From assembly GCF_004382795.1 (NCBI RefSeq), contig NZ_SMSG01000001.1, forward strand, positions 62,001 to 126,000: a stretch of DNA of 64,000 bases, given 5' to 3'. The position numbers and the translations under genes are program-made. Position 1 is the stretch's first letter; every line of letters starts with the position of its first letter. This document shows, piece by piece, positions 1 through 64,000 of this stretch. This stretch comes from Cumulibacter soli. Lineage in GTDB: Bacteria > Actinomycetota > Actinomycetes > Mycobacteriales > Antricoccaceae. The notes under the pieces were generated by a model. That model saw nothing but the letters and a program-made list of their open reading frames with translations. It had not been told where the DNA came from and made no database searches.

Positions 1-2019
1 AACGCGATGCTGCGGATCTTGTTCAGCAGGCTCGGCTCCCCCAGCCTCGGCGCGCCGAACGCGTACTCCTTCAACATCCCCACGGTGCAAGGTAGTGGAG
101 CGATCACCGTACAGCGCGGCGACAAGACGAAGGCGGAGAAAGCGACGTTCACCCGCCTCGGCGGAATGTGCCCGCGGTGCGAAGGCATGGGTGCGGTCAA
201 TGACTTCGACATGACGGCGCTGTACGACGATGAGAAGTCGTTACAGGACGGGGCGCTGACCGTCCCCGGTTACAGCATGGACGGCTGGTACGGCCGCTTG
301 TTCCGCGGCGCCGGATTGCCGATGGACAAGCCCATCCGCTCGTTCACCAAGAAGCAGATGCACACGCTGCTGTATTCGGAGCCGCAGAAGATCAAGGTGG
401 ACGGCGTCAACCTGACGTACGAAGGCGTCATCGGCAAGATCCAGAAGTCGATGCTGTCCAAAGACCTCGACTCGATGCAGCCACATATCCGTCGATTCGT
501 CGAACGCGCCGTCACGTTCCAGACCTGCCCGGAATGCGGCGGGACCAGACTCGCGGCCGAAGCTCTCGGCTCAAAGATCAACGGTAAGAACATCGCCGAG
601 TTGTGCGCGATGCAGATCAGTGACCTCGCCGAGTGGGTGCGCGCCGAACTCACGGACGCATCCGTCGCGCCGTTGGTGAAGGGGCTTCAGCACCTGCTGG
701 ACTCATTCACCCAGATTGGTTTGGGGTACCTGTCGCTGGAGCGTCCGGCGGGCACGCTGTCTGGCGGTGAAGCGCAGCGCACCAAGATGATCCGCCACCT
801 TGGGTCCTCGCTGACCGACGTCACCTACGTTTTCGACGAACCGTCCATCGGACTGCATCCGCACGACATCGATCAGATGAACGGCCTACTGCAACGCCTG
901 CGCGACAAGGGCAACACCGTGCTGGTCGTCGAGCACAAACCCGAGATGATCGCGATCGCCGACCACATCGTCGACCTCGGACCGGGCGCGGGAACCGCCG
1001 GCGGCACGATCTGCTTCGAAGGCGACCTCAACGGTCTGCGCGCCAGCGATACGACCACCGGCCGCCACCTGGATGACCGCGCAGCAGTCAAGTCCGAGGT
1101 ACGAGAATCCGGCGATTCACTGCAGATCCGAGGAGCAGCGACTCACAACCTGCAAAAGGTTGATGTCGACGTACCGCTCGGGGTGCTGTGTGTGGTCACC
1201 GGCGTCGCCGGTTCGGGCAAGAGTTCGCTGATACATGGATCGGTCGCGACCCGCGAGGACGTCGTGGTCGTCGATCAGTCGGCGATCAAGGGATCACGGC
1301 GCAGCAATCCGGCGACGTACACCGGATTGCTCGAGCCGATTCGTAAGGCGTTCGCGAAGGCCAACGGCGTCAAACCCGCGCTGTTCAGTTCCAACTCCGA
1401 GGGCGCGTGTCCGACGTGCAATGGCGCGGGCGTGATCTACACCGACCTCGGTGTGATGGCCACGGTCGAGTCGACCTGTGAGGACTGCGGCGGCAAGCGT
1501 TTCCAGCAGGAGGTGCTGCAATACACCTTTGGCGGCAAGAACATCGCCGAGGTGCTCGCGATGTCGGTCGCCGAGGCCGAGGCCTTCTTCGCAGACGGGG
1601 ATGCCAAAACGCCTGCGGCGTACAAGATTCTCGACCGGCTGGAGGATGTCGGGCTCGGATACGTGACCCTCGGTCAGCCCCTAACCACGCTGTCCGGTGG
1701 TGAGCGCCAGCGGCTGAAGCTCGCCGCGCAGATGGCGGAGAAAGGCTCCATCTACGTACTCGACGAACCGACGACCGGTCTCCACCTCGCGGATGTCGAG
1801 CAGCTGCTGGGGCTGCTGGACCGCCTGGTTGATTCGGGCAAGTCCGTCATCGTGATCGAGCACCACCAAGCCGTGATGGCGCACGCTGATTGGATCATCG
1901 ACCTCGGCCCGGGCGCCGGTCACGAGGGCGGGAAGGTGGTATTCGAAGGCACCCCGGCGCAGCTGATCGCCGATGCCTCGACGCTCACCGGTAAGCACCT
2001 CGCACAGTACGTCAACTGA
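1..2019 (+). CDS. UvrA-like excinuclease ABC subunit A paralogue, 5' end missing
   Basis: ATP-binding DNA-damage recognition protein of the UvrA family. The frame is open from base 1, so the true start and the first Walker A lie left of the window; the visible ATG at base 7 is internal. Seen in order: zinc-knuckle cysteines (CPRC, later CPEC), the first ABC signature LSGGEAQR with Walker B YVFDEPS, the second Walker A (GVAGSGKSS, about residue 400), a second cysteine cluster (CPTC...CEDC), the second signature LSGGERQR and Walker B YVLDEPT. The visible 670 residues suggest a total near 800, shorter than housekeeping UvrA (about 950). This fits the short UvrA-like class often linked to drug resistance rather than core repair; that role is inference. 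Confidence 0.9.
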   Translation, partial: NAMLRILFSRLGSPSLGAPNAYSFNIPTVQGSGAITVQRGDKTKAEKATFTRLGGMCPRCEGMGAVNDFDMTALYDDEKSLQDGALTVPGYSMDGWYGRLFRGAGLPMDKPIRSFTKKQMHTLLYSEPQKIKVDGVNLTYEGVIGKIQKSMLSKDLDSMQPHIRRFVERAVTFQTCPECGGTRLAAEALGSKINGKNIAELCAMQISDLAEWVRAELTDASVAPLVKGLQHLLDSFTQIGLGYLSLERPAGTLSGGEAQRTKMIRHLGSSLTDVTYVFDEPSIGLHPHDIDQMNGLLQRLRDKGNTVLVVEHKPEMIAIADHIVDLGPGAGTAGGTICFEGDLNGLRASDTTTGRHLDDRAAVKSEVRESGDSLQIRGAATHNLQKVDVDVPLGVLCVVTGVAGSGKSSLIHGSVATREDVVVVDQSAIKGSRRSNPATYTGLLEPIRKAFAKANGVKPALFSSNSEGACPTCNGAGVIYTDLGVMATVESTCEDCGGKRFQQEVLQYTFGGKNIAEVLAMSVAEAEAFFADGDAKTPAAYKILDRLEDVGLGYVTLGQPLTTLSGGERQRLKLAAQMAEKGSIYVLDEPTTGLHLADVEQLLGLLDRLVDSGKSVIVIEHHQAVMAHADWIIDLGPGAGHEGGKVVFEGTPAQLIADASTLTGKHLAQYVN

Positions 2020-2082
2020 CACTGGTTACCTCGCGCAACGAGCTTGACGTCGGTTGACGCGTCGGGCCTCGAGCATCGGACC

Positions 2083-2114
2083 GCTCTCCCGCGCTGAACG
2101 TAGCGTGGGAGAGC
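2083..2114 (+). terminator. Hairpin after the uvrA-like gene
   Basis: Arms of 13 bases (2083-2095 and 2102-2114) pair at 12 of 13 positions around a 6-base loop, about 65 bases after the stop. There is no clear T tract, as is common in high-GC actinomycetes. It is a probable transcription end. The rest of the gap to 2264 shows nothing else firm. Confidence 0.5.
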
Positions 2115-2264
2115 AGGCGCCCCGCAACGAGGAACCCTTCGTGAGCGGCCGTCAGGCGTGTACCGGGGCGCGGCTCGGCGGTAGTGTCGCAGGAAAGGCG
2201 CCCTCACGGCGATGCAGCCACCCGGCGCCGTGATGCCCGTGTCGCTCGATAGATAGGAACCCGC

Positions 2265-3053
2265 GTGTCCGACTCATCCCACACCGTTGACGCCCAGCTG
2301 GTCAGCGAGGTCGTCGCTGCTTACACCCAGGTCGGCGGTGGGCCCGGCGAGCTGTCCCAGGCACCGGCTCCGCTGGCACTTCCCGAAGCGTTCACGGACC
2401 TGTCCGAATCCGAGGCCTACGCATTCCAGGAAGCACTCATCGACGGTCTGATGAGCACTTACGGTGGCCAGCGCCGCGGATACAAAATCGGCGGCGTCGA
2501 CCCGTTCTACGGCGTACTGCTGGATTCCCACCTGATCAGCGAGGACGACGAGATCGAGCTCGCGACCGCGAACTCCCCGGTGTTCGAGCCGGAGATTTTG
2601 GTGCGCACCACCGCGGAGCTCGATGCGCAGGCCAGTACCGAGCACATCGCCGCATCCGTTGAGATGGCCGCCGGCATCGAGATGCCGGTCAGCAGATTCG
2701 CGAACTGGAGCCTCGCCTTCCCCCGCACCGCGTTGATCGCTGACAATGCCTTGTCGACCTACGTGGTGACCGGTTCGTCGTGGCTGCCGTCGCTCGCTCC
2801 GGAGGCCACGGTCAATGTCACCCTCACGCATCCCGATGGGGTTTCCACCGGATCACGCACCGCGGCGTCGGTCTACGAGGGCGTGGCCTGGCTGCTGAGC
2901 GCGCTGTCGTCACGTGGTCAGACCCTCGCGGCTGGGTCGCTCATCGCGACCGGCACGCTGCTGGCCAACCCGCCCGCGATCCCGATGACCGCAGGCACCT
3001 ACAGCGCGTCGTTCGACAACGGACTCGGGACCGTCGCCATCACCGCGAAGTAG
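2265..3053 (+). CDS. 2-keto-4-pentenoate hydratase family protein (FAH-like fold)
   Basis: Likely adds water to a 2-hydroxy-2,4-dienoate, the step after ring cleavage and hydrolysis in meta-cleavage catabolism, or performs the related decarboxylation. The family is recognised from the MhpD-like pattern: an N-terminal helical part (residues 15-70, with EAYAFQEALIDG), then YKIGGVD, then the acidic metal-site stretch FEPEILVRTTAELD near residue 105, and VASVEMAAGIEMP-like spacing around 130-140. Length 262 aa is normal for the family. The GTG start at 2265 is preceded by AGGAA. It stands alone, with no ring-cleavage dioxygenase nearby, so the substrate is unknown. A perfect terminator follows. 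Confidence 0.8.
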   Translation: MSDSSHTVDAQLVSEVVAAYTQVGGGPGELSQAPAPLALPEAFTDLSESEAYAFQEALIDGLMSTYGGQRRGYKIGGVDPFYGVLLDSHLISEDDEIELATANSPVFEPEILVRTTAELDAQASTEHIAASVEMAAGIEMPVSRFANWSLAFPRTALIADNALSTYVVTGSSWLPSLAPEATVNVTLTHPDGVSTGSRTAASVYEGVAWLLSALSSRGQTLAAGSLIATGTLLANPPAIPMTAGTYSASFDNGLGTVAITAK

Positions 3054-3060
3054 CCAACGC

Positions 3061-3095
3061 AAAGGCGGGGCGTCCGCAACGGACGCCCCGCCTTT
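3061..3095. terminator. Bidirectional hairpin terminator
   Basis: A perfect 16-base-pair stem (3061-3076 with 3080-3095) closes on a CAA loop. One end starts AAA and the other ends TTT, so each strand gives a short U run. It lies between the convergent hydratase and TetR genes and should end both transcripts. Confidence 0.9.
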
Positions 3096-3109
3096 CGGTT
3101 GCTGAACAG

Positions 3110-3709
3110 CTAGCGAGAGTGGATCTCGCCGGTCACGAACAGTTTCATTCCCTCGACGCCGTCGTACGGACTGCGCCCAGTGACGCTAATCGCCGACACA
3201 CCCCACAGCATGCACCGGATCGAATCGACGGCCTGCGGCGCGGTCTGCTCGGTTACCTCACCGGAGCGGATCCCGATCTGCGCGATCGAGTCGTAGAAAT
3301 CCAGGATCTCCTGCGTCACCGGCATCGGCTCCTGCTGCTCGGCGTTACGTTCCACCCAAGCGCGCAGGATGAACACGCCGACGTCCGGTTTGGTCACCGA
3401 ACGACGGTACGCACAGTCCAACAGCGCCGCCGTGCACTCGCGAATCGTCTGCAATTCGGCGCACGTTGCTTTGAAGTCGCTGAGTTGGTCATCGGTCGCC
3501 GCGAGGTACGCCTCGTGGTACAACGCCTGCTTCGAAGAGAAGTAGTGATACAGCGTTCCCGAGGACACTCCCGCGGTCTCGGCGACCTGCCGCAATGTCG
3601 TACTAGCAAGACCTTGTCGCGCGAAGCGATGAATGGCGGCCTCGATCAACCCGGCGCGGGTACGCTCCGAGTCGGCGTCTGGTGGACGTCCGGCGGTCTT
3701 CGGCTCCAT
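3110..3709 (-). CDS. TetR/AcrR family transcriptional regulator
   Basis: A 199-residue one-domain repressor. The N-terminal HTH is clear (residues about 20-65: TTLRQVAETAGVSSGTLYHYF, shown in part), followed by a variable all-helical ligand domain. Its start codon overlaps the stop of the upstream oxidoreductase gene (TGATG), so the two are translationally coupled and the regulator is the last gene of that operon. The two similar palindromes near 7320 and 7412 upstream of the oxidoreductase and of the divergent lipoprotein gene are its most likely operators; this pairing is inference from position. The ligand may be the arylpyruvate or acyl-CoA handled by the operon. Confidence 0.9.
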   Translation of the reverse strand: MEPKTAGRPPDADSERTRAGLIEAAIHRFARQGLASTTLRQVAETAGVSSGTLYHYFSSKQALYHEAYLAATDDQLSDFKATCAELQTIRECTAALLDCAYRRSVTKPDVGVFILRAWVERNAEQQEPMPVTQEILDFYDSIAQIGIRSGEVTEQTAPQAVDSIRCMLWGVSAISVTGRSPYDGVEGMKLFVTGEIHSR

Positions 3710-6700
3710 CAGCCCTCGGTCACCATGGCGTTCGGAGTATCGGCGAACTCCCGTACGAGCATCTGCATCTTCTCTTCCACTACTACTGCCGCTTCATCCT
3801 TAATCGTGTCGAATCCGCGGATCTCCGTTGGCAACGAGGCGATCTGGATCGCTAGATCCAGGTTCGCCGCATTCAGCTCGGTCGTGATCTCACCGAGGAC
3901 CTTAATGTAGTCGAAGATGCGTGCGCGTTCGGCGCGACGGTGTTTCGTCATACCGAACACGTCCAGCGACGTACCGCGCACCTTGCGCGCCATCGCGAGT
4001 CCGCGCAGTAGCGGCATCGCCACCTGCGACGGGATCTCCCACTTCGCCGCGCGCCCGGTGTCCTTACTGCGGCGATTGAACATTTGCGGCGCGAAGTTCA
4101 GCTTGTACCGGTAGCCGGGCTCGAAAGCCTCGTCGAGTTGACGCTGGAAGTCGGCGTTCGTATAGAGTCGCGCGACCTCGTACTCATCCTTGTAGGACAT
4201 CAACTTGAACAGGCTCTGGGTCGCCGCCTTCGTCAACTGCCCAGCGGATCCTGCGACTCGCGATTCAGCGTCGTACACCCGTCGCACCATGGCACGGAAG
4301 CGATCTGCCCACTGCGCGTTCTGATAATCGGCCAGGAATTCCGCTCGACGCTCGATCAACTCCTCGATGTTCTCCTCAACCGTCGCTGCATCGTCGGTCT
4401 GGTCGTGATCCACATCGGCGATCCGCTCGACGGCAGGTAGGTCCACGGCCGCGTGTCGGCCCCACATGAAAGCTTCCTGATTTGCCTTCACCGATACGCC
4501 GTTGATTTCGATGGCCCGCGCTATCGAAGCCACCGAGACCGGTAGCGCACCAATTTGAGCGGCGTACCCGAGCATGAAAAGGTTTGCGTAGATACCGTCG
4601 CCCATGAGGCGCGTCGCCAGCCGGGTTGCCGCGAGCACGTTGAGTCCTTCGCCGAGAGTCCGATCCAGACGACGAACCATGCCCTGCGTCGACATGTCCA
4701 GATCACGCGATCCCGCGAAGGCGACGGTGGGCGACACGTCGGCGTTAACCAAGGCCGTCGTACTACCGGAGCGTGCCGTGCTCAACATCGTTTGTGCGGC
4801 CGCGACGATCATGTCGGCGCCGAACAAGAGGTCCGCCGACGCCTTGCCGATCCGTGGCGACAGCTCGATCCCCGCCTGATCGACGATCCGCACGTGGCTG
4901 TGCACCGTTCCGTTCTTCTGCGCCAAACCGGACTCGTTCAGCACGCTGGCAGACTTGCCTTCGAGGTGGGCCGCCATTCCCAGCAGCGCGCCCACGGTCA
5001 GCACCCCACCGCCGCCGACCCCACCGATCACGATGCCGTACGGCGAGGCTGCATCGGCGATCTCGGGCGTCGGCAGGTCCCACCCGTGCTCTGCTGCGCT
5101 TGTTGCGACTCGGCCACGCTTGCGCGGGGTTGCGTCGTACACGGTGACGAACGACGGGCAGTACCCGTCGACGCAGGTCATGTCCTTGTTGCAGGAGGAC
5201 TGGTTGATCTTGCGCTTGCGGCCGAGGTCGGTTTCCAGCGGCTCGACGCTGATGCAGTTGGACTGCACGTTGCAGTCACCGCACCCTTCGCAGACATCGG
5301 GGTTGATGAACGCGCGCTTGTTCGGATCCTCGGCATTCCCCCGTTTGCGCTCGCGGCGCAGCTCCGCCGCGCAGGCCTGATCGAAGACCAATGCCGTGAC
5401 GCCGCTGATGTCGCGTAGCCGCCGCTCGACATCGATCAGGTCGTGCCGCTCATGCACCTTGACCCCGGTCGGGAACGCCTGCCCGCCGCGGTACTTCGCC
5501 GGGTCGTCGGTGAGTACGACGACCTCTCCGACTCCTTCGGCCAACAACTGGCGAGCGACGTCCTGCGCGGTCAACTGGCCGGGGATGGACTGCCCGCCGG
5601 TCATCGAGATGTAGCCGTTGAGCAGAACCTTAAAGGTCATCGTCGTACCGGCCGCGACGGCTGCTCGAATGACCATCGACGCGGAGTGCGAGTAGGTGCC
5701 ATCACCGACGTTCTGGAAGGTGTGCTCCTGCTCGGTGAACGGCGCCATCCCGATCCACAAAGCGCCCTCACCGCCCATGTGGGTGGACATGAAGGTGTCG
5801 CGGCCCGGGACATTCAACATCCCAGCCATACCGTGACATCCGGTGCCGCCGATATTGAAACTGCCCTCGGGGACCTTGGTCGAGGAGCTGTGCGGGCATC
5901 CGGAGCAGAACCCTGCGGCGCGGACGAGTTCATCACCGCCGGCGTTCTGCACGGTGAGACCCAACAAGTCCAGCGACTGACGCGGGCGCATCTTCTGCAG
6001 TTCGTTCTCGTCCAAGCCCGAGGTCGAAATCCGGCGGAACAGCACTCGTGAAACGAGTTCGGCGTCGAGCGCGCCATGCTCGGGAACAAGTCGCGCACCG
6101 GTCTCATCAGTCTTGCCCACCAGCACGGGCCGCTTGTCGATGGGTAGTTGGCGGATGAGCCGCGCGACCTGGTCCTCGATGATCGGGTGTTTGGGCTCAA
6201 CGACGATGATCTCATCGTGGTTCGCCGCAATATCCAGGATGCATTCGGGCTCGACCGGCCACGTCATACCGAGCTTGAGCACGCTGATACCGAGCTCAGC
6301 CGCGCGAGTGGCATCCAGACCGAGGTCACCGAGTGCGTCCATCACATCGAGGTGGGTCTTGCCGGCGGTCACGATCGCGATAGTCCGCGGCATAACTGAC
6401 CCGGTGCGCGCGACGGTCACCTTGTTGAGGTCGTTCGCCCGCGCGAAAGCGCGTGCGGCGTCGTACCGCACGGTGCGGATTTCCTCTTCAAGTCCGACTG
6501 CGCCGCCGAGGCCGGCGGCCCCGGGCCGAGCGGCGCCTAGCGGCAGCGGCCGCGCGGTGCCCTCGGGCAACACGATTCGCGGGTGCGCGGGGTCAACGGT
6601 GACCGTTGCCGCGCTGTCGATGATGTCGTTAAGACAGATGAAGCCGACCCAACTGCCCGAGAACCGAGATAGCGCCCAGCCGTACAGCCCGTAGTCGACG

Positions 6701-7236
6701 ACCTCCTGAATCGAGGACGGATTCAGGATTGGCATGTGCATATGCACGAAGAGAGTGTCACTCTGCTGCGCGGTGATGGTGCTGCGTGCGTCGTGGTCGT
6801 CACCGGCGAGAGCCAGCACACCACCTAGCGGCGCGACGCCCCGGTAGCTAGCGGTCCGCATCGCGTCGACCGATCGCTCGACACCAGGACCCTTGCCGTA
6901 CCACATGCCGAAGACGCCGTCGTACTTCGACGTGACCGGCCCGATGTTGAGGTATTGAGTCCCCGAGATCGCGGTCGCCGCGATGTCCTCGTTGATGCCC
7001 GGCTCAAAGTGGATGCGGTTCTTCTTCAGTCGATCGACCTCCGCGCGCAGCAACGAGTCGAGACCACCCAACGGCGAGCCGGGATAGCCGGACACATAGC
7101 CGGCGGTATTGCGGCCCTCAGCAACGTCACGCGCACGCTGCATCAGCGGTAGTCGGGCGAGCGCGTCCCAACCGGTGAGGTACACACGTCCGGTTTCGCG
7201 GTCGAACCGATCGTCGAGGGTGTAGTCCCTGTCCAT
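3709..7236 (-). CDS. Fused indolepyruvate:ferredoxin oxidoreductase (IorA-IorB type)
   Basis: Thiamine-diphosphate and iron-sulfur enzyme that oxidatively decarboxylates arylpyruvates to aryl-acetyl-CoA with ferredoxin. In 1175 residues it carries an N-terminal pyrimidine-binding/alpha-type domain (GYPGSPLGG near 40), a TPP-binding beta domain (CPHSSSTKVPEG near 450, GGTGCHGM), a cysteine-rich 4Fe-4S insertion (VCEGCGDC, SCNK, CVDGYCPSF, about 640-690) and a C-terminal gamma domain (GGVGGGGVLTVG near 732). Start chosen at the ATG 7234-7236 because GGAGG lies 7 bases upstream; an open extension to 7386 would run through the promoter. Fused forms of about 1150-1190 aa are usual in aerobic actinomycetes. 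Downstream tetR is coupled. The actual 2-oxoacid cannot be told from sequence. Confidence 0.93.
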   Translation of the reverse strand: MDRDYTLDDRFDRETGRVYLTGWDALARLPLMQRARDVAEGRNTAGYVSGYPGSPLGGLDSLLRAEVDRLKKNRIHFEPGINEDIAATAISGTQYLNIGPVTSKYDGVFGMWYGKGPGVERSVDAMRTASYRGVAPLGGVLALAGDDHDARSTITAQQSDTLFVHMHMPILNPSSIQEVVDYGLYGWALSRFSGSWVGFICLNDIIDSAATVTVDPAHPRIVLPEGTARPLPLGAARPGAAGLGGAVGLEEEIRTVRYDAARAFARANDLNKVTVARTGSVMPRTIAIVTAGKTHLDVMDALGDLGLDATRAAELGISVLKLGMTWPVEPECILDIAANHDEIIVVEPKHPIIEDQVARLIRQLPIDKRPVLVGKTDETGARLVPEHGALDAELVSRVLFRRISTSGLDENELQKMRPRQSLDLLGLTVQNAGGDELVRAAGFCSGCPHSSSTKVPEGSFNIGGTGCHGMAGMLNVPGRDTFMSTHMGGEGALWIGMAPFTEQEHTFQNVGDGTYSHSASMVIRAAVAAGTTMTFKVLLNGYISMTGGQSIPGQLTAQDVARQLLAEGVGEVVVLTDDPAKYRGGQAFPTGVKVHERHDLIDVERRLRDISGVTALVFDQACAAELRRERKRGNAEDPNKRAFINPDVCEGCGDCNVQSNCISVEPLETDLGRKRKINQSSCNKDMTCVDGYCPSFVTVYDATPRKRGRVATSAAEHGWDLPTPEIADAASPYGIVIGGVGGGGVLTVGALLGMAAHLEGKSASVLNESGLAQKNGTVHSHVRIVDQAGIELSPRIGKASADLLFGADMIVAAAQTMLSTARSGSTTALVNADVSPTVAFAGSRDLDMSTQGMVRRLDRTLGEGLNVLAATRLATRLMGDGIYANLFMLGYAAQIGALPVSVASIARAIEINGVSVKANQEAFMWGRHAAVDLPAVERIADVDHDQTDDAATVEENIEELIERRAEFLADYQNAQWADRFRAMVRRVYDAESRVAGSAGQLTKAATQSLFKLMSYKDEYEVARLYTNADFQRQLDEAFEPGYRYKLNFAPQMFNRRSKDTGRAAKWEIPSQVAMPLLRGLAMARKVRGTSLDVFGMTKHRRAERARIFDYIKVLGEITTELNAANLDLAIQIASLPTEIRGFDTIKDEAAVVVEEKMQMLVREFADTPNAMVTEG

Positions 7237-7308
7237 TCTGTTGCCTCCAGTCACCGATGCGCATCGTCCGCCGCCGGTGTGGCGGTGGCGCGATCTAGGC
7301 CTCCAGCA

Positions 7309-7337
7309 ATAATCGGCCGATCGGCCGATCATGTCAA
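7309..7337 (-). promoter_or_regulatory. Sigma-A-type promoter of the oxidoreductase-tetR operon
   Basis: On the minus strand a consensus TTGACA (7332-7337) and a GATTAT -10 (7309-7314) are separated by exactly 17 bases. That spacer is filled by an 18-bp palindrome. Transcription would start near 7302, giving a leader of about 65 bases to the ATG. Confidence 0.7.
7312..7329. promoter_or_regulatory. Putative TetR operator 1, inside the promoter spacer
   Basis: Perfect 18-bp palindrome atcggccgatcggccgat, located between the -35 and -10 of the oxidoreductase promoter, the classic place for a repressor. It is assigned to the TetR encoded at the end of the same operon by position only. Confidence 0.7.
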
Positions 7338-7402
7338 CCGGACACCCGAGCGCGACGCTGCGACGCTTGACCTCTCGACTCGACACGTGTTATTCCTGTT
7401 TG

Positions 7403-7422
7403 ATTCGACCGACCGGCCGATT
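7403..7422. promoter_or_regulatory. Putative TetR operator 2, before the binding-protein gene
   Basis: The 20-mer at 7403-7422 matches operator 1 and its flanks at 16 of 20 positions and lies 91 bases away, in the 5' region of the divergent lipoprotein gene. A possible plus-strand -35 (TTGACC, 7367-7372) is followed by a poor -10 around 7390, so this copy would cover the transcription start. It suggests common control of both divergent units. Confidence 0.5.
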
Positions 7423-7462
7423 CATTGCGACACGTTCGGCCGCGTGGCCACGAGGAGATCCC

Positions 7463-9037
7463 ATGAAGTTTCCCGTCCGCCCTGCATCAGCGGTGCTCGC
7501 GCTGACCTTGCTCACGTCCGGTTGCGGGTCCGCTCCGGAGAAGTCGACCTCCCAGGCCGTCACGGATTTCCCCAACAGCATCGACGTCCAAGAGGGATGG
7601 GACCCGGAGGCTCACTTCGATTGGGCATACGCCTCATTCGTCGGCTCGTGGGACCCGATGCTCAGCTCCACCGGCGGCGACATTGTCTGGTACAGCCAGA
7701 TCTACGACACCCTGCTCAACCTGACGCTCGAGGGAACGCCGGAGCCGAGACTCGTTACCGAATGGGAAGCGGCAGAAGACAACAAGTCGGTCATCTTCAC
7801 CCTCCGCGACTCAGTGAAGTTCAGCGACGGCACACCATTCGACGCCGACGCCGTCAAGTTCAATCTCGAGCGCTACCTGAGCGAAGACAGTCTGATCTCC
7901 AGCGAGATCGCGCAGATCACCTCGATCGACGTCATCGACTCCGCCCACGTCAAGATCACCGTCAGTAGCGGCCTCGGCGCCCTGCTCTCAGCGCTGACCG
8001 CGCGCGCCGGGATGATGGTCTCCCCCACGGCAGCTAAGGCAGGCAACTTGGGTGGGACGCCGGTCGGGTCCGGCGCATACACGATCACGAAGATTCTGCC
8101 CGGAGATCGCGTCGAGATCGAGAAGACTGACGACTACTGGGATCCGGACGCTCAACGCGTAGCCACGATGACGCTGCATTACATGGTCGATGACCAGGCT
8201 CGGCTGAATGCGCTGAAGTCAGGTGAGCTCGATGGTGCCGTACTGACCCCCGACCAGATCGACTCGGCGGATGCCGCCGACCTGCAGGTGGTCGCCGAAC
8301 CGAGCACCGCGTTCATCTACTTCATGGTGAATACGGGTCAGGAGCCGTTCGATGACGTCCGGGTGCGCAAGGCGCTCAATCACGCTGTCGACCGCGAAGG
8401 CATCGCGAATGGGCTATACCAGGGCCACTGCACCCCGTCGGTACAGCCGTGGCCTTCCTCCAGCATCGGCTACAGCGAGACGGTCGGCGACGGACTCGAC
8501 GTGTACAACTACAACCCGCAGAAGGCAAAAGACCTGCTGGCTGAAGCCGGAGTCAAGGACCTGAAGATGACGTCAGTGTCCGTCAACATCCCCACCTACG
8601 TGAAGGTCGCCGAGGTGGTTCAGGAAAACCTCAAGGACGTTGGGATCGACCTGACGGTCACACAGGTTCCGGCGCCTGAGGTCATCGACGACTTCGTCAC
8701 CAACCAGACCGCCCAGGCAAACATCAACCCGTACAGCGGTTTCTCCGATCCGCACGGGGTCATTGCCCGCAACTTCATGCCCGAGTCCCTGTTCAACATC
8801 GGCGAACCGATGCCTCAGGAGATGCTAGATCTCGCCATTTCCGCGGCGGACCCGGTGGATCCGGCCGACCGCACCCCGCTCTATGACGAGTTCATGCAGC
8901 AGTGGATGGAGAACCCGCCGTACCTGATGTCGATCTGCCTGCAGCACAGCGCAGCGGCGTACGGCCCGGGCGTTTCCGGTGTCTCGCAGGACCTGAGCGG
9001 GTGGGCGAATTACCGCGGCGTCGCCGTGGCAGAGTGA
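7463..9037 (+). CDS. ABC transporter substrate-binding lipoprotein, SBP family 5 (peptide/nickel type)
   Basis: Extracytoplasmic solute receptor of 524 residues. A lipoprotein signal (positively charged start, then a hydrophobic core) ends in the lipobox LTSGC with the lipidated cysteine at residue 21. The body has the family 5 pattern, for example the LRDSVKFSDGTPFDADAV stretch near residue 115 and a C-terminal lobe with VRKALNHAVDREGI near 310. The ATG at 7463 has GAGGAG upstream; an open frame back to 7331 would lose the signal peptide. No permease or ATPase genes adjoin, so it must share a transporter encoded elsewhere. The shared operator-like sequences tie its expression to the divergent arylpyruvate oxidoreductase, which hints at an aromatic or peptide-derived ligand. 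Confidence 0.9.
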   Translation: MKFPVRPASAVLALTLLTSGCGSAPEKSTSQAVTDFPNSIDVQEGWDPEAHFDWAYASFVGSWDPMLSSTGGDIVWYSQIYDTLLNLTLEGTPEPRLVTEWEAAEDNKSVIFTLRDSVKFSDGTPFDADAVKFNLERYLSEDSLISSEIAQITSIDVIDSAHVKITVSSGLGALLSALTARAGMMVSPTAAKAGNLGGTPVGSGAYTITKILPGDRVEIEKTDDYWDPDAQRVATMTLHYMVDDQARLNALKSGELDGAVLTPDQIDSADAADLQVVAEPSTAFIYFMVNTGQEPFDDVRVRKALNHAVDREGIANGLYQGHCTPSVQPWPSSSIGYSETVGDGLDVYNYNPQKAKDLLAEAGVKDLKMTSVSVNIPTYVKVAEVVQENLKDVGIDLTVTQVPAPEVIDDFVTNQTAQANINPYSGFSDPHGVIARNFMPESLFNIGEPMPQEMLDLAISAADPVDPADRTPLYDEFMQQWMENPPYLMSICLQHSAAAYGPGVSGVSQDLSGWANYRGVAVAE

Positions 9038-9232
9038 CGCGGCTGCGTTTGCAGATAGATCTGCGCGAATGCGCTTCGTCCGATCCTGGACGCCCAGTCG
9101 CTCGGTCGGTTCGACACCGATCGCGTTGGCGGCCTTCGTGCAGCGCACAGGATCGCGTGAAGCAGACTAGAGCCGTGACACCACACTCGCTGAACTCACC
9201 GACCACACCGCGCACGCCGATTGCTGATATCG

Positions 9233-10096
9233 ATGCATGAGCCCACGACGCTGATTGTCGGCTGCGGCGATCTGGGTACCGAGATCGGGTTACGGCTGAT
9301 CGAGCGTGGTCATCGCGTCATCGGATGGCGCCGCGCCGTGCCTGCCGACATGTCGCCCATCCAGTTCCAGGCAGTGGATGTGCTGGCACCAATAACGACG
9401 GGCATTCCCCGCGTTGAGTACGTGGTGTGCGCGCTCGCTCCGCGCCGCGATGGCAGCGATATCTATGAACGGACCTACGTCGAGGGCGTACGGAACACGT
9501 TGCAGGCGCTGAATGCCGCCGGCGTCACGCCACGTCGGGCGCTACTGATCTCTTCCACCTCGGTGTACGGCGATATGGCTGGTTCCATCTCCGAGGAAAC
9601 GCCGATCGCGGCGGCATCAGGGCGCGCAGCCGTGCAGTTGGAGACCGAGGCGCTGTTCGGCTCGCACTTCGCGACGAGCGCGACGACGGCAACAGTGCTG
9701 CGATGTGGCGGCATATATGGACCGGGGCGTGGCCGCCTTCTCGAGCAGGTACGCACCGGGTCCGCGGTTATTCCGCAGCAGTCGACGAAGACCAGCAGGA
9801 TCCATCGCGACGATGCGGCTGGCGCCGTCGTCCACCTGCTCACCCGGCCCGACGAGCCGGAATCGCTTTATCTAGGCGTAGACGACGAACCGGCCGAACT
9901 CGGCGACGTACTGCGCTTCATCGCCGACCAACTCGGCGTCCCCGCGCCCCTTATCGGAGAGGTGCAGCGACGACGCGGCGGAAATCGTGAGTGCTCCAAC
10001 GCGCGCTTGACGGCGACCGGCTTCAGGTTTCGCTATCCGGACTTCCGCTCCGGATACGCCCAGGAGATCGGTTCTCCACGCGAGCGCCACCCGTAG
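9233..10096 (+). CDS. NAD-dependent epimerase/dehydratase family protein (extended SDR)
   Basis: A 287-residue Rossmann-fold enzyme. The nucleotide-binding loop reads IVGCGDLG near residue 8, a variant of GxxGxxG, followed by a typical SSTSVYGD active-site Ser and Tyr region near 100-110 and GGIYGPGR near 155. The pattern resembles YeeZ-type SDRs annotated as NAD(P)-dependent oxidoreductases of unknown substrate. ATG at 9233 is preferred to the TTG at 9221; neither has a strong ribosome site. A very long hairpin follows the stop at once. Confidence 0.82.
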   Translation: MHEPTTLIVGCGDLGTEIGLRLIERGHRVIGWRRAVPADMSPIQFQAVDVLAPITTGIPRVEYVVCALAPRRDGSDIYERTYVEGVRNTLQALNAAGVTPRRALLISSTSVYGDMAGSISEETPIAAASGRAAVQLETEALFGSHFATSATTATVLRCGGIYGPGRGRLLEQVRTGSAVIPQQSTKTSRIHRDDAAGAVVHLLTRPDEPESLYLGVDDEPAELGDVLRFIADQLGVPAPLIGEVQRRRGGNRECSNARLTATGFRFRYPDFRSGYAQEIGSPRERHP

Positions 10097-10100
10097 GACG

Positions 10101-10159
10101 ATCTGCGGTGGAGTTGAGCACGCTAACGTGCGATTAGCGTGCTCAACTCCCCCGCAGAT
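10101..10159. terminator. 59-base inverted repeat with a 26-bp stem
   Basis: Arms 10101-10126 and 10134-10159 are complementary at 25 of 26 positions around a 7-base loop. It starts 4 bases after the SDR stop codon. It has no T tract but would be extremely stable in RNA on either strand; it probably ends SDR transcription and blocks read-through with ssrA, which converges from the right. Confidence 0.75.
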
Positions 10160-10282
10160 CCGAAAAGTGGAGGTGCCGGGAGCCGTCGCCGCTCGTACCT
10201 CGCGGCATCCTCCCGATTCCCGCAGAACGCAAAAGTCGTTCTGCGAACCCACTCGCAAGCTCGGGGTCCGCAGAACGACTTC

Positions 10283-10652
10283 GGTGGAGGTGCCGGGAAT
10301 CGAACCCGGGTCCTATGGCGGTTTAACAGGGCTTCTCCGGGCGCAGTGCACGTGGTCTCTACTCGGCCCCAGGATTCATGTGCACAAGATCCTGTGACAG
10401 GCCCAGTCACTGTGAAATGTCCCGCGCGACCCCGTGACCGGGTCGGTTGGTGATCCTCCTAAACGATGCCAGGGTCCGGGCCGGAGGCCTCCCGGTCTGA
10501 CAGACTCGCCTACTGCTTAGGCAGCGAGGGCGAAGTCGCGCTGATTAGATTCGGCGCTTATTGGTTTACGACGCGTGGTTTACGAGATCATCGTCGCCTT
10601 CCTCGGCCCGCTTCACCTGTCGCGACGTCCACAGTCGAGACCGTTCACCCCC
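10283..10652 (-). ncRNA. ssrA: tmRNA (transfer-messenger RNA)
   Basis: Rescues stalled ribosomes together with SmpB. The 5' end GGGGGTGAACGGT (from 10652) pairs with the 3' acceptor arm CACCTCC (10286-10292); a T-arm with GGGTTCGATTCCC precedes it. The tag frame lies at 10517-10555 and encodes AESNQRDFALAA followed by TAA, close to other actinobacterial tags and ending in the ALAA degron. Only CC of the terminal CCA is encoded. smpB lies 5.7 kb upstream on the same strand; in many relatives the two are close. Short reading frames overlapping this region are not genes. Confidence 0.95.
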
Positions 10653-10661
10653 TGGATGGGG

Positions 10662-10683
10662 ATAACGCTGGTGACAGCGTTAT
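10662..10683 (-). promoter_or_regulatory. Hairpin at the 5' edge of ssrA
   Basis: A perfect 9-bp inverted repeat (10662-10670 and 10675-10683) with a 4-base loop sits 10 bases before the mature tmRNA 5' end. It may be part of a precursor leader processed by RNase P, or a protein site at the promoter. No convincing -10/-35 pair was found, so its role is open. Confidence 0.35.
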
Positions 10684-10813
10684 GTTTCCCTATTGAGTTG
10701 TCGGTTGATCATCCTACAAGGCCTCAACGACACGCGGCCAGCCAATATTCCTGGCCGCGACGCACGAAGTCCATCGCCCGATCCGGACGCCGGCGGCTCC
10801 ACTCCCGCGCTAG

Positions 10814-10826
10814 GGCGTGTTGCTAA
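10814..10826 (+). repeat. Left terminal inverted repeat of the IS element
   Basis: GGCGTGTTGCTAA, starting directly after CTAG. It pairs with 12032-12044 with one mismatch. Confidence 0.8.
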
Positions 10827-10862
10827 ACCCTTCTGACCGGCTGTTCGACGAGTCTTGAACGC

Positions 10863-11460
10863 GTGTCGCGTGATGTGATCTCGGATGAGGCCTGGGCTGC
10901 GATCGGCCCGTTGTTCCCGAAGATGAAGTCGACGGGCCGGCCGCCGGTGGATCGTCGCACGGTGGTGGAGGCGACGGCGTGGCGGTTCCGGACGGGTGCT
11001 CCGTGGCGGGTTGACGACGAAGAACCACCTGGTCTGCGACGGGAAGGGCCGCGCCCTCGCGTTTATCCTCACGCCCGGGCAGGCAGGGGACACCAGCATG
11101 CTGACCGCGACGTTGAGTGAGATCCGCGTCCAGGGCGCGAGAGGCAGGCCACGGTCAAGGCCGGACAGGGTGCTCGCGGACAAGGGCTACCCGTCGAAGG
11201 CGAACCGAGCCTGGCTGCGAGAGCGCGGGATCGCTGCGACGATCCCCGAGCGTGACGACCAGATCGCCCACCGTCGCAAGCGCCGAGGACGACCGATCGA
11301 CTTCGGTCAGGACCAGCGGGCCCGGTACCGAGACCGCAACGTCGTCGAGCGGTGCTTCAACAAGCTCAAGCAGTGGCGCGGGATCGCGATGCGCTCAGAC
11401 AAGACGGCTCGCAACTATCACGCGGGAGTGTGCCTCGCTGCGACGCTCCAATGGCTGTAG
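10863..11460 (+). pseudogene. IS5-family transposase with internal deletion
   Basis: The first 49 or so codons from GTG 10863 match the transposase N terminus (SDEAWAAIGPLF, VVEATAWRFRTGAPWR). At about 11008 the sequence jumps to the second half in another frame (GGLTTK, then LADKGY near 11180, then NVVERCFNKLKQW near 11345, ending QWL at 11460). The missing middle, roughly 75-80 residues compared with the usual 270-280, includes the first catalytic aspartate region. The second Asp (in ADKGY) and the E-x6-K glutamate remain. The protein cannot be active alone, so the element could only move with a transposase supplied from elsewhere. Confidence 0.88.
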
Positions 11461-11501
11461 TTCGGCCAGGAGAGCCTCTTACGGGGTGGCGGATACGCGG
11501 G

Positions 11502-11954
11502 TCAGGACGGCTCGTTGAGCTTCATGTGGAGCAACGGGTACGGCCGACCAGCCTCGTCCGTCTCGCTGCGACCAACGACCTCGAATCCTCGGTGAGCGTA
11601 GAAGTCTGCAGCCGACACATTCTGTTCGTTGACATCCACCTTGGCGACGCCGCGCTCCGTGATTGCATGGTTGAGAAGCGCCGTGCCGATTCCAGCTCCG
11701 CGTCGCGTCGCGTCAACGAACAGCATCTCCAGATTACTGTCGAGAACACCGGAGAATCCCACCGGCTCACCATCAAGCTCTGCGACCGAGAGGGTCACGG
11801 CCGGGAAGTAGTCAGACTGCAGGCGGCTTTCGATCTCGTCGCGATGAGCATCCGCGAGGAAGTCGTGCGTCGCATCCACCGCGCTGCGCCAGATCTCAAC
11901 GAGCGCCGGGTACTCCGCAGCCCCGGTTGACGGCCGAATACACAGAGCAGGCAC
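11502..11954 (-). CDS. YjaB-like GNAT N-acetyltransferase, carried inside the IS element
   Basis: A small acetyl-CoA-dependent acetyltransferase of 150 residues. It shows the YjaB pattern: SVDATHDFL near the N terminus, EMLFVDATRRGAGIGTALL as the acetyl-CoA-binding motif A (about residues 75-92), then VNEQN...AADFYAHRGFEVVGRSETD near the C terminus. The GTG at 11954 is preferred because GAGGGG lies 8 bases upstream and the length then equals YjaB (147 aa); an upstream ATG at 12014 is possible. It is oriented against the broken transposase and wholly inside the terminal repeats, so it is a passenger gene. The acceptor substrate is not known. Confidence 0.85.
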   Translation of the reverse strand: MPALCIRPSTGAAEYPALVEIWRSAVDATHDFLADAHRDEIESRLQSDYFPAVTLSVAELDGEPVGFSGVLDSNLEMLFVDATRRGAGIGTALLNHAITERGVAKVDVNEQNVSAADFYAHRGFEVVGRSETDEAGRPYPLLHMKLNEPS

Positions 11955-12031
11955 GGTGGGTTCCCCTCGCGAAGACATCATCAGCCCATCATCCCAGGGC
12001 GATGGCCGACGCATACGCAGCGGTCACCTGA

Positions 12032-12044
12032 TTAGCAACACGTC
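12032..12044 (-). repeat. Right terminal inverted repeat of the IS element
   Basis: Reads GACGTGTTGCTAA on the minus strand and is followed by CTAG (12045-12048), matching the left end at 12 of 13 positions. Confidence 0.8.
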
Positions 12045-12089
12045 CTAGGGGCTCACTCCGCCGACGATCCGTGAGGTGCTATCGGCGGC

Positions 12090-13007
12090 TTACGACGAAG
12101 GTAGCGGGGAGACTTCCGACGGCAGGGCTGCGCGGATTGCGCCGGCGATCTCATCCAGCAGATCCCGCTGCACGCTCGTACGCCGCCACACCATCGCGAT
12201 GTCTCGGTGCGGTGCTGGCTCGGCGAATCTACGCAACGCCACACCGGGATTAGGCACCACCGGGTGCACCACAGACAACTGCGGCATCAGCGTGATCCCC
12301 ACGCCGGCGGCAACCATCAACCGCAACGTCTCCAGGCTCGTAGCCTGGAATCCGCGGCGCTCATCCGTCCCCGCTGCCCGGCAGACTTCGAGGGCTTGAT
12401 CACGCAGGCAATGCCCCTCGGTGAGTAGCAGCAGATCCTCCCCCGCCACCTGCGAACTCGGCATCGGCGTCTTGTCGTCGGCCAGCGGATGCGTCGCCGG
12501 TACGGCGAGCAGGAATTCCTCCCGGAACATCGGCTGGACGGCGAGCGATTCGTCGTCGACCGGCATCGCTATGAGCGCCGCATCCAACGTCCCGGCATGC
12601 AGTTGCGACAACAGCACGGGGGTCTTCTCCTCGACCAACAACACCTCGAGATCGGGGAAACTGGCGTTGACGGTCCCGATCACGTGCGGAAGCAGGTAGG
12701 GCGCCAGCGTCGGAAACACGCCGAGCCGAACCGATCCCGCGTGCGGATCCCGCGACTGTCGGGCGAGACTGCGTATCTCGTCGGCGTCCGCCAGAATGTG
12801 CCGAGCGCGCCGCACGACGCGTTCGCCAACGGCGGTGAACAGGACCTGACGCGACCCACGCTCCACGAGGTCGGCACCCAACTCGGATTCAAGTTTGCGA
12901 ATCTGAGTCGACAAAGTCGGCTGGCTGCAAAAACTCGCCTCCGCGGCTCGGCCAAAATGCCGATGCTCGTGGAGCGCTACGAGGTACTCCAGGTCCCGGA
13001 TGTTCAC
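12090..13007 (-). CDS. oxyR: OxyR, hydrogen-peroxide-sensing LysR-type regulator
   Basis: A 305-residue LysR protein. The N-terminal winged HTH (residues 1-60, with [19 protein letters not shown] in part) is followed by the peroxide-sensing region TEGHC-x8-C, cysteines 200 and 209, equivalent to the Cys199/Cys208 disulfide pair of E. coli OxyR. GTG start at 13005-13007 overlaps the ahpF stop by four bases (GTGA), so OxyR is made from the ahpC-ahpF transcript. An OxyR-type box lies upstream of ahpC. Regulator downstream of its target enzymes means activation would raise OxyR as well. Confidence 0.95.
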
Positions 13008-14596
13008 ACGCTCGCCAACTCACCAGCCTCGGTGGGCACGTCCTGGCGGATCAGATAGTCAAACGCGCTCAGCGCGGCTGTCGAACCGCCGCCCATAGCG
13101 ACCACGATCTGCTTGTACGGCGTGGTCGTCACGTCACCGGCGGCGAAGATCCCTGGGATGTTTGTCGCACCCGCGGCGTCGACGATGATTTCGCCGCGTC
13201 CGGACAGTTCGACGCCCGAGGAACTCAGCCATTCGGTCACCGGCAGCAGGCCGATCTGCACGAATACCCCGTTGACCTCAACGGTCTTGAGGTCGCCGCT
13301 GTCGCGATCTTCGTACTGCACCGCCGTCACCTCGCCGCCATCACCCACGATTTCGGTCGTACGCGCCGATCGTACGACGTCCACGTTCGGCAGGGAATCC
13401 AGTTTGCGCAGCAAAACAGTGTCCGCGCGCAACTCATCGAGGTACTCGATCACGGTGACATGACCGGTGACCCCCGCGAGATCGATCGCGGCTTCCACAC
13501 CGGAGTTACCGCCACCGACAACCGCAATCGGCTTGTTCTTGAACAGCGGACCGTCACAGTGCGGGCAGAACGTCACGCCCTTGTTGCGGTACTCGTCCTC
13601 GCCGGGCACACCGAGCGTGCGCCACCGCGCGCCCGTCGCCAGCACGATCGACTTAGCTCGCAACACTCCACCGCCTGAGAATCGGACCTCGTGCAGCCCG
13701 CCGTCCGTCGCCGGCACCAACTCGGACGCGACGACGTTGCGGATCTGATCGATCTCGTACTGCGCAGCATGCTCGCCCAGCGCGGCAGCAAGTTTCGGTC
13801 CTTCGGTGTACGGCGTCGACACAAAGTTCTCGATCGACATCGTGTCGAGCACCTGGCCACCGAGCCGCTCACCGGCTAGACCAGTGCGGAATCCCTTACG
13901 TGCCGCGTAAATCGCCGCCGATACGCCGGCCGGGCCAGACCCCACGACGAGTACGTCGTACGGCGCCCGCTCATTGAGGGATTCGGCGGCACGCGCCGCG
14001 GCGCCGGTATCCAACTTCGCGAGGAAGTCGGCGATGTCCATCCGGCCGGAACCGAACTCGGCACCATTGAGGTAGATCGTCGGTACAGCGAGGATCCGGC
14101 GCTCATTGACCTCGTCCTGGAACAGTGACCCCTCAACCGCAGTGTGCTTGATCCGCGGGTTGAGCACGGCCATCGCGTTCAGCGCCTGCACGACCGTCGG
14201 GCAGTTCTGGCAACTCAGCGACATATACGTGGTGAACTCGAAATCTCCCTCGAGTGCCTGCACCGCGTCGATCAGTGACTGCTCTTCCTTCACCGGGTGG
14301 CCACCGACCTGCAGCAGGGCGAGCACGAGCGAGGTGAACTCATGGCCGAGCGGCAGTCCGGCAAATCGCACTGAGATGTCGGTACCGGGGCGCACGATCG
14401 CAAACGACGGGGTGCGCGCATCGTCATCGGTCCGAACGTGGGTGACGCGATCAGAGCAGGCAGCGATCTCATCGAGCATCTCGCGCATGTCCTGCGACTT
14501 GGGCTGATCGTCATCGAGCGAACTACGCAACTCGATCGGTTCACGAACGAGCTCAAGGTATCCGGTCAATTGGGCAATCAGGTCTGCTTCAAGCAT
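13004..14596 (-). CDS. ahpF: Alkyl hydroperoxide reductase subunit F (flavoprotein disulfide reductase)
   Basis: Passes electrons from NAD(P)H through FAD to AhpC. 530 residues: an N-terminal double-thioredoxin domain with the CQNC redox pair (near 130), then the FAD-binding Rossmann fold ([17 protein letters not shown] near 215) and the CPHC active-site disulfide (near 340) of the thioredoxin-reductase-like part, and an NAD site ([16 protein letters not shown]). ATG at 14596 is chosen since GGAG lies 7 bases upstream; a GTG four codons earlier is less likely. It lies between ahpC and oxyR in one operon and after a strong hairpin that may lower its expression. Confidence 0.95.
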
Positions 14597-14630
14597 GTGA
14601 ATCTCCACTGGTCAGCGGGTGAAAGGACTA

Positions 14631-14671
14631 ATCGCGGTGGCAACGGCCGATCGGGCCGTTGCCACCGCGAT
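14631..14671 (-). promoter_or_regulatory. 18-bp perfect hairpin between ahpC and ahpF
   Basis: Arms 14631-14648 and 14654-14671 are perfectly complementary with a GATCG loop. It lies 28 bases after the ahpC stop and 35 bases before the ahpF start. It is either a partial terminator or an RNA-stabilising end for the ahpC message, consistent with AhpC being needed in large excess over AhpF. Confidence 0.7.
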
Positions 14672-14699
14672 CAGTGAGGTGCCGGTGAGCGCAGATCGG

Positions 14700-15275
14700 T
14701 TAGATCTTGCCAACCAGGTCAATTCCGGGCTTCAGCGTTGCGCTGGCCTCTTCTTCTTCCCACTTCGCCGGGCAGACCTCACCCGGGTGGTTGCGGACGT
14801 ACTGCGCGGCCTTGACCTTGCGCATGAGCTCAGCGGCGTTGCGCCCGACACCTTCGCAGGTGGTCTCGACGAACTGGATGACGCCGTCCGGGTCGATCAG
14901 GAAGGTCGAACGGTCGGCCAGTCCTTCGCCTTCGCGCATGTTCTGGAAGTTGTTGGTGATGACGCCGCTCTGGTCGCCGAGCATGTAGTAGTTGATCTTG
15001 CTGATCTCCGGCGATGCATCGTGCCACGCCTTGTGCACGAAGTGGGTGTCGGTGGACACCGAGTAAACCTCAACGCCGAGCTTTTGCAGCTCGTCGTAGT
15101 AGTCCGCGAGGTCGGCGAGCTCAGTCGGGCACACGAAGGTGAAATCGGCCGGGTAGAAGAAGACGATCGCCCACTTGCCGAGGACATCCTGCTCGGTGAC
15201 CGCGACGAAGTCCTTCTCTGTGGCCTTGTAAGCCATCGTGGAGAAGGGAAGGATCTTGGTGTTGACAAGCGACAT
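14700..15275 (-). CDS. ahpC: Peroxiredoxin AhpC
   Basis: Typical 2-Cys peroxiredoxin, 191 residues, reducing hydrogen peroxide and organic peroxides. The peroxidatic cysteine is Cys49 in FTFVCPTE, the resolving cysteine is Cys168 in GEVCPAKW, and the family length is 187-200. It belongs to the AhpC1 type that works with AhpF, rather than the mycobacterial AhpC/AhpD type. ATG at 15275 has GGAGAG upstream. First gene of ahpC-ahpF-oxyR; the OxyR box lies about 120 bases upstream. Confidence 0.97.
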
Positions 15276-15393
15276 GCAGCGGCTCTCCGTACTCGATTGA
15301 ATGCGCCTCAGGATCGGCGAGGCGTTATAGCCATCCTATATCGATACCGGACTTTTCAAGAGTCAGAGTCGATTGTTTGTTCGAATGCTAACG

Positions 15394-15408
15394 ATAGACG
15401 TCGTCTAT
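15394..15408. promoter_or_regulatory. Putative OxyR binding site upstream of ahpC
   Basis: The sequence ATAG-N7-CTAT (15394-15408), within a 9-1-9 palindrome at 15392-15410, fits the half of the E. coli OxyR consensus (ATAG-N7-CTAT, two copies 7 bases apart). At the expected 7-base distance toward ahpC, 15372-15386 reads ATTG-N7-GAAT, a degenerate second copy. Site identity is inferred from motif and context. Confidence 0.65.
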
Positions 15409-15422
15409 CGACTAGTAGCCTT

Positions 15423-16343
15423 TCAATTTGTAGCATCTGTCACATCGGCTAGCCTAAGTAACCGTTTCCCGTTCTCCCAGAGGACCTTTCGCAGCCACTC
15501 ATCGCCCAGCCCCAACCGATCCAACGCCTCCAGCTGGTGCGCATAGGGATACGGGATATTCGGGAAATCCGAGCCAAGCACGACCTTGTCCCCCAGCTCG
15601 GCTAGACGCCACACGTAGTGGTCCGGCATCGGCGTCGTCGCCTCGACGAAATCCGTTCCCGCCATCGTGGTGTCCAGGTGCACGTTCTCGAACTCACCAG
15701 CGAGATCGGCGAATGCGTCGTACTCAGACATACCTAGGTGCGCGACGACGAACGTCATTTTCGGGAATCGTTTCAGCACGCGCCGTACCTGCTCGCTACC
15801 GGTGTGCTCGCCAGGCACCGGCGCGTCGCCGGCATGAATCACTACTGGAGCACCGGCGGCCTCCAACTGCTCCCATGCCGGGCTCAGCTGCGGATCCTCT
15901 GGCGAGAAACCACCGACCTGAATGTGGACCTTGAACAGCCACGCCCCGCGATTGAGCGCCTGACGCACGTACCGCTCAACGTCCGGCTCGGGGTACAACG
16001 TGCCGCAATGGATCGAGTCGGGAACGCGCCGCGCGAACTCAGCACACCAGATGTTCAGGAACTCAGCCATTCCGGCCTTATGTGCGTAGGTCAGCGCTGG
16101 TATGGCCCTCATACCGAACTCGCGGCACAACTCCAGCCGTCGTTCCTCATCGAACCGGTACGTGATCGGCCACTCGCGGCCATACTTCTCTGGCGAACCG
16201 GCCGCGTCAAAGTACGCCCAGACCTTCTGCAACACGTTGTCCGGCATGAAATGCACGTGGATATCGGCCAAGCCGGGGACACCGAGTCGTTCCAGGTACG
16301 CGGGGATCTCGGAGTCAGTCTTCGGAGGATTCACGTGCCCCAC
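15423..16343 (-). CDS. Amidohydrolase family protein (TIM-barrel, amidohydrolase 2)
   Basis: A 306-residue metal-dependent hydrolase or decarboxylase. The first metal motif is DIHVHFMP near residue 27; further histidines are VVIHAGD near 172 and VVAHLGMSEYDAF near 200, and the acidic site is VLGSDFPNIPYPY near 260. These mark the ACMSD/amidohydrolase 2 group. GTG start at 16343, with another GTG three codons on. It lies between smpB and ahpC on the same strand, and its 3' end reaches within 15 bases of the OxyR box. Substrate unknown. Confidence 0.85.
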   Translation of the reverse strand: MGHVNPPKTDSEIPAYLERLGVPGLADIHVHFMPDNVLQKVWAYFDAAGSPEKYGREWPITYRFDEERRLELCREFGMRAIPALTYAHKAGMAEFLNIWCAEFARRVPDSIHCGTLYPEPDVERYVRQALNRGAWLFKVHIQVGGFSPEDPQLSPAWEQLEAAGAPVVIHAGDAPVPGEHTGSEQVRRVLKRFPKMTFVVAHLGMSEYDAFADLAGEFENVHLDTTMAGTDFVEATTPMPDHYVWRLAELGDKVVLGSDFPNIPYPYAHQLEALDRLGLGDEWLRKVLWENGKRLLRLADVTDATN

Positions 16344-16366
16344 GGTATCGAATCCGAATCGCCGTC

Positions 16367-16840
16367 CTACATGCCCTTGATCCGGCGTCCCATCTCCCGG
16401 CGGATCTCGCGATCAGCGTCACGTTTGGCGATGTCCTGGCGCTTGTCCCATTCCTTCTTACCCTTGCCCAGCGCGATCTCGACCTTGACGCGACCGTCTT
16501 TGAAGTACAGCTCCAACGGCACGATCGCCACGCCGCCGTCCTTGACCTTGACCGCGATCTTGTCGATCTCCTTGGCGTGCAGCAGCAACTTGCGCGTACG
16601 CCGAGGCATGTGGTTGGTCCATGATCCCTGGGCGTACTCGGGGATGTGCAGGGCGTGCAGGAAGATCTCGCCGTCCTCGACCATGCCGAACGCGTCGATC
16701 AGGCTGGCACGACCCGCACGCAACGACTTCACCTCGGTGCCGTGTAGGACGATGCCCGCCTCATACGTATCGAGAATGTTGTAGTCGTGGCGGGCGCGCT
16801 TGTTGCGCGCGATGACCTGCTGGCCGCTTTCCTTGGGCAT
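16367..16840 (-). CDS. smpB: SsrA-binding protein SmpB
   Basis: Binds tmRNA and delivers it to stalled ribosomes. 157 residues, with the oligonucleotide-binding core ([16 protein letters not shown] near 26-42, [10 protein letters not shown] near 60) and a basic, helical C-terminal tail ([15 protein letters not shown], then a final RRIKGM) that enters the decoding channel. Length is normal for actinomycetes. It follows ftsX on the minus strand after a strong hairpin and so probably has its own promoter. Confidence 0.97.
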
Positions 16841-16866
16841 TCGTTCATTCTCCCACGGTCCGGCAA

Positions 16867-16908
16867 AGCAATTGCCGCCGAGCGTCTATGCGCTCGGCGG
16901 CAATTGCT
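16867..16908 (-). terminator. Hairpin terminator after ftsX
   Basis: A perfect 18-bp stem (16867-16884 with 16891-16908) with a 6-base loop, 27 bases after the ftsX stop. No long T tract. It separates ftsEX from smpB. Confidence 0.75.
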
Positions 16909-16934
16909 ACCGATTGTGTCTTGAGGCTGCAGTA

Positions 16935-17852
16935 TTAGGTGCGCACGTACAGCCGCAGCGTCAGCCACGCGGTCACACCGGCGAGCAGGACACCCGCGCC
17001 GGCGATCAGCGGCGATACGGCCCAGATGTCCGATGCGTGCACCGGCGGAATCGTGCCGCTCTCGATCATGCTGGCGAAGGCGCCCTCGACCAGGAAACGC
17101 TTGGTGGCGAACAGGCCCGCGACCGCCAGCGCCGCACCGAGCAGACCCGCCACGGCGGCTTCCAGCACGAACGGCACCTGTGTGTACCAGCGCGATGCGC
17201 CGACCAGTCGCATAATGCCGGTTTCGGTACGTCTGGTGAACGCGGCCAGCTGAACCGTATTAGAGATCAGCAGCAACGCTGCGATCGCGCCGGTTATCGC
17301 GATAGCAATCGTGGCGTTACGTAGGCCATTAAGAACCGAGAAGAGTTTGTCGAGCACCTCCCCCTCGTCCTGCACGGTGTTGATGCCTTCATCGAAGGCC
17401 ACCTCACCACCGCTAGTAGACACCGTGAAGGCCTCAGCGATCGCCTCATAGCGCTCGGCGTTAACCAGGCTCACGCGGTAGGAGGCCGGGATCGCTTCAG
17501 CTGGGGTGTTCTCGACGAAGGCCTGCTGCGTCTCGAACTGCTGCTTGAACCGCTCGTACGCCTCTTCCTTCGACTCGTAGAAGTACTCGGAGACCTCATT
17601 GTCGGCCTCTAGGTCGTCGAGCTTGCCCTCGATGGCGTCACGCTGCTCGTCGGTGACGTCGTCATCGAGGAAGATCGACACCTGGACCTTGTCGTAGTAG
17701 ATGTCCTTCATGGTGTCGATCTCGCGCTTGATCAGCAGACCAGCGCCGAGCAGGCCAAGGGAGATCGCCGTCGTCAGGATCATGGCGATCGTCATCGTCA
17801 GGTTGCGACGTAGACCCGCGCCCACCTCGGACAGGATGAACTTCAGACGCAT
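16935..17852 (-). CDS. ftsX: Cell division protein FtsX
   Basis: Membrane half of the FtsEX complex that activates peptidoglycan hydrolases at the septum. 305 residues: one N-terminal transmembrane segment (about 20-42, after MRLKFILSEVGAGLRRN), a large extracellular domain (about 50-170), then three more membrane segments (around 178-200, 228-250, 275-298). The extracellular part has the actinobacterial form (VQVSIFLDDDVTDEQ). Directly downstream of ftsE with a 58-base gap. Confidence 0.96.
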   Translation of the reverse strand: MRLKFILSEVGAGLRRNLTMTIAMILTTAISLGLLGAGLLIKREIDTMKDIYYDKVQVSIFLDDDVTDEQRDAIEGKLDDLEADNEVSEYFYESKEEAYERFKQQFETQQAFVENTPAEAIPASYRVSLVNAERYEAIAEAFTVSTSGGEVAFDEGINTVQDEGEVLDKLFSVLNGLRNATIAIAITGAIAALLLISNTVQLAAFTRRTETGIMRLVGASRWYTQVPFVLEAAVAGLLGAALAVAGLFATKRFLVEGAFASMIESGTIPPVHASDIWAVSPLIAGAGVLLAGVTAWLTLRLYVRT

Positions 17853-17910
17853 TGGTTCCTCTGGGGTTGGTGGCTACCGAAGCTAGCCATGGGAAGAATG
17901 ACTGGCTCCG

Positions 17911-18600
17911 CTAGCGGCCGACGCCGTACACGCCGCGGGTCTGGTCACGCATCAGCTGACCCTCATCGAGCTCGACCACGCGACGACGCATCGCGTCGAC
18001 GATATTGGCATCGTGCGTAGCCATCACGACCGTCGTGCCGGTGCGGTTAATCCGCTCGAGCAGCAGCATGATGTCCTGGCTGGTCTCGGGATCGAGGTTT
18101 CCGGTCGGCTCGTCGGCCAGCAGCACCAGCGGACGGTTCACGAACGCGCGCGCGATAGCCACGCGCTGCTGCTCGCCACCGGACAACTCATGGGGCATAC
18201 GGTCGGACTTACCTTCGAGGCCGACGAGCTCCAGCACCTCGGGGACGACTTTGCGGATCGTGTTACGCGGCTTGTTGATGACCTGCAGCGCGAACGCGAT
18301 GTTCTCCGAGACTGTCTTGTTCTTCAACAGTCGGAAGTCCTGGAACACGCAGCCGATCGTGCGGCGCAACTTCGGCACCTGCCACTTGCTCATCTTGTTC
18401 AGGTGCTTGCCGTTGACGTGGATGTCGCCCTTCGACGGCGTCTCCTCGCGCAACAACAACTGTAGGAAGGTCGACTTGCCGGAGCCCGACGGGCCGATCA
18501 GAAAGACGAACTCGCCCTTCTCGACCTGAAGCGACACGTCGTCCAAGGCGGCACGGGTGGACGTCGAGTAGAACTTGCTGACGTTCTCAAAGCGAATCAC
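17911..18600 (-). CDS. ftsE: Cell division ATP-binding protein FtsE
   Basis: ABC ATPase partner of FtsX. 229 residues with Walker [10 protein letters not shown] (about 36-44), Q-loop VFQDFRLL near 87, signature LSGGEQQR near 139 and Walker [13 protein letters not shown] near 160. GTG start at 18598-18600. It heads the ftsEX operon. In many actinomycetes prfB lies immediately upstream; here prfB is 9.2 kb away, although on the same strand. Confidence 0.97.
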
Positions 18601-18689
18601 AACGGACGAGCCTACCCCGTCGTTATCAATTTGTAGTCAAATTCGACTGTGACGCTCGCTGCGTGCCGTGCATCGGCAACTCAAATGCG

Positions 18690-19112
18690 TTATCGGGCGC
18701 CCGCGATCGCGTCGCCGCGGACCAGCGTTTCATCACCAAATGTGTCGGCGGGGTCAGCGCCCAGGTTCACGATCGTGTTGTCGGCATCGACGAAAACCAC
18801 GCTCGGCTGGAATTCCTTGGCCTCAGCGGTGTCCATCTGCGCGTACGCGATCAGAATGACCAGGTCGCCGGGATGCACTAGGTGGGCGGCGGCGCCGTTG
18901 ATACCGATCACGCCACTACCGCGCTCGCCGGCGATCGTGTAGGTCTCCAGGCGAGCACCATTAGTGATGTCGACGATGTGTACGAGTTCACCGACGAGGA
19001 GATCGGCGGCATCCAGCAGATCCTCATCAATGGTGACCGAGCCGACGTAGTGCAGGTCGGCCTGAGTCACCGTTGCGCGGTGGATCTTGCTCTTCATCAT
19101 GGTGCGAATCAT
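18690..19112 (-). CDS. panD: Aspartate 1-decarboxylase proenzyme PanD
   Basis: Makes beta-alanine for pantothenate and CoA. 140 residues, very like mycobacterial Pan[21 protein letters not shown], then YVGSVTID with the Gly24-Ser25 self-cleavage site that yields the pyruvoyl group, and [19 protein letters not shown] further on. ATG at 19112 is chosen for its AGGAG and for agreement with family starts; the open frame upstream is not needed. Other pan genes are not nearby. Confidence 0.96.
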
Positions 19113-19197
19113 TCGCGATTGTCTCCTGGGACTGGACTGGATCACGTCCTAACCACTCCACAGGATACGGCCAAAACCCACCGTCTAAGTTAGGTGT

Positions 19198-19992
19198 ATG
19201 TCACACCCCACGCTCGATGCCGAGGCGTACTACCTGCCGGGCGGAGATAACCGCTACCGGCCTACTGAGGCCACCACCAGCCCGTGGAACGACGCCGCGC
19301 AACACGGTGGGCCGCCGTCGGCGCTGCTTTCCCGGGTGATGAGCGACCTGGTGGATCCCGGCTTGCGCCTGGGCCGCCTCGCGGTCGACTTCCCCGGACC
19401 GATCCCACGTACTGAGTTCACGATCGACGCGAAGGTCACCCGCCCTGGACGTCGAGTGTGCCGGACCGAAGCGGCAATGATCGTCGATGAGAAAGTCGTG
19501 GCCTCAGCGAGTGCTTGGCACATCGCGACCGGCGAGCGCCCTCCGACGGACGGCGTCCACGACTTTGCTGCGCCGGCGTTGCCGGATGCGCAACCCCAGC
19601 GTTTCTTCCCCGGCATGGACGACTGGGGCCATGGCCGATCAGTGGAGTGGCGCTTCACTCACGGCGCGCTCGCCGAGCCGGGTCCCGCCGGCGTCTGGAC
19701 CCGGTTGCGTCAGCCACTGATCGCCGGACGTGATCTCGCCGGGTTCGACCGCGCGATCGTGGTTGCCGACTCCGCGAACGGGGTCTCGAACGAACTGCCG
19801 TTCGGCGAGTGGCTGTACATCCCGCCCACCATGACGTTCACGGCACTGCGCGCACCGGTCGGCGAATGGGTATTCCTGGATGCGCGAACGACCCTCGCGG
19901 GCGATGGGGTCGGTATCGCCTCCGGGTCGCTAGGCGACGCCGAAGGGCTGTGCGGTCTGGTCGCGCAGCCGCTGTTGGTCACCGCCGTGTGA
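19198..19992 (+). CDS. Acyl-CoA thioesterase-like hot-dog domain protein (TesB-like)
   Basis: A 264-residue protein resembling the double hot-dog thioesterase family found in actinomycetes. The N-terminal half has the characteristic WNDAAQHGGPPSALLSRVM region (residues about 29-48) and a substrate-tunnel strand region with DFPGPIPRTEF. The C-terminal half keeps EWLYIPPTMTFTALRAP. Probable hydrolysis of an acyl-CoA; the chain length is not predictable. The ATG lies just after a TAAG/TAGG-rich stretch without a ribosome site, so the message may be leaderless. It is divergent from panD and its stop overlaps the next gene. Confidence 0.8.
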   Translation: MSHPTLDAEAYYLPGGDNRYRPTEATTSPWNDAAQHGGPPSALLSRVMSDLVDPGLRLGRLAVDFPGPIPRTEFTIDAKVTRPGRRVCRTEAAMIVDEKVVASASAWHIATGERPPTDGVHDFAAPALPDAQPQRFFPGMDDWGHGRSVEWRFTHGALAEPGPAGVWTRLRQPLIAGRDLAGFDRAIVVADSANGVSNELPFGEWLYIPPTMTFTALRAPVGEWVFLDARTTLAGDGVGIASGSLGDAEGLCGLVAQPLLVTAV

Positions 19993-20777
19993 GGAGGTTC
20001 CTTGCGCAACTGGTCCGGTTCGGATACCAGCAGGCGCTGTCATGCCTCTATCCCGCGTTGGTGTTCGCCGGGATCGCTGTGGCACAGGTCGTCCCGTTAC
20101 CGATCGCGGCGTACGACGCACTCCTTATTTACTGTGTCGCGCTGACGTTCGGGTTCTGGGCGCTGGGTTTGGAAACCTGGCGAGAAGTGGCTGTGATCTT
20201 CGGGTTTCACCTCGTTGGGCTGGCGCTGGAGATCTTCAAGGTCGCCGAGGGATCGTGGGCATATCCCGGCGAGGGCTGGACCAAGATCGGCGGCGTACCC
20301 CTGTTTTCCGGATTCATGTACGGCGCCGTCGGTTCGTATATCTGCCAAGCGTGGCGTCGACTCGACCTGCGGCTGGCGCACTATCCGGCGGTCTCAGCTG
20401 CGATCATCGCGGTGCTGATCTACGCGAACTTCTTTACCCATCACTGGATCGCGGACCTGCGGCTCTACCTTGCGCTGGCGATGCTCGTCGTCTTACGTCG
20501 CTGCTGGGTGTATTTCACCGTCGGTGATACGCGCTACCGGATGCCGCTGGCGCTATCGTTCGTGCTGATCGGATTCTTCCTGTGGCTGGCCGAGAACCTC
20601 GGGACTTTGCTGCAGGCGTGGCAATACCCGAACCAGACCGAAGTGTGGCAGGCCGTACACGTGGAGAAACTAGGGGCGTGGGCCCTGTTGGTGACTATGA
20701 GCTTCGTGATGGTCGCCGCGATCAAGTCGCGTGAGGGCGTGCTGTACCACCGTGGCGCCGAGCCGACTGTGACCTAG
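19989..20777 (+). CDS. DUF817 family integral membrane protein
   Basis: 262 residues with about eight hydrophobic membrane segments. The family-typical core is present: EIFKVAEGSWAYPG near 90, LFSGFMYGAVGSYICQAW near 112 and the C-terminal FLWLAENLGTLLQAWQYP region. No function is established for DUF817. GTG at 19989 overlaps the thioesterase stop (GTGA), so the two are probably translated from one mRNA. No second gene start fits the frame better. Confidence 0.8.
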   Translation: MRRFLAQLVRFGYQQALSCLYPALVFAGIAVAQVVPLPIAAYDALLIYCVALTFGFWALGLETWREVAVIFGFHLVGLALEIFKVAEGSWAYPGEGWTKIGGVPLFSGFMYGAVGSYICQAWRRLDLRLAHYPAVSAAIIAVLIYANFFTHHWIADLRLYLALAMLVVLRRCWVYFTVGDTRYRMPLALSFVLIGFFLWLAENLGTLLQAWQYPNQTEVWQAVHVEKLGAWALLVTMSFVMVAAIKSREGVLYHRGAEPTVT

Positions 20778-20882
20778 CGGCCAGTGCCTACTAGCGGTCG
20801 GCGCCCTACTCGGCGGCCGGTGCCTACTCAGCCGCAGGTGCCGCTGCCCGTACCCCGGTCGCGCCGCGATTGAGCAGCGTTG

Positions 20883-21821
20883 TCACGCGTAGGAATGCAG
20901 TCCCGAGATGAGGTAGTTGATCACGAAAAGGTTGAAGATGATCGACACCAGGCCTGCGACCGCGATCGATGACGCCTTCTCCCGCCACCCGGCGGTCGCA
21001 CGCGCATGCAGATACGCCGCATATAGCAGCCAGGTCACCAGCGAGATGGTCTCCTTCGGGTCCCATCCCCAGAAACGTCCCCATGCCGCCTCGGCCCAGA
21101 CAGCGCCAATGATCAACGCGAAGGTGTACAGCGGGAAGGCCAGTTTGACGACTCGATGCGTCGTGGCGTCCAGCGATTCGCTCGAGGGCAGCTTGTCCCA
21201 CATCGTGTGGCGGTCATCATCGCTACGCGTAGTCCGCTCCCGGCGGCGCTGGATGATCGCCAGGACGCCGAGCACTCCGGGGATCAGCAACAATCCGCTG
21301 GTCGCCGAGATCGACGTGACATGAATCAGTCGCCAGTAGGAGTTCAGCGAGGCCATCAGCGGCCCTGCCGGGGTAAACACCACCGTCCCGGCCACGAACG
21401 CGAGGATCGTGACGGCGCCGAGCACGAACACCGCGAGCCCACTGTTGCGGAACGGCTTGGCCACCGCGACGTACGCCGCGGCCACCAGGCACATCAGCAT
21501 CAACAGTTCGTAAACGTTGCCCAGGGGGAATCGCTCGGCGGCAATCCCACGAAACAGGAAGGCGGCTGCGTTCAGCGCGATACCCGTCAGCAGCATCACC
21601 ATCGATGCGGCCGACCATGCCCTCCGGCGTTGCGTGGAATACGCGGGCTCAGCCGCCTCGGCTTTCTCCAGCAGGTCGCCGGGGTCGCGCTGAGCTGCGA
21701 CGGCGAGCGCTTTACGGCGAACCGGCGTGTGTGCGAAGAGTACGGCGAGGCAGATGGTGGCCAGTGCGTACGCCGTAGCGGCACCGACGAACAGTTGATC
21801 GGAGAGCTGGGCGACGTTCAT
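20883..21821 (-). CDS. ccsB: Cytochrome c biogenesis protein CcsB (ResC-type)
   Basis: Membrane haem-handling half of System II cytochrome c maturation. 312 residues, about eight membrane segments, with the diagnostic WGWDPKE tryptophan-rich loop (near 250) and conserved His residues around 165 (LIHVTS) and 275 (YLHARA). The ATG at 21821 is used; a GTG two codons upstream is possible and neither has a good ribosome site. Its usual partners resB, ccdA and resA are not in the window. Confidence 0.93.
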   Translation of the reverse strand: MNVAQLSDQLFVGAATAYALATICLAVLFAHTPVRRKALAVAAQRDPGDLLEKAEAAEPAYSTQRRRAWSAASMVMLLTGIALNAAAFLFRGIAAERFPLGNVYELLMLMCLVAAAYVAVAKPFRNSGLAVFVLGAVTILAFVAGTVVFTPAGPLMASLNSYWRLIHVTSISATSGLLLIPGVLGVLAIIQRRRERTTRSDDDRHTMWDKLPSSESLDATTHRVVKLAFPLYTFALIIGAVWAEAAWGRFWGWDPKETISLVTWLLYAAYLHARATAGWREKASSIAVAGLVSIIFNLFVINYLISGLHSYA

Positions 21822-21954
21822 ACACACACCATATTCACTTCAAGGCCGGGATACGCACGGCCGGTCAGGTGACTGCCGTCCCACAGGACATAACCCGTCG
21901 TCCCGAGAGCCTCGCCCCGCCGTCGGAAAGGCAGCGCCTCGTCACTGGAAGCTT

Positions 21955-21995
21955 GTAAGGGCGCTGCTGAAAACGCAGTCTGTGCGCTCCCTTAC
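21955..21995. terminator. Imperfect hairpin in the nei-ccsB gap
   Basis: The arms GTAAGG/GCGC (21955-21964) and GCGC/CCTTAC (21984-21995) pair with a small bulge, enclosing a shorter inner stem. It lies about 60 bases past the nei stop. It may end nei transcription. The rest of this 234-base gap shows nothing firm. Confidence 0.3.
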
Positions 21996-22055
21996 CTCGC
22001 ATACATCGATAAGGCGCCGCAGACGCTGCGTGTTCAGCACGTTGGGTCGACGAGA

Positions 22056-22880
22056 TCAGGTGCGGCGTTGGCAGCCGCCGCACCAGTACAGTTTTCGCCC
22101 GGCCAACTGGCGCATGCGGATCGTGGACCCGCAGCGCTCGCATGCCTCACCATCGTGTTGGTAGACGTAGTTAGGGCGGTCGTACTCGGCTTTCAGTCTT
22201 CCGGAAGCGATGTCCTGCTCGGCCGCGATGACGTCTTCCTCAACGGTGATGATCCGGCCGGTGTGGACGCCGACATTCATCAGCCGCACCAGATCGGCCC
22301 AGATCCCGTCGAAACTCGCCCGCTTGATTCTCCTGCCTGCGTACGCCGGGCCGATGCGTTGCCGGTACAGCACTTCGCACCGATAGATGTTACCGACGCC
22401 GGCGATGACGCTCTGATCCATCAATAACTCGCCGATGCTCTTCGTGCTTCGCTGCAGTTTCGCCCATGCCGGGTTTGGGTCGGCACCGGGCTGCAACGGG
22501 TCGGGGCCCTGCCGGGCGATGAGGTCCTCGATCTCCAGCGGCTCCACGATCCGACAGACCATCGGTCCTCGAAGGTCAGCCGCGTACTGCTCGTTCAGAA
22601 TCCGCAGCCGCACGATCCCCGTCACCGGCGGCTCGATGCCTCCGGCGGCGTGCGTGACGTCGAACTTGCCGATCAGCCCGAGGTGCACATGCACCGTGCG
22701 CCCGCCGATTTCCAGGAACAGCAGTTTGCCGTGCGCCCAGGCACGCTCAAACAGATGCCCGTCCAGCAGCGCAGCCGAGGAGGCAAAGCGCCCCTGCGGG
22801 CTGGTGACCTGCGGACTGGTGCCCGCGAAGACCGCCGTGAGCCGACGTGCGAGCCGGTGAAGCGAATGACCTTCGGGCAC
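22056..22880 (-). CDS. nei: Fpg/Nei family DNA glycosylase-AP lyase (endonuclease VIII-like)
   Basis: Removes oxidised pyrimidines and cuts the abasic site. 274 residues starting MPEGHSLHR: Pro2 and Glu3 are the catalytic pair and HGKLLFLEI supplies the active-site lysine near 50-60. The helix-two-turn-helix (IAGVGNIYRCE near 165) and a C-terminal zinc finger C-x2-C-x16-C-x2-C are present. It is closest in form to mycobacterial Nei1. The GTG start overlaps the acyl-CoA dehydrogenase stop by one base (TAGTG). Confidence 0.93.
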   Translation of the reverse strand: MPEGHSLHRLARRLTAVFAGTSPQVTSPQGRFASSAALLDGHLFERAWAHGKLLFLEIGGRTVHVHLGLIGKFDVTHAAGGIEPPVTGIVRLRILNEQYAADLRGPMVCRIVEPLEIEDLIARQGPDPLQPGADPNPAWAKLQRSTKSIGELLMDQSVIAGVGNIYRCEVLYRQRIGPAYAGRRIKRASFDGIWADLVRLMNVGVHTGRIITVEEDVIAAEQDIASGRLKAEYDRPNYVYQHDGEACERCGSTIRMRQLAGRKLYWCGGCQRRT

Positions 22881-24061
22881 TAGTACGACCGCGGCAGACC
22901 GAGTTCACGCTCGGCGATGTAGTTCAGCACCATCTGGTTGTTCACCGGCGCGATCCGCATCAGTCGCGATTCCAGGAAAAACCGTCCGATGTGGTACTCC
23001 CGAGCGAAGCTGTAGCCGCCGAAGGTCTGCATTGCCCGATCGGCGCACTCAAACGCAGCTTCGCTGGCGAGATACTTGGCCGCATTGGCCATGGTGCCGA
23101 CCTCACCGGCGCCCTTCTCGGCGTACTGCGCGGCGCCGTCGTACAGCACGTTCGCCGCCGAAACAAGTTTCAGGAAGGAGTCGGCGAGCGGATGTGCGAC
23201 CGCCTGGTTCTTGCCGATCTGACGATCGAAGACCACCCGTTCCTTCGCGTACGTCGTTGCCGCGTCCAAGGCCCACCGCCCCATACCAAGCGACTCGCTG
23301 GCGAGCATCAACCGCTCGGAGTTCAGGCTGTGCAGCAGGTGATAGAACCCGCGGCCCTTCTCCCCCACGATGTCGTCCTCGCTGACCGGATGGTCCTCAA
23401 AAAAGACCTCGGCCGAGGCGACTGCATTGCGGGCGATCTTGCTGATCGGCTGGATCTTGATCGTGTCGGCCCGCAAGTCGGTGAGGAAGAGCGTGAGACC
23501 CAACGACTGGTTCTCCTCGCGCCCCGGGGTCGACGTGCGGGTCAGCACCATGATCTTGTCGCCGCGGAGCGCACCTGAGTTCCACACTTTGCCGCCGTTG
23601 ATCAGGTACTGCCCCGACGAGGCCTCGCGCGCGGACGTGCGGATCTTCGTGGTCTGGGTTCCCGCGTCCGGTTCGGTCACGCCGAACGTGACGTACTGCT
23701 GGCCGCCGGCGATCGCTGGGAGCACCTCGCGTTTTTGCGCTTCGGTGCCGAACGCGGAGATCGCCGCCAGACTGAGCATCGGAATGTGCACCGTGGAGCA
23801 GCCGTTCATCGCTGCGCCGGAATACGCGATTTCCTCGAGAATCGCGCACATGTCCGCCAGTTGACCGCCGTCACCGCCGTACTCCTCGGGTACGAGCACA
23901 CCCATGAATCCGGCGTCGGCGAAGGCGCGGAAGAACTCCTCGGGGAACTCGTGCGCGCCGTCGCGCTGTTCCCAGTACTCCGGCGGGAACTTCGCGCACA
24001 GCGCGCGTACGGCGTCCCTCAAGTCGGCATTGGTCTGCAGATGCGGGAACCGCGCGCTCAC
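22880..24061 (-). CDS. Acyl-CoA dehydrogenase
   Basis: FAD-dependent alpha,beta-dehydrogenation of an acyl-CoA. 393 residues with the family order: an N-terminal helical domain, the FAD-contact strand YVTFGVTEPDAGTQTTKI (about 125-140), the middle beta domain, and the C-terminal four-helix domain with the arginine and QTFGGYSFAREY signature near 355. GTG at 24061 is chosen because GAGGAGG lies 7 bases upstream; an open extension to 24091 adds ten residues. It is coupled to nei downstream, an unusual partner. The substrate is unknown. Confidence 0.92.
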   Translation of the reverse strand: MSARFPHLQTNADLRDAVRALCAKFPPEYWEQRDGAHEFPEEFFRAFADAGFMGVLVPEEYGGDGGQLADMCAILEEIAYSGAAMNGCSTVHIPMLSLAAISAFGTEAQKREVLPAIAGGQQYVTFGVTEPDAGTQTTKIRTSAREASSGQYLINGGKVWNSGALRGDKIMVLTRTSTPGREENQSLGLTLFLTDLRADTIKIQPISKIARNAVASAEVFFEDHPVSEDDIVGEKGRGFYHLLHSLNSERLMLASESLGMGRWALDAATTYAKERVVFDRQIGKNQAVAHPLADSFLKLVSAANVLYDGAAQYAEKGAGEVGTMANAAKYLASEAAFECADRAMQTFGGYSFAREYHIGRFFLESRLMRIAPVNNQMVLNYIAERELGLPRSY

Positions 24062-24124
24062 GTCGGGCCCTCCTCGAGTTGATCCGTGCACTGACGCACT
24101 GGACGATACGCGGCCCGCCGTCCG

Positions 24125-25330
24125 TCACTCTGCGGGCGGCCCAGTGGGCGGTCGCGGTTGGTCGTGCTCGGCGTGCGCACGACCGACCAAACTGGCTAAC
24201 TCCTCGTCGTCGCGAGCCCGCACCCGCAATTCTTTGCGCAGCGAGCGCAGATACGCCTCGTGCGAGAGCATCCGCTGGTAGTGCCGCTCACGCAGCTCAG
24301 GGTCGGTCTCGTAATCGGCATCGAGGTACTGGACGGCCATCCTCCGCAGGTTGTGGGTCGCCGTCTGCGCCTTGCCCTTAGGACTCAGCAAGGACGCCGC
24401 AATGGTGATCACCAGGATGCCGATGATGACTGTGAGCGACAGTTCGATGCCGACCTCAATGACCGGCACCTTTTCGCCATCGTTGATGAACGGCAAGTTG
24501 TTCTCGTGCAACGCGTGCAGGATGAGTTTGACTCCGATGAACGCCAAGATCGCCGCGAGTCCGTACGCCAGGTAGATCAGCCGGTCGAGTAGCCCGTCGA
24601 TCAGGAAGTACAGTTGCCGCAGACCAAGCAGCGAGAACGCGGTCGCCGTGAAGACCAGGAACACGTTGGTCGTCAGCCCGTAGATTGCCGGGATCGAATC
24701 GAACGCGAACAGGATGTCGGTGCCGCCGATCGCCACCATCACCAGCAGCATTGGCGTCATCACCTTGACGCCGTTCTCGATCGTGAACAGCCGGTCGCCG
24801 TCGTACTTCTCGGAGGTGCGGAAGAGTTTGCGCGCGACCCGGATGATGAAGTTGTCGATCTCGTCGTCTTCGCCCTCGTTCTTCTTGAGCATGTTCCCCG
24901 CCGTGAGCAGCAGGATCAGGCCGAACGCGTAGAAGATCCAGGCGAACTGGTTGATCAGCGCCGCACCGAGCAGGATGAACCCGGTGCGAGCGATCAGTGC
25001 GAACACGATGCCGAACAGCAGTACCTTCTGTTGGTCGGCACGTGGCACCCGGAACGACGAGATGATGACCAAGAACACGAATAGGTTGTCGACCGACAGG
25101 GCCTTTTCCGTGAGGTAACCGGCGAAGTATTCCGCCCCCATCTGGTTTCCGCCGAAGATCAGGACGGCGACGCCGAAGAGTACGGCGATGCCGACGTAAA
25201 TCGACGACCAGATCGCTGCTTCACGCAGGGTCGGGGTGTGGGCGACCCGCACGTGAAAGACGAAATCGAACACCAACAACAGAACAATGAACGCGATTGT
25301 CAGTGCCCATACCCAGCCGGGTACGTCCAT
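24125..25330 (-). CDS. TerC/Alx family membrane protein
   Basis: Integral membrane protein with about nine segments and 401 residues. The TerC signature is clear: the acidic YLTEKALSVDNLFVFLVI in TM3 (near residue 75), and GGTDILFAFDSIPAIYG in the second half (near 205). TerC proteins are linked to tellurite resistance, manganese export or protein secretion chaperoning; sequence cannot choose among these. ATG at 25330 follows GGAAGGG; an upstream frame to 25396 is not needed. The cytoplasmic tail of about 70 residues is charged (RRMAVQYLDADYETDPE). Confidence 0.92.
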   Translation of the reverse strand: MDVPGWVWALTIAFIVLLLVFDFVFHVRVAHTPTLREAAIWSSIYVGIAVLFGVAVLIFGGNQMGAEYFAGYLTEKALSVDNLFVFLVIISSFRVPRADQQKVLLFGIVFALIARTGFILLGAALINQFAWIFYAFGLILLLTAGNMLKKNEGEDDEIDNFIIRVARKLFRTSEKYDGDRLFTIENGVKVMTPMLLVMVAIGGTDILFAFDSIPAIYGLTTNVFLVFTATAFSLLGLRQLYFLIDGLLDRLIYLAYGLAAILAFIGVKLILHALHENNLPFINDGEKVPVIEVGIELSLTVIIGILVITIAASLLSPKGKAQTATHNLRRMAVQYLDADYETDPELRERHYQRMLSHEAYLRSLRKELRVRARDDEELASLVGRAHAEHDQPRPPTGPPAE

Positions 25331-25445
25331 GCCCCAGACCCTTCCATAACTGGCCGCGACAGATGCTGCACCCGTGCAGTGGTGGCGACCGGTCACCGGG
25401 CCGGGCGGGGTGACGTGCGATCTCTAACTTACCTGGATTCTGCGG

Positions 25446-26417
25446 TCAACCGGCGGCGTTCGTACCGCGAAATGTGCGTCGGTAAGTGGCCGGACCAACC
25501 CCCGTCGTACGGCGAAAGTGCTGACGTAACGAGGCGCCGGTTCCGAGTCCGGAACGCTCGGCAACGACCTCGATCGGAAGGTCGGTCGCCTCGAGCAGGC
25601 GTTGCGCGGCGCGCACTCGCTGTTGGTTCAGCCATAACGCAGGCGTTTGCCCGGTCTCCTCCTGGAACCGGCGAGCGAACGTGCGGGGGCTCATGTGCGC
25701 CTGTTGGGCGAGCCGCGCGACGGGGAGTTTCTCGACCAGATGCTGCAACGCCCACTCCCGTACCGCGGCTGTGCTGTCGCTGGCATCCTGTGGGACCGCG
25801 CGGTCGATGAACTGCGCCTGCCCACCTTCGCGCCAAGGCGGTACGACGAGGAACCGCGCGACGGCGTTGGCCACGTCGGCGCCGCAGTCTTGGCGCACCA
25901 CGTGCAGGCACAGGTCGGTTCCTGCGGACAAGCCTGCCGAGGTCAGCACAGAACCGTCGTCGGTGAACAACACATTCGGCTGTAGGTCGACCCGCGGGTA
26001 GAGCCGCCGGAACCGGTCGGCGTACGCCCAATGGGTCGTCGCGCGGCGGCCATCGAGGAGCCCGGCCGCAGCAAGTACGAACGCGCCGGTACAGATCGAG
26101 ATCATTCGGGCGTGCGTCGGCGCCTTACCCAGCCCGGCGCGCAGGTCGTCAGGCAGGTTGCCCTCTCGCAGCGGGCCTGGCATCCGGGTGCCGGGAACGA
26201 TAATCGAGTCGGCGGTCGCGAGCGCTTCGATGCCGGCATCGGGAACAATGCTGTAGCCGTGGTAGCTACGGACGGGGTCAGCCGTGAGCGCAGCGATCTG
26301 GACGTCGTACCGCTTCCGATCGAGCACATTGTTGGCGACGCCAAACACCTGCGAGGGAATCACCAGGTCGAAGCCGATGACCGGCGGGAGCGCGAGGACG
26401 ACGATGCGATGCGTCAT
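25446..26417 (-). CDS. GlxA-type transcriptional regulator (DJ-1/PfpI domain plus AraC HTH)
   Basis: 323 residues: an N-terminal amidase-like DJ-1/PfpI domain (residues 1-190, with the nucleophile-elbow ISICTGAFVLAAAGLLDG near 110) and a C-terminal AraC double HTH (about 220-320, LAQQAHMSPRTFARRFQEE, shown in part). This family often controls amine or quaternary-amine catabolism. It is divergent from an MFS carrier with a 62-base gap, which suggests it regulates that carrier. Confidence 0.92.
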   Translation of the reverse strand: MTHRIVVLALPPVIGFDLVIPSQVFGVANNVLDRKRYDVQIAALTADPVRSYHGYSIVPDAGIEALATADSIIVPGTRMPGPLREGNLPDDLRAGLGKAPTHARMISICTGAFVLAAAGLLDGRRATTHWAYADRFRRLYPRVDLQPNVLFTDDGSVLTSAGLSAGTDLCLHVVRQDCGADVANAVARFLVVPPWREGGQAQFIDRAVPQDASDSTAAVREWALQHLVEKLPVARLAQQAHMSPRTFARRFQEETGQTPALWLNQQRVRAAQRLLEATDLPIEVVAERSGLGTGASLRQHFRRTTGVGPATYRRTFRGTNAAG

Positions 26418-26479
26418 GGCAGTATTCTTTCACACCTTGTCATTTCTGCCACTACCTTGATGCCCAGCAGTGCGGCAGG

Positions 26480-27787
26480 ATGCCTAGCGTGACCGATACC
26501 CAACTCGCTCCTGAGGTGCGCAAACGCCCGTCGTGGCTGCCGCACCGCGCGTGGCTCATCGCCGCGATCACGTTTATCACGCTGATCGGCGCAGCCGGCT
26601 TCCGCTCGGTCCCTGGCGTGCTGATGGAGCCGTTGAACGCCGAGTTCGGCTGGTCGCACGGCACGATCGGACTTGCCGTCTCGATCAATCTGCTGCTGTT
26701 CGGATTGATCTCACCGTTCGCGGCGGCGCTGATGGATCGCATCGGCATCCAGCGCGTGGTCTCCGCCGCCCTGCTGTTGGTCGCGCTCGGCAGCGGACTG
26801 ACGATCATGATGGATCAAGTCTGGCAGCTGATGCTGCTGTGGGGCGTGCTTGTCGGAGTGGGCACAGGATCAATGTCGATGGCCTTCGTCGCCACGGTCG
26901 CCTCGCGGTGGTTCATCGCCCGACGCGGGCTGGTCACCGGCGTGCTGACCGCCGCCGGCGCGGCCGGTCAACTGGTGTTCCTGCCGTTGATCGCTTACCT
27001 ATCGGAAAACTACGGCTGGCGGGTGCCGTCGATCGGCGTGGCGGTACTCGCGCTCGCGGTCATTCCGCTGGTGCTGCTGTGGCTACACGACCATCCGCAC
27101 GCATTGGGTATGGAGGCCTACGGGGCGAGCGATACGCAGCCCACGCCGCCGCGTGCGGCGATCGCCAAGGGATCCGCCGGGCGCGCCGTGGAGGTATTGC
27201 GCGCAGCCGCACGCCGTCCGGTGTTCTGGCTGTTGGCCGGCGGATTCGCGATCTGCGGCGCCTCCACCAACGGTCTGATCGGCACGCACTTCGTGCCGGC
27301 CGCACACGACCACGGGATGCCGGCGACAACTGCGGCAGGCCTGCTGGCGATCGTCGGCATCTTCGACATTGCGGGCACGATCGCTTCCGGCTGGCTCACC
27401 GACCGCGTGGACCCGCGCGTACTGCTGGCGACGTACTACGCGCTGCGCGGCGGGTCATTGCTGGTGTTGCCTGCTCTGCTGGGTCCGGACGCCGCTCCCC
27501 CAATGTGGGCATTCATCATCTTCTACGGTCTCGACTGGGTCGCGACCGTGCCGCCGACCGTCGTGCTGTGCCAGCGATACTTCGGGATGAGCGGTCCGAT
27601 CGTGTTCGGCTGGGTGTTCGCCTCGCACCAAATCGGTGCCGCGCTCGCTGCGCTCGGTGCGGGGGTAATCCGAGACGCCTCCGGCGCCTACACCTTGGCG
27701 TTCCTGATCAGCGGCGGGTTGTGCTTCTTCGCCGCAGCCTTATCGTGGGCGATCCGGCGGCCACCCGCCGTACCGCACGAGATCTAA
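26480..27787 (+). CDS. MFS transporter, monocarboxylate/oxalate-formate antiporter-like
   Basis: Twelve membrane segments in 435 residues. The first half has [19 protein letters not shown] and the A-motif-like LMDRIGIQR near 90, and the cytoplasmic loop lies near residue 210. The pattern fits the OFA/MCT type carriers of small organic anions. The first ATG at 26480 overlaps its own AGGA; a GTG three codons on (26489) has that AGGA at 8 bases and is probably the real start. Its stop overlaps the prfB stop from the opposite strand by four bases, with no terminator between. Confidence 0.87.
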
Positions 27788-28893
27788 CTGGCGGTTTCGC
27801 GTTCCTTGCGCCACTTGATACCCGCCTGCAGGAATCCGTCGATATCGCCGTCGAAAACCGCCTGTGGGTTGCCGACCTCGAAATCGGTGCGCAGGTCTTT
27901 GACCATCTGGTAGGGGTGGATCACGTAGGACCGCATCTGGTTGCCCCAGGAGTTGCCGCCGTCGCCTTTGAGCGCGTCGATCTTCGCCTGCTCCTCTTGC
28001 CGCTGCTTCTCCAGCAACTTCGCTTGCAGCACCACCATCGCGGTGGCGCGGTTCTGGATCTGTGAGCGTTCGTTCTGACAGGAGACGACGATCCCGGTCG
28101 GTAGGTGGGTGATCCGCACCGCTGAGTCCGTCGTGTTGACGCCCTGCCCGCCGGGTCCCGAGGAGCGATACACGTCGATCCGCAACTCGTCTTCGGGAAT
28201 GTCGATCTCGTCGGACTGTTCCACCACCGGGACTACTTCGACACCGGCGAACGAAGTCTGCCGGCGTCCTTGGTTGTCGAACGGCGAGATCCGCACGAGC
28301 CGGTGTGTGCCCTGCTCGACCGATAGGGTGCCGTAGGCGAAAGGCGCGTGTACGACGAAAGTGGTCGACTTAATGCCGGCTTCTTCCGCGTACGACGTTT
28401 CATAGACCTCGCTCTTGTAGCCCTTGTTCTCGGTCCAGCGCAGATACATCCGCATCAGCATCTCGGCCCAGTCAGCGGCGTCCACTCCACCGGCTTCAGC
28501 ACGAATCGTGATCAGCGCATCGCGTTCGTCGTACTCACCGGACAACAGCGTGCGAATTTCCAGATCCTCGATCTGGGCGCTCACCGCGGCGAGTTCGCTG
28601 GCAGCCTCCGAGCGGGTGTCCGCGTCATCTTCGGCGTCAGCGAGCTCAAGCAGCACGCCCACATCGTCGAGGCGTTGCCGGATCTCCTCGGCGCCGCGGA
28701 CCTCGCTCTGCAACCGGGACAGTTTGCTGGTTACAGCCTGGGCCGCGTCCGGGTCGTCCCAAAGGTCTGGTGCGGAGGCCTCGCGCTCAAGTTCGGTGAT
28801 CCGGGCACGCTTCGCGTCGAGGTCAAGCACCGCTTCGATGTTGCCCAGGGTGCTGTCTAGGTTGGTGAGCTCGGCGGAGATATCAGCAGACAC
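27784..28893 (-). CDS. prfB: Peptide chain release factor 2
   Basis: Releases peptides at UGA and UAA. 369 residues: N-terminal coiled domain, the RF2 anticodon-like SPF tripeptide (ISPFDNQG near 208) and the catalytic [10 protein letters not shown] loop near 249. The frame is continuous, so the programmed +1 frameshift present in many bacteria is absent here. GTG start at 28891-28893. It is upstream of ftsEX on the same strand but separated by nine unrelated genes. Confidence 0.97.
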
Positions 28894-28971
28894 AATCTCT
28901 TAGCCTACTGCCGCGCGAGAAGAATCGTCGGCACGACGTAGCTGAGACCTCCGCCGGGCGCCACCGTGCGA

Positions 28972-29190
28972 CTAGTTCTTTCCGTCGCCGGTCAGCCGGT
29001 CCTTGACGTCGCTCACCGCGTCCGCCGCCTTGTCCTTGAGGTTTTCGACGCCCTCGCGCAGGTCACCCTTACTCTGCTGTGCCGCGCCCTCAGCCTGGGT
29101 CGACTGGTCACCTGTCGCGTCGCCGACCTTCTCCTTGGCGCCACCGAGGATCTGATCCTTCTTTGCCTTGAACTTGTCACCGATCGACAT
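28972..29190 (-). CDS. CsbD-like general stress protein
   Basis: A 72-residue, highly charged, alanine-lysine-rich protein without cysteine or tryptophan. The CsbD pattern is clear: DKFKAKKDQILGGAKEKVGDATGD at the start (given in part) and a second weaker copy DLREGVENLKDKAADAVSDVKD. Such proteins accumulate under general stress; the biochemical role is unknown. It lies upstream of prfB with a 78-base gap. Confidence 0.88.
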   Translation of the reverse strand: MSIGDKFKAKKDQILGGAKEKVGDATGDQSTQAEGAAQQSKGDLREGVENLKDKAADAVSDVKDRLTGDGKN

Positions 29191-29460
29191 CTTGCTGCCT
29201 TTCGTCAGTTCTTCAGAAATCGGCCCATACGGCCGACGTCGCTCACGTTACTCACCAACTAGCGTTCGCGCACAGACGATGGACGCGGTACCCGGTGGAC
29301 GGCGACGCAGATCTGCTGCATATTGACGGTCAAGTCCGGTGCGGTTAGTGAATCGGAGCCCGATGTTCGTGGCTGCGCGAATCGGCGCGCCTCATGATCG
29401 CGGTTGCGTCGGCGCCTCGTGATCGCCGATGTTGATCGCAGACATCCCTAGGAGTGCTCA

Positions 29461-30546
29461 GTGCGTAGGAAAATTGCTGTCGTGGGAGCCAGTGGGCTCA
29501 TCGGTACCGCCGCGATCGAACGACTGTTGACCGCCGGACATCAGATTCTCGCCATATCGCGCCGATCCCCCGAAATCGATGCTGATGGTGACATCACGCA
29601 CGTGCCGCTGGACCTGATGGACGCTGACGCGTGCCGCGACATCCTCTCCGCGCACACAGACATCGACACCGTGGTGTACGCCGCTGTGTACGAGGAGCCA
29701 GGCCTGATCGCCGGATGGCGATCAACGGCGCAGATGCAGACCAACTTGGCGATGCTGCGCAATGTGATGCAACCCCTTCTGGCTGGCGGTTCGCTCGAAC
29801 AGGTGGTCCTCATGCAAGGGACCAAGGCGTACGGCGCACACATCCACCCCATTCGCGTTCCGGCGCGCGAACGCTTTCCACGCGACGAGCACGAGAACTT
29901 CTACTGGCTACAGGAAGACTGGATCCGTGAAGCCGCAGACAAGCACGACTTCACCTGGACGATCTTCCGCCCCACGGTGGTCCTTGGTCCGAACACCGGC
30001 GTGGTGATGAATTTGATTCCGGTGATCGGGTTGTACGGCGTGATCTGCCGCGAGACTGGGCGTCCCTTCGGATATCCGGGACATGTCTCGCGCGTGCAAG
30101 ATGCAGTCGATACCCGGGTGATCGCCGGTGCAATTGAATGGAGCCTCGGCAACGAACGCGCCGCCGGGGAGCATTTCAATCTGACGAACGGCGAGGTGTT
30201 CAGCTGGCCGGACCTATGGCCGTCTGTCGCCGACACGCTCGGCGTCCCATTCGCCGAGCAGCATCCGACGAGCATCTCGGAGTTCTTACCCACCCAGGAA
30301 CCGGTGTGGGCGGACATCGTGCGCAAGTATGAGTTACGGCCTACTCGAATCGCGGATTTGGTGGGCGAGTCGCATTATTACGCGGATGCCCTACTCGGCT
30401 ACGGCGCCAAGAAACCCGCCGCACCGTCGTTCCTTTCGAGCGTGAAGATCATGCAGGCGGGTTTCACCGAGGTTTACGACACCGAACAGAGCGTGTGCCA
30501 TTGGCTACGCGTGCTGCAAGATCGGCACATTCTGCCACCACCCTGA
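29461..30546 (+). CDS. PRISE-type SDR (progesterone 5-beta-reductase/iridoid synthase-like)
   Basis: NAD(P)H-dependent reductase of activated enones, judging from the family. 361 residues: GASGLIGTAAIERLL (about 9-24), then the QGTKAYGAHI motif with the conserved Lys replacing the usual SDR lysine pattern (near 120), and ENFYWLQEDW (near 146), the motif with the PRISE tyrosine. GTG start at 29461 with AGGAG upstream. It stands alone. Bacterial members have unknown natural substrates. Confidence 0.83.
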   Translation: MRRKIAVVGASGLIGTAAIERLLTAGHQILAISRRSPEIDADGDITHVPLDLMDADACRDILSAHTDIDTVVYAAVYEEPGLIAGWRSTAQMQTNLAMLRNVMQPLLAGGSLEQVVLMQGTKAYGAHIHPIRVPARERFPRDEHENFYWLQEDWIREAADKHDFTWTIFRPTVVLGPNTGVVMNLIPVIGLYGVICRETGRPFGYPGHVSRVQDAVDTRVIAGAIEWSLGNERAAGEHFNLTNGEVFSWPDLWPSVADTLGVPFAEQHPTSISEFLPTQEPVWADIVRKYELRPTRIADLVGESHYYADALLGYGAKKPAAPSFLSSVKIMQAGFTEVYDTEQSVCHWLRVLQDRHILPPP

Positions 30547-30837
30547 ACGCGCGTACACCGTGCGCCGGGTCTCCCTTCCGTACACCGCGCCGTGTCCCCT
30601 GCGTCAACCGCGCGCCGGGTCTCCCTCCGTCCGCTGTGCGGGCCCTTGCACACCGTGCACCGCTCACGTGCACCGGCGCACCGGTGCGGCCGAGCGGCCG
30701 GAGGTCCGTGCGTCGTGGCCCGGCTGCGCGGCGACTCACTCAACACGCAGCCCCAGCGGCGCCTTGTCCACGCATACGCGATAAGCAGGCTCTCAGACTG
30801 CGTTTCCAGCAGACTGACCGTCGCAGCGCTGCCGGAC
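30547..30837. other. Gene-free convergent gap with short imperfect repeats
   Basis: 291 bases between the SDR and the Tad operon ends. The 19-mer core gcgccgggtctccct occurs twice (near 30563 and 30614), with related cacc/gtgc fragments around it. Several overlapping arginine/proline-rich reading frames are composition artefacts. No terminator with a good stem was found. Confidence 0.4.
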
Positions 30838-31344
30838 CTAACCGGCCAGCGGAGCTCGGGCCGAAGCCGTCACCGACTGGGCGATGCCTTCGGGGGCGAA
30901 TACCACTTCAAACGGCACATGCGCGGTTTTCTCACAGGTGACGGTCACCTGATCGCCATTCACCTGCACGTCAAGCGATACGGCGGCTGCTTCGCCCTGC
31001 CAAGTCGTCGCGGCGTACGCCATCACCGCTGCCTGCGCGGCGTCGGGATCAAACGGCAAGTTCGCGCCCAGATGGGTCCCGCCGCGATCGAACCCGTTCG
31101 CGGCAGCCGTCGCCGCGCCGTCGCAGGCGGACTGCAGTGAGCGCAACTGCAAGAACGCCGAGGAGGCGACGACGCCTCCGGTGAGCATGAGTCCCGCAAG
31201 AATGAAGAAGCCCAGCATCAGCGGGATTGTCGACCCGCGCTCGCCAGCGGATTCACCACGGTCGCCGGGGAGGTCACCGCGTTCGCGAGGGCGCGACAGC
31301 GGCCGTGTCCCTCGAACGACCTGGCACCACCGCCTGCCAATCAT
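30838..31344 (-). CDS. TadG-like (Flp pilus assembly) membrane protein
   Basis: 168 residues. After about 35 basic residues comes a single hydrophobic segment starting with RGSTIPLMLGFFILAGLML (about 36-60), the TadE/TadG-type anchor, then an exported domain of about 100 residues with two cysteines. It resembles the Rv3654c-like helicase/secretion neighbourhood protein of actinomycetes. Last gene of the tad operon; its ATG overlaps the previous stop (ATGA). Confidence 0.72.
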   Translation of the reverse strand: MIGRRWCQVVRGTRPLSRPRERGDLPGDRGESAGERGSTIPLMLGFFILAGLMLTGGVVASSAFLQLRSLQSACDGAATAAANGFDRGGTHLGANLPFDPDAAQAAVMAYAATTWQGEAAAVSLDVQVNGDQVTVTCEKTAHVPFEVVFAPEGIAQSVTASARAPLAG

Positions 31345-31808
31345 CGGAACGAATCCATCGCCACGACGTACTTACCCGTCGCGGTATTGCTGGAGAGTAA
31401 CTCGGGAAGCAACGGCAGTCGGATGGGGATTTCAACGCACACCGCGAATACCTCGCCACTCGTTAACGCCGCGGCGTACGCCTCATCACTGGAGGCGCAG
31501 TCGGTGTCCGCGGGCGCGGTCCATACTTGAATTCCGGCAGCGTCGATGTTCTGCGCGTCTGCGGCCAGTGCGGCGGCGTACTCGGCCCGCTCCAGCGCGA
31601 TACTCGGATCCGATGCCGTCGCGATTGCACGGCCGGCCTGTCGCGCCGCGTCCGTGGACGCCAGCACGGTGGACTGCACCGCGCTGAACGCGAGCACGCC
31701 ATATGTCAGCGGAATGAACACGATCACGGCCAACAGAACGAACTCGACAACGCCCGATCCGCGATCGTCGGTCCGAATTCGGCGGCAGAATCGCCCGAGT
31801 CGCCTCAT
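31341..31808 (-). CDS. TadE-like pilus assembly protein, second copy
   Basis: 155 residues. The TadE signature DDRGSGVVEFVLLAVIVFIP (residues about 14-33) marks a prepilin-like N terminus with glutamate in the hydrophobic segment, followed by an exported domain with two cysteines. Overlaps both neighbours by four bases (ATGA), showing tight coupling. Confidence 0.8.
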   Translation of the reverse strand: MRRLGRFCRRIRTDDRGSGVVEFVLLAVIVFIPLTYGVLAFSAVQSTVLASTDAARQAGRAIATASDPSIALERAEYAAALAADAQNIDAAGIQVWTAPADTDCASSDEAYAAALTSGEVFAVCVEIPIRLPLLPELLSSNTATGKYVVAMDSFR

Positions 31809-32236
31809 TGGGATTCCTCGATAGCGCTGGCCTCGCTACTAATTGGCAGCACTGGGCCGAGCACACTTGCCAGCGACGGCACCGATCCATCACAGCGGAC
31901 CACGACCAATAACAGTCCGCCCTCGCCAACCTCTTCACTGGCGACACAGGTGATCCCGGCCGCGGCGGAGTCCGATAACGCGTCGTTGAGCAAGTCGTGT
32001 GCTCTCACGCTCCCCTGCTCCGTCGGCACATTCGCGTTAGCCGCATACCGTGCAGCGGCGAGCGTGGTACTGGCGATGATGCTGCGTTGGTAGAGGTAGA
32101 TACCCACCTGGAGTACGACGAAGAAAATCGCAGCGAGCAGCACCGAGATCATGCTGAACTCGACCACCGCCGAACCGCGATCGCCGTGAGGATCAGCAAT
32201 GCGGCGGCTAGGTGCCCGTAACGCTATCGATCGCAT
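31805..32236 (-). CDS. tadE: TadE family pilus assembly protein
   Basis: 143 residues, with HGDRGSAVVEFSMISVLLAA (about 17-36) as the TadE-type pseudopilin segment with the conserved E, and an exported domain carrying two cysteines. The ATG at 32236 follows GAGG by 10 bases; a TTG six codons upstream is weaker. This start overlaps the preceding small gene by 29 bases, so that gene or this start could be slightly different. Confidence 0.78.
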   Translation of the reverse strand: MRSIALRAPSRRIADPHGDRGSAVVEFSMISVLLAAIFFVVLQVGIYLYQRSIIASTTLAAARYAANANVPTEQGSVRAHDLLNDALSDSAAAGITCVASEEVGEGGLLLVVVRCDGSVPSLASVLGPVLPISSEASAIEESQ

Positions 32237-32411
32237 TCTGCACGGCCTCAACAATCGCCTCGCGGAACGGAATCAGGATCGCGATCACTAATGCCGCCGT
32301 CATCACAACCACCATCACCCAACCGGGCACATCACCCCGCTCCCGGTCACCATCCAGCGGCCGACTCAACCGCTCGAGGGTTCTAAGGACTAATTCATGA
32401 GGTCCACGCAT
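32208..32411 (-). CDS. Small Flp/prepilin-like membrane protein in the tad operon
   Basis: 67 residues. A charged N-terminal half (ERLSRPLDGDRERGD) precedes a single hydrophobic stretch VPGWVMVVVMTAALVIAILIP in a part of which the prepilin-like segment lies, ending in an amphipathic tail with FREAIVEAVQNAIDSV. Size and position between tadC and tadE fit the major pilin (Flp) slot, but the sequence is far from classical Flp and the peptidase site is uncertain. ATG at 32411 is preferred to an earlier start at 32453. Confidence 0.65.
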   Translation of the reverse strand: MRGPHELVLRTLERLSRPLDGDRERGDVPGWVMVVVMTAALVIAILIPFREAIVEAVQNAIDSVTGT

Positions 32412-32433
32412 GGCTCGTCTCTTCTCGGTTCGG

Positions 32434-33369
32434 TCATTGGGACAACTGCACAATTGAGAACAACCCCGGAAACATCGCCAAAATTACTGTTGTCGGCAAT
32501 AGCAAAAAGACAACCGGAATCATCATCGACAACTCGTTGCGGGCACCGCGCTCCAGCAGGTGCCGTTTGCTCTGTTCCCGGACGTCGGCGGCCTGAGCGC
32601 GTAGTACTTCGGCGAGCGGTGTGCCGCGCTCCAAGGCGATGACGATGCCGTCGATGAATCTCGACAGCGGTTCGAGGTTGCTGGCGCGCGCCACCTTCTC
32701 CAACGCGTCCGTGATGGGCATGCCTGCGCGGGTATCGGCCAGGGCGCTTTCCAACGAACGACCGAGCTCACCACCTACCAAGTGAGCCACCCGAGCAAGG
32801 GCGCCTTGCGGGCTCTCACCGGCGGTGACGACTAAGGCAAGAAGTTCAGCAACCACGGGAAACTCCGCGATGATTCGCTCGTCCCGCTTTCGCACCTGCA
32901 CCGTAAGCCACCAGTCTCGGCCAAGAACGCCGCCGACCGCACCGGCCGCCGCCAGCAGCAACGCGGAGGCGATCTGTACCTGCCCGCTGAGCAGCGTGAT
33001 GAGTACGCCCAGCGCGGCGCCGCCGGCCAACCCGAGTGCACCCCAAATCACTTGCTCGAAACGGATGTCCTCTATCGAACGACCGTCATCGAGTGCGTCC
33101 AACCGGCGCCGCACGGACCCCGAACCGCCCACCCATTTATCCAGCAGCTCCACTGCGCTCCGGGTGCGCGGGCTGATGCGTTGCCGCAGAGATCCGCGCT
33201 GCCGCTGGGGTACGGCCAATAACCGCGAGGGCTGCGTTTGCCCTCGAACGAACGGCGCGATCCGGTCAGCCAGCGAGGGACGCCGCATTGGCGGCGACCC
33301 GAATATGATCAGTAACAGCCCGACTGCGGCGACGAATCCCAGAGCCGCACCGACGATGGTCAGACTCAT
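32434..33369 (-). CDS. tadC: TadC-type type II/IV secretion inner-membrane protein (T2SSF domain)
   Basis: 311 residues. N-terminal TM, a cytoplasmic region, then the GspF/T2SSF fold (about 150-280) with FPVVAELLALVVTAGESPQGAL near 155 (shown in part) and a final pair of membrane segments ending FPGLFSIVQLSQ. ATG at 33369 overlaps the tadB stop (ATGA); a longer open frame to 33435 lies inside tadB. Works with TadB as the platform for Flp pilus assembly. Confidence 0.9.
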   Translation of the reverse strand: MSLTIVGAALGFVAAVGLLLIIFGSPPMRRPSLADRIAPFVRGQTQPSRLLAVPQRQRGSLRQRISPRTRSAVELLDKWVGGSGSVRRRLDALDDGRSIEDIRFEQVIWGALGLAGGAALGVLITLLSGQVQIASALLLAAAGAVGGVLGRDWWLTVQVRKRDERIIAEFPVVAELLALVVTAGESPQGALARVAHLVGGELGRSLESALADTRAGMPITDALEKVARASNLEPLSRFIDGIVIALERGTPLAEVLRAQAADVREQSKRHLLERGARNELSMMIPVVFLLLPTTVILAMFPGLFSIVQLSQ

Positions 33370-34217
33370 CGCAGCACCCGCGTCTCGTCGGGCAGTTTGC
33401 CCAGGCGCAGCATCAACCGATATGCGACCACGCAAACAGCTGCGGCGCCAACGAGGAGGGCGAACCCGAGGGGCGTGTCGTACGCCGCCAACGTCGTCGA
33501 TTGCGTACCCAACAGTAGAAGCACCAGCCAGGGTGCGGCGACCGCTAGCCGAGCACCATTGATCGCAGCCTGTTTCCGACTGTCGATTTCCGCTCGGATA
33601 CGGGACTCTTCCCGGACGAAACGGCCCAGTGTCGTCAGCACGACACCTAGTTCGTTGCCGCCCACCTCACGAGTGACGCGCATGGTTTCGCATACGCGAT
33701 CACCGATCGGGTCGGCCAGCCGATCCTTCAGCGCGTCCAGACAATCGGCGAACCGCCCGGAGGTGCGGTAGTCAGCGTCAAAACGCGCGAACGGTTCCCG
33801 TAACGCCTCCGGGCCGCGGATGGACAATGCGCCGAGCGCCTCGGGGATCGACATCCCTGCACGGACGGCGCTGATCAGGTGATCGATCGCTTCGGGCCAG
33901 ACCTCTCGCAGATCTCGCTGGCGCTTGGTGTGCAGCCGACGTACCCACCAGATCGGCGCCCACCCGCCGAAGACTGCGAACAGCACAGCGATAGCCACTG
34001 AACTCGTCGTCAATAGCACCAGGACGCCAATCGCCGCAGCAATCGCGATCTGGATCAAACCGAGTTGCGCAGAGCTGATCGCCCGCAGTCCAGACTCCAC
34101 GAGCAGGCGCTGGCGACGCCCGACTTTCTTGGTACGCGTCCGAGGTGGTGCTCCGCTCAACGCTGCGTAAATGAGCAGCATCCCGATCCCCGCAACGAGA
34201 CCGATCAGCGCGCCCAC
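33366..34217 (-). CDS. tadB: TadB-type type II/IV secretion inner-membrane protein
   Basis: 283 residues with a T2SSF domain: two N-terminal membrane segments (about 5-25, 55-90), the cytoplasmic helix bundle with WPEAIDHLISAVRAGMSIPEAL (near 115, in part) and C-terminal membrane pair. The GTG start overlaps the tadA stop (TAGTG). The second, related gene downstream (tadC) makes the usual TadB-TadC pair. Confidence 0.92.
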   Translation of the reverse strand: MGALIGLVAGIGMLLIYAALSGAPPRTRTKKVGRRQRLLVESGLRAISSAQLGLIQIAIAAAIGVLVLLTTSSVAIAVLFAVFGGWAPIWWVRRLHTKRQRDLREVWPEAIDHLISAVRAGMSIPEALGALSIRGPEALREPFARFDADYRTSGRFADCLDALKDRLADPIGDRVCETMRVTREVGGNELGVVLTTLGRFVREESRIRAEIDSRKQAAINGARLAVAAPWLVLLLLGTQSTTLAAYDTPLGFALLVGAAAVCVVAYRLMLRLGKLPDETRVLR

Positions 34218-35455
34218 TACCCCATCACCGACTCATCAAGCAGCCGAGGCAGGTCGATACCCGCACGCGCGTACCGATCCTCATGCGGCGGGAATCCCTG
34301 CGCCCGCAGGAGTTGTCCACCGGCGCTGCTGAAGATGTCAGTCATTTCTACTGTTGCACCCTCGACTCTGCCCGATAGCGCAACAATCTCCGAGATCCGG
34401 CGTCGGCCGGCCGACTCGAGCCTGGTGTGCACGATGAGATCGACGGCGCTGGCGACTGACGGCACCACGAACTGCGAGGTTATGTTCTCGCCGGCGAGAA
34501 GCGGAAGGGTGCAGAGTTTCTGCACGGCTTCACGGGCAGAATTGGCGTGGATGGAGCACGCGCCGGGCAGCCCAGAATTCAACGCGATCAACATATCCAG
34601 CGCTTCGGCCTGCCGCACCTCGCCGACGATGATCCGCGACGGGCGCATTCGCAACGATTCTTTGATCAGCCGTCGGAGCGAGATCGCACCCTGCCCTTCC
34701 AGGTTCTCCTGACGGGTCTGCAGCGGAACGATGTCAGGCTGTTTGATCCGCAGTTCGAAGACTTCCTCGACCGTTACGATCCGTTCCTTCGGCGGAATCG
34801 CCGACGCCAAAGCGTTCAGGATCGTCGTCTTTCCGGCTTGCGTTCCGCCGCTGACAATCACGTTCAGGCCAGCGATCATGGACGCTTCCAAGAACGCCGC
34901 AGCGTGCGGCGTCACCGCACCCAACCGCACCAGATCGGCCAACCTGTCGGCCTTGACCACGAACTTGCGAACATTGATCGCCATGTGCCGTCGCGTGATG
35001 TCCGGGATTACCACATGCAGACGCGACCCATCGGGCATCAACGCATCCACGAACGGCGTACTCAAGTCCAGGCGGCGTCCGGAGGTGCGCAGCATCCGTT
35101 CGACCAAATCAGCCAACTCGGGCTCGGTAAGCACGACCGTGGTCAACTCGCTCACGCCGTTTCGCGCGACGAATATGCGATCGGGCTGGTTGATCCACAA
35201 TTCCTCGACCTCGGGATCGTCGAGGTACGGCTGCAGGGGCCCGAATCCAGCGACCGTGTTGAGTACCGATGAGGCGATCGCATTGGCATCCCCCAGCGGC
35301 GGTAACGAGGACGTGAGTGTCCGGTCGCCGTAGTCGCTGATGACCTCGTCAACGAGTCGGCGTACCGCGTGTGGATCGCGCAGCGGGTCGACGCCGCGAC
35401 GCCTGATCAACTCTCTGACCTCGACATCGACGAGTTCCTGCGCCGACTGCACCAT
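34217..35455 (-). CDS. tadA: TadA/CpaF-type secretion ATPase
   Basis: Powers Flp pilus assembly or export. 412 residues: N-terminal helical domain, Walker A SGGTQAGKTT (near 205), the Asp and His boxes, Walker B RPSRIIVGEVR (near 290) and LRMRPSR context. Length and motifs match CpaF. It is the first gene of a seven-gene operon; its ATG has GAGGG 7 bases upstream. No tadZ/cpaE gene or prepilin peptidase lies next to it, which most complete clusters have. Confidence 0.94.
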   Translation of the reverse strand: MVQSAQELVDVEVRELIRRRGVDPLRDPHAVRRLVDEVISDYGDRTLTSSLPPLGDANAIASSVLNTVAGFGPLQPYLDDPEVEELWINQPDRIFVARNGVSELTTVVLTEPELADLVERMLRTSGRRLDLSTPFVDALMPDGSRLHVVIPDITRRHMAINVRKFVVKADRLADLVRLGAVTPHAAAFLEASMIAGLNVIVSGGTQAGKTTILNALASAIPPKERIVTVEEVFELRIKQPDIVPLQTRQENLEGQGAISLRRLIKESLRMRPSRIIVGEVRQAEALDMLIALNSGLPGACSIHANSAREAVQKLCTLPLLAGENITSQFVVPSVASAVDLIVHTRLESAGRRRISEIVALSGRVEGATVEMTDIFSSAGGQLLRAQGFPPHEDRYARAGIDLPRLLDESVMG

Positions 35456-35663
35456 GCCTGTTCCCTCGTGTTGCCTAAGAATTTCTCGAAACTATAGACA
35501 ATGCTTCATTGGGCTTTTACAGATATACACAGCGAGCGGGGCGCTACCTGTGGATAAGTCGGAGCTATCGTTCGTCACCGATGGCCGTCGCAGCGGCGAG
35601 CGCAACGTTCACCGTGATCGATTCCTAAGGCGCCTCGCTAGCAGCCGCACTCGGCGCATCAGG

Positions 35664-36413
35664 CTACTGCAGGGTGCGAATCACGATCGCGTTGAAGTCG
35701 TCCACAGCCTGCATGTTCACGGCATGACCGGCGTCCACGTCGTGGACGGCAATATGTGGCGCGCGCTGCCGAATCTCTCGCGCCGCCGGTTGAAACGAGC
35801 GCTCGAAACGCCCGTTGATCAGCGTGACCGGGACCGTCAACTCATCGAGCCGCTCGCGCATCGACAGCTGCCACACAGTGCGCATCAAGCCGCTGACCGC
35901 TTCCGCCGCCGTACCGTCGGCGGCCTGGATCAACGAATCGTGTAACTCCCTCGGCAGTCGACTCGCGTTCTTCGGGTGGAACGGCAGTCGTCCGATCGCT
36001 CCGGGCTGCAGGATGTTCGCCGCGTTTCGGGCGCACTCGGCCGCGTCGGGGATCGCCATCGATGCCCGCGAGTTGGTGAACACCACCGCATTGGTGTGTT
36101 GCGCGCGGCGGACGGCATACTGCAGCGCTAGCGCCCCACCGTACGAATAGCCGATCAGCGACCACCGCGGTACGCCGACCGCACGCCGAACCTCATCGAG
36201 CGCATCGACCATCGCGTCGACGTCAAACGCCTCCTCGCGCGAGGGTACCGGCGAATCCCCATGGCCCCACACCTCAACCATGACCAACTGAAAATGTTTG
36301 CTGAGAACCTCGACGTTCGGCGCCCATTGCGCACTGCTGGAGAGCATCCCGTGCAGCAATGCAACTGTCGGCCGGTCGGGATCTCCGAGGACTTGATAAC
36401 TCAGCGCATCCAC
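35664..36413 (-). CDS. Alpha/beta-fold hydrolase
   Basis: 249 residues with the canonical fold: oxyanion strand VALLHGMLSSSAQW near 17, nucleophile elbow GYSYGG (Ser near 99), an acid around 205 and final His in DAGHAVNMQ near 232. It may cleave a C-C bond or ester in a catabolic route. GTG start lies 3 bases after the stop of the preceding LLM-type gene, so the two are one operon. The substrate is unknown. Confidence 0.87.
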   Translation of the reverse strand: MDALSYQVLGDPDRPTVALLHGMLSSSAQWAPNVEVLSKHFQLVMVEVWGHGDSPVPSREEAFDVDAMVDALDEVRRAVGVPRWSLIGYSYGGALALQYAVRRAQHTNAVVFTNSRASMAIPDAAECARNAANILQPGAIGRLPFHPKNASRLPRELHDSLIQAADGTAAEAVSGLMRTVWQLSMRERLDELTVPVTLINGRFERSFQPAAREIRQRAPHIAVHDVDAGHAVNMQAVDDFNAIVIRTLQ

Positions 36414-36416
36414 GGG

Positions 36417-37289
36417 TCAGTCCTGGAACTTCTCGGCGAGTACGGCGTACTGATCCAATATCGGCAAGATGACCTCCGCCGTCGCACCGCCGATGTCGGT
36501 GAACCTTTCCTCCGGCGGCAAGCCAAGAGCGACCCGCTCGACGCCGAGTTCGCGGTAGTGCTCCAGTCGCCCCTCGTCGGGTTTGACACCGAACAGGTTC
36601 ACGCTGAGTTCGTTCGGATCGCGACCGATTTCCTCTGCAGCGGCACGCATCGCGCGAATGTCATCGACGAGCCCTTTACCGCCGATCGGTAGCCAGCCAT
36701 CGGCGTACTCGGCCATGTGCTTGAAGAATCCAGGACCGGCACCGCCACCAAGCAGGATCGGCGGATGCGGCTTCCGAGCCGGTTTCGGATACTGCCAACT
36801 CGGCTCGAACGACACGTACGTTCCGTTGAAGGACGCCTGCTCGTTCTCCCACAACTCGATCATCGCCATGACCTTCTCGCGGAACACCGAGCGCCGGCGG
36901 CGCGGATCGACACCGTGGTGTGACATTTCGTCTTCGTTCCAGCCGAACCCGGCCCCGAGAACGAAACGCCCCTGCGAGAGGTGATCGAGTGTGGCGATTG
37001 CCTTGGCCAGCGCGATGGGGTCGTGTTGGTTCACCAGCAGCACTCCGGTGCCCAACTCGATCCTGGAGGTGACCGCAGCCGCCATCGACAGGGCAACGAT
37101 CGGGTCCAGAAAGCGGTAGTACTCGTCCTTGAGCGGCTCGCCTCCGGGGTACGGCGTACGGCGACTGACGGGAATATGCGTGTGCTCGGGAAGAAACAGC
37201 GAACTGAGGCCGCGCTCTTCGACGGCGACGGCCAAATCTGCCGGCGGCATCGTCCAGTCGGTCGCGAGGGCCATCACACCAAGTCGCAT
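36417..37289 (-). CDS. LLM-class F420-dependent oxidoreductase (luciferase-like TIM barrel)
   Basis: 290 residues of the bacterial luciferase-like fold; the family uses coenzyme F420 in actinomycetes. Seen: RLGVMALATDW at the N terminus, FLPEHTHIP near 35, TSRIELGTGVLLVNQHDPIALAK (part) near 75-95, LGAGFGWNEDEM near 112 and a GGGAGPGF cofactor loop near 185. ATG at 37289 is chosen for GGAG upstream; a frame open to 37328 is not needed. Divergent from the acyl-CoA synthetase and upstream of the hydrolase. Confidence 0.9.
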   Translation of the reverse strand: MRLGVMALATDWTMPPADLAVAVEERGLSSLFLPEHTHIPVSRRTPYPGGEPLKDEYYRFLDPIVALSMAAAVTSRIELGTGVLLVNQHDPIALAKAIATLDHLSQGRFVLGAGFGWNEDEMSHHGVDPRRRRSVFREKVMAMIELWENEQASFNGTYVSFEPSWQYPKPARKPHPPILLGGGAGPGFFKHMAEYADGWLPIGGKGLVDDIRAMRAAAEEIGRDPNELSVNLFGVKPDEGRLEHYRELGVERVALGLPPEERFTDIGGATAEVILPILDQYAVLAEKFQD

Positions 37290-37421
37290 GGCAAGGCTCC
37301 AAACTGTGGGCTCGATTCGTTGACGCACGACGCTGGCGGCTCGCCCGTCATTTGTTGTTATCCAGCAATCTACTCATTCGCATGTGGTAGAACTCGGCTA
37401 CACCGGTCATCAGGAGGAACC

Positions 37422-39041
37422 TTGCCGCCGTTCACCCACGTTCGCGATCAGGTCGTCACCGATGCGAGTTCATGGCAGGACGCGGTGAGCAGGCACGCTT
37501 GGAAGGTTCCCGAGCACTACAACATCACCGCGGACATCGTCGATTCGTGGGCACTGAGCGAGGAGCATTCCGATCGTGCGGCACTCGCGGTGCTCGACGA
37601 GAACGATCACCTCGATGAGGTCAGTTTCGGCCGACTGCGTGAGCTCACCGCCCGGCTCGGCACCGCGCTGGGTGAGCTCGGCGTGCGTCGCGCAGACGTG
37701 GTCTCGATCGTGTTGACACAGTCGATCGAGGCCGCAGTATCGCAACTCGCCGCCTACCGAATCGGCGCCATCGCCTGCCCCATCTCACACCTCTACGCCG
37801 GGGATGCGCTCATCTGGCGACTGCAACATTCGCAGACCCGAGTCGTGATCGCCAACAACGAGGCCGCCGCGGCCATTGCCGCGCGCCGCCAGGAGTTACC
37901 AGATCTGCGACACATCGTGCGCGTCGATGAACTCTGGTCGCTCATCGACCGCGCGGACGCCGATTGCTCCCCGGCGAACACTCGCGCCGAAGATCCCGCG
38001 CTGCTGATCTACACCTCAGGCACAACGGGAAACCCAAAGGGCGCCTTACATGCACATCGAGTCGCGCTCGGGCACGCGAACGTCAGCTACCTGCTCGAGG
38101 GGATCAACGAGACCGATCGCTACTACTCCCCGAACGATTGGTCCTGGATCGCCGGCGTAGGCAATGGATTGCTGGCGCCGCTCGGTTTCGGCGCGACGGT
38201 GTTGAGTATGGGTTCTCGCCCGTTCGATCCACATGCGACGGCGGATTTCATCGATACCTACCGGCCTTCGGTCGGCTACTTGCCGGTGTCCGGGATGCGA
38301 CAAATGCGGCACGTCGGCACCCGCCTCACCCACCGGTACCGCGCGATCCTCACCGGCGGCGAGACGCTCAGCGACGACCTTCGTGATTGGTGCCTGGCCA
38401 ACGTGACCGACACGATCAACAACGGATTCGGCCAGACCGAAGGGAACGACACGCTGGGGGTCGTCAGCGGCTGGGAGAACCCGCCGCCGGAGACGGTCGG
38501 GCGGGTGCTACCGGGACACGAGGCGATAGTCTCGGACGCCGAGGACGCCGAACTCCCCGACGGGACCGAAGGACAACTGCTACTACGCGAGCACGGCCGG
38601 CCAGTATTTCTGCTGGAGTACTTCAAGAATCCCGAAGCCACCGCCGAGCTCAAGAAGGCCGGCTGGATCCACACCGGCGACACGGTGAGCCGCGATGAGC
38701 GCGGATACTTCCATTTCGCCGGCCGCGGGGACGACGTCATCAAGAGCAGCGGATACCGGATTGGCCCATCGGAAATCGAGACCGTCGTCGACGCCCACCC
38801 GGACGTGCTCGAATGCGTGGTCATCGGCCTACCCGATCCCGATCGCGGGCAGGTCGTGACGGCCGTCGTCCGACTCGCTCCCGGGGCTGACGAAGCCCTC
38901 GTCCGCGAGCAGCTCATCGCCTCGACCCGCGCGAAAATCGGAAAGCACGCATACGTACGGCGCGTCGAGGTGATCGACGAGTTCCCGAAAACTGTGACCG
39001 GAAAGCCTCAACGAGCCGTCGTACGCCAGCACTTCAGTTAG
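37422..39041 (+). CDS. Acyl-CoA synthetase (AMP-forming, medium-chain/acetyl-CoA synthetase-like)
   Basis: Activates a carboxylic acid to its CoA thioester through an acyl-AMP. 539 residues: the P-loop-like IYTSGTTGNPKG near 200, NGFGQTEG near 335, the hinge GRGDDVIKSSGYRIGPSEIE near 440 and the C-terminal lysine motif TVTGKPQR near 530. The TTG start at 37422 is preceded by AGGAGG 6 bases away; the frame upstream is open only by composition. It is followed closely by an amidohydrolase gene. Divergent from the LLM gene, so this is a small catabolic island. Confidence 0.92.
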   Translation: MPPFTHVRDQVVTDASSWQDAVSRHAWKVPEHYNITADIVDSWALSEEHSDRAALAVLDENDHLDEVSFGRLRELTARLGTALGELGVRRADVVSIVLTQSIEAAVSQLAAYRIGAIACPISHLYAGDALIWRLQHSQTRVVIANNEAAAAIAARRQELPDLRHIVRVDELWSLIDRADADCSPANTRAEDPALLIYTSGTTGNPKGALHAHRVALGHANVSYLLEGINETDRYYSPNDWSWIAGVGNGLLAPLGFGATVLSMGSRPFDPHATADFIDTYRPSVGYLPVSGMRQMRHVGTRLTHRYRAILTGGETLSDDLRDWCLANVTDTINNGFGQTEGNDTLGVVSGWENPPPETVGRVLPGHEAIVSDAEDAELPDGTEGQLLLREHGRPVFLLEYFKNPEATAELKKAGWIHTGDTVSRDERGYFHFAGRGDDVIKSSGYRIGPSEIETVVDAHPDVLECVVIGLPDPDRGQVVTAVVRLAPGADEALVREQLIASTRAKIGKHAYVRRVEVIDEFPKTVTGKPQRAVVRQHFS

Positions 39042-39069
39042 CCCACTCGGGCAGAAATGGAGACACCGC

Positions 39070-40113
39070 ATGACCGAAATCGGCCTCGAACCCGATCTGC
39101 CGATCATCGATCCCCACCATCACTTGTGGGACACGACCGCACTGTCGCCTCGTCCGCAGACCACCCACCCGTTCGGAAGTATTCGCCGGACGACGCCGCG
39201 GTATCTCTTCGACGAGTTGCTTGCCGATAGCCGCGACACCGGACACAACGTGGTCGGCACCGTCTTCCTGCAATGTGGGTCGTTCTACCGAGCCGATGGC
39301 CCGGAGGAACTCAAGCCGGTCGGCGAAGTGGAGTTCGTGAACGGCGTCGCGGCCCAGTCCGCCAGCGGGCTGTACGGCCCATTCCGGGCGTGTGCGGCGA
39401 TCGTGAGCCAGGCGGACCTGACCCTTGGTTCAGCGGTCGGCGCCGTTCTCGACGCGCAGATCGCCGCCGGTAACGGGCGCTATCGGGGCATCCGCCACAT
39501 TGGCGCGTTCGACGCGGACCCGGACGTGCTCGGTCCGCTGGCACGCGCGCCGCAGGGGCTGTACGCCGACGGTACGTTCCGCGAGGGTTTCGTCGAACTC
39601 GGCAAGCGCGGGCTGACATTTGATGCGTGGGTGCTCGAGCCTCAGCTCGGCGAACTGATCGATTTGGCCCGCGCGTTTCCCGAGCAACCGATCGTGCTCG
39701 ACCACGTCGGCACACCGCTCGGTATCAGCGCCTACGAGGGTGAGCTCGATGCACGGTTCGATACCTGGGCCGCGGCTATCCGCGAACTCGCCTCGTGCCC
39801 GAATGTGACGGTGAAGCTCGGCGGGCTGGCCATGCCGTTCTGCGCACTCGATGGGGTCGGTCCGGACACCCGTGTCGGGTCCGAGGTGTTGGCAGAACTG
39901 TTCCGGCCGTACGTCGAGACCTGCATCGAGGCCTTCGGCGCACCGCGGGCGATGTTCGAGAGCAACTTCCCGGTAGATCGTTGGGGCGCTGACTACGGGA
40001 CGCTGTGGAACGCGTTCAAACTGATCGCGAAGGACGCGAGCGCGGACGAGAAACGTGACCTCTTCGCCGGAGCCGCCGCGCGGTTCTACTCGATCGAGCA
40101 CATTCTCAACTGA
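39070..40113 (+). CDS. Amidohydrolase family protein (predicted TIM-barrel metal-dependent hydrolase)
   Basis: 347 residues with the IIDPHHHLWD metal motif near 12-21, a strand histidine in IVLDHVGTP near 218, and the C-terminal FESNFPVDRWGADYG region near 298 (asparagine in place of the usual Asp). This combination marks the lactonase/decarboxylase-like amidohydrolases (COG3618 type). Likely hydrolysis of a lactone or related compound downstream or upstream of the synthetase. The gap to the synthetase is 28 bases. Confidence 0.88.
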   Translation: MTEIGLEPDLPIIDPHHHLWDTTALSPRPQTTHPFGSIRRTTPRYLFDELLADSRDTGHNVVGTVFLQCGSFYRADGPEELKPVGEVEFVNGVAAQSASGLYGPFRACAAIVSQADLTLGSAVGAVLDAQIAAGNGRYRGIRHIGAFDADPDVLGPLARAPQGLYADGTFREGFVELGKRGLTFDAWVLEPQLGELIDLARAFPEQPIVLDHVGTPLGISAYEGELDARFDTWAAAIRELASCPNVTVKLGGLAMPFCALDGVGPDTRVGSEVLAELFRPYVETCIEAFGAPRAMFESNFPVDRWGADYGTLWNAFKLIAKDASADEKRDLFAGAAARFYSIEHILN

Positions 40114-40169
40114 CACCGGCCGGCACGGACGCGCCCGCGTCCCTGCGCACATCGACGCTTCGGCGCGCC

Positions 40170-40571
40170 TCAGTCGAAGATGTCCATCAGTTCGCCGAAG
40201 AAGCTTTCCTTCTTGCCTCGCTTACCGTACTTGCCGCGGTCGTATCGCGGATCGTAATCGCGATCCCGATCGCGACCGTCATATCGACGATCGTCGTACC
40301 GGCGATCGTCATACCGCCGATCATCGCGCCGTGGATCCTCGTAGTAGCGATCATCGCGCCGGTCGTCGTCGCGACGATCGCTACGAGGCTGGCGCGGCGG
40401 CAGCGGCTGAGCGTCCTGCGGGTTGTAGTAGTTGGCCTCTGCCTGGGCTAACCGCTCGAGTTCGCCACGATCGAGGAAGATGCCACCACATTCGACGCAC
40501 TGGTCAATCACGACGTCGTTGCGCTCGTATTGATGCATCGCATTGGTGCATTTGGGACAAAGAAGATTCAC
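40170..40571 (-). CDS. Zinc-ribbon (zf-TFIIB) protein with Asp-Arg-Tyr repeat tail
   Basis: 133 residues. The N-terminal CPKC-x18-CVEC zinc ribbon with GGIFLDRGELERL (residues 5-42) is typical of zf-TFIIB proteins. From residue 65 the chain is low-complexity: the pentapeptide DDRRY recurs in tandem, then RDRDRD and a basic-aromatic GKYGKRGKK, ending FFGELMDIFD. The DNA of the repeat region is itself a short tandem array (near 40255-40390). Function unknown; the family is probably nucleic-acid associated. Confidence 0.85.
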   Translation of the reverse strand: MNLLCPKCTNAMHQYERNDVVIDQCVECGGIFLDRGELERLAQAEANYYNPQDAQPLPPRQPRSDRRDDDRRDDRYYEDPRRDDRRYDDRRYDDRRYDGRDRDRDYDPRYDRGKYGKRGKKESFFGELMDIFD

Positions 40572-40648
40572 AACAACGACGTTACCCGGATTTCAGGATG
40601 GGACGCCGTTGATCCCGCTCCCTTTGCCTGTGTACACGCTCGCGCCAG

Positions 40649-41527
40649 TTACGGTGCGGAGCGCGCGGCGTTGAGCACGTTCTCCACGAGAGTACGGCTG
40701 CAGAATCGCGCTGTCTCCACCCCGGGCCGCCTGCTGAGCGCACGCGTGGCGGCCCATGCTGTCCTCGCTGCGGTACCGAAAACTCCACGGGAATCAGGCC
40801 ACAACAGATTACGCACGACCTCGTCCGGCAGCGGGCGGGCGCGCGTTCGGCGCGCGTACGACGCTGCGACCTGCACATGCACGTCACGCAACGCGTCGCG
40901 GTGACGCAGGCTCGCTTGTGTGTCGTGGATCCGATACCGGTAACCGACCTGTGGGAGGTTCCCGATGACTCCGTGCTCAGCAACCCTGGTAATGAACTCG
41001 TAGTCCTCGGCGTACGACAGCCCGGCGTCATATCGCAGACCCGCGTCCTCCAGCACACTTCGGCGCAGCATGATGGACGCTCCACAATGACAACTCGACA
41101 GGAGTAAACGCTGACGGCACGCGGTATCCGAGACCGGCATGCGGACCGTCGCGTTGATCGCGCCAAACATTTCATAGCCGGTCCCGCACATCACTGCTTC
41201 TGGATGCTCATCCATCCATCGCATTTGCGCGGCGATTCGCCCGGGAATAGAAATATCATCGGCATCCATCCGCACGACCAGTTCGCCACGCGCGGCGTCC
41301 AGACCTCGATTGAGCGCCGCGACGACGCCCGCTTGAGGTTGGTGCAACAGTCGAATTCGATCGTCCTTCAGCGCCATTAGCTCGGCGATCCCCCGGTCGG
41401 TCGAACCGTCATCGACCACGAGTACTTCCAGGGCAGACACATCCTCTGCCAACACCGACCGCACCGCGTCCGCGATGAAACCCGCTGCATTATGCACAGG
41501 TATGAGAACAGTGACGCGCGGAGCCAT
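40649..41527 (-). CDS. Glycosyltransferase family 2
   Basis: 292 residues of GT-A fold: VTVLIPVHNAA at the N terminus, the nucleotide-sugar site VVDDGSTDRG near 37, MDADDIS (the DxD metal motif) near 90 and an acidic catalytic region SYAEDYEFITRV near 175. ATG at 41527 is chosen for AAGGG upstream. It lies 42 bases after the flippase gene and probably shares its mRNA. It likely adds sugars to a lipid-linked glycan on the inner face of the membrane. Confidence 0.9.
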   Translation of the reverse strand: MAPRVTVLIPVHNAAGFIADAVRSVLAEDVSALEVLVVDDGSTDRGIAELMALKDDRIRLLHQPQAGVVAALNRGLDAARGELVVRMDADDISIPGRIAAQMRWMDEHPEAVMCGTGYEMFGAINATVRMPVSDTACRQRLLLSSCHCGASIMLRRSVLEDAGLRYDAGLSYAEDYEFITRVAEHGVIGNLPQVGYRYRIHDTQASLRHRDALRDVHVQVAASYARRTRARPLPDEVVRNLLWPDSRGVFGTAARTAWAATRALSRRPGVETARFCSRTLVENVLNAARSAP

Positions 41528-41569
41528 GATCCCTTTCATCCCACCATCCGACTACTGCGACTACTGCGA

Positions 41570-42907
41570 CTACGCAGACGAATCCGCAGACTCGTCGCCC
41601 GTCCTCGCGCCGAGTTGCTGAGCGACCTTGCCATCGCGCACCAAGCGCGCCAGTGGTACCGCGATGATCAGGACACACAGCAGATCGGCGCTCATGATCG
41701 CGACCCCGACGCCGGTCATCCCCAATGGACCCACCAATAACAACGAACCACCGATGATGCCGATGATGCCGAGCGCCTGGACCGGGACCAACAGACGTAG
41801 TCGCCCGGCGATTCGACTGAGAGCGGCGAAGAACGAGATCACCTGCTGCAGCAGCAATGCCGGAACCATGAACAGCAGGTATCCAACGGCATCGAGATAG
41901 GCGGGTCCCACAAGCCACAGAACAAGCGGGCCACAGACCGCCAGACCTCCGATACACAGCACCGCCATCCGTCCGACTACGCGGGCCATCCGCCGCAACA
42001 AGTCGTGCCGCTCGCCTGCGGGTACTGCGGAGGCCTCAACCACGAAGGCCGACATCATCGTCGACAGCATCAGGCCCACCGAGGAGACCAATGTCCAGGC
42101 GATATTGAAGTGCGCCGCCGCGACGGGCCCTTCGGACGAGATCACGATCAGCGGTACCACCAACGGCGCGACCACGCCCATCGCCATGAGGAACACCAGC
42201 GCAACATGGTGCCTGGCCAATTCTCCGGTCGGCGGGAGTGCCGGTGGCGCAGTGGATCCCTGGCGTAGGCGCCGGGCAGCAGCAATCGTGGCGATACCGG
42301 CAGCGAGCGCCGCCAGCACGGTCCACGATCCGGTAATCGCCAGCGCACCGCCCCAACCTGCGAACAGGAATAACGGCAGGATTTTCGCGATCGACAGCAG
42401 CACATTCTTGGCCGCGACCCATTCGGGACGCCGGATCGCAGTGAGAATCGAATCAAGCAGCGCGTACAGCGTCAGGACAGCAACAGTGATCGGGAACGCG
42501 ATCTGCTGGGCCGCGTCGTCGAAGAGAGTATTCGTCGGCCCTACGAGCAGGAAAATCCCGCCAACGACCAGCCCCAGCGCGGCGGTGCCGCCGAGCCCGG
42601 CGAGCACGAAGCGCGAACGATAACGACCGGCGTCCGCGAGGAATCGTTCGTACATACCCCCCAGCGACAACCCACTGAGTGAGCTGAGCATCGTCGCGGT
42701 GCTCATGACGGCGGATGCTCGACCGACCTCAGCAGTCGGGAACAGTCGTTCGGCGATCATCCAGTACACCAGCCCGAGCACGCCCGTGAGCGCAGTCGAC
42801 ATCGACAGGGTCAGCGCGCTCGACTCCATGCCGCGGCGTCGCGCGAGCGCACGCAGGGTGCCGAGCCGTGTAGACGGCGGCACGGTTGCGAGCTCGAGAG
42901 TTCCCAT
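41570..42907 (-). CDS. Polysaccharide flippase-like membrane protein (MATE/Wzx-like)
   Basis: 445 residues with about 12-14 hydrophobic segments and few charged loops, beginning after a basic N terminus (LRALARRRGMESSALTLSMS in part). The pattern is that of the O-antigen/teichoic-acid flippase group; no specific motif is diagnostic. It is the first gene after the terminator of the adhesin gene and is followed by a family 2 glycosyltransferase, supporting a role in moving a lipid-linked glycan across the membrane. Confidence 0.85.
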   Translation of the reverse strand: MGTLELATVPPSTRLGTLRALARRRGMESSALTLSMSTALTGVLGLVYWMIAERLFPTAEVGRASAVMSTATMLSSLSGLSLGGMYERFLADAGRYRSRFVLAGLGGTAALGLVVGGIFLLVGPTNTLFDDAAQQIAFPITVAVLTLYALLDSILTAIRRPEWVAAKNVLLSIAKILPLFLFAGWGGALAITGSWTVLAALAAGIATIAAARRLRQGSTAPPALPPTGELARHHVALVFLMAMGVVAPLVVPLIVISSEGPVAAAHFNIAWTLVSSVGLMLSTMMSAFVVEASAVPAGERHDLLRRMARVVGRMAVLCIGGLAVCGPLVLWLVGPAYLDAVGYLLFMVPALLLQQVISFFAALSRIAGRLRLLVPVQALGIIGIIGGSLLLVGPLGMTGVGVAIMSADLLCVLIIAVPLARLVRDGKVAQQLGARTGDESADSSA

Positions 42908-42924
42908 TGGGTCCTTATTACATC

Positions 42925-42960
42925 GGCTACCCCACCGGCGATATCGCAGGTGGGGCAGCC
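42925..42960 (-). terminator. Inverted repeat after the WxL-type surface protein gene
   Basis: Arms 42925-42942 and 42943-42960 pair at 16 of 18 positions with essentially no loop (central GATATC). It lies 8 bases after the stop of the surface protein gene and before the flippase gene, so it should end or reduce transcription between them. Confidence 0.7.
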
Positions 42961-42968
42961 GATTGCGG

Positions 42969-45311
42969 TTAGCTCAGCGTCAGGGTCAACACCGAGGAGT
43001 ACTTACCCGCAGGCGTCGAGGTCGGCGCCTCGAGCTGTAGGGCGGCGCCCAGCCTCGCGGTGCCGGCACCGGCACCCGGCGCAGCGGATGCGAGCACGCC
43101 GCCCGTGCCCAGGCCCGTCCCGGGAGCCACGACCGCACCGTTCGAGACAGACTGGCCGTCATCGCTGTCGAGCACTTCCGGGGTCCACCCCAGGTACTTC
43201 GCCGCGATCGATCCATCCTTCGAGGAGAAGTCGCCCGCGGATCCGGTCAGGGTCCAGCCCGGGTTCTGCTCGACGCGCAAGTCGGTAACGGTCACCTGCG
43301 GCAGGTAGCCGTCAGCGACGAGCGCACTCGCCTCCGATGACAGCTTCGCTTCCCCGAGGTCAGCGGTCGTCGAGTCCACCGCCAGCGACAGTCCGCCGGT
43401 CGACGGAATGCCGACGACAACCTCGACATCGGCGGACGTCGGCTGCGTGGGCTCGTCCGGATCGTCGGGATCCTCAGGGTCGGTCGGATCCTCGCCATCT
43501 GCGATCGCGACTGACGACCAGCTGTAGACATCGCCGCGCCAGTCCATGATCACCAGGTCATGTGCGCCGGCCGGCGTGTCCTGCGGCAATGCCACGTTCA
43601 GCGCACCGCCGGAACCGACGTTGTGCCAGCCGAGGAACTGGCCACAGAACCACACGCCGAAGTCGCGACCGCTCAGGGTTCCAGGAACGCTCAGATTCAG
43701 TTCCTGACCTACCTGCGCCGACGCCGGAGCGTCCACGACATCCTGCTTCGCCGGATCCAGGTCGCCCAGCGCGGGAACCTCGGCCTTGGTGGTCTTGACC
43801 GCGAGGGTCACCGCAGTGACCGGTTCGCTGTCGAGGAAGTGCAGCGTGTGCCAGCCCGCCGCGGTCAGTTCGCCCGCGTCGCTGACGATCGGGATCCTGA
43901 TTGGTTCATCACTGAACTCGCCGTTGCCGTCGACGACGATACGATCGTCGATTACCTCAGAACCGTTCTCGCGCAGCATCCCGTACGCGTCCTTGTCCAT
44001 TTTCACCGCGATCTGCTGTCCGGGAGTGAAACCGCTACCGGAGACGGTCACGACCTCGCCTGGGGTGAGGTCGCCGTCGGCATTGACGGTGATCTCGGCA
44101 CCGGCGGGCTTCGGGTCAGGAACCGTCGGCTTGTCGGGATCGGTTGGCTCGTCCGGGTCGTCCGGATCGTCCGGGTCGTCGGGATCCGTCGGCTCCCCGT
44201 CCTTGACGGTGATCTTCCAGATCTGGTCGGCTCCGTTGGCGCCGGCGCCGCTCTTGTCGACGGCGTACACCGCGCCCTTGGCCACCATCAGATGGTTGGG
44301 GGTGGAGCCGACCGGGATCTCAGCCACCGGGCTGTTGTCCTCGGCAGATGTCACGAATACCTGCGATCCGTAGAAGCCCGCATGGAACACCAGGTCGTGC
44401 TCGGCGTCAAACGCGCTATTGAGCAGACCGACTGGGGCTTCGGTGCGCTGGGTTGCGCCCGTTGCCAGGTCCATCATGACGACATCGCTGCTGTCCTGGC
44501 TGGAGATGTACGCGCGGTTGCGCTCCGGGTCTACCGTGATGCCCGACGCGCGGGCGCCACCGGACGTGCCGACCTTCCGGTTGGACTGCGCGATGTTGTC
44601 CAGCTCGTAGACGTCACCGGTCTCCAGGCTGACGGTGTACAACTTCGAAGTGGTCTCGTTCTCGATGAGTTCGATGGACATCGGAGACGCACCGCCACCG
44701 AGATTGATCACCTTCGTCTCGTACGACGTGGTGTCGATCTTGGTGATCGTGTGGTTGTACGGGTCGCTGACGTACGCGAATCCGCGGTACTCATCGATCT
44801 CGACATCACGGGGATGGTCCGGCACCGAGATTGTAGTGAGTTGCTCGCCACTGTCTTGGTCGAATACCGATACCTTGCCCGAGCCGTCGCCATACATGCC
44901 CTCACGGGTGTCGGTCGTCCACACCGTGTTGTGGGTGTCATCGACGGCGACGCCGTATACGGCCTGCTTGCGATCGGCCGGGTCGTCCTCGGTACCTGCG
45001 CCCACCGTGGGAGCGTCGTACTTGTCGAGCACTTCGAGTGTGTCCGGGTCGATCTTGTAGAGCGCCGATTGGGTGATCGGTGGCCGCCCGACAGCGGTCG
45101 TCGCCCAGATCACGTCGTTCTTCTCGGAGTACGCCACCTGATAGAGCCCTGGTCCTACCGAGGCGCTTTGCGTCTCGAACTCGAAACCGTCGCCTTCGAC
45201 GGTTGCCGCGGACGCAGTGGTCGCGCCCATGCCGGCGAGGCCCGCCGCCAGCGCGACGGAGGCGACAATTGCCACGCTCCTGCGTCGAGGTCTGGTCTTG
45301 GTTATGGACAT
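42969..45311 (-). CDS. Secreted beta-propeller and Ig-like surface protein with WxL-like C-terminal domain
   Basis: 780 residues. A Sec signal (RRRSVAIVASVALAAGLAGM, cleavage near ASA-A 36) is followed by a YncE/SMP-30-like propeller (about 45-365: repeats such as GVAVDDTHNTVWTTD, SGITVDPERNRAYISSQ). Then come Asp-Pro linkers (DPDDPDDPDEP near 375 and again near 615), two Ig-like modules (ITVNADGDLTPGEVVTVSGSG near 400 in part) and a final 155-residue domain with NPGWTLTG, YLGWTP and a YSSVLTLTLS end, resembling WxL wall-binding domains. So it is exported and probably held on the wall non-covalently. Iron boxes lie upstream (45371-45414). WxL identity of the last domain is my inference; the second WxL motif is not intact. 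Confidence 0.8.
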   Translation of the reverse strand: MSITKTRPRRRSVAIVASVALAAGLAGMGATTASAATVEGDGFEFETQSASVGPGLYQVAYSEKNDVIWATTAVGRPPITQSALYKIDPDTLEVLDKYDAPTVGAGTEDDPADRKQAVYGVAVDDTHNTVWTTDTREGMYGDGSGKVSVFDQDSGEQLTTISVPDHPRDVEIDEYRGFAYVSDPYNHTITKIDTTSYETKVINLGGGASPMSIELIENETTSKLYTVSLETGDVYELDNIAQSNRKVGTSGGARASGITVDPERNRAYISSQDSSDVVMMDLATGATQRTEAPVGLLNSAFDAEHDLVFHAGFYGSQVFVTSAEDNSPVAEIPVGSTPNHLMVAKGAVYAVDKSGAGANGADQIWKITVKDGEPTDPDDPDDPDDPDEPTDPDKPTVPDPKPAGAEITVNADGDLTPGEVVTVSGSGFTPGQQIAVKMDKDAYGMLRENGSEVIDDRIVVDGNGEFSDEPIRIPIVSDAGELTAAGWHTLHFLDSEPVTAVTLAVKTTKAEVPALGDLDPAKQDVVDAPASAQVGQELNLSVPGTLSGRDFGVWFCGQFLGWHNVGSGGALNVALPQDTPAGAHDLVIMDWRGDVYSWSSVAIADGEDPTDPEDPDDPDEPTQPTSADVEVVVGIPSTGGLSLAVDSTTADLGEAKLSSEASALVADGYLPQVTVTDLRVEQNPGWTLTGSAGDFSSKDGSIAAKYLGWTPEVLDSDDGQSVSNGAVVAPGTGLGTGGVLASAAPGAGAGTARLGAALQLEAPTSTPAGKYSSVLTLTLS

Positions 45312-45370
45312 ATCCGTATACCGTCTCCCTCTCTCGGCGAGCGCCGCGACTCGGTCGCCCGCGATTGGTG

Positions 45371-45388
45371 TTAGGCAAGCCTAAGCAC
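45371..45388. promoter_or_regulatory. DtxR/IdeR-type iron box 1 (surface protein/A-T-TE divergent promoters)
   Basis: TTAGGCAAGCCTAA (45371-45384) is a perfect palindrome fitting the TTAGG-N4-CCTAA core of the DtxR/IdeR operator. It lies 60 bases upstream of the surface protein ATG. Confidence 0.75.
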
Positions 45389-45395
45389 AACTTCG

Positions 45396-45414
45396 TTAGG
45401 CTATCCTAACTAAC
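45396..45414. promoter_or_regulatory. DtxR/IdeR-type iron box 2, touching the A-T-TE start codon
   Basis: GTTAGGCTATCCTAAC (45395-45410) is a perfect palindrome with the same TTAGG-N4-CCTAA core, centred 25 bases from box 1. It ends just before the ATG at 45415. The sequence TATCCT inside it could be a -10 for a leaderless message. Binding would shut both divergent genes when iron is plentiful. Confidence 0.75.
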
Positions 45415-47943
45415 ATGCATTCCACGTCACTGCCCCCAACGCTTGCTGCCTCCCGAGGCCTGACCGACCGACTGATGCGCGGATTGCGGACGATCGGAGA
45501 TCGCACCGCTGTGTGCTCGGACGACCTCGCGGTCAGCGGCGATGACCTGTACCGCCGCGCAGCGCATCTCGCGGTGCGTTTGAACGAGGTAGGCGACGGG
45601 CCGGTCGCCGTGCTCTGCGACAACTCTCCACCCAGCGTCAACGCATTGCTCGGCGTACTGCTATCGGGCCGGCCTGCGGTATTGCTGGATGTGGCCCAGC
45701 CGGCCGAACGTCTGCAGCGCATCGCGGTAGATAGCGGCGCGACCACGCTCATCGGCCCGCCGCGCGCCAGCGACGAACTCGCAACCGGGCTCGCGATGAT
45801 CGACGATGAGAAGATCGCCGCAGAGGCTGACTCGACAGCAACACCAGAACTCGCCGATATAGATGCGAACGCGCCAGCGGTGATCGTCTACACCTCCGGT
45901 TCGACGGGCGCCCCGAAAGGCGTCGTGCTCAGCCATGGCACCGTTGCCAATGGCGCGCGCCTGTCGCAAGAACAGTTCGCGTTAAGCACCACCGACCGCG
46001 TCGCGCTCGTCGCCCCGTTAGCTTTCGCGCTCGGTTTGGAGGTCGCGATCATGGCGTTGTGTGCCGGCGCTGCCTTATACGTCCAGGATCCCCGGACGAC
46101 GGGAATCCACGCGCTGGCCGACGGATTGCGCTCAGCGCAGGCCACGACGCTGCACCTCACGCCGTCACTACTGCGCGCGCTGACCGACTCCACTTCGGGA
46201 CCCCTGCCGGGCGTCCGTCTGTTCACCACTGCCGGCGAACCGGCCCAAGGCGCAGACATCAACGCAGCACGGAGCGTCCTGCCGCACGCCGACTATGTCA
46301 ACTATCTAGGCTCCTCAGAAACCGGACATCTCGCGTTCCTTCGCATTCGGTCCGGTGAGCGGGTGCCCGACGGACAACTTCCCGCCGGGCACCCCGCTGA
46401 TGGCAAACTGATCCGGCTGCTCGGCGAGGATGGCACCGAAGTACCGGCCGGCACGCCCGGTGAGATCGAGATCGTCTCGCGGGACCTGGCCCTGGGTTAT
46501 TGGCGTTCGCCGCGCAAGACCGCCGAACGATTCACCGTGCTGGACTCCGGCGAGACCGTGTATCGGCCGCACGACCGTGGGGTATTCGATTCCGACGGGG
46601 CGCTGCATGTGCTGGGACGCTCGGATGATGCCCTCAAGATCGGTGGATACCTGGTCGAACCCGCCGAGGTGGAGGGAGCGCTGCGTCGCATCCCCGAGAT
46701 CGTCGAAGCGACGGTCGTAGCACATCGGACGGGCACCGACCCGGCTCGCCTCGTTGCCTACGCCGTACCGGATCCAGACCGCCGGGTTCCGTCCTCGGCA
46801 GCGATCCGGTCGCAGTTGCGCGCCACCTTACCGAGCTGGATGGCGCCAACTCACATCGTGATGCTCGCCGAGCTGCCGCGTAATGAACGCGGCAAGATCG
46901 ACCGCACCAGGCTGCCCGAGCCGCCGGAACGCAACACCCCCGGACGCGCCACGACCGGCTGGGAACAAGCAGTCGGCGTCGAGTGGGCCGCCACCCTTGG
47001 TCTGGAGTACGTCGGCCCCGAGGAGCAGTTCGTCGAACTCGGCGGTGACTCACTCGCTGTCGAAGAGATGTTGCAACGAGTCGAGGACCAACTCGGGATT
47101 CGCTTAGCGAGCGGGGATCTGACTGCCGCGCCGACGCTGCGTGAGTTCGCCGAGGTCGTCTCCAAGGCCCGTACCCAGCGGCCGCGACGCAACCGCCACA
47201 CCACCTGGGCGCGGCTCACGTCCGGTACGCGAACCGGAACGCCGGTGTTCTGCTTCGCCGGCGCGGGCGGAACCATTGGCGCGTTCACCGGGCTGGCGGG
47301 CAAGATCTCACCGCGTAGCAGTGTTATCGCGTTTCAGGTCAACGGCCTTGAGAACATCGGCATTCCGGACTGGTCCGTCGTGCGCACGGCCCGTAGATAC
47401 GTGCGCACCATCGAGACGATGTTGGCCCCGAATCAACGTGCCGTGCTCGTCGGCCATTCTCTCGGCGGGCTATTTGCGCTTGAAGTCGGCCGCCTGCTCA
47501 CTGAACGCGGCTTCCCCCGTCCCCACGTGATCATTCTCGACACCGTGTTGCCGCCGACGGCGGTGCGCGCCGCTGGCGCCACAGTCCCATCTATTCGCAT
47601 CCCTGGCGGCAAACCGCAGACCCGTCGCGAGTTATGGCGCACCCGTGGCCGCCTCCTGGGCGCGGGCCTGGTGAACTACGACCGGGCCACGCGCGACGAG
47701 GTCTTTTTCCAGCACGGCCTGCGCCTGATGGAGCACTATCGACCCAAGCCCTGGCCTGGCTCGATCGATATCGTGCTGACCAGAGAAAATATCGATGATC
47801 GTTCCTGGTGGCGCAGTATGACTACCCGCCCGGTGACGCCGATCGAGTTGAATTGCAATCACGCCGCCGTGCTTCGGTCACCGTATTTCGAAGAGATTGC
47901 CGACTTGATCAACTCCGCCGTCGACCGTGACGCAGACTCATGA
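45415..47943 (+). CDS. Stand-alone adenylation-carrier-thioesterase (A-PCP-TE) NRPS-like protein
   Basis: 842 residues without a condensation domain. Adenylation domain (1-510): IVYTSGSTGAPKG near 162, YLGSSETG near 302, YRPHDRG near 384, GRSDDALKIGGYLVEP near 402, ERGKIDR near 488. Carrier domain: VELGGDSLAVEE with the phosphopantetheine Ser546. Thioesterase (about 600-842): VGHSLGG with Ser682 and a late His in CNHAAVL. It activates one acid, loads it on the carrier and releases or couples it; the substrate cannot be read. No ribosome site precedes ATG 45415, so a leaderless mRNA is likely. Its stop overlaps the GH16 gene start. Confidence 0.88.
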   Translation: MHSTSLPPTLAASRGLTDRLMRGLRTIGDRTAVCSDDLAVSGDDLYRRAAHLAVRLNEVGDGPVAVLCDNSPPSVNALLGVLLSGRPAVLLDVAQPAERLQRIAVDSGATTLIGPPRASDELATGLAMIDDEKIAAEADSTATPELADIDANAPAVIVYTSGSTGAPKGVVLSHGTVANGARLSQEQFALSTTDRVALVAPLAFALGLEVAIMALCAGAALYVQDPRTTGIHALADGLRSAQATTLHLTPSLLRALTDSTSGPLPGVRLFTTAGEPAQGADINAARSVLPHADYVNYLGSSETGHLAFLRIRSGERVPDGQLPAGHPADGKLIRLLGEDGTEVPAGTPGEIEIVSRDLALGYWRSPRKTAERFTVLDSGETVYRPHDRGVFDSDGALHVLGRSDDALKIGGYLVEPAEVEGALRRIPEIVEATVVAHRTGTDPARLVAYAVPDPDRRVPSSAAIRSQLRATLPSWMAPTHIVMLAELPRNERGKIDRTRLPEPPERNTPGRATTGWEQAVGVEWAATLGLEYVGPEEQFVELGGDSLAVEEMLQRVEDQLGIRLASGDLTAAPTLREFAEVVSKARTQRPRRNRHTTWARLTSGTRTGTPVFCFAGAGGTIGAFTGLAGKISPRSSVIAFQVNGLENIGIPDWSVVRTARRYVRTIETMLAPNQRAVLVGHSLGGLFALEVGRLLTERGFPRPHVIILDTVLPPTAVRAAGATVPSIRIPGGKPQTRRELWRTRGRLLGAGLVNYDRATRDEVFFQHGLRLMEHYRPKPWPGSIDIVLTRENIDDRSWWRSMTTRPVTPIELNCNHAAVLRSPYFEEIADLINSAVDRDADS

Positions 47944-48776
47944 CACGACGGAGTCCCGTCTCTATCGCGATGACGATGTGCGCCGTACTGCTCGGCGCTG
48001 GGTGCACCGTTGCCGGTACCGAAGCGAGTCCGGAAGCCGAGCCCACCTGGAGCCAGGAATTCAACGGCCCGGCCGGATCGTCCCCAGACAGTGACGTCTG
48101 GATGTCGATGGATCTCGCCGGCGGGTGGGGCAATAACGAGCTGCAGGCTTACACACCGCGGCCTGAGAACGTGCGTCTCGATGGGGAGGGCAACCTGGTT
48201 ATCACCGCCCGTCAGGAGCAGTACGTCGATCCGCAAGGCAATACCGCGGAATACACCTCTGCGCGGCTGGAGACGGTCGAAGCGTTTCAGTATGGAACCT
48301 TCGAGGCCCGGATGAATGTCCCGGCAGGCCAGGGATTGTGGTCAGCGTTCTGGCTGTTAGGTAAGGGCCACTGGGACGTTGGCTGGCCAAAGGTTGGCGA
48401 GATCGACATCGTGGAGATTCTCGGCGAGGCCGATCATGCCAACAGCACCACCCACGGATTCGCCGAGGGCTCGGGACATTGGCAGAACGGCGCCGCGCAC
48501 AGCGGTGAGTACGGCGGTACCTGGCACACGTACTCCGCCACGTGGACGCCAGAGGAGATCCGGTTCTATGTCGACGGCACCGAACACCACACGGTGGCCA
48601 AGGCCGATCTCAAGCCCGGCGAGGAATGGCCGTTCGAGAATCCGCAGCACGTGATCGTCAACCTAGCTGTGGGTGGCGATTGGCCGGGCTCGCCTGATGA
48701 GAGCACGTCGTTCCCGGCCGAACTCTTGATCGACTACATCCGTATTCACGACAGCACCATCATGCAGCGCGACTGA
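47940..48776 (+). CDS. GH16 family beta-glucanase lipoprotein
   Basis: 278 residues. Lipoprotein signal with LLGAGC (lipidated Cys22), then a GH16 beta-sandwich: WGNNELQAYT near 60, YTSARLETVEAFQYG near 100 and the catalytic GEIDIVEILGE, with nucleophile Glu154 and acid/base Glu159, and a C-terminal VNLAVGGDWPGSP. This is the bacterial laminarinase-type (beta-1,3-glucanase) motif order. It hydrolyses or transglycosylates a beta-glucan outside the cell. ATG overlaps the A-PCP-TE stop (ATGA), so it shares the iron-boxed promoter. Confidence 0.92.
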   Translation: MTRRSPVSIAMTMCAVLLGAGCTVAGTEASPEAEPTWSQEFNGPAGSSPDSDVWMSMDLAGGWGNNELQAYTPRPENVRLDGEGNLVITARQEQYVDPQGNTAEYTSARLETVEAFQYGTFEARMNVPAGQGLWSAFWLLGKGHWDVGWPKVGEIDIVEILGEADHANSTTHGFAEGSGHWQNGAAHSGEYGGTWHTYSATWTPEEIRFYVDGTEHHTVAKADLKPGEEWPFENPQHVIVNLAVGGDWPGSPDESTSFPAELLIDYIRIHDSTIMQRD

Positions 48777-48866
48777 TCCGCTCATATCTCTGCGACGGGC
48801 AAACCGCAGGCCGGCTTTGTCGGGTCAAGCAGGCGAACTGAATGCACGCTCCGCTGCACCGCGTCG

Positions 48867-49370
48867 TCATTTTCGGTCTGATGCACCTGGCATCCGGAAC
48901 GTACTGAGTCTCGTGAAGATGGTCGTATGGGATCCTGCCCATGGAGTCAGGTGCGGGCACAGGTCGGATCGGACCCGGTTAATGAGCCACTGTTGGTGAG
49001 CGACTAATGCGAGCCAGTCGCCGACCAAGGTGGTGAGCGGCCACCTCTGCTGGTCGGTAATGTGATCCCGCAGTGCGTTCACATCACCGACGTCAACGAT
49101 CATTTCGCAGAGCCTGCTGGTCGCGATCTTGCTGGCCGCGTCGTCGGACCCCGGCCTGAGTATTACCTCACGACTCGATACCGTCTGTTGCCAAAGCCGC
49201 GCGAGCTGCCGACTCAATTCCCAGTCGATCTTGGACTGGGCGAACCAGATGAGCGACTCGCTGACCCGCTCGGAATAGACTGGCGAGTCCGGCAGGAGGA
49301 AGCCCGTAACTGCAGCGTTCTAGCGACCTCGCACTTCAGCCGAAACCTTAATCGTCGTCCTGGCAGCCAT
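48867..49370 (-). pseudogene. Unrecognised gene interrupted by an in-frame TAG; N terminus like an RHH antitoxin
   Basis: On the minus strand ATG 49370 opens MAARTTIKVSAEVRGR, typical of ribbon-helix-helix antitoxins, and is stopped by TAG at 49320-49322. The same frame then continues for about 150 residues (VTGFLLPDSPVYSERVSES, SLIWFAQSKIDWELSRQL and on) to 48867. The body is not recognised. Either a nonsense mutation killed one gene, or the start belonged to another gene. No other feature was found in 48777-48866 or 49371-49611. Confidence 0.45.
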
Positions 49371-49611
49371 GGCATCAGCCTTCGTTCAGTTAGACCCATA
49401 CCCCAGATTCGGACGGCAACCGTAGCCATGGACATGGCCATCGTTGCAGGTTGTGTGGATCACTGACGGGCTGCTGTGCACGAGCATTACGATGCGTGAC
49501 GCATAGTTGAAGGCGCCGTGCTAGGGCCGGGCGGTCATCGCGCGGCAGATCCTTCCGCGACCGCGGCGCACAACCCGCCTACCTTCCCACTGGCATATCA
49601 GCTGAATCGAT

Positions 49612-49923
49612 CTACGGATTCCTGAAGACATCGTGGTCGCCCACTCGTCGCCAACGGCACAGCAGTTCGTTCTCGACGGCGACCAACTCGAACGTCGCAC
49701 GCCCGTCAGGGCTCGCGAACGACCAGGTCATTTCCAGGATCCCGGGAGCAGAGCGGACTGATTTGACACGCAAAGATGCCGGCCACCCGGCGGCGGGGTC
49801 CGACGCATACGCGTCGCACGCGGGCGCGAACTTCTTCCGAACGACGTCGCGGAACGTCGCACGGTGCTCCGGCTTGAGCCGTCGATAGTCACCATCGAAC
49901 GCCGGTGTCGTCTGAAACTTCAC
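49612..49923 (-). CDS. RelE/ParE-superfamily toxin
   Basis: 103 residues: FQTTPAFDGDYRRLKPEHRATF at the start (in part), then SLRVKSVRSAPGILEMTWSFASPDGRATFELV and a final CRWRRVGDHDVFRNP, the usual strand order of RelE-type mRNA interferases. The basic C terminus is as in active members, but the catalytic set varies and cannot be confirmed. GTG start overlaps the antitoxin stop by four bases (GTGA). Together they form a type II toxin-antitoxin pair. Confidence 0.8.
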   Translation of the reverse strand: MKFQTTPAFDGDYRRLKPEHRATFRDVVRKKFAPACDAYASDPAAGWPASLRVKSVRSAPGILEMTWSFASPDGRATFELVAVENELLCRWRRVGDHDVFRNP

Positions 49924-50237
49924 TCGTCATCGAGACCGTCGAGCGCGTCCAGGTGCTCCGCGAACGCATCGGTCGACTCATGAACGACCACACGGCCAGC
50001 AGCGACATGCTCGTCGACCTCGCGCTCACGTTCTTGCCAACGCTCCGTCCAGAACCACCGTTGATCCGCGGGCACCGGCAACGCCGGTCGCAACTCAATG
50101 ACTCCGTCTTCGCGTTCGGTCATTTCCAACTGCGCACCGGGCTCGTCCAGGTGCAAACGACGACGCACGTCCACAGGCAACGCAATTGTCCCGCGTCCCT
50201 GGACACCGAGATAACGAGGTTCAGCTGAGGCAGTCAT
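49920..50237 (-). CDS. AbrB/MazE-type (SpoVT-fold) antitoxin
   Basis: 105 residues. The N-terminal swapped-hairpin DNA-binding domain is seen as YLGVQGRGTIALPVDVRRRL (about 9-28) and GAQLEMTEREDGVIELRP. An acidic C-terminal tail (EREREVDEHVAAGRVVVHE, in part) would wrap the toxin. ATG at 50237 is used; an upstream start exists but extends into unrelated sequence. It is first in the operon, as is usual for an antitoxin, and probably represses itself. Confidence 0.8.
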   Translation of the reverse strand: MTASAEPRYLGVQGRGTIALPVDVRRRLHLDEPGAQLEMTEREDGVIELRPALPVPADQRWFWTERWQEREREVDEHVAAGRVVVHESTDAFAEHLDALDGLDDE

Positions 50238-50517
50238 ACCACAGAGCATACGCCCGTCGCCCCGTAATGCGACAATACTGCTTCGCCGCAAAACGAGAAA
50301 ACCGTCGCTGTGCATCGCCTATGACGAGGGCGGCACGCAGAACGCGAGCGACGGCCTTCGATACGGATGTCGTCGGCGCGGTGCCAGCGCAGCAGTACGA
50401 ACGCCGTGTTCAATACTGTCTGCGACATCTGCGTCACTTCGTTCAATGCGTGTATGTCACCTGGTTCACGTATGGATACGTGCTACGCAACAGCCCATTC
50501 GGACGCCCGAGGTTCGT

Positions 50518-50814
50518 TTAGCTCGTGGTGACTGTCTCCGTTGGTAGCCCGCCGATGGCGGGGTGTTTCACGGTCTTGATCTGGTTGTTCACCGTGTACG
50601 TGTACGCCGTCGTATAGGTCCTGGCGAGATCACTGGCCAGGTCCGATTCGGGGATGGTGATACTCGAGCTCGTCGGCAACCCCGCGGCGTGGTGAGCCCG
50701 CTGTCGGGTCATCGACGCTGACCTCGTTACCGGCCAGGTCGTAGTCCCAAGTCCATTCATTGCCGGCAGCGTCGGTCATGGACGCGAGTTGACCGGCGGG
50801 AGCGGTCGGTGGCT
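50518..50814 (-). pseudogene. Fragment of an RHS/YD-repeat protein
   Basis: On the minus strand TAPAGQLASMTDAAGNEWTW with YDLAGNEVSVDDP (from 50814) is a textbook YD repeat. About 100 bases on, a second frame gives ARTYTTAYTYTVNNQIKTVK and GGLPTETVTTS, ending at TAA 50518. At least one frameshift or deletion separates the two. There is no start codon or signal peptide, so this is a leftover of a large RHS (polymorphic-toxin-type) gene. Confidence 0.75.
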
Positions 50815-50871
50815 AGCTCAATCGCTGTCTGAGATCACGACGGCCGGCCCCGGACACAACGTTAGGCCGTG

Positions 50872-53217
50872 TTAGCCCGGTGGAAGGGTCCAGTCGGCCG
50901 CCGGCGCCCACTCTGCTTCCGGTGATACATACCGCCACACGCGGACGTCGCCGCGTTCACCCACCAACGTCCATCCGTCGCGCTCGGCTAGTTGCGCTTC
51001 GAGGTTGGCCAGCGCGTTCGGCGCATACAGCCCCTTCAAGTCGCTGTATACCTGCATTTTGTCGCTGACGACAAAGAAGATCGGCACCCAATCGGCAGCA
51101 ATTAGTCCGGCTTCGATCGTCGCGACGTCCTGCGGTGCGGACAGATCGCTGCCGGTCAGCTCGTTGCTGTACCCAGTGGCGTCGAATGCCCAGAACCACC
51201 GCTCGCGATCGACGTACGCCGCTGTCGTTCGATCGGGCCAGGCCGGCACCGCAGACGCGATTCGTGCCTCCTGCGGCAACTCGTTCAAAAGATCCTCGGA
51301 GACTGACACCTCGGCCGCGGTCACTTGATAGGCGAACCACGGCCCGAAGTAGGCTTGCGCGCTCATTGCGACCGCGACGACGAGCCCGCCGGTGCCCAGC
51401 GCAGCCAGCGGCCACGACCGTCGCAACATCGTGGTCAGTCCCCCGGCAATCAGCACCGAACACCCGATGATCGCGTACAGATACACGCGCAGGATTGCCT
51501 CGCCGCCGTAGTTCTGCATCACCAGCAGCCCCATCGGACTAAACGCGATGACCGCCGCCGCGGCCCACGGTCGGCGCCGACGTATCCGTAGTACGACGAC
51601 GATCGCGGCGAGCAGCCACAGGCTCAACGCGGTCGCCCGCGACAGCAACGACAGCAACGCCTGCGCATCGGTCACGATTGGCCCGATATTGCTCGTGGCG
51701 TTCTCCAGCACATCACCGCCCGAGAACACCCCGTAGCTCTCGACCAGTTCGATCCGGGGTGCCACTTGCGCAACCACGATCAACGAGGCGACGAGCGGGA
51801 CCCAGATACGCGATTGCTTCATCACCAACAGCGCCCACAAGACGATCAGCACCCACACCGGCGTCAATTGGTGGCTCACGGTCATCGCAGCGAAAAGACC
51901 CAGCGCGCCCAGGCCCGCAGCCATCGACGTGCGCGCCCGCATCGCGAGCGCAAGAATCAACGGCGCGAACACAATCGCAATTGCCTGCGGTGCAAAGTAA
52001 TCCTGCCCGACCCAGTTCATCGTGACCGCGATGAATCCAGCGACCGCCTGAGTGATCGGGTCCGCACCCAATTGCCGCGCGAGGTAGGCGACGCTCATCG
52101 CAAACAGCAGGCACACCACTGGGGTGGTCCACGCCGCGATGCTCAGTACGCCGATGCCGGAGGCCGAACTCAGCCATGCGGTACCGCTGAAGAATCCCGG
52201 CCAGTCGTGGTAGATGTCGACGCCGGGGATGAGCGAGCCGTACGTCGAGATGGCGTCCGTAGCGCCAATATGCTTGTACGTCCAGGCATACCGCGGCACC
52301 TCGTCAACGACGGAACCAGCGGTACGGTACGTCAGGACCGCGAGGACGATCGCCACCCAGCAGCGCACGAACGAACCGCGGCGTACGGCGAGCACGAGTA
52401 GCAGCACCGGCAACGCCAGCGCAACGACCAATAACGGTTGGCCTGCGGTCAACAAGCCGTATGGCGACACGTCGGGGGTCACAGCGGCATTCAGGGCGAA
52501 TGCCCACACCACGACGGTCCCCGCAACGAGCGCCCACCAGGTGTAGCCGTAGCTGTCCGGTGCGCGGGCACGTTGCACTCGGCGCGCGAGTCGTTCACAG
52601 GACGGCAGAAGCACGCGACGATTGATAAGTAGCTGGATGAGCGCGGTCGCGAGCACACAAGCCTGTACCAGTCGGGTCCCCGTCAGTGGATCCCACACGC
52701 CGACCCACAGACTCAAGGCGGATCCGAGCATCAGAGCGCCCAACGAGACGGGAACCGCCAGAGTCACCATTGCACGCGCCGAGACTCGCAATGGAGCAAG
52801 CAAACTGAGCCCCGGCGCGATGAACAGGAACGCCAGCGTGAGGATTCCGCCGCCGAAAGTTAGTACTGCCAGGAACGCGGCGATCAGTGCCGCCCACGCG
52901 GACACTGCTGCTCGGCTGCTTTGACGCGATTCGTCGGCTTCCTCGACTGACCCGCCCGCGCTCTGCGGCTCAGTGTCACCGGGAGGGTCGGGCTCGGATT
53001 TGTGCTCCGAGGCAAGCTCGCCGTCGGTTCGGCCGTCACGGACGGGCGCGATCGCAATCGACTCCGCGCACGCGCCATCAGCGCTGGCCTGTGGTGCGTC
53101 ATCAGCGCTGGCTTGTGGCGCGTCGCCCGAGGAGGACGAATCGCCGGACACCAAATCGAGCTGCCCGGTGACCACACGCCCCCACAACGGCGACCGCCGC
53201 GAATGCTGAGGGCTCAT
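50872..53217 (-). CDS. Large multi-spanning membrane protein, GT-C-like
   Basis: 781 residues. About 105 residues of acidic, low-complexity N terminus (repeats of DAPQASAD) precede roughly 16-18 membrane segments and a C-terminal extracytoplasmic domain of about 150 residues. The alternation of long membrane blocks and a first extracytoplasmic loop with an acidic pair (AISTYGSLIPGVDIYHDWPG near 330, in part) resembles GT-C lipid-linked-sugar transferases and polymerases. It is last in a four-gene glycosyltransferase operon with ATGA overlap, supporting a role in glycan polymerisation or transfer. No catalytic residue is certain. Confidence 0.75.
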   Translation of the reverse strand: MSPQHSRRSPLWGRVVTGQLDLVSGDSSSSGDAPQASADDAPQASADGACAESIAIAPVRDGRTDGELASEHKSEPDPPGDTEPQSAGGSVEEADESRQSSRAAVSAWAALIAAFLAVLTFGGGILTLAFLFIAPGLSLLAPLRVSARAMVTLAVPVSLGALMLGSALSLWVGVWDPLTGTRLVQACVLATALIQLLINRRVLLPSCERLARRVQRARAPDSYGYTWWALVAGTVVVWAFALNAAVTPDVSPYGLLTAGQPLLVVALALPVLLLVLAVRRGSFVRCWVAIVLAVLTYRTAGSVVDEVPRYAWTYKHIGATDAISTYGSLIPGVDIYHDWPGFFSGTAWLSSASGIGVLSIAAWTTPVVCLLFAMSVAYLARQLGADPITQAVAGFIAVTMNWVGQDYFAPQAIAIVFAPLILALAMRARTSMAAGLGALGLFAAMTVSHQLTPVWVLIVLWALLVMKQSRIWVPLVASLIVVAQVAPRIELVESYGVFSGGDVLENATSNIGPIVTDAQALLSLLSRATALSLWLLAAIVVVLRIRRRRPWAAAAVIAFSPMGLLVMQNYGGEAILRVYLYAIIGCSVLIAGGLTTMLRRSWPLAALGTGGLVVAVAMSAQAYFGPWFAYQVTAAEVSVSEDLLNELPQEARIASAVPAWPDRTTAAYVDRERWFWAFDATGYSNELTGSDLSAPQDVATIEAGLIAADWVPIFFVVSDKMQVYSDLKGLYAPNALANLEAQLAERDGWTLVGERGDVRVWRYVSPEAEWAPAADWTLPPG

Positions 53218-54194
53218 CGGTATCTCAATACGCGCCCATACAGCGCAGGAGAGGCCTTCAGCATCCCCGCCGCCAGAGCCAATCGTCGATGACCATTCAA
53301 CGCCAGCATCGGCATATCGGACACGCGCAGCAATCTCCGAGCACGGGTGATCAGGTCTACCGCGAGCCGATCGTCGGTGGCCACTTCAGGGTCATGCCGA
53401 GCCCGCCACGCCATGTTGGCCATCGGCAACACGACACCGCCGACGCGATGAGCCCGCAGCTCGGCGTCGAGTCCGGAGCGCTCGCCCACGATGCGGCGCA
53501 CGTCGACCAGTTGGCTATCCAGATCGCCTACGTGCGGGCCGAATCGCCGCGAGACACTCCCGTCGGCCAGCGTGTAGAGATACATCGGTCGCGGACTAAA
53601 CGCCACGCGCTCGGATTCCAGCGCGATCGCTAGTACGACGGGAAAGTCTTCGTACACCCTGCCCTCGGCGAACGGCGCGGCACCGAGGGAGGTGCGCCGG
53701 AACAGTTTGTTGCACACGTAGCCCTTCGCATCGTCGGTGAGCAGTTTGCGGGCGTACGCCTGCCCAGACAGAACGAGCGGAAAGCCGACATCTTCGATGT
53801 CCTTAGCGCGTCGCCCATCGGTACTCACCCGCACGCTGCCACAGACGGCGAGATTCACGTCGTACTGCGCGAGCAGCTGGCTCAGTTCAGCAACGAAGTC
53901 AGGCTCAATCGCGTCGTCTGCGTCGACAAAGCCGACGAACTCGCCGGATGCCGCGGCGAGCCCGGAATTGCGAGCGGCAGAAACGCCGCGATTGCTTTCT
54001 TGTCTGACTTCTATGCACCGAACCCCATGCATACGAGCTTCCTGCACCGCTGCCTCGAACGCGCCGTCGCGGCCGCGATCATCAACCAGCACCAGTTCGT
54101 CGACCGGCCGGGTTTGGCGGGCGATCGAGAGGACGCATCGACGCGCCGCAGCTGTGCCCCGATACACCGGGACAATGATCGAGACGGTACTCAT
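53214..54194 (-). CDS. Glycosyltransferase family 2
   Basis: 326 residues of GT-A fold: VSIIVPVYRGT at the N terminus, LVDDRGRDG near 36, FVDADDAIEPDF (DxD-type) near 90, and the mixed-charge EDFPVVLAIALE region near 190. It overlaps both neighbours by four bases (ATGA). Acceptor and sugar are not predictable. Confidence 0.9.
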   Translation of the reverse strand: MSTVSIIVPVYRGTAAARRCVLSIARQTRPVDELVLVDDRGRDGAFEAAVQEARMHGVRCIEVRQESNRGVSAARNSGLAAASGEFVGFVDADDAIEPDFVAELSQLLAQYDVNLAVCGSVRVSTDGRRAKDIEDVGFPLVLSGQAYARKLLTDDAKGYVCNKLFRRTSLGAAPFAEGRVYEDFPVVLAIALESERVAFSPRPMYLYTLADGSVSRRFGPHVGDLDSQLVDVRRIVGERSGLDAELRAHRVGGVVLPMANMAWRARHDPEVATDDRLAVDLITRARRLLRVSDMPMLALNGHRRLALAAGMLKASPALYGRVLRYR

Positions 54195-56260
54195 CGCGCG
54201 CGTCGCTCACGTAGCCGCGCCCGCAAGTACAGAAACGGGCCAGCGCCGTACCCAGCTAGTTCTGCTCGAGCAATCTGCGGCGGGTACGACGGTCCGCGCG
54301 TCGCGTTCTTCGCGGACTTCGGGTGCAACAACTCCCGCAACGAGCGCGGCAGCGTCCGAGCGAATGTCGCGACCTCCCCCGGCCGACTCAGCACGAGTTT
54401 CGTCAGCGAGGCGGCCATGCCTGTGCCGTATCCGAACATCTGCGTGCGCAGCGCCCCAAGATCCGAACGATGGAAGTGACCCACGACGGCATCGGGCGTG
54501 TACACCACGGCTCCACCAGCGAAATAGATCTCGCGAAAGGCGTCGAGATCTTCGCCGCCGCGAGTGAGACTTCCCGCGCCGAGCGTGACGTCGAATCCGC
54601 CAATCGCGCGTAACTCGTCGGTGCGGAAGGACATGTTGTTGCCAGAGCCAAATTCCGCTGCGCTGTAAGGAAACGCGGGTCCTTCGCGGCCCGGTACGCC
54701 GAAGCTGCGCAGTCGCACCGACGGATGGTGCCGCTTCCACCAACATGTCGCGTGTCCCTTGCCGAAACCGCCGCCGGCCTCGAACAGTTCCTGGGCGTGC
54801 GTAGTCAACTCGGCCGGGACGACAAGGCCGGTAACACACCAGACCTCGCCGCCGACATCCGCAGTGAAGACCCGCAGCAGACTACTGATCCAGTCGCTCT
54901 CGGGCAGCGCATCATCATCGGTGAACGCGACGATCTCACCGCCGGCAGCGGCCAGCCCAGCATTACGCGCGTGCGAGAGCCCACGCCGAGGCTGTCGCAC
55001 CACTCGGACGCGGTCATCGACCGACGCCGAAGCCACGAGACGATCCACCTCACCGGTCTCTGGCTCGTTGTCGACGATCAGAATCTCCAGATTGCGGTGA
55101 TCCTGTTGACGTATTGCCTCGATCGTGCCGATCAACCGCTCGTCCCGACCCAGGGTGCACACGACCACGGTCACACGCGCGTCAGGGCTCGGAGTCGCTT
55201 CCCGTATGACAGCCGGAGTTGATGTGGGCTGCCGATACGCCGACAGCTCAGCGTGCGGCCGAACAGCCGGAGGATCGGCAGCGGGTCGCGTTTGCTGCTT
55301 ATCCGCGTCAGTGCCCACCTCGTCGTCCGCCTTTCGCGCTCGGCGCGTCAGACCCGCGAGGTATCCGGCGCCGACGGAGGCAAATCCGAGCCCGATGGCA
55401 CCAGCACGCCCAAAACCGCTCCCGTCGCCGCGTGCCGCCGCGAGCACCGAACGCGCGACGCCCGAGGGCAGGATGCGCGCAACGTAGCCACGCTCCGCGG
55501 ACAGCCCATCGGTGGCTCCGGCAATCCGGGTCAACGCGGCCTTCGACTTCCCCTCGTGCCAGCACCGCGTCAGGAAATATCGGACGGTTCCCCGATCCGT
55601 AGGCACCTCGTGGTCGACGACTGCCCTCGGTTCCCGGACTATGACTTGCCCGCGAAGATGCTGACCGATCCGAATGCCCAGTTCGGTTTCCTCACAGCCC
55701 GCAGGCAGAGTTCCGACCCGCCCTAATCCAGCGGCGAATCCGCCCACTGCCTCGAACGCATCGCGGCGCAGCGCCATGTTCGCGCCGATGGGATTGCGTA
55801 GCCGCGCTCCCGCCGGCGGGAGCCCACGGTAATCGCAGCCGACCACCCAGCCGAACTCGTCGGGAAACCATGTCGGCCGTCCGCTGAGCCACACGGGCTC
55901 GATGCCGCCACCGACACCAACCACGCTCTGATCGGTAAAACGAGCCCGCAGAGTGGCCAACCAATCGGAGCGCGGCACGGCATCGTCATCGAGAAAAGCG
56001 ACGATGTCGCCGCGCGCGTGACTGATCCCGGTGTTACGGGCGCCGGATAAGCCCGAACTCGACTCGTTCGGAACGATGCGGACTCCATCCAGTTCGCGTT
56101 TCGCCCACGCCAAGAGTTCATCGTTGTGGTCGACCACGATGGCGACCTCATCATCGGCACGCAATTGCTGCACGGCGGCGAAAGCGCTGCGGCGTAAGAC
56201 ATCTGCCCGACGCAGCGTGTACGCCGCGATCACGACGGTGACCGAACCTTCGGTCGGCAT
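54191..56260 (-). CDS. Tandem (bifunctional) family 2 glycosyltransferase
   Basis: 689 residues holding two GT2 domains in one chain. First (about 5-290): VTVVIAAYTLRR, FLDDDAVPRSDW near 85. Second (about 350-620): VTVVVCTLGRDERL, ILIVDNEPETG near 385, FTDDDALPESDW near 455 and a late GGEDLDAF acidic site. A basic linker separates them. ATG 56260 is chosen because GGAG lies 9 bases upstream; an open frame to TTG 56341 would overlap the previous gene by 41 bases. Two transfers by one protein suggest a repeating disaccharide or alternating glycan. Confidence 0.88.
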   Translation of the reverse strand: MPTEGSVTVVIAAYTLRRADVLRRSAFAAVQQLRADDEVAIVVDHNDELLAWAKRELDGVRIVPNESSSGLSGARNTGISHARGDIVAFLDDDAVPRSDWLATLRARFTDQSVVGVGGGIEPVWLSGRPTWFPDEFGWVVGCDYRGLPPAGARLRNPIGANMALRRDAFEAVGGFAAGLGRVGTLPAGCEETELGIRIGQHLRGQVIVREPRAVVDHEVPTDRGTVRYFLTRCWHEGKSKAALTRIAGATDGLSAERGYVARILPSGVARSVLAAARGDGSGFGRAGAIGLGFASVGAGYLAGLTRRARKADDEVGTDADKQQTRPAADPPAVRPHAELSAYRQPTSTPAVIREATPSPDARVTVVVCTLGRDERLIGTIEAIRQQDHRNLEILIVDNEPETGEVDRLVASASVDDRVRVVRQPRRGLSHARNAGLAAAGGEIVAFTDDDALPESDWISSLLRVFTADVGGEVWCVTGLVVPAELTTHAQELFEAGGGFGKGHATCWWKRHHPSVRLRSFGVPGREGPAFPYSAAEFGSGNNMSFRTDELRAIGGFDVTLGAGSLTRGGEDLDAFREIYFAGGAVVYTPDAVVGHFHRSDLGALRTQMFGYGTGMAASLTKLVLSRPGEVATFARTLPRSLRELLHPKSAKNATRGPSYPPQIARAELAGYGAGPFLYLRARLRERRAR

Positions 56261-56300
56261 TCGGTTCACTCCACTCTTGCCGATCGCCGGGACAACCGAC

Positions 56301-57098
56301 TCAGGCCGCTTGGCGCGTATCCGCCAGTTCGGCGGTGCCAACGGGCGCAGCGGGGGCGAGTTGTTCGCTTACTCGGCCGAAACGCTCGACCAGGATCGTG
56401 CGTAATACACGGATTCCGTCGTACATGGCGTGCAGGTTACTGGCGCCGTGGATGCGGGGAAGTTCGTAACTCGGCACTTCTGCGACCTGCAGGCCCGCCT
56501 CGGCGACACGGCAGTTCATCAACGTCTCGATCTCGAAGCCGTCACCCCAGTACGCGTCGTCCGGTCCGTCGACGTCCGGCAATCGCAGCACCGGCAGCAA
56601 CTCCCGCCAGAATGCGTTGTAGCCGTAGCAGAGGTCGGTGTACTTCGTCCCGAACAGCCGGTTGACTGCACCCGTTAGCGATCGATTACCGAAGGTCCGC
56701 AACGGAGTCAGGTCGGTAGAACCCCCACCGGGTAGGTGGCGGCTGCCCTTGACGAAGTCGGCGCCACCTACCAGCGCCTCAACCATTCGGTCAATCTCAC
56801 GCGGATCCGCCGATCCGTCGGCATCGAACAGCACCACGATCTGACCAGTTGCCGCATACATGCCGCACGCGAGCGCATTGCCTTTCCCGCGGCGGGTCTG
56901 CTGAATTACTCGCGCTTCCGGGCTTATTCGCGCGACGGTCTCCAGAGTGTCATCGCTGGAGCCGCCATCGACGACGAGGACCTCGTGCACCTTCGGCAGC
57001 GATGGGAGGACGACCTCCAGGTTGCGCGCCTCGTTGTACGCGGGCACGATCACCGTCACAGTTGGTTCCGTCGACCGCGAAGACAGCAGGTATCGCAC
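56301..57098 (-). CDS. Polyprenyl-phosphate-mannose-synthase-like family 2 glycosyltransferase
   Basis: 265 residues. VTVIVPAYNEARNLE near 15, VVDGGSSDDT near 45, and FDADGSADPREIDRM (DxD) near 95, then KGSRHLPGGGSTDLTPLRTFGNR (part), a DPM1/UgtP-like loop, and DLCYGYNAFWRE near 160. This group makes polyprenyl-phosphate sugars or transfers to lipid carriers. GTG 57098 is preferred since AAGGAG lies 4 bases upstream; a frame open to 57167 is weaker. First gene of the operon, 94 bases after a strong iron box. Confidence 0.9.
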   Translation of the reverse strand: MRYLLSSRSTEPTVTVIVPAYNEARNLEVVLPSLPKVHEVLVVDGGSSDDTLETVARISPEARVIQQTRRGKGNALACGMYAATGQIVVLFDADGSADPREIDRMVEALVGGADFVKGSRHLPGGGSTDLTPLRTFGNRSLTGAVNRLFGTKYTDLCYGYNAFWRELLPVLRLPDVDGPDDAYWGDGFEIETLMNCRVAEAGLQVAEVPSYELPRIHGASNLHAMYDGIRVLRTILVERFGRVSEQLAPAAPVGTAELADTRQAA

Positions 57099-57191
57099 AA
57101 TTCTCCTTCTCGTCGAGTGGGCCGCACCGAGAAGGCTCTCACCGACGCGGCAACCCATCGAGAGCACGGCTTACTCGCCGGCTCGACAAAT

Positions 57192-57210
57192 TTAGGTGAT
57201 CCTAACCTAA
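57192..57210. promoter_or_regulatory. DtxR/IdeR-type iron box 3 (glycosyltransferase operon)
   Basis: TTAGGTGATCCTAACCTAA (57192-57210) matches the 19-bp DtxR/IdeR operator at 17 of 19 positions when the central S is allowed. It lies in the 5' region of the four-gene glycosyltransferase operon. This is the best of the boxes in the window. Confidence 0.8.
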
Positions 57211-57318
57211 CTAAACTCGTGGTCTCGGTCGAGGGTCGAGTTGCCATTCGTGATCGATGCAACTGAGCGGCACCCCGCCCGCGCCGGCAGTGCAACGCCA
57301 TCTCAGTGCAACGTCATC

Positions 57319-58245
57319 TCAGTGCAACGTCACGTACAACAGCACGACCCCAACGACGACCAGCCCAAGGCTCGATCGCTCCACGAACCGCACCGCCCGC
57401 GAGCGCTGCGACGGATGACGTAACCCGGCAAACGCCCACCCGAACGCCAGCAACATCGCAACCGCTGCCGCGCCAAGCACCGCCCACGACTGCAACGTGG
57501 TCGATGCGATGGAATCCAGCGATCCGGGACCTACGACGTACACGACGAACTTGCCCGTGAACCCCGCCGGAATCATGATCTGCCCGGATACTTCGAAACT
57601 GCCGCCCGGCGGAAGCGAAGGAATGTCAACACTTAGCGCCACGTCGCCAGAGCGCGTATTGCGGCCGAGGACCACATCGAGCTCTCCTTGTTCGGTGGCG
57701 ACCTGCGAGGTATTCGTGACGGCGATAGTGACTACACGGCTACCACCGAGGGCGAACTGCTCGCGCCACGACGCGTCGCCAGCGAGCCGGACCGTGCCTT
57801 CGAGTACGGCCGTTTGTGGTGGTGCGGGCTGCGCCTCGGATTCAGCGTCGGCAATCTCGGCGCCCTCCACATCGAACGCGACAGACTCGGCGCCACCGTC
57901 GACACTCAACGCACGGATCTCACAAGGGCAGGGATCCGGCGGGATCGCCACGACCACAACGACATCGACGTCACCGTCCGCATTTGGCACAGCCTGCGCG
58001 GCCGCCATCATCGCGCAGGATGACGAGCCCGAACCACTTCCACAGACCGCCACCGAGACCAGCACTCCCGGACTCCAACCGGTGAGCTGAAGATCAACCT
58101 CCTCACCCTCCCCCGCCGAACTACTGGCGATCGCGATCTGTGGATCAGTCGGCGCGGCGTACGCCGGCACGCTAAAGCCCGCGCCGCTGAATGCCAGCGC
58201 CGCAAGCAGGAGTCCGACGACGGACCTAACGATCCGTGCGCGCAT
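57319..58245 (-). CDS. Secreted Ig-like (neocarzinostatin-fold-like) membrane-anchored protein
   Basis: 308 residues. Signal peptide (RIVRSVVGLLLAALAFSGAG, cut near AYA-AP), an Ig-like domain with two cysteine pairs (VCGSGSGSSSC and PCPC, about 35-130) resembling neocarzinostatin-type folds, a second beta domain (about 150-250), then two C-terminal membrane segments (about 260-282 and 290-308). It follows the DUF916 gene and overlaps its 3' end by 20 bases. ATG at 58245 is preferred over one three codons earlier. It likely forms a surface complex with the neighbour. Confidence 0.75.
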   Translation of the reverse strand: MRARIVRSVVGLLLAALAFSGAGFSVPAYAAPTDPQIAIASSSAGEGEEVDLQLTGWSPGVLVSVAVCGSGSGSSSCAMMAAAQAVPNADGDVDVVVVVAIPPDPCPCEIRALSVDGGAESVAFDVEGAEIADAESEAQPAPPQTAVLEGTVRLAGDASWREQFALGGSRVVTIAVTNTSQVATEQGELDVVLGRNTRSGDVALSVDIPSLPPGGSFEVSGQIMIPAGFTGKFVVYVVGPGSLDSIASTTLQSWAVLGAAAVAMLLAFGWAFAGLRHPSQRSRAVRFVERSSLGLVVVGVVLLYVTLH

Positions 58246-59500
58246 CGCCCTCATCTCCGCCGGTAGTCTGTTCGCCGGATGCTGGATCGCTACCATCGCT
58301 GGGCTCTGCGTCTTCACGACGCGCGTCCTGCTCAGCGTCCGTGTCCAACTCGGCATCGCCATCGCTATCGGTCTCGCCGACATTGGAGTCGTCACCAACA
58401 CCGTCGCCGGAGGCCCCTACTTTTGCCTCGTCAGCCTGATCGGCACCGGATGTCTTGGCTTTTGCCTCCGCGAGTTCGGCCTTCATCGCCTTCCAACGAC
58501 GACGCCTGCCCCGCATCAGGAAGTACACGCCCAGCACGATTACCAGCAGCACCGCTAGCGGAATCCACGGCATCGCCCAGAAACTCGTGGACGTAGTGAT
58601 TGACTTCGGTTCAGATTCCAGCCGTTCGCCAACATCGATGGGGTCCAGCTGGACGTTGGCCTGCAGCCGAACGAGCGCGGGAACGTCTTCGAGCACCACC
58701 GAGCGTAGTACGGCGCCACCAGGTAGCAGCTCTGCGATATCCCCTGTCTGCTCAGCCACGGATCCGCCGATCAACGGCGTGAGACTGACCGTTTCGTCGG
58801 CGGCGAGCCGTACGTTTCCGCGATTGCGCACCGTGTAGGTGACGGTCACATCACCGGTGAGCTGATGCCCATTGGAGCCATAGTCGACCGCCAGGTCCTC
58901 CACGGCGAGCCTCGGCGTGAGTTCACCGGAGACCGTGAGATACAGCCTGACTGCGATCCGCGCATCGAACAGCACCTCGTTCCCGTCCGCGTCCGTGCCC
59001 GGCGACGTCAGCGAGGTGACGACGCCGCCGACGTGATCACCAGGGGTCGCGTTGTCCGGGACCTGAATCTGGAACGGCACATCGACGCTATTGCCGGGTT
59101 CGATGGCGACTTCGGTGACCGGCAAGGTCACCCAAGCCCCGACGTCCACCGGTTGCTCTGCGGTCGGCAGCAGGTCGAACGCGCCTGTCTCAGGCACATT
59201 GAACGCGTCAGTAGCGAGGAGCCCCAACGTCAGCGGCTCTTCAGATATATTCGTGATCCGAATGGTGTCCTCGACCTGCTGGCCGGGGTCCATCGCGTAC
59301 ACGAAGTAGGACCGGTCGTTCGGCCCGTCCGGACCAGAGGGCTGCACCATCCAGGTCGATCCGGAGCTCTCGGGGGTTGCCTCCTCGTCCTCCGCGTACG
59401 CCGCTGACGGCATGATCGACACCATGAGCGCACACAGCAAGGCGAGTAACAGCCCGCCATGGCGCGCCGCCATCCCGACACCGGAACGATTACCTGTCAT
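58226..59500 (-). CDS. DUF916-like WxL-partner surface protein, membrane-anchored
   Basis: 424 residues. Signal peptide (GLLLALLCALMVSIMPSAAYA, in part), then the DUF916-type pair of beta domains (about 45-320): YFVYAMDPGQQVEDTIRITN near 65, PFQIQVPDNATPGDHVGGV near 140, a second domain with VTYTVRNRGNVRL. A membrane segment (WIPLAVLLVIVLGVYFLM, about 315-333) and an acidic cytoplasmic tail of 80 residues follow. In Firmicutes such proteins bind WxL proteins and peptidoglycan. ATG 59500 has AGGTGAG upstream; a weak iron box lies 140 bases upstream. Confidence 0.82.
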   Translation of the reverse strand: MTGNRSGVGMAARHGGLLLALLCALMVSIMPSAAYAEDEEATPESSGSTWMVQPSGPDGPNDRSYFVYAMDPGQQVEDTIRITNISEEPLTLGLLATDAFNVPETGAFDLLPTAEQPVDVGAWVTLPVTEVAIEPGNSVDVPFQIQVPDNATPGDHVGGVVTSLTSPGTDADGNEVLFDARIAVRLYLTVSGELTPRLAVEDLAVDYGSNGHQLTGDVTVTYTVRNRGNVRLAADETVSLTPLIGGSVAEQTGDIAELLPGGAVLRSVVLEDVPALVRLQANVQLDPIDVGERLESEPKSITTSTSFWAMPWIPLAVLLVIVLGVYFLMRGRRRRWKAMKAELAEAKAKTSGADQADEAKVGASGDGVGDDSNVGETDSDGDAELDTDAEQDARREDAEPSDGSDPASGEQTTGGDEGDARTDR

Positions 59501-59636
59501 TCACTTCTCACCTTCAACGGCGGTCAGCGCAGGTAGCGCAATTAACCTAGCCGATAAGGCCGTGCCGCGAATTCGCACGCGTTGTTCCATATGCCCCGTA
59601 TCCCTATGCCCACCACAAACATGGCGCTCTTGCTAG

Positions 59637-59660
59637 TAAGGTTAGGGTCACCTTGGTTAG
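59637..59660. promoter_or_regulatory. Possible weak iron box 4 (DUF916 gene)
   Basis: TTAGG-GTCA-CCTTG (59642-59655), within TAAGGTTAGGGTCACCTTG, keeps 8 of the 10 core bases of TTAGG-N4-CCTAA. It lies 140 bases upstream of the DUF916 ATG. The position supports it; the sequence alone does not. The rest of the 219-base gap shows nothing else. Confidence 0.4.
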
Positions 59661-59719
59661 ATCGTGCAGCCGGGTTCGATTAGTGTCGGCCCGCGACGCG
59701 TGAGAACCCCCGCACTCCC

Positions 59720-60622
59720 TCAGCGATGCTCAGTGCAGAGCGGCGAGACCTGCTGGCAGCTCGCACAGACTAGTTCCAGCGCCTTACAGCCCTGCTGGGC
59801 GCAATCGAGGAACTCCTTGGTCGGCGAATCACACACCGCGCAACGCCCAATGACCTTCGTGTGGTCTGAATAGTCGAGCGTCATCCTCTTATCGAAGACG
59901 AACAGCGAACCGTCCCACAGCCCGTCGTCACCGTACTTCTCGGCGTAGCGAACGATGCCGCCATCCAGTTGATACACCTGCTCGAATCCTCGACGGCGCA
60001 TGAGCGCCGACAACACCTCGCACCGGATTCCGCCGGTGCAGTAGGAAATCACCGGCCGCTGCTTCAGATCGTCGTACTTGCCAGAGTCGAGTTCGGCGAC
60101 GAAGTCTTTGGTGGTCGCGACGTCGGGCACGACCGCGCCACGGAACCGTCCGACAGACGCCTCAAGCGCATTGCGGCCATCGAAGAACACGACATCCTCA
60201 CCATGCTCGGCAACCAGCTCGTGCACCTGTTCCGGACTCAGATGCGTACCCCCGCCGACGATGCCGCTCTCGTCGACACTGATTTCGTCGGGGACGCCGA
60301 AAGTGACTATTTCGTCGCGCACCTTTACCGAAAGCCGCGGAAAATCATCCCCGGTGCCATCGCTCCACTTCACGTCGATGTCTTTGAACGGCGGGTATTC
60401 CTTCAGCCCACGCACGTAGCGCTTCACGTCAGCCATCGGCCCGCCGACCGTGCCGTTGATCCCGTCGCGCGAGATCAGGATGCGCCCAGTCAACCCGTAC
60501 CGTTCGCACACCTCACGCTGCCACAGGCGGACCATCTCGGGATCGGCGAGCGGAGTGAACCGATAGAACAACACGATCTTGGGCATGACGACGCGACCGT
60601 CGGCGGTATGGCTGGGGAGCAT
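59720..60622 (-). CDS. trhO: tRNA uridine(34) hydroxylase TrhO (rhodanese domain)
   Basis: Oxygen-dependent formation of 5-hydroxyuridine at tRNA position 34. 300 residues: N-terminal acylphosphatase-like domain ([26 protein letters not shown] near 45), a rhodanese domain ([19 protein letters not shown] near 145) with active-site Cys in [10 protein letters not shown] near 194, and a C-terminal zinc-like CAVC-x10-C cluster with further cysteines. ATG at 60622 with AGGA upstream is used; an internal ATG at 60586 is possible. Alone in its transcription unit. Confidence 0.93.
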
Positions 60623-60741
60623 GCGATTCCTGAGCGAGGTGAGTGCACAATGTTTCGGACCTCAGCAACGCTAGCCGCTGGTGGCAGCACACGGACCCGA
60701 GGGCGGGCGCGATAGGCCCACGGCGGCAGGTGGCCGCGAAT

Positions 60742-61482
60742 CTAGCGATCGGCCGCGAGCCATTCGTGGAACGTCGCGCCACCGGTCTCGGCGTCCTTGC
60801 CGGCAAGGATCGAACCCGACGCGAACGCCTTCATCGTCGCGCCGAACGCCGGCAGCCGCAGCGTCTTAGGCACCGAGCCGCCATCGTGTCGACGCAACAT
60901 TGCCACGATCTGCGGCATCGTCAGCACCTCGGGCCCAGCGAGATCGGTCGCGCGGACCGGACCGCTTGGTAGATCACCGGTCGCGTAGTCGAGCATCCGA
61001 CGCGCCACCCAGGTAACGTCCACGGGCTGGCTGGCCATGTTGCCAACGGTGAACGAGATCGGCCCGCGGGTCAATCGGCGCGCCATCGACGCCGCGAAGC
61101 CATGGAACTGGGTCGCGCGGACCACGGTCGAGGGTCCCGGCGACTCGGCCAGCGCCTTCTCGGCGGCTAGTTTCGCGTGGTAGTAGCTGTACGGAGTCTG
61201 GTCGACGCCGACAATCGACACATAGACGATGTGGGTGTCGGGACCAGTCGCCTCGATCAATCTGCGGGTCCCGTCGATGTCCACCGGGCGCGGGTCGCGC
61301 GGGTTGGAGGCACAGTGCACGACGGCGTCCGCTCCGGCGACCGCCTCCGCTAATCCGGCACCGGTGCGCAGGTCGACACCGTTAACTCGACTCGCATTGC
61401 TGACCTGGTGCCCGCGTGCCTTCGCATCGGCCATGATCTCTCGCCCAAGGGCTCCGTGTCCGCCAGTGACCACGATTCGCAT
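60742..61482 (-). CDS. NAD(P)-binding SDR family protein (NmrA-like)
   Basis: 246 residues. TGGHGALGREIM (GxxGxxG-like, residues 6-17), VVHCASNPRD near 60, IVYVSIVGVDQTPYSYYHAKLAAE near 88-110 (part) with the YxxxK pair. The remainder fits atypical SDRs used in redox sensing or unknown catabolism. ATG at 61482. No clear operon partner. Substrate unknown. Confidence 0.82.
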   Translation of the reverse strand: MRIVVTGGHGALGREIMADAKARGHQVSNASRVNGVDLRTGAGLAEAVAGADAVVHCASNPRDPRPVDIDGTRRLIEATGPDTHIVYVSIVGVDQTPYSYYHAKLAAEKALAESPGPSTVVRATQFHGFAASMARRLTRGPISFTVGNMASQPVDVTWVARRMLDYATGDLPSGPVRATDLAGPEVLTMPQIVAMLRRHDGGSVPKTLRLPAFGATMKAFASGSILAGKDAETGGATFHEWLAADR

Positions 61483-61531
61483 CGCTCAACCCTTCCCGCG
61501 CCGCCGCCTCAGCCTTATGGCTCAGCCTCCC

Positions 61532-62593
61532 CTACGGTATCCGTGCCGTCCATTGGGGGTTGGTGAATTTCTCGGCAGCCAATGTCGTGGCTGCGGCGAT
61601 CTCCTCGGGACGCAACGTGCCGTCAACGGTGTCGTACCGCTCGCGGAAGTGGTCCTTCAGCGCCTCCATCACCGCTTCACGGGTCATTCCGGTCTGGCTA
61701 CGCAGGGGATCGACGCGCTTCTTGGCTGACTTCGTCCCCTTGTCGCTGAGCTTTTCGCGGCCGATACGCAACACCCGGAACATTTTGTCGGCGTCCACGT
61801 CGTACGACATCATCGCGTGATGCAGCACTCCCCCGTTGGCCAAGCGTTTCTGTGCGGCGCCGCCGATCTTGCCCAGCGCGGAGGTGATGTCATTCAGCGG
61901 CTGGTAGGTGGCATCGATACCGATTGACCTCAACCCGCCGAGCACCCAGTCGTCCAGGAAGGCGTAGGACTGCTCGAAGCTCAGCCCTTCCACGAGCGAG
62001 GCCGGCACATAGAGCGAGTAGGTGACGCCGTTTCCGGGCTCGACGAACATCGCGCCGCCGCCGGAGATGCGGCGTACGACGGTGACCCCCTCGGCCTTGG
62101 ACTCCTCTAGGTCGACTTCGTTGCGTAGCGACTGGAACGAGCCGATGATGATCGCGCGCGTGTCCCACTCCCACAACCGCAAGGTCGGCGGTCGCGTTCC
62201 CCGACCCACTTCGGCGGTGAGCACCTCGTCCAACGCCAGATGCATCGCCGGCGGCATCGGTGCTGGGTGGAGGATCTCGAAGGTGTGATCGGCCCAGCCG
62301 GTCGCGAAGCCCAGAGCACGCCGAACCGCGATCGCGATCGCGGCCGTGGTGAACCCGACCAGATGCGCGCCGCGCACCGCATCGTCGAGTCGGGCCGTGA
62401 GGGCATCAACGGCGGCGGACTCCGGCATGCCGACGAGCGCGTTATTCAATCGCGGCAGCGCCTCGTCGGGTTCAAGGAAAAAATCGCCGTTGATGTGGAC
62501 GTTGGCGATCGTCGCGTCGTCGACCGTGACGTCGGCCGCTACCAGTTTTCCGCCAGCAACCTTGTACTCACCATGCCGTACGCCTGACTTCAT
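61532..62593 (-). CDS. Lipoate-protein ligase with accessory domain at the N terminus (permuted LplA)
   Basis: Attaches lipoate to E2 or GcvH proteins through lipoyl-AMP. 353 residues. The N-terminal 95 residues (VRHGEYKVAGGKLVAADVTVDD in part) match the LplA C-terminal accessory domain; the catalytic domain follows (about 100-350) with RRISGGGAMF near 175 and the lysine motif GKIGGAAQKR near 240. In E. coli the order is reversed. ATG 62593 follows GGTGGG; a GTG three codons upstream is weaker. Could alternatively be an octanoyl transferase; the lysine motif favours LplA. Confidence 0.88.
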   Translation of the reverse strand: MKSGVRHGEYKVAGGKLVAADVTVDDATIANVHINGDFFLEPDEALPRLNNALVGMPESAAVDALTARLDDAVRGAHLVGFTTAAIAIAVRRALGFATGWADHTFEILHPAPMPPAMHLALDEVLTAEVGRGTRPPTLRLWEWDTRAIIIGSFQSLRNEVDLEESKAEGVTVVRRISGGGAMFVEPGNGVTYSLYVPASLVEGLSFEQSYAFLDDWVLGGLRSIGIDATYQPLNDITSALGKIGGAAQKRLANGGVLHHAMMSYDVDADKMFRVLRIGREKLSDKGTKSAKKRVDPLRSQTGMTREAVMEALKDHFRERYDTVDGTLRPEEIAAATTLAAEKFTNPQWTARIP

Positions 62594-62733
62594 GATTCCC
62601 ACCTAATCACGATACGCACGATTGCGCAGACCACCGGGCGCCGGACATGGCCGCCGCGATTCACACACCTTCGCGGGCATGCCCGCGCCGCGTCGCCCAC
62701 TGCTGCACGGCCGTACCTCCGCACTGCCGCGAA

Positions 62734-63228
62734 TCAGTCACTGCGGTGGGAGTACCCACGCCGCAACCGTTGCTTGGCCGTGTGCGCACCCGCCCCGATG
62801 CGCTCGGCGCCGAGCGCCTTACCGAGCCCGAACTCAGGCATATTCACGTAGACGACTTCCCGTGCGGAGGCGGGTACGACGTACGTCTCGTGCCACACGC
62901 CGACCGTCCCGTCCTCCCCAACGCGGCGAACGAAGTCCCGCCACGCAGGTAGGTGCGGCGCATCGGAAGCGGAAGCAAACCGCTGCAGATGCTCCGGCGA
63001 TCGCCAATACGACAGCAGCACGGTCGTACGTCCGAACCAACTCTGAAAACTAAGCATGCCGGCGTCCTGGTCATCTGCCAGGTGCCGCAGCATTCGTGGC
63101 ATCGCGGTGAGCACCGGCCACCATCGAGTGATCGCCAACGGCTTGTTCAGCCGCATCCCGATCAGGAACACGGTGACCTCTTGACCGGCATCGGCGCTGA
63201 CAGTGAATCGTCCGGGGTTGAGAGACAT
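62734..63228 (-). CDS. DUF4188 domain protein
   Basis: 164 residues recognised from VFLIGMRLNKPLAITRWWPV (about 19-38), the conserved SFQSWFGRTTVLLSYWRSPEHL region near 60-80, and HETYVV near 112. The family is linked by homology to monooxygenase-like or dehydratase-like proteins, but no activity is known. It is divergent from a TetR gene across a 37-bp palindrome, and so probably its main target. Confidence 0.83.
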   Translation of the reverse strand: MSLNPGRFTVSADAGQEVTVFLIGMRLNKPLAITRWWPVLTAMPRMLRHLADDQDAGMLSFQSWFGRTTVLLSYWRSPEHLQRFASASDAPHLPAWRDFVRRVGEDGTVGVWHETYVVPASAREVVYVNMPEFGLGKALGAERIGAGAHTAKQRLRRGYSHRSD

Positions 63229-63244
63229 GAGTACAAGCCCTTCG

Positions 63245-63281
63245 TAACGTTGTTACGTAACACTGTTATGTAACAACGTTA
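63245..63281. promoter_or_regulatory. Paired TetR operator between DUF4188 and tetR genes
   Basis: Arms 63245-63262 and 63264-63281 form an 18-1-18 palindrome with one mismatch. It contains two overlapping smaller palindromes, GTTACGTAAC and GTTATGTAAC, 13 bases apart centre to centre. It fills the gap between the divergent genes and so is the likely binding site of the adjacent TetR as a pair of dimers. Confidence 0.75.
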
Positions 63282-63296
63282 TGCTAGCCTGGTCAA

Positions 63297-63881
63297 GTGG
63301 CTCGACCAAGAAAGTACGGCGACTCCATCCGGGAAGACCTCATCATCGCCGCGGCATCCCGGGTCGCGGCCGGAGATGACTTCGCCCTGCGCTCGATCGC
63401 GACCGATTGCGGATGCACGACGAGCACGATCTATCGACTCTTCGGCGACCGCGACACCCTCATCACCGCGGTGATCGACTATGTGTCGGAAAGTTTCAGC
63501 AAGAATCAGCACAGCGTCGCGGCGACCGATGCCCCAATGGACGATCTACGCCGACTGGGTATCGCCTACCGCACCTGGGCAATCGAGAATCCGACCCTGT
63601 ATCACGTGATGTTCGGCGGGCCACCAGCATGCGCTCCGGAACCCGTCGATGAGCTACCGGACAGCGACTCGATCCAGCCGTTGATCGACGCGGTACGCCG
63701 CGGCCTGACGGCCGGTGACCTCGTCGGCGGTCGCCCTGAGCAGATCGTCCGTTCGATTTGGGCCGGCGTGCACGGCTGGGTCACCCTCGAACTCGGTGGC
63801 GCACTGCCGAACGGACCGCGCAAGAGCGTGCGCGAGTACGGCGTTCATCTGGATTCCCTCCTCAAGGCGTGGCGCCCGTAA
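63297..63881 (+). CDS. TetR/AcrR family transcriptional regulator
   Basis: 194 residues. The HTH is clear (about 26-56: ALRSIATDCGCTTSTIYRLF, given in part), followed by a TetR_C-type ligand domain with WAIENPTLYHVMFG near 85. GTG start at 63297, 15 bases after the operator palindrome, so it should repress itself and the DUF4188 gene. Ligand unknown. Confidence 0.92.
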   Translation: MARPRKYGDSIREDLIIAAASRVAAGDDFALRSIATDCGCTTSTIYRLFGDRDTLITAVIDYVSESFSKNQHSVAATDAPMDDLRRLGIAYRTWAIENPTLYHVMFGGPPACAPEPVDELPDSDSIQPLIDAVRRGLTAGDLVGGRPEQIVRSIWAGVHGWVTLELGGALPNGPRKSVREYGVHLDSLLKAWRP

Positions 63882-63923
63882 TCCGCGGCACGAACCCTCA
63901 TCCTGTAGCGCTCACACACCACA

Positions 63924-63956
63924 AAGGGCCTGACACCACACTGGTGTCAGGCCCTT
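63924..63956. terminator. Hairpin terminator between convergent genes
   Basis: A perfect 15-bp stem (63924-63938 with 63942-63956) around a 3-base loop, with AA and TT at its ends. It lies between the TetR gene and the incomplete minus-strand gene at the right edge. Confidence 0.85.
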
Positions 63957-63972
63957 CGAAGTTGACGTGCAG

Positions 63973-64000
63973 TTACGCCTGCCCGGCGCCCAGCACGGCC
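63973..64000 (-). CDS. 3' end of a minus-strand gene (possibly a thiolase)
   Basis: Reading into the window from the right edge, the last codons give AVLGAGQA and TAA (63973-63975), 16 bases before the terminator hairpin. This ending is common in acetyl-CoA acetyltransferases of actinomycetes, but eight residues are far too few to be sure. Confidence 0.35.

Follow-up and report, generated by a model that had tools for sequence, protein, structure and literature searches.

The window analysed here, a stretch of 64,000 nucleotides from Cumulibacter soli, contains an IS5-family element at positions 10810–12048 (1,239 bp including the CTAG at each side), which is flanked by a tmRNA gene and by the gene of a LysR-type regulator. 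This regulator is called OxyR-like here, after an earlier note on the same DNA. The features of the locus are as follows.

10283–10652, minus strand: tmRNA gene, flank (tmRNA search).
10810–10813, no strand: left CTAG, 4-bp target duplication (sequence; the duplication is backed by the empty site of a sister element, not by this copy's own).
10814–10826, plus strand: left terminal inverted repeat, GGCGTGTTGCTAA (end comparison; pattern search of window and genome).
10863–11010, plus strand: N-terminal transposase remnant, ORFA, with DUF4096, up to the deletion junction (ORF list, Pfam, alignment).
11002–11011, plus strand: junction of a 270-bp deletion between imperfect repeats of 9 bp (alignment to full-length relatives).
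11011–11460, plus strand: C-terminal transposase remnant, ORFB, with DDE_Tnp_1; the open frame starts at 10996 (Pfam, identity to Leifsonia ORFB).
11502–12014, minus strand: passenger gene of a YjaB-like GNAT acetyltransferase, 170 aa, running inward from the right end (ORF, Pfam, NCBIfam, YjaB alignment).
12032–12044, minus strand: right terminal inverted repeat, TTAGCAACACGTC (12/13 match to the left end).
12045–12048, no strand: right CTAG (sequence).
12090–13007, minus strand: LysR-type regulator, flank (ORF list, Pfam).

The two terminal repeats, which the earlier note had described as matched 13-base ends, do face each other, with 12 rather than all 13 bases pairing; with the CTAG included, the inverted-repeat comparison gives 17 nt at 94% identity. 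In the 64-kb window, the two element ends are the only sites within two mismatches of the 13-mer, and the 3.94-Mb genome has no others within one mismatch of CTAG plus the 13-mer, on which grounds chance ends were rejected. The genome search with the longer pattern returned three further sites with 3 mismatches each, which are regarded as noise because a reversed-pattern control gave 19 genome matches at up to 3 mismatches. CTAG is palindromic and, in the window copy alone, could belong to the inverted repeat; its reading as a short target duplication of 4 bp draws on the CTAG at both sides here and on the empty site of a sister element, L273 (see below), rather than on an empty site of this copy. 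The element is not a composite transposon, in which two IS copies surround the cargo, as it has one end pair and no second copy in the genome. The GNAT gene starts 17 bp from the right end repeat, on the strand opposite to the transposase.

The transposase is of the IS5-type DDE kind, its closest relative being annotated as an IS5 family transposase, and it survives as two Pfam parts, DUF4096 (PF13340, 3.4e-12) and DDE_Tnp_1 (PF01609, 3.5e-18), both over the cut-off. We would place the element as IS427-like, a group name based on the passages cited below. Full-length plasmid relatives from Microbacterium (L002), Leifsonia (L003) and Cellulosimicrobium (L004) can be aligned to the left and right of 11010/11011, where they carry an additional 270 bp (L002 and L003) or 269 bp (L004). 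The imperfect 9-bp repeats at the junction, CGTGGCGGG and CGCGGTGGG, match at 7/9 positions, as would be expected for slippage or short-homology joining. The open frame of the ORFA remnant continues past the junction to 11120, outside the transposase frame, and the ORFB remnant is 90% identical to residues 20–168 of the Leifsonia ORFB. The lost 270 bp includes the site of the frame change from ORFA to ORFB together with the SIDST segment, which, by the usual position of the IS5-type DDE motif, would hold the first catalytic Asp. ORFA and ORFB occupy different frames in six full-transposase cargo copies described below and also in those plain copies that have whole matches, and this crossing point is deleted from the window copy. 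Because the first catalytic Asp, as we place it, is lost, the window element would need a helper transposase. A search of its own genome limited to DUF4096 and DDE_Tnp_1 returned one match each, both within the element. Since the 3.94-Mb genome also holds no second copy and no second end pair, the window copy looks stranded there. The congener G001 does carry an IS of this general type, though a more distantly related one (L012, 1448–2395), with a near whole-length transposase match at about 50% identity and the ends CTAGGGCGTGTCTCCTAA.

The GNAT protein scores 143.8 bits against NCBIfam NF007807 (cut-off 134), and the closest solved structure by sequence is that of E. coli YjaB (2kcw), whose Tyr117 aligns with Tyr139 of the window protein. 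The passages on YjaB in PMC6199490 report that it acetylates protein lysines, that the Y117A mutant abolishes the acetylation signal while the protein level is also reduced, and that Y117F lowers the signal at a similar protein level. By analogy, the window GNAT is likely a protein lysine acetyltransferase like YjaB. Among the copies in the window, L044, L045, L046, L048 and L049 (loci introduced below), dN/dS of the GNAT is 0.13–0.29 (NG86) in 15/15 pairs, and the gene is, as judged from these coding sequences, kept under purifying selection. Along with the CTAG duplication, for which L273 supplies the empty site, the internal transposase deletion and the intact YjaB-like gene claimed in the earlier note are thus sustained, by the 270 bp absent relative to full-length relatives and by an open 170-aa frame above the family cut-off.

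The earlier note had set its passenger reading against an acetyltransferase ancestral to the place beside oxyR, and had proposed to look for further copies and for empty CTAG sites. The GNAT is absent beside oxyR in both congeners examined (G001 and G002), and an ancestral position there was rejected. In G001, the tmRNA and a 94% identical flank extend to about 10712, from where a different sequence of about 0.8 kb leads up to oxyR, and in G002, oxyR lies in a different setting with no tmRNA within 4.5 kb around it. An exact empty site for the window copy was found in neither congener, the G001 flank diverging about 100 bp before the left CTAG; for the sister element L273, the site is uninterrupted in 34/37 of that element's own congeners. 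The search for copies gave none further in the own genome, but it did yield GNAT elements with the same ends in other families as well as sisters with a full transposase. As an aside, the tmRNA at 10283–10652 carries the tag AESNQRDFALAA, and the G001 tmRNA has the identical tag.

Relatives of the GNAT were sought in one genome per species, and the first 42 of 80 loci kept out of 225 were checked for ends. Matching ends adjoin the gene at four of these 42 (L044, L045, L046 and L049), and at the other 38 no end with up to 2 mismatches stands next to it. In Pseudoclavibacter terrae (L044), 86% identity to the window over 999 bp takes in transposase, GNAT and right end; ORFA residues 1–73 are absent, and the left end is reduced to about 10 bp. 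L045, from a Propionibacteriales MAG, is 612 bp long, with both ends (1 mismatch each), CTAG at each side and no transposase; it sits on a 7.3-kb contig, and its host label may be wrong. L046 of Brachybacterium tyrofermentans has CTAG at each side, no transposase and a degenerate right end. In L049 of Prauserella halophila, ORFA residues 1–66, ORFB residues 1–18 and a tail of about 24 bp remain. CTAG is thus found at both sides in three of the five copies with recognisable ends (window, L045 and L046), and the repeats are imperfect in L049 (CTGG/CCAG) and L044 (CTAG/CTGG). In Nesterenkonia (L048), a transposase scrap of 49 bp accompanies the GNAT and no ends stand at the gene, and the genome holds six copies of the exact 18-base end CTAGGGCGTGTTGCTAAA, identical to the left end in the window. 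Rhodococcus marinonascens (L052) carries a related GNAT together with pieces of a transposase and ends of a sister type. A second, heavily decayed GNAT element (L215, G478:C10:41000-43500) stands 6 kb from the better copy on the same P. terrae contig.

Because the GNAT recurs beside matching ends in other genomes and is absent beside oxyR in 2/2 congeners, it reads by these comparisons as cargo of the element. The alternative, an ancestral or neighbouring acetyltransferase next to an unrelated broken IS whose ends bracket it by chance, can appeal to the frequency of YjaB-like GNATs without IS ends in actinobacteria (the 38/42 loci above). It is nevertheless very improbable, as the same GNAT adjoins the same ends in four other genomes, the P. 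terrae homology is continuous from transposase to right end, and the congeners lack the gene; L044, L045 and L049 already contradict it.

A passenger between IS ends with no functional transposase, the plan of a mobile insertion cassette (MIC), is found in the window, L045, L046 and L049. The transposase was, by these alignments, lost more than once, because the deletions in the window, L044 and L049 all differ and L045 and L046 have none left; the loss in the latter two may be one shared event, since their GNATs pair on the tree. In this GNAT tree of 26 selected rows, the window gene pairs with L044 (100/98), and one weakly supported cluster (80/78) takes in six of the seven element-borne GNATs, whose hosts belong to different families, along with L047 and L187, both without a clear end pair; L052 falls outside. 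The element label requires three changes on the tree rather than one, and none of 500 shuffles needed as few. Among the GNAT relatives examined, no copy combining this GNAT with a full transposase was found.

In a class-wide sample of 394 genomes, 25 (own genome included) had matches to the GNAT half, many of them short or weak, and three matching loci checked (L125, L126 and L006) had no ends beside the gene. A sample of 398 genomes of the Pseudoclavibacter family gave 29 with matches, again many short or weak; the eight loci checked there yielded the known P. terrae copy and a doubtful one, L187, with a 4-mismatch end directly beside the GNAT. Viral spread of this GNAT was rejected (16 IMG/VR loci with a best identity of 50%, and no match in phage records), as was recent plasmid spread (best plasmid match 61% identity).

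Spread between families needs a vehicle that crosses between cells, which an IS alone is not, and L048 and L047 carry the GNAT without ends. Both points would suit a GNAT carried on larger vehicles such as plasmids or islands, with the IS ends taking no part in recent movement. This is unlikely, though, given that in L045 and L049 the sequence in common with the window does not continue past the ends or their immediate surroundings, that CTAG stands at both sides in three of the five copies, and that copies occur at two separate places on one Pseudoclavibacter contig.

The 18-base end with CTAG was then used as a search pattern, allowing up to 1 mismatch in 18. Matches were found in 18 of 398 Pseudoclavibacter-family genomes (2 matches for the reversed-pattern control) and in 16 of 396 genomes of the Nesterenkonia order (1 control match), with about 23 genomes common to both draws. 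Among the matches listed, the two draws contain at least 18 convergent end pairs under 5 kb; as the pattern requires CTAG, its frequency in this sample is not independent evidence. Ten of these 18 listed pairs are plain ISs of 930–946 bp, seven assigned by sequence and three by length alone, and six have a full transposase and extra DNA before the right end (L252–L255, L272 and L273). In these six, ORFA and ORFB cover the full tblastn query (L003, whose self-match is trivial), L252 lacking the last two residues, and by sequence these copies retain the functional transposase that the window copy has lost. The cargo and remnant copies, together with two plasmid relatives, are as follows.

L252, full transposase: LysE-type exporter and AsnC-type regulator.
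L253, full transposase: GNAT (Acetyltransf_3).
L254, full transposase: AHSA1 protein.
L255, full transposase: another GNAT.
L272, full transposase: 99-aa ORF of no family.
L273 (G1068:C1:548451-551368), full transposase, CTAG ends: MerR-type regulator and MerA (above the MerA cut-off).
L257 (G850:C1:549054-552224), truncated transposase: MFS-type gene and TetR-type regulator between CTAG ends; the MFS-type gene resembles efflux pumps and scores below their cut-offs.
L256: 708-bp remnant between one end pair.
L003, plasmid, transposase then cargo then right end: EXLDI protein (TIGR04342).
L004, plasmid, transposase then cargo then right end: unnamed protein.

In all eight full-transposase cargo copies (L252–L255, L272, L273, L003 and L004), the extra DNA sits on the same side, after the transposase stop and before the right end. 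Counting against this plan, the 6.5 kb around L002, the closest of the full-length plasmid relatives, contain no right end with up to 4 mismatches.

The mer element L273 is 2,918 bp long with CTAG at each side. Its outer flanks, joined with one CTAG, were compared with 38 genomes of its genus. Its host, G1068, matches the joined flanks in two halves; of the other 37 congeners, 34 align across the join without a break, two match in the left half alone and one does not match. The nine best among the 34 (74–78% identity) were read base by base, and nothing is inserted at the 4-bp site in 9/9, with small gaps a few bases away in L299. The site in those congeners reads AGAG, ACAG or TGAG, not CTAG, and the exact ancestral target would therefore be a reconstruction. 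As judged from this empty site, L273 moved as one unit. On plasmids, the same merR-merA stands beside a tail of this transposase in Rhodococcus pyridinivorans (L292, NZ_CP066854.1; right inverted repeat, no CTAG) and in Citricoccus (L293, NZ_CP039426.1; no end), neither with a clean end pair; L294 has mer and no IS of this type.

Comparison with relatives bears out a non-autonomous, passenger-carrying IS5-family element, as the earlier note had proposed, and supports the view that its reading was too modest, as the window copy belongs, in decayed form, to an IS5 lineage that carries cargo. Such carriage recurs within the lineage, also in copies with a full transposase, which the note had missed.

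By analogy of plan, the best parallel is the IS231–MIC231 system, in which MIC231 presumably keeps the ends without a transposase. IS231 and MIC231 of Bacillus cereus, in the IS4 family, are likewise one IS lineage with passenger members and related cassettes, according to the passages on them in PMC2266710. However, the lineage here has an IS5-type DUF4096/DDE transposase, a CTAG target and actinobacterial hosts, and its cargo lies from the transposase stop to the right end, whereas in the IS231 group it lies from the left end to the transposase gene (PMC2266710). Transporter ISs (tIS) also carry passenger genes unrelated to transposition inside one end pair (PMC3129680, PMC9330008), an arrangement seen here as well, although the window copy, unlike a tIS, is not autonomous. 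The tIS passages in these two papers name no IS5-family member. IS1237/ISLxx6 of Leifsonia, in the IS427 group, shares the transposase type and terminal repeats, with two frames in IS427-type relatives, but IS1237 is 899 bp long and duplicates TAA, whereas the element here has CTAG (PMC2516522, PMC9241763). ISMysh01 of Mycobacterium has CTAG direct repeats as here, but a single frame, and belongs to the IS5 group; for neither IS1237/ISLxx6 nor the Mycobacterium CTAG elements do the passages in these papers mention cargo (PMC2516522, PMC9241763). In the passages retrieved from open-licence papers, no IS5-family cargo example and no IS5-borne actinobacterial mer unit was recognised, in agreement with the earlier remark that such elements are rarely described in this family. 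In plan and function, the lineage is by analogy a tIS where the transposase is present and a MIC where it is absent, here in IS5.

Taken together, the window element is very probably a degenerate transporter IS of the IS5 family (IS427-like) that acquired a YjaB-like GNAT as cargo. Its ancestor would have been a CTAG-targeting IS with a two-frame DDE transposase, which took up a yjaB-like gene in the stretch from the transposase stop to the right end and spread as a unit between actinobacteria. In several lineages, separate deletions would then have broken down the transposase, with purifying selection still acting on the GNAT, and the resulting non-autonomous cassettes could in principle be moved in trans by a related intact IS. 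The window copy would now be stuck, because no related transposase was found in its genome, and would act, if expressed, as an acquired chromosomal acetyltransferase gene.

It is possible, if somewhat doubtful, that the GNAT is instead domesticated between dead ends, the element never having moved in trans after its transposase disappeared. The single copy, the purifying selection and the failure to find a helper in the own genome (DUF4096, DDE_Tnp_1 and end pair) all fit such an account. For L045, however, which has no transposase and yet retains both ends and both CTAGs, movement in trans after the loss is the easiest explanation, and Nesterenkonia combines this GNAT and element scraps with six exact 18-base ends. 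Returning to the transporter IS reading, the contents of the slot seen in the lineage include merR-merA, a LysE exporter, an efflux-pump-like gene and several unrelated acetyltransferases. The lineage is probably a cargo-swapping platform, whose fixed slot takes stress and resistance genes, which moves single units into CTAG-like sites and sheds trans-dependent cassettes, and which has thereby spread a YjaB-type lysine acetyltransferase across several actinobacterial families.

Passenger-carrying ISs blur the boundary between IS and transposon and are easily overlooked, since annotation often goes no further than the transposase. An actinobacterial IS type here carries metal resistance and exporter genes without composite structure, and its smallest forms, of about 0.6 kb and with no transposase, escape transposase-based surveys. 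The 18-base end with CTAG offers a simple signature for a systematic census, and a mobile lysine acetyltransferase, if true, would be an unusual cargo.

As to how cargo enters the slot, L267 (G588) and L269 (G542) each contain an IS copy with a transposase; at a distance of about 0.8 kb stands an end attached to a scrap of another copy in inverted orientation. This arrangement resembles a composite that is turning into a single unit. Collapse of a composite to a single unit is the mechanism we favour for cargo uptake, at roughly even chances, the alternative being one-ended transposition reaching a substitute end. L221 (NZ_CP120713.1, 2074–3728) is a sister IS whose ends read CTAGGCCGTGTTGATC.. 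and whose cargo position is filled by a DUF6226 gene; an IS of the type seen in the window adjoins it back to back.
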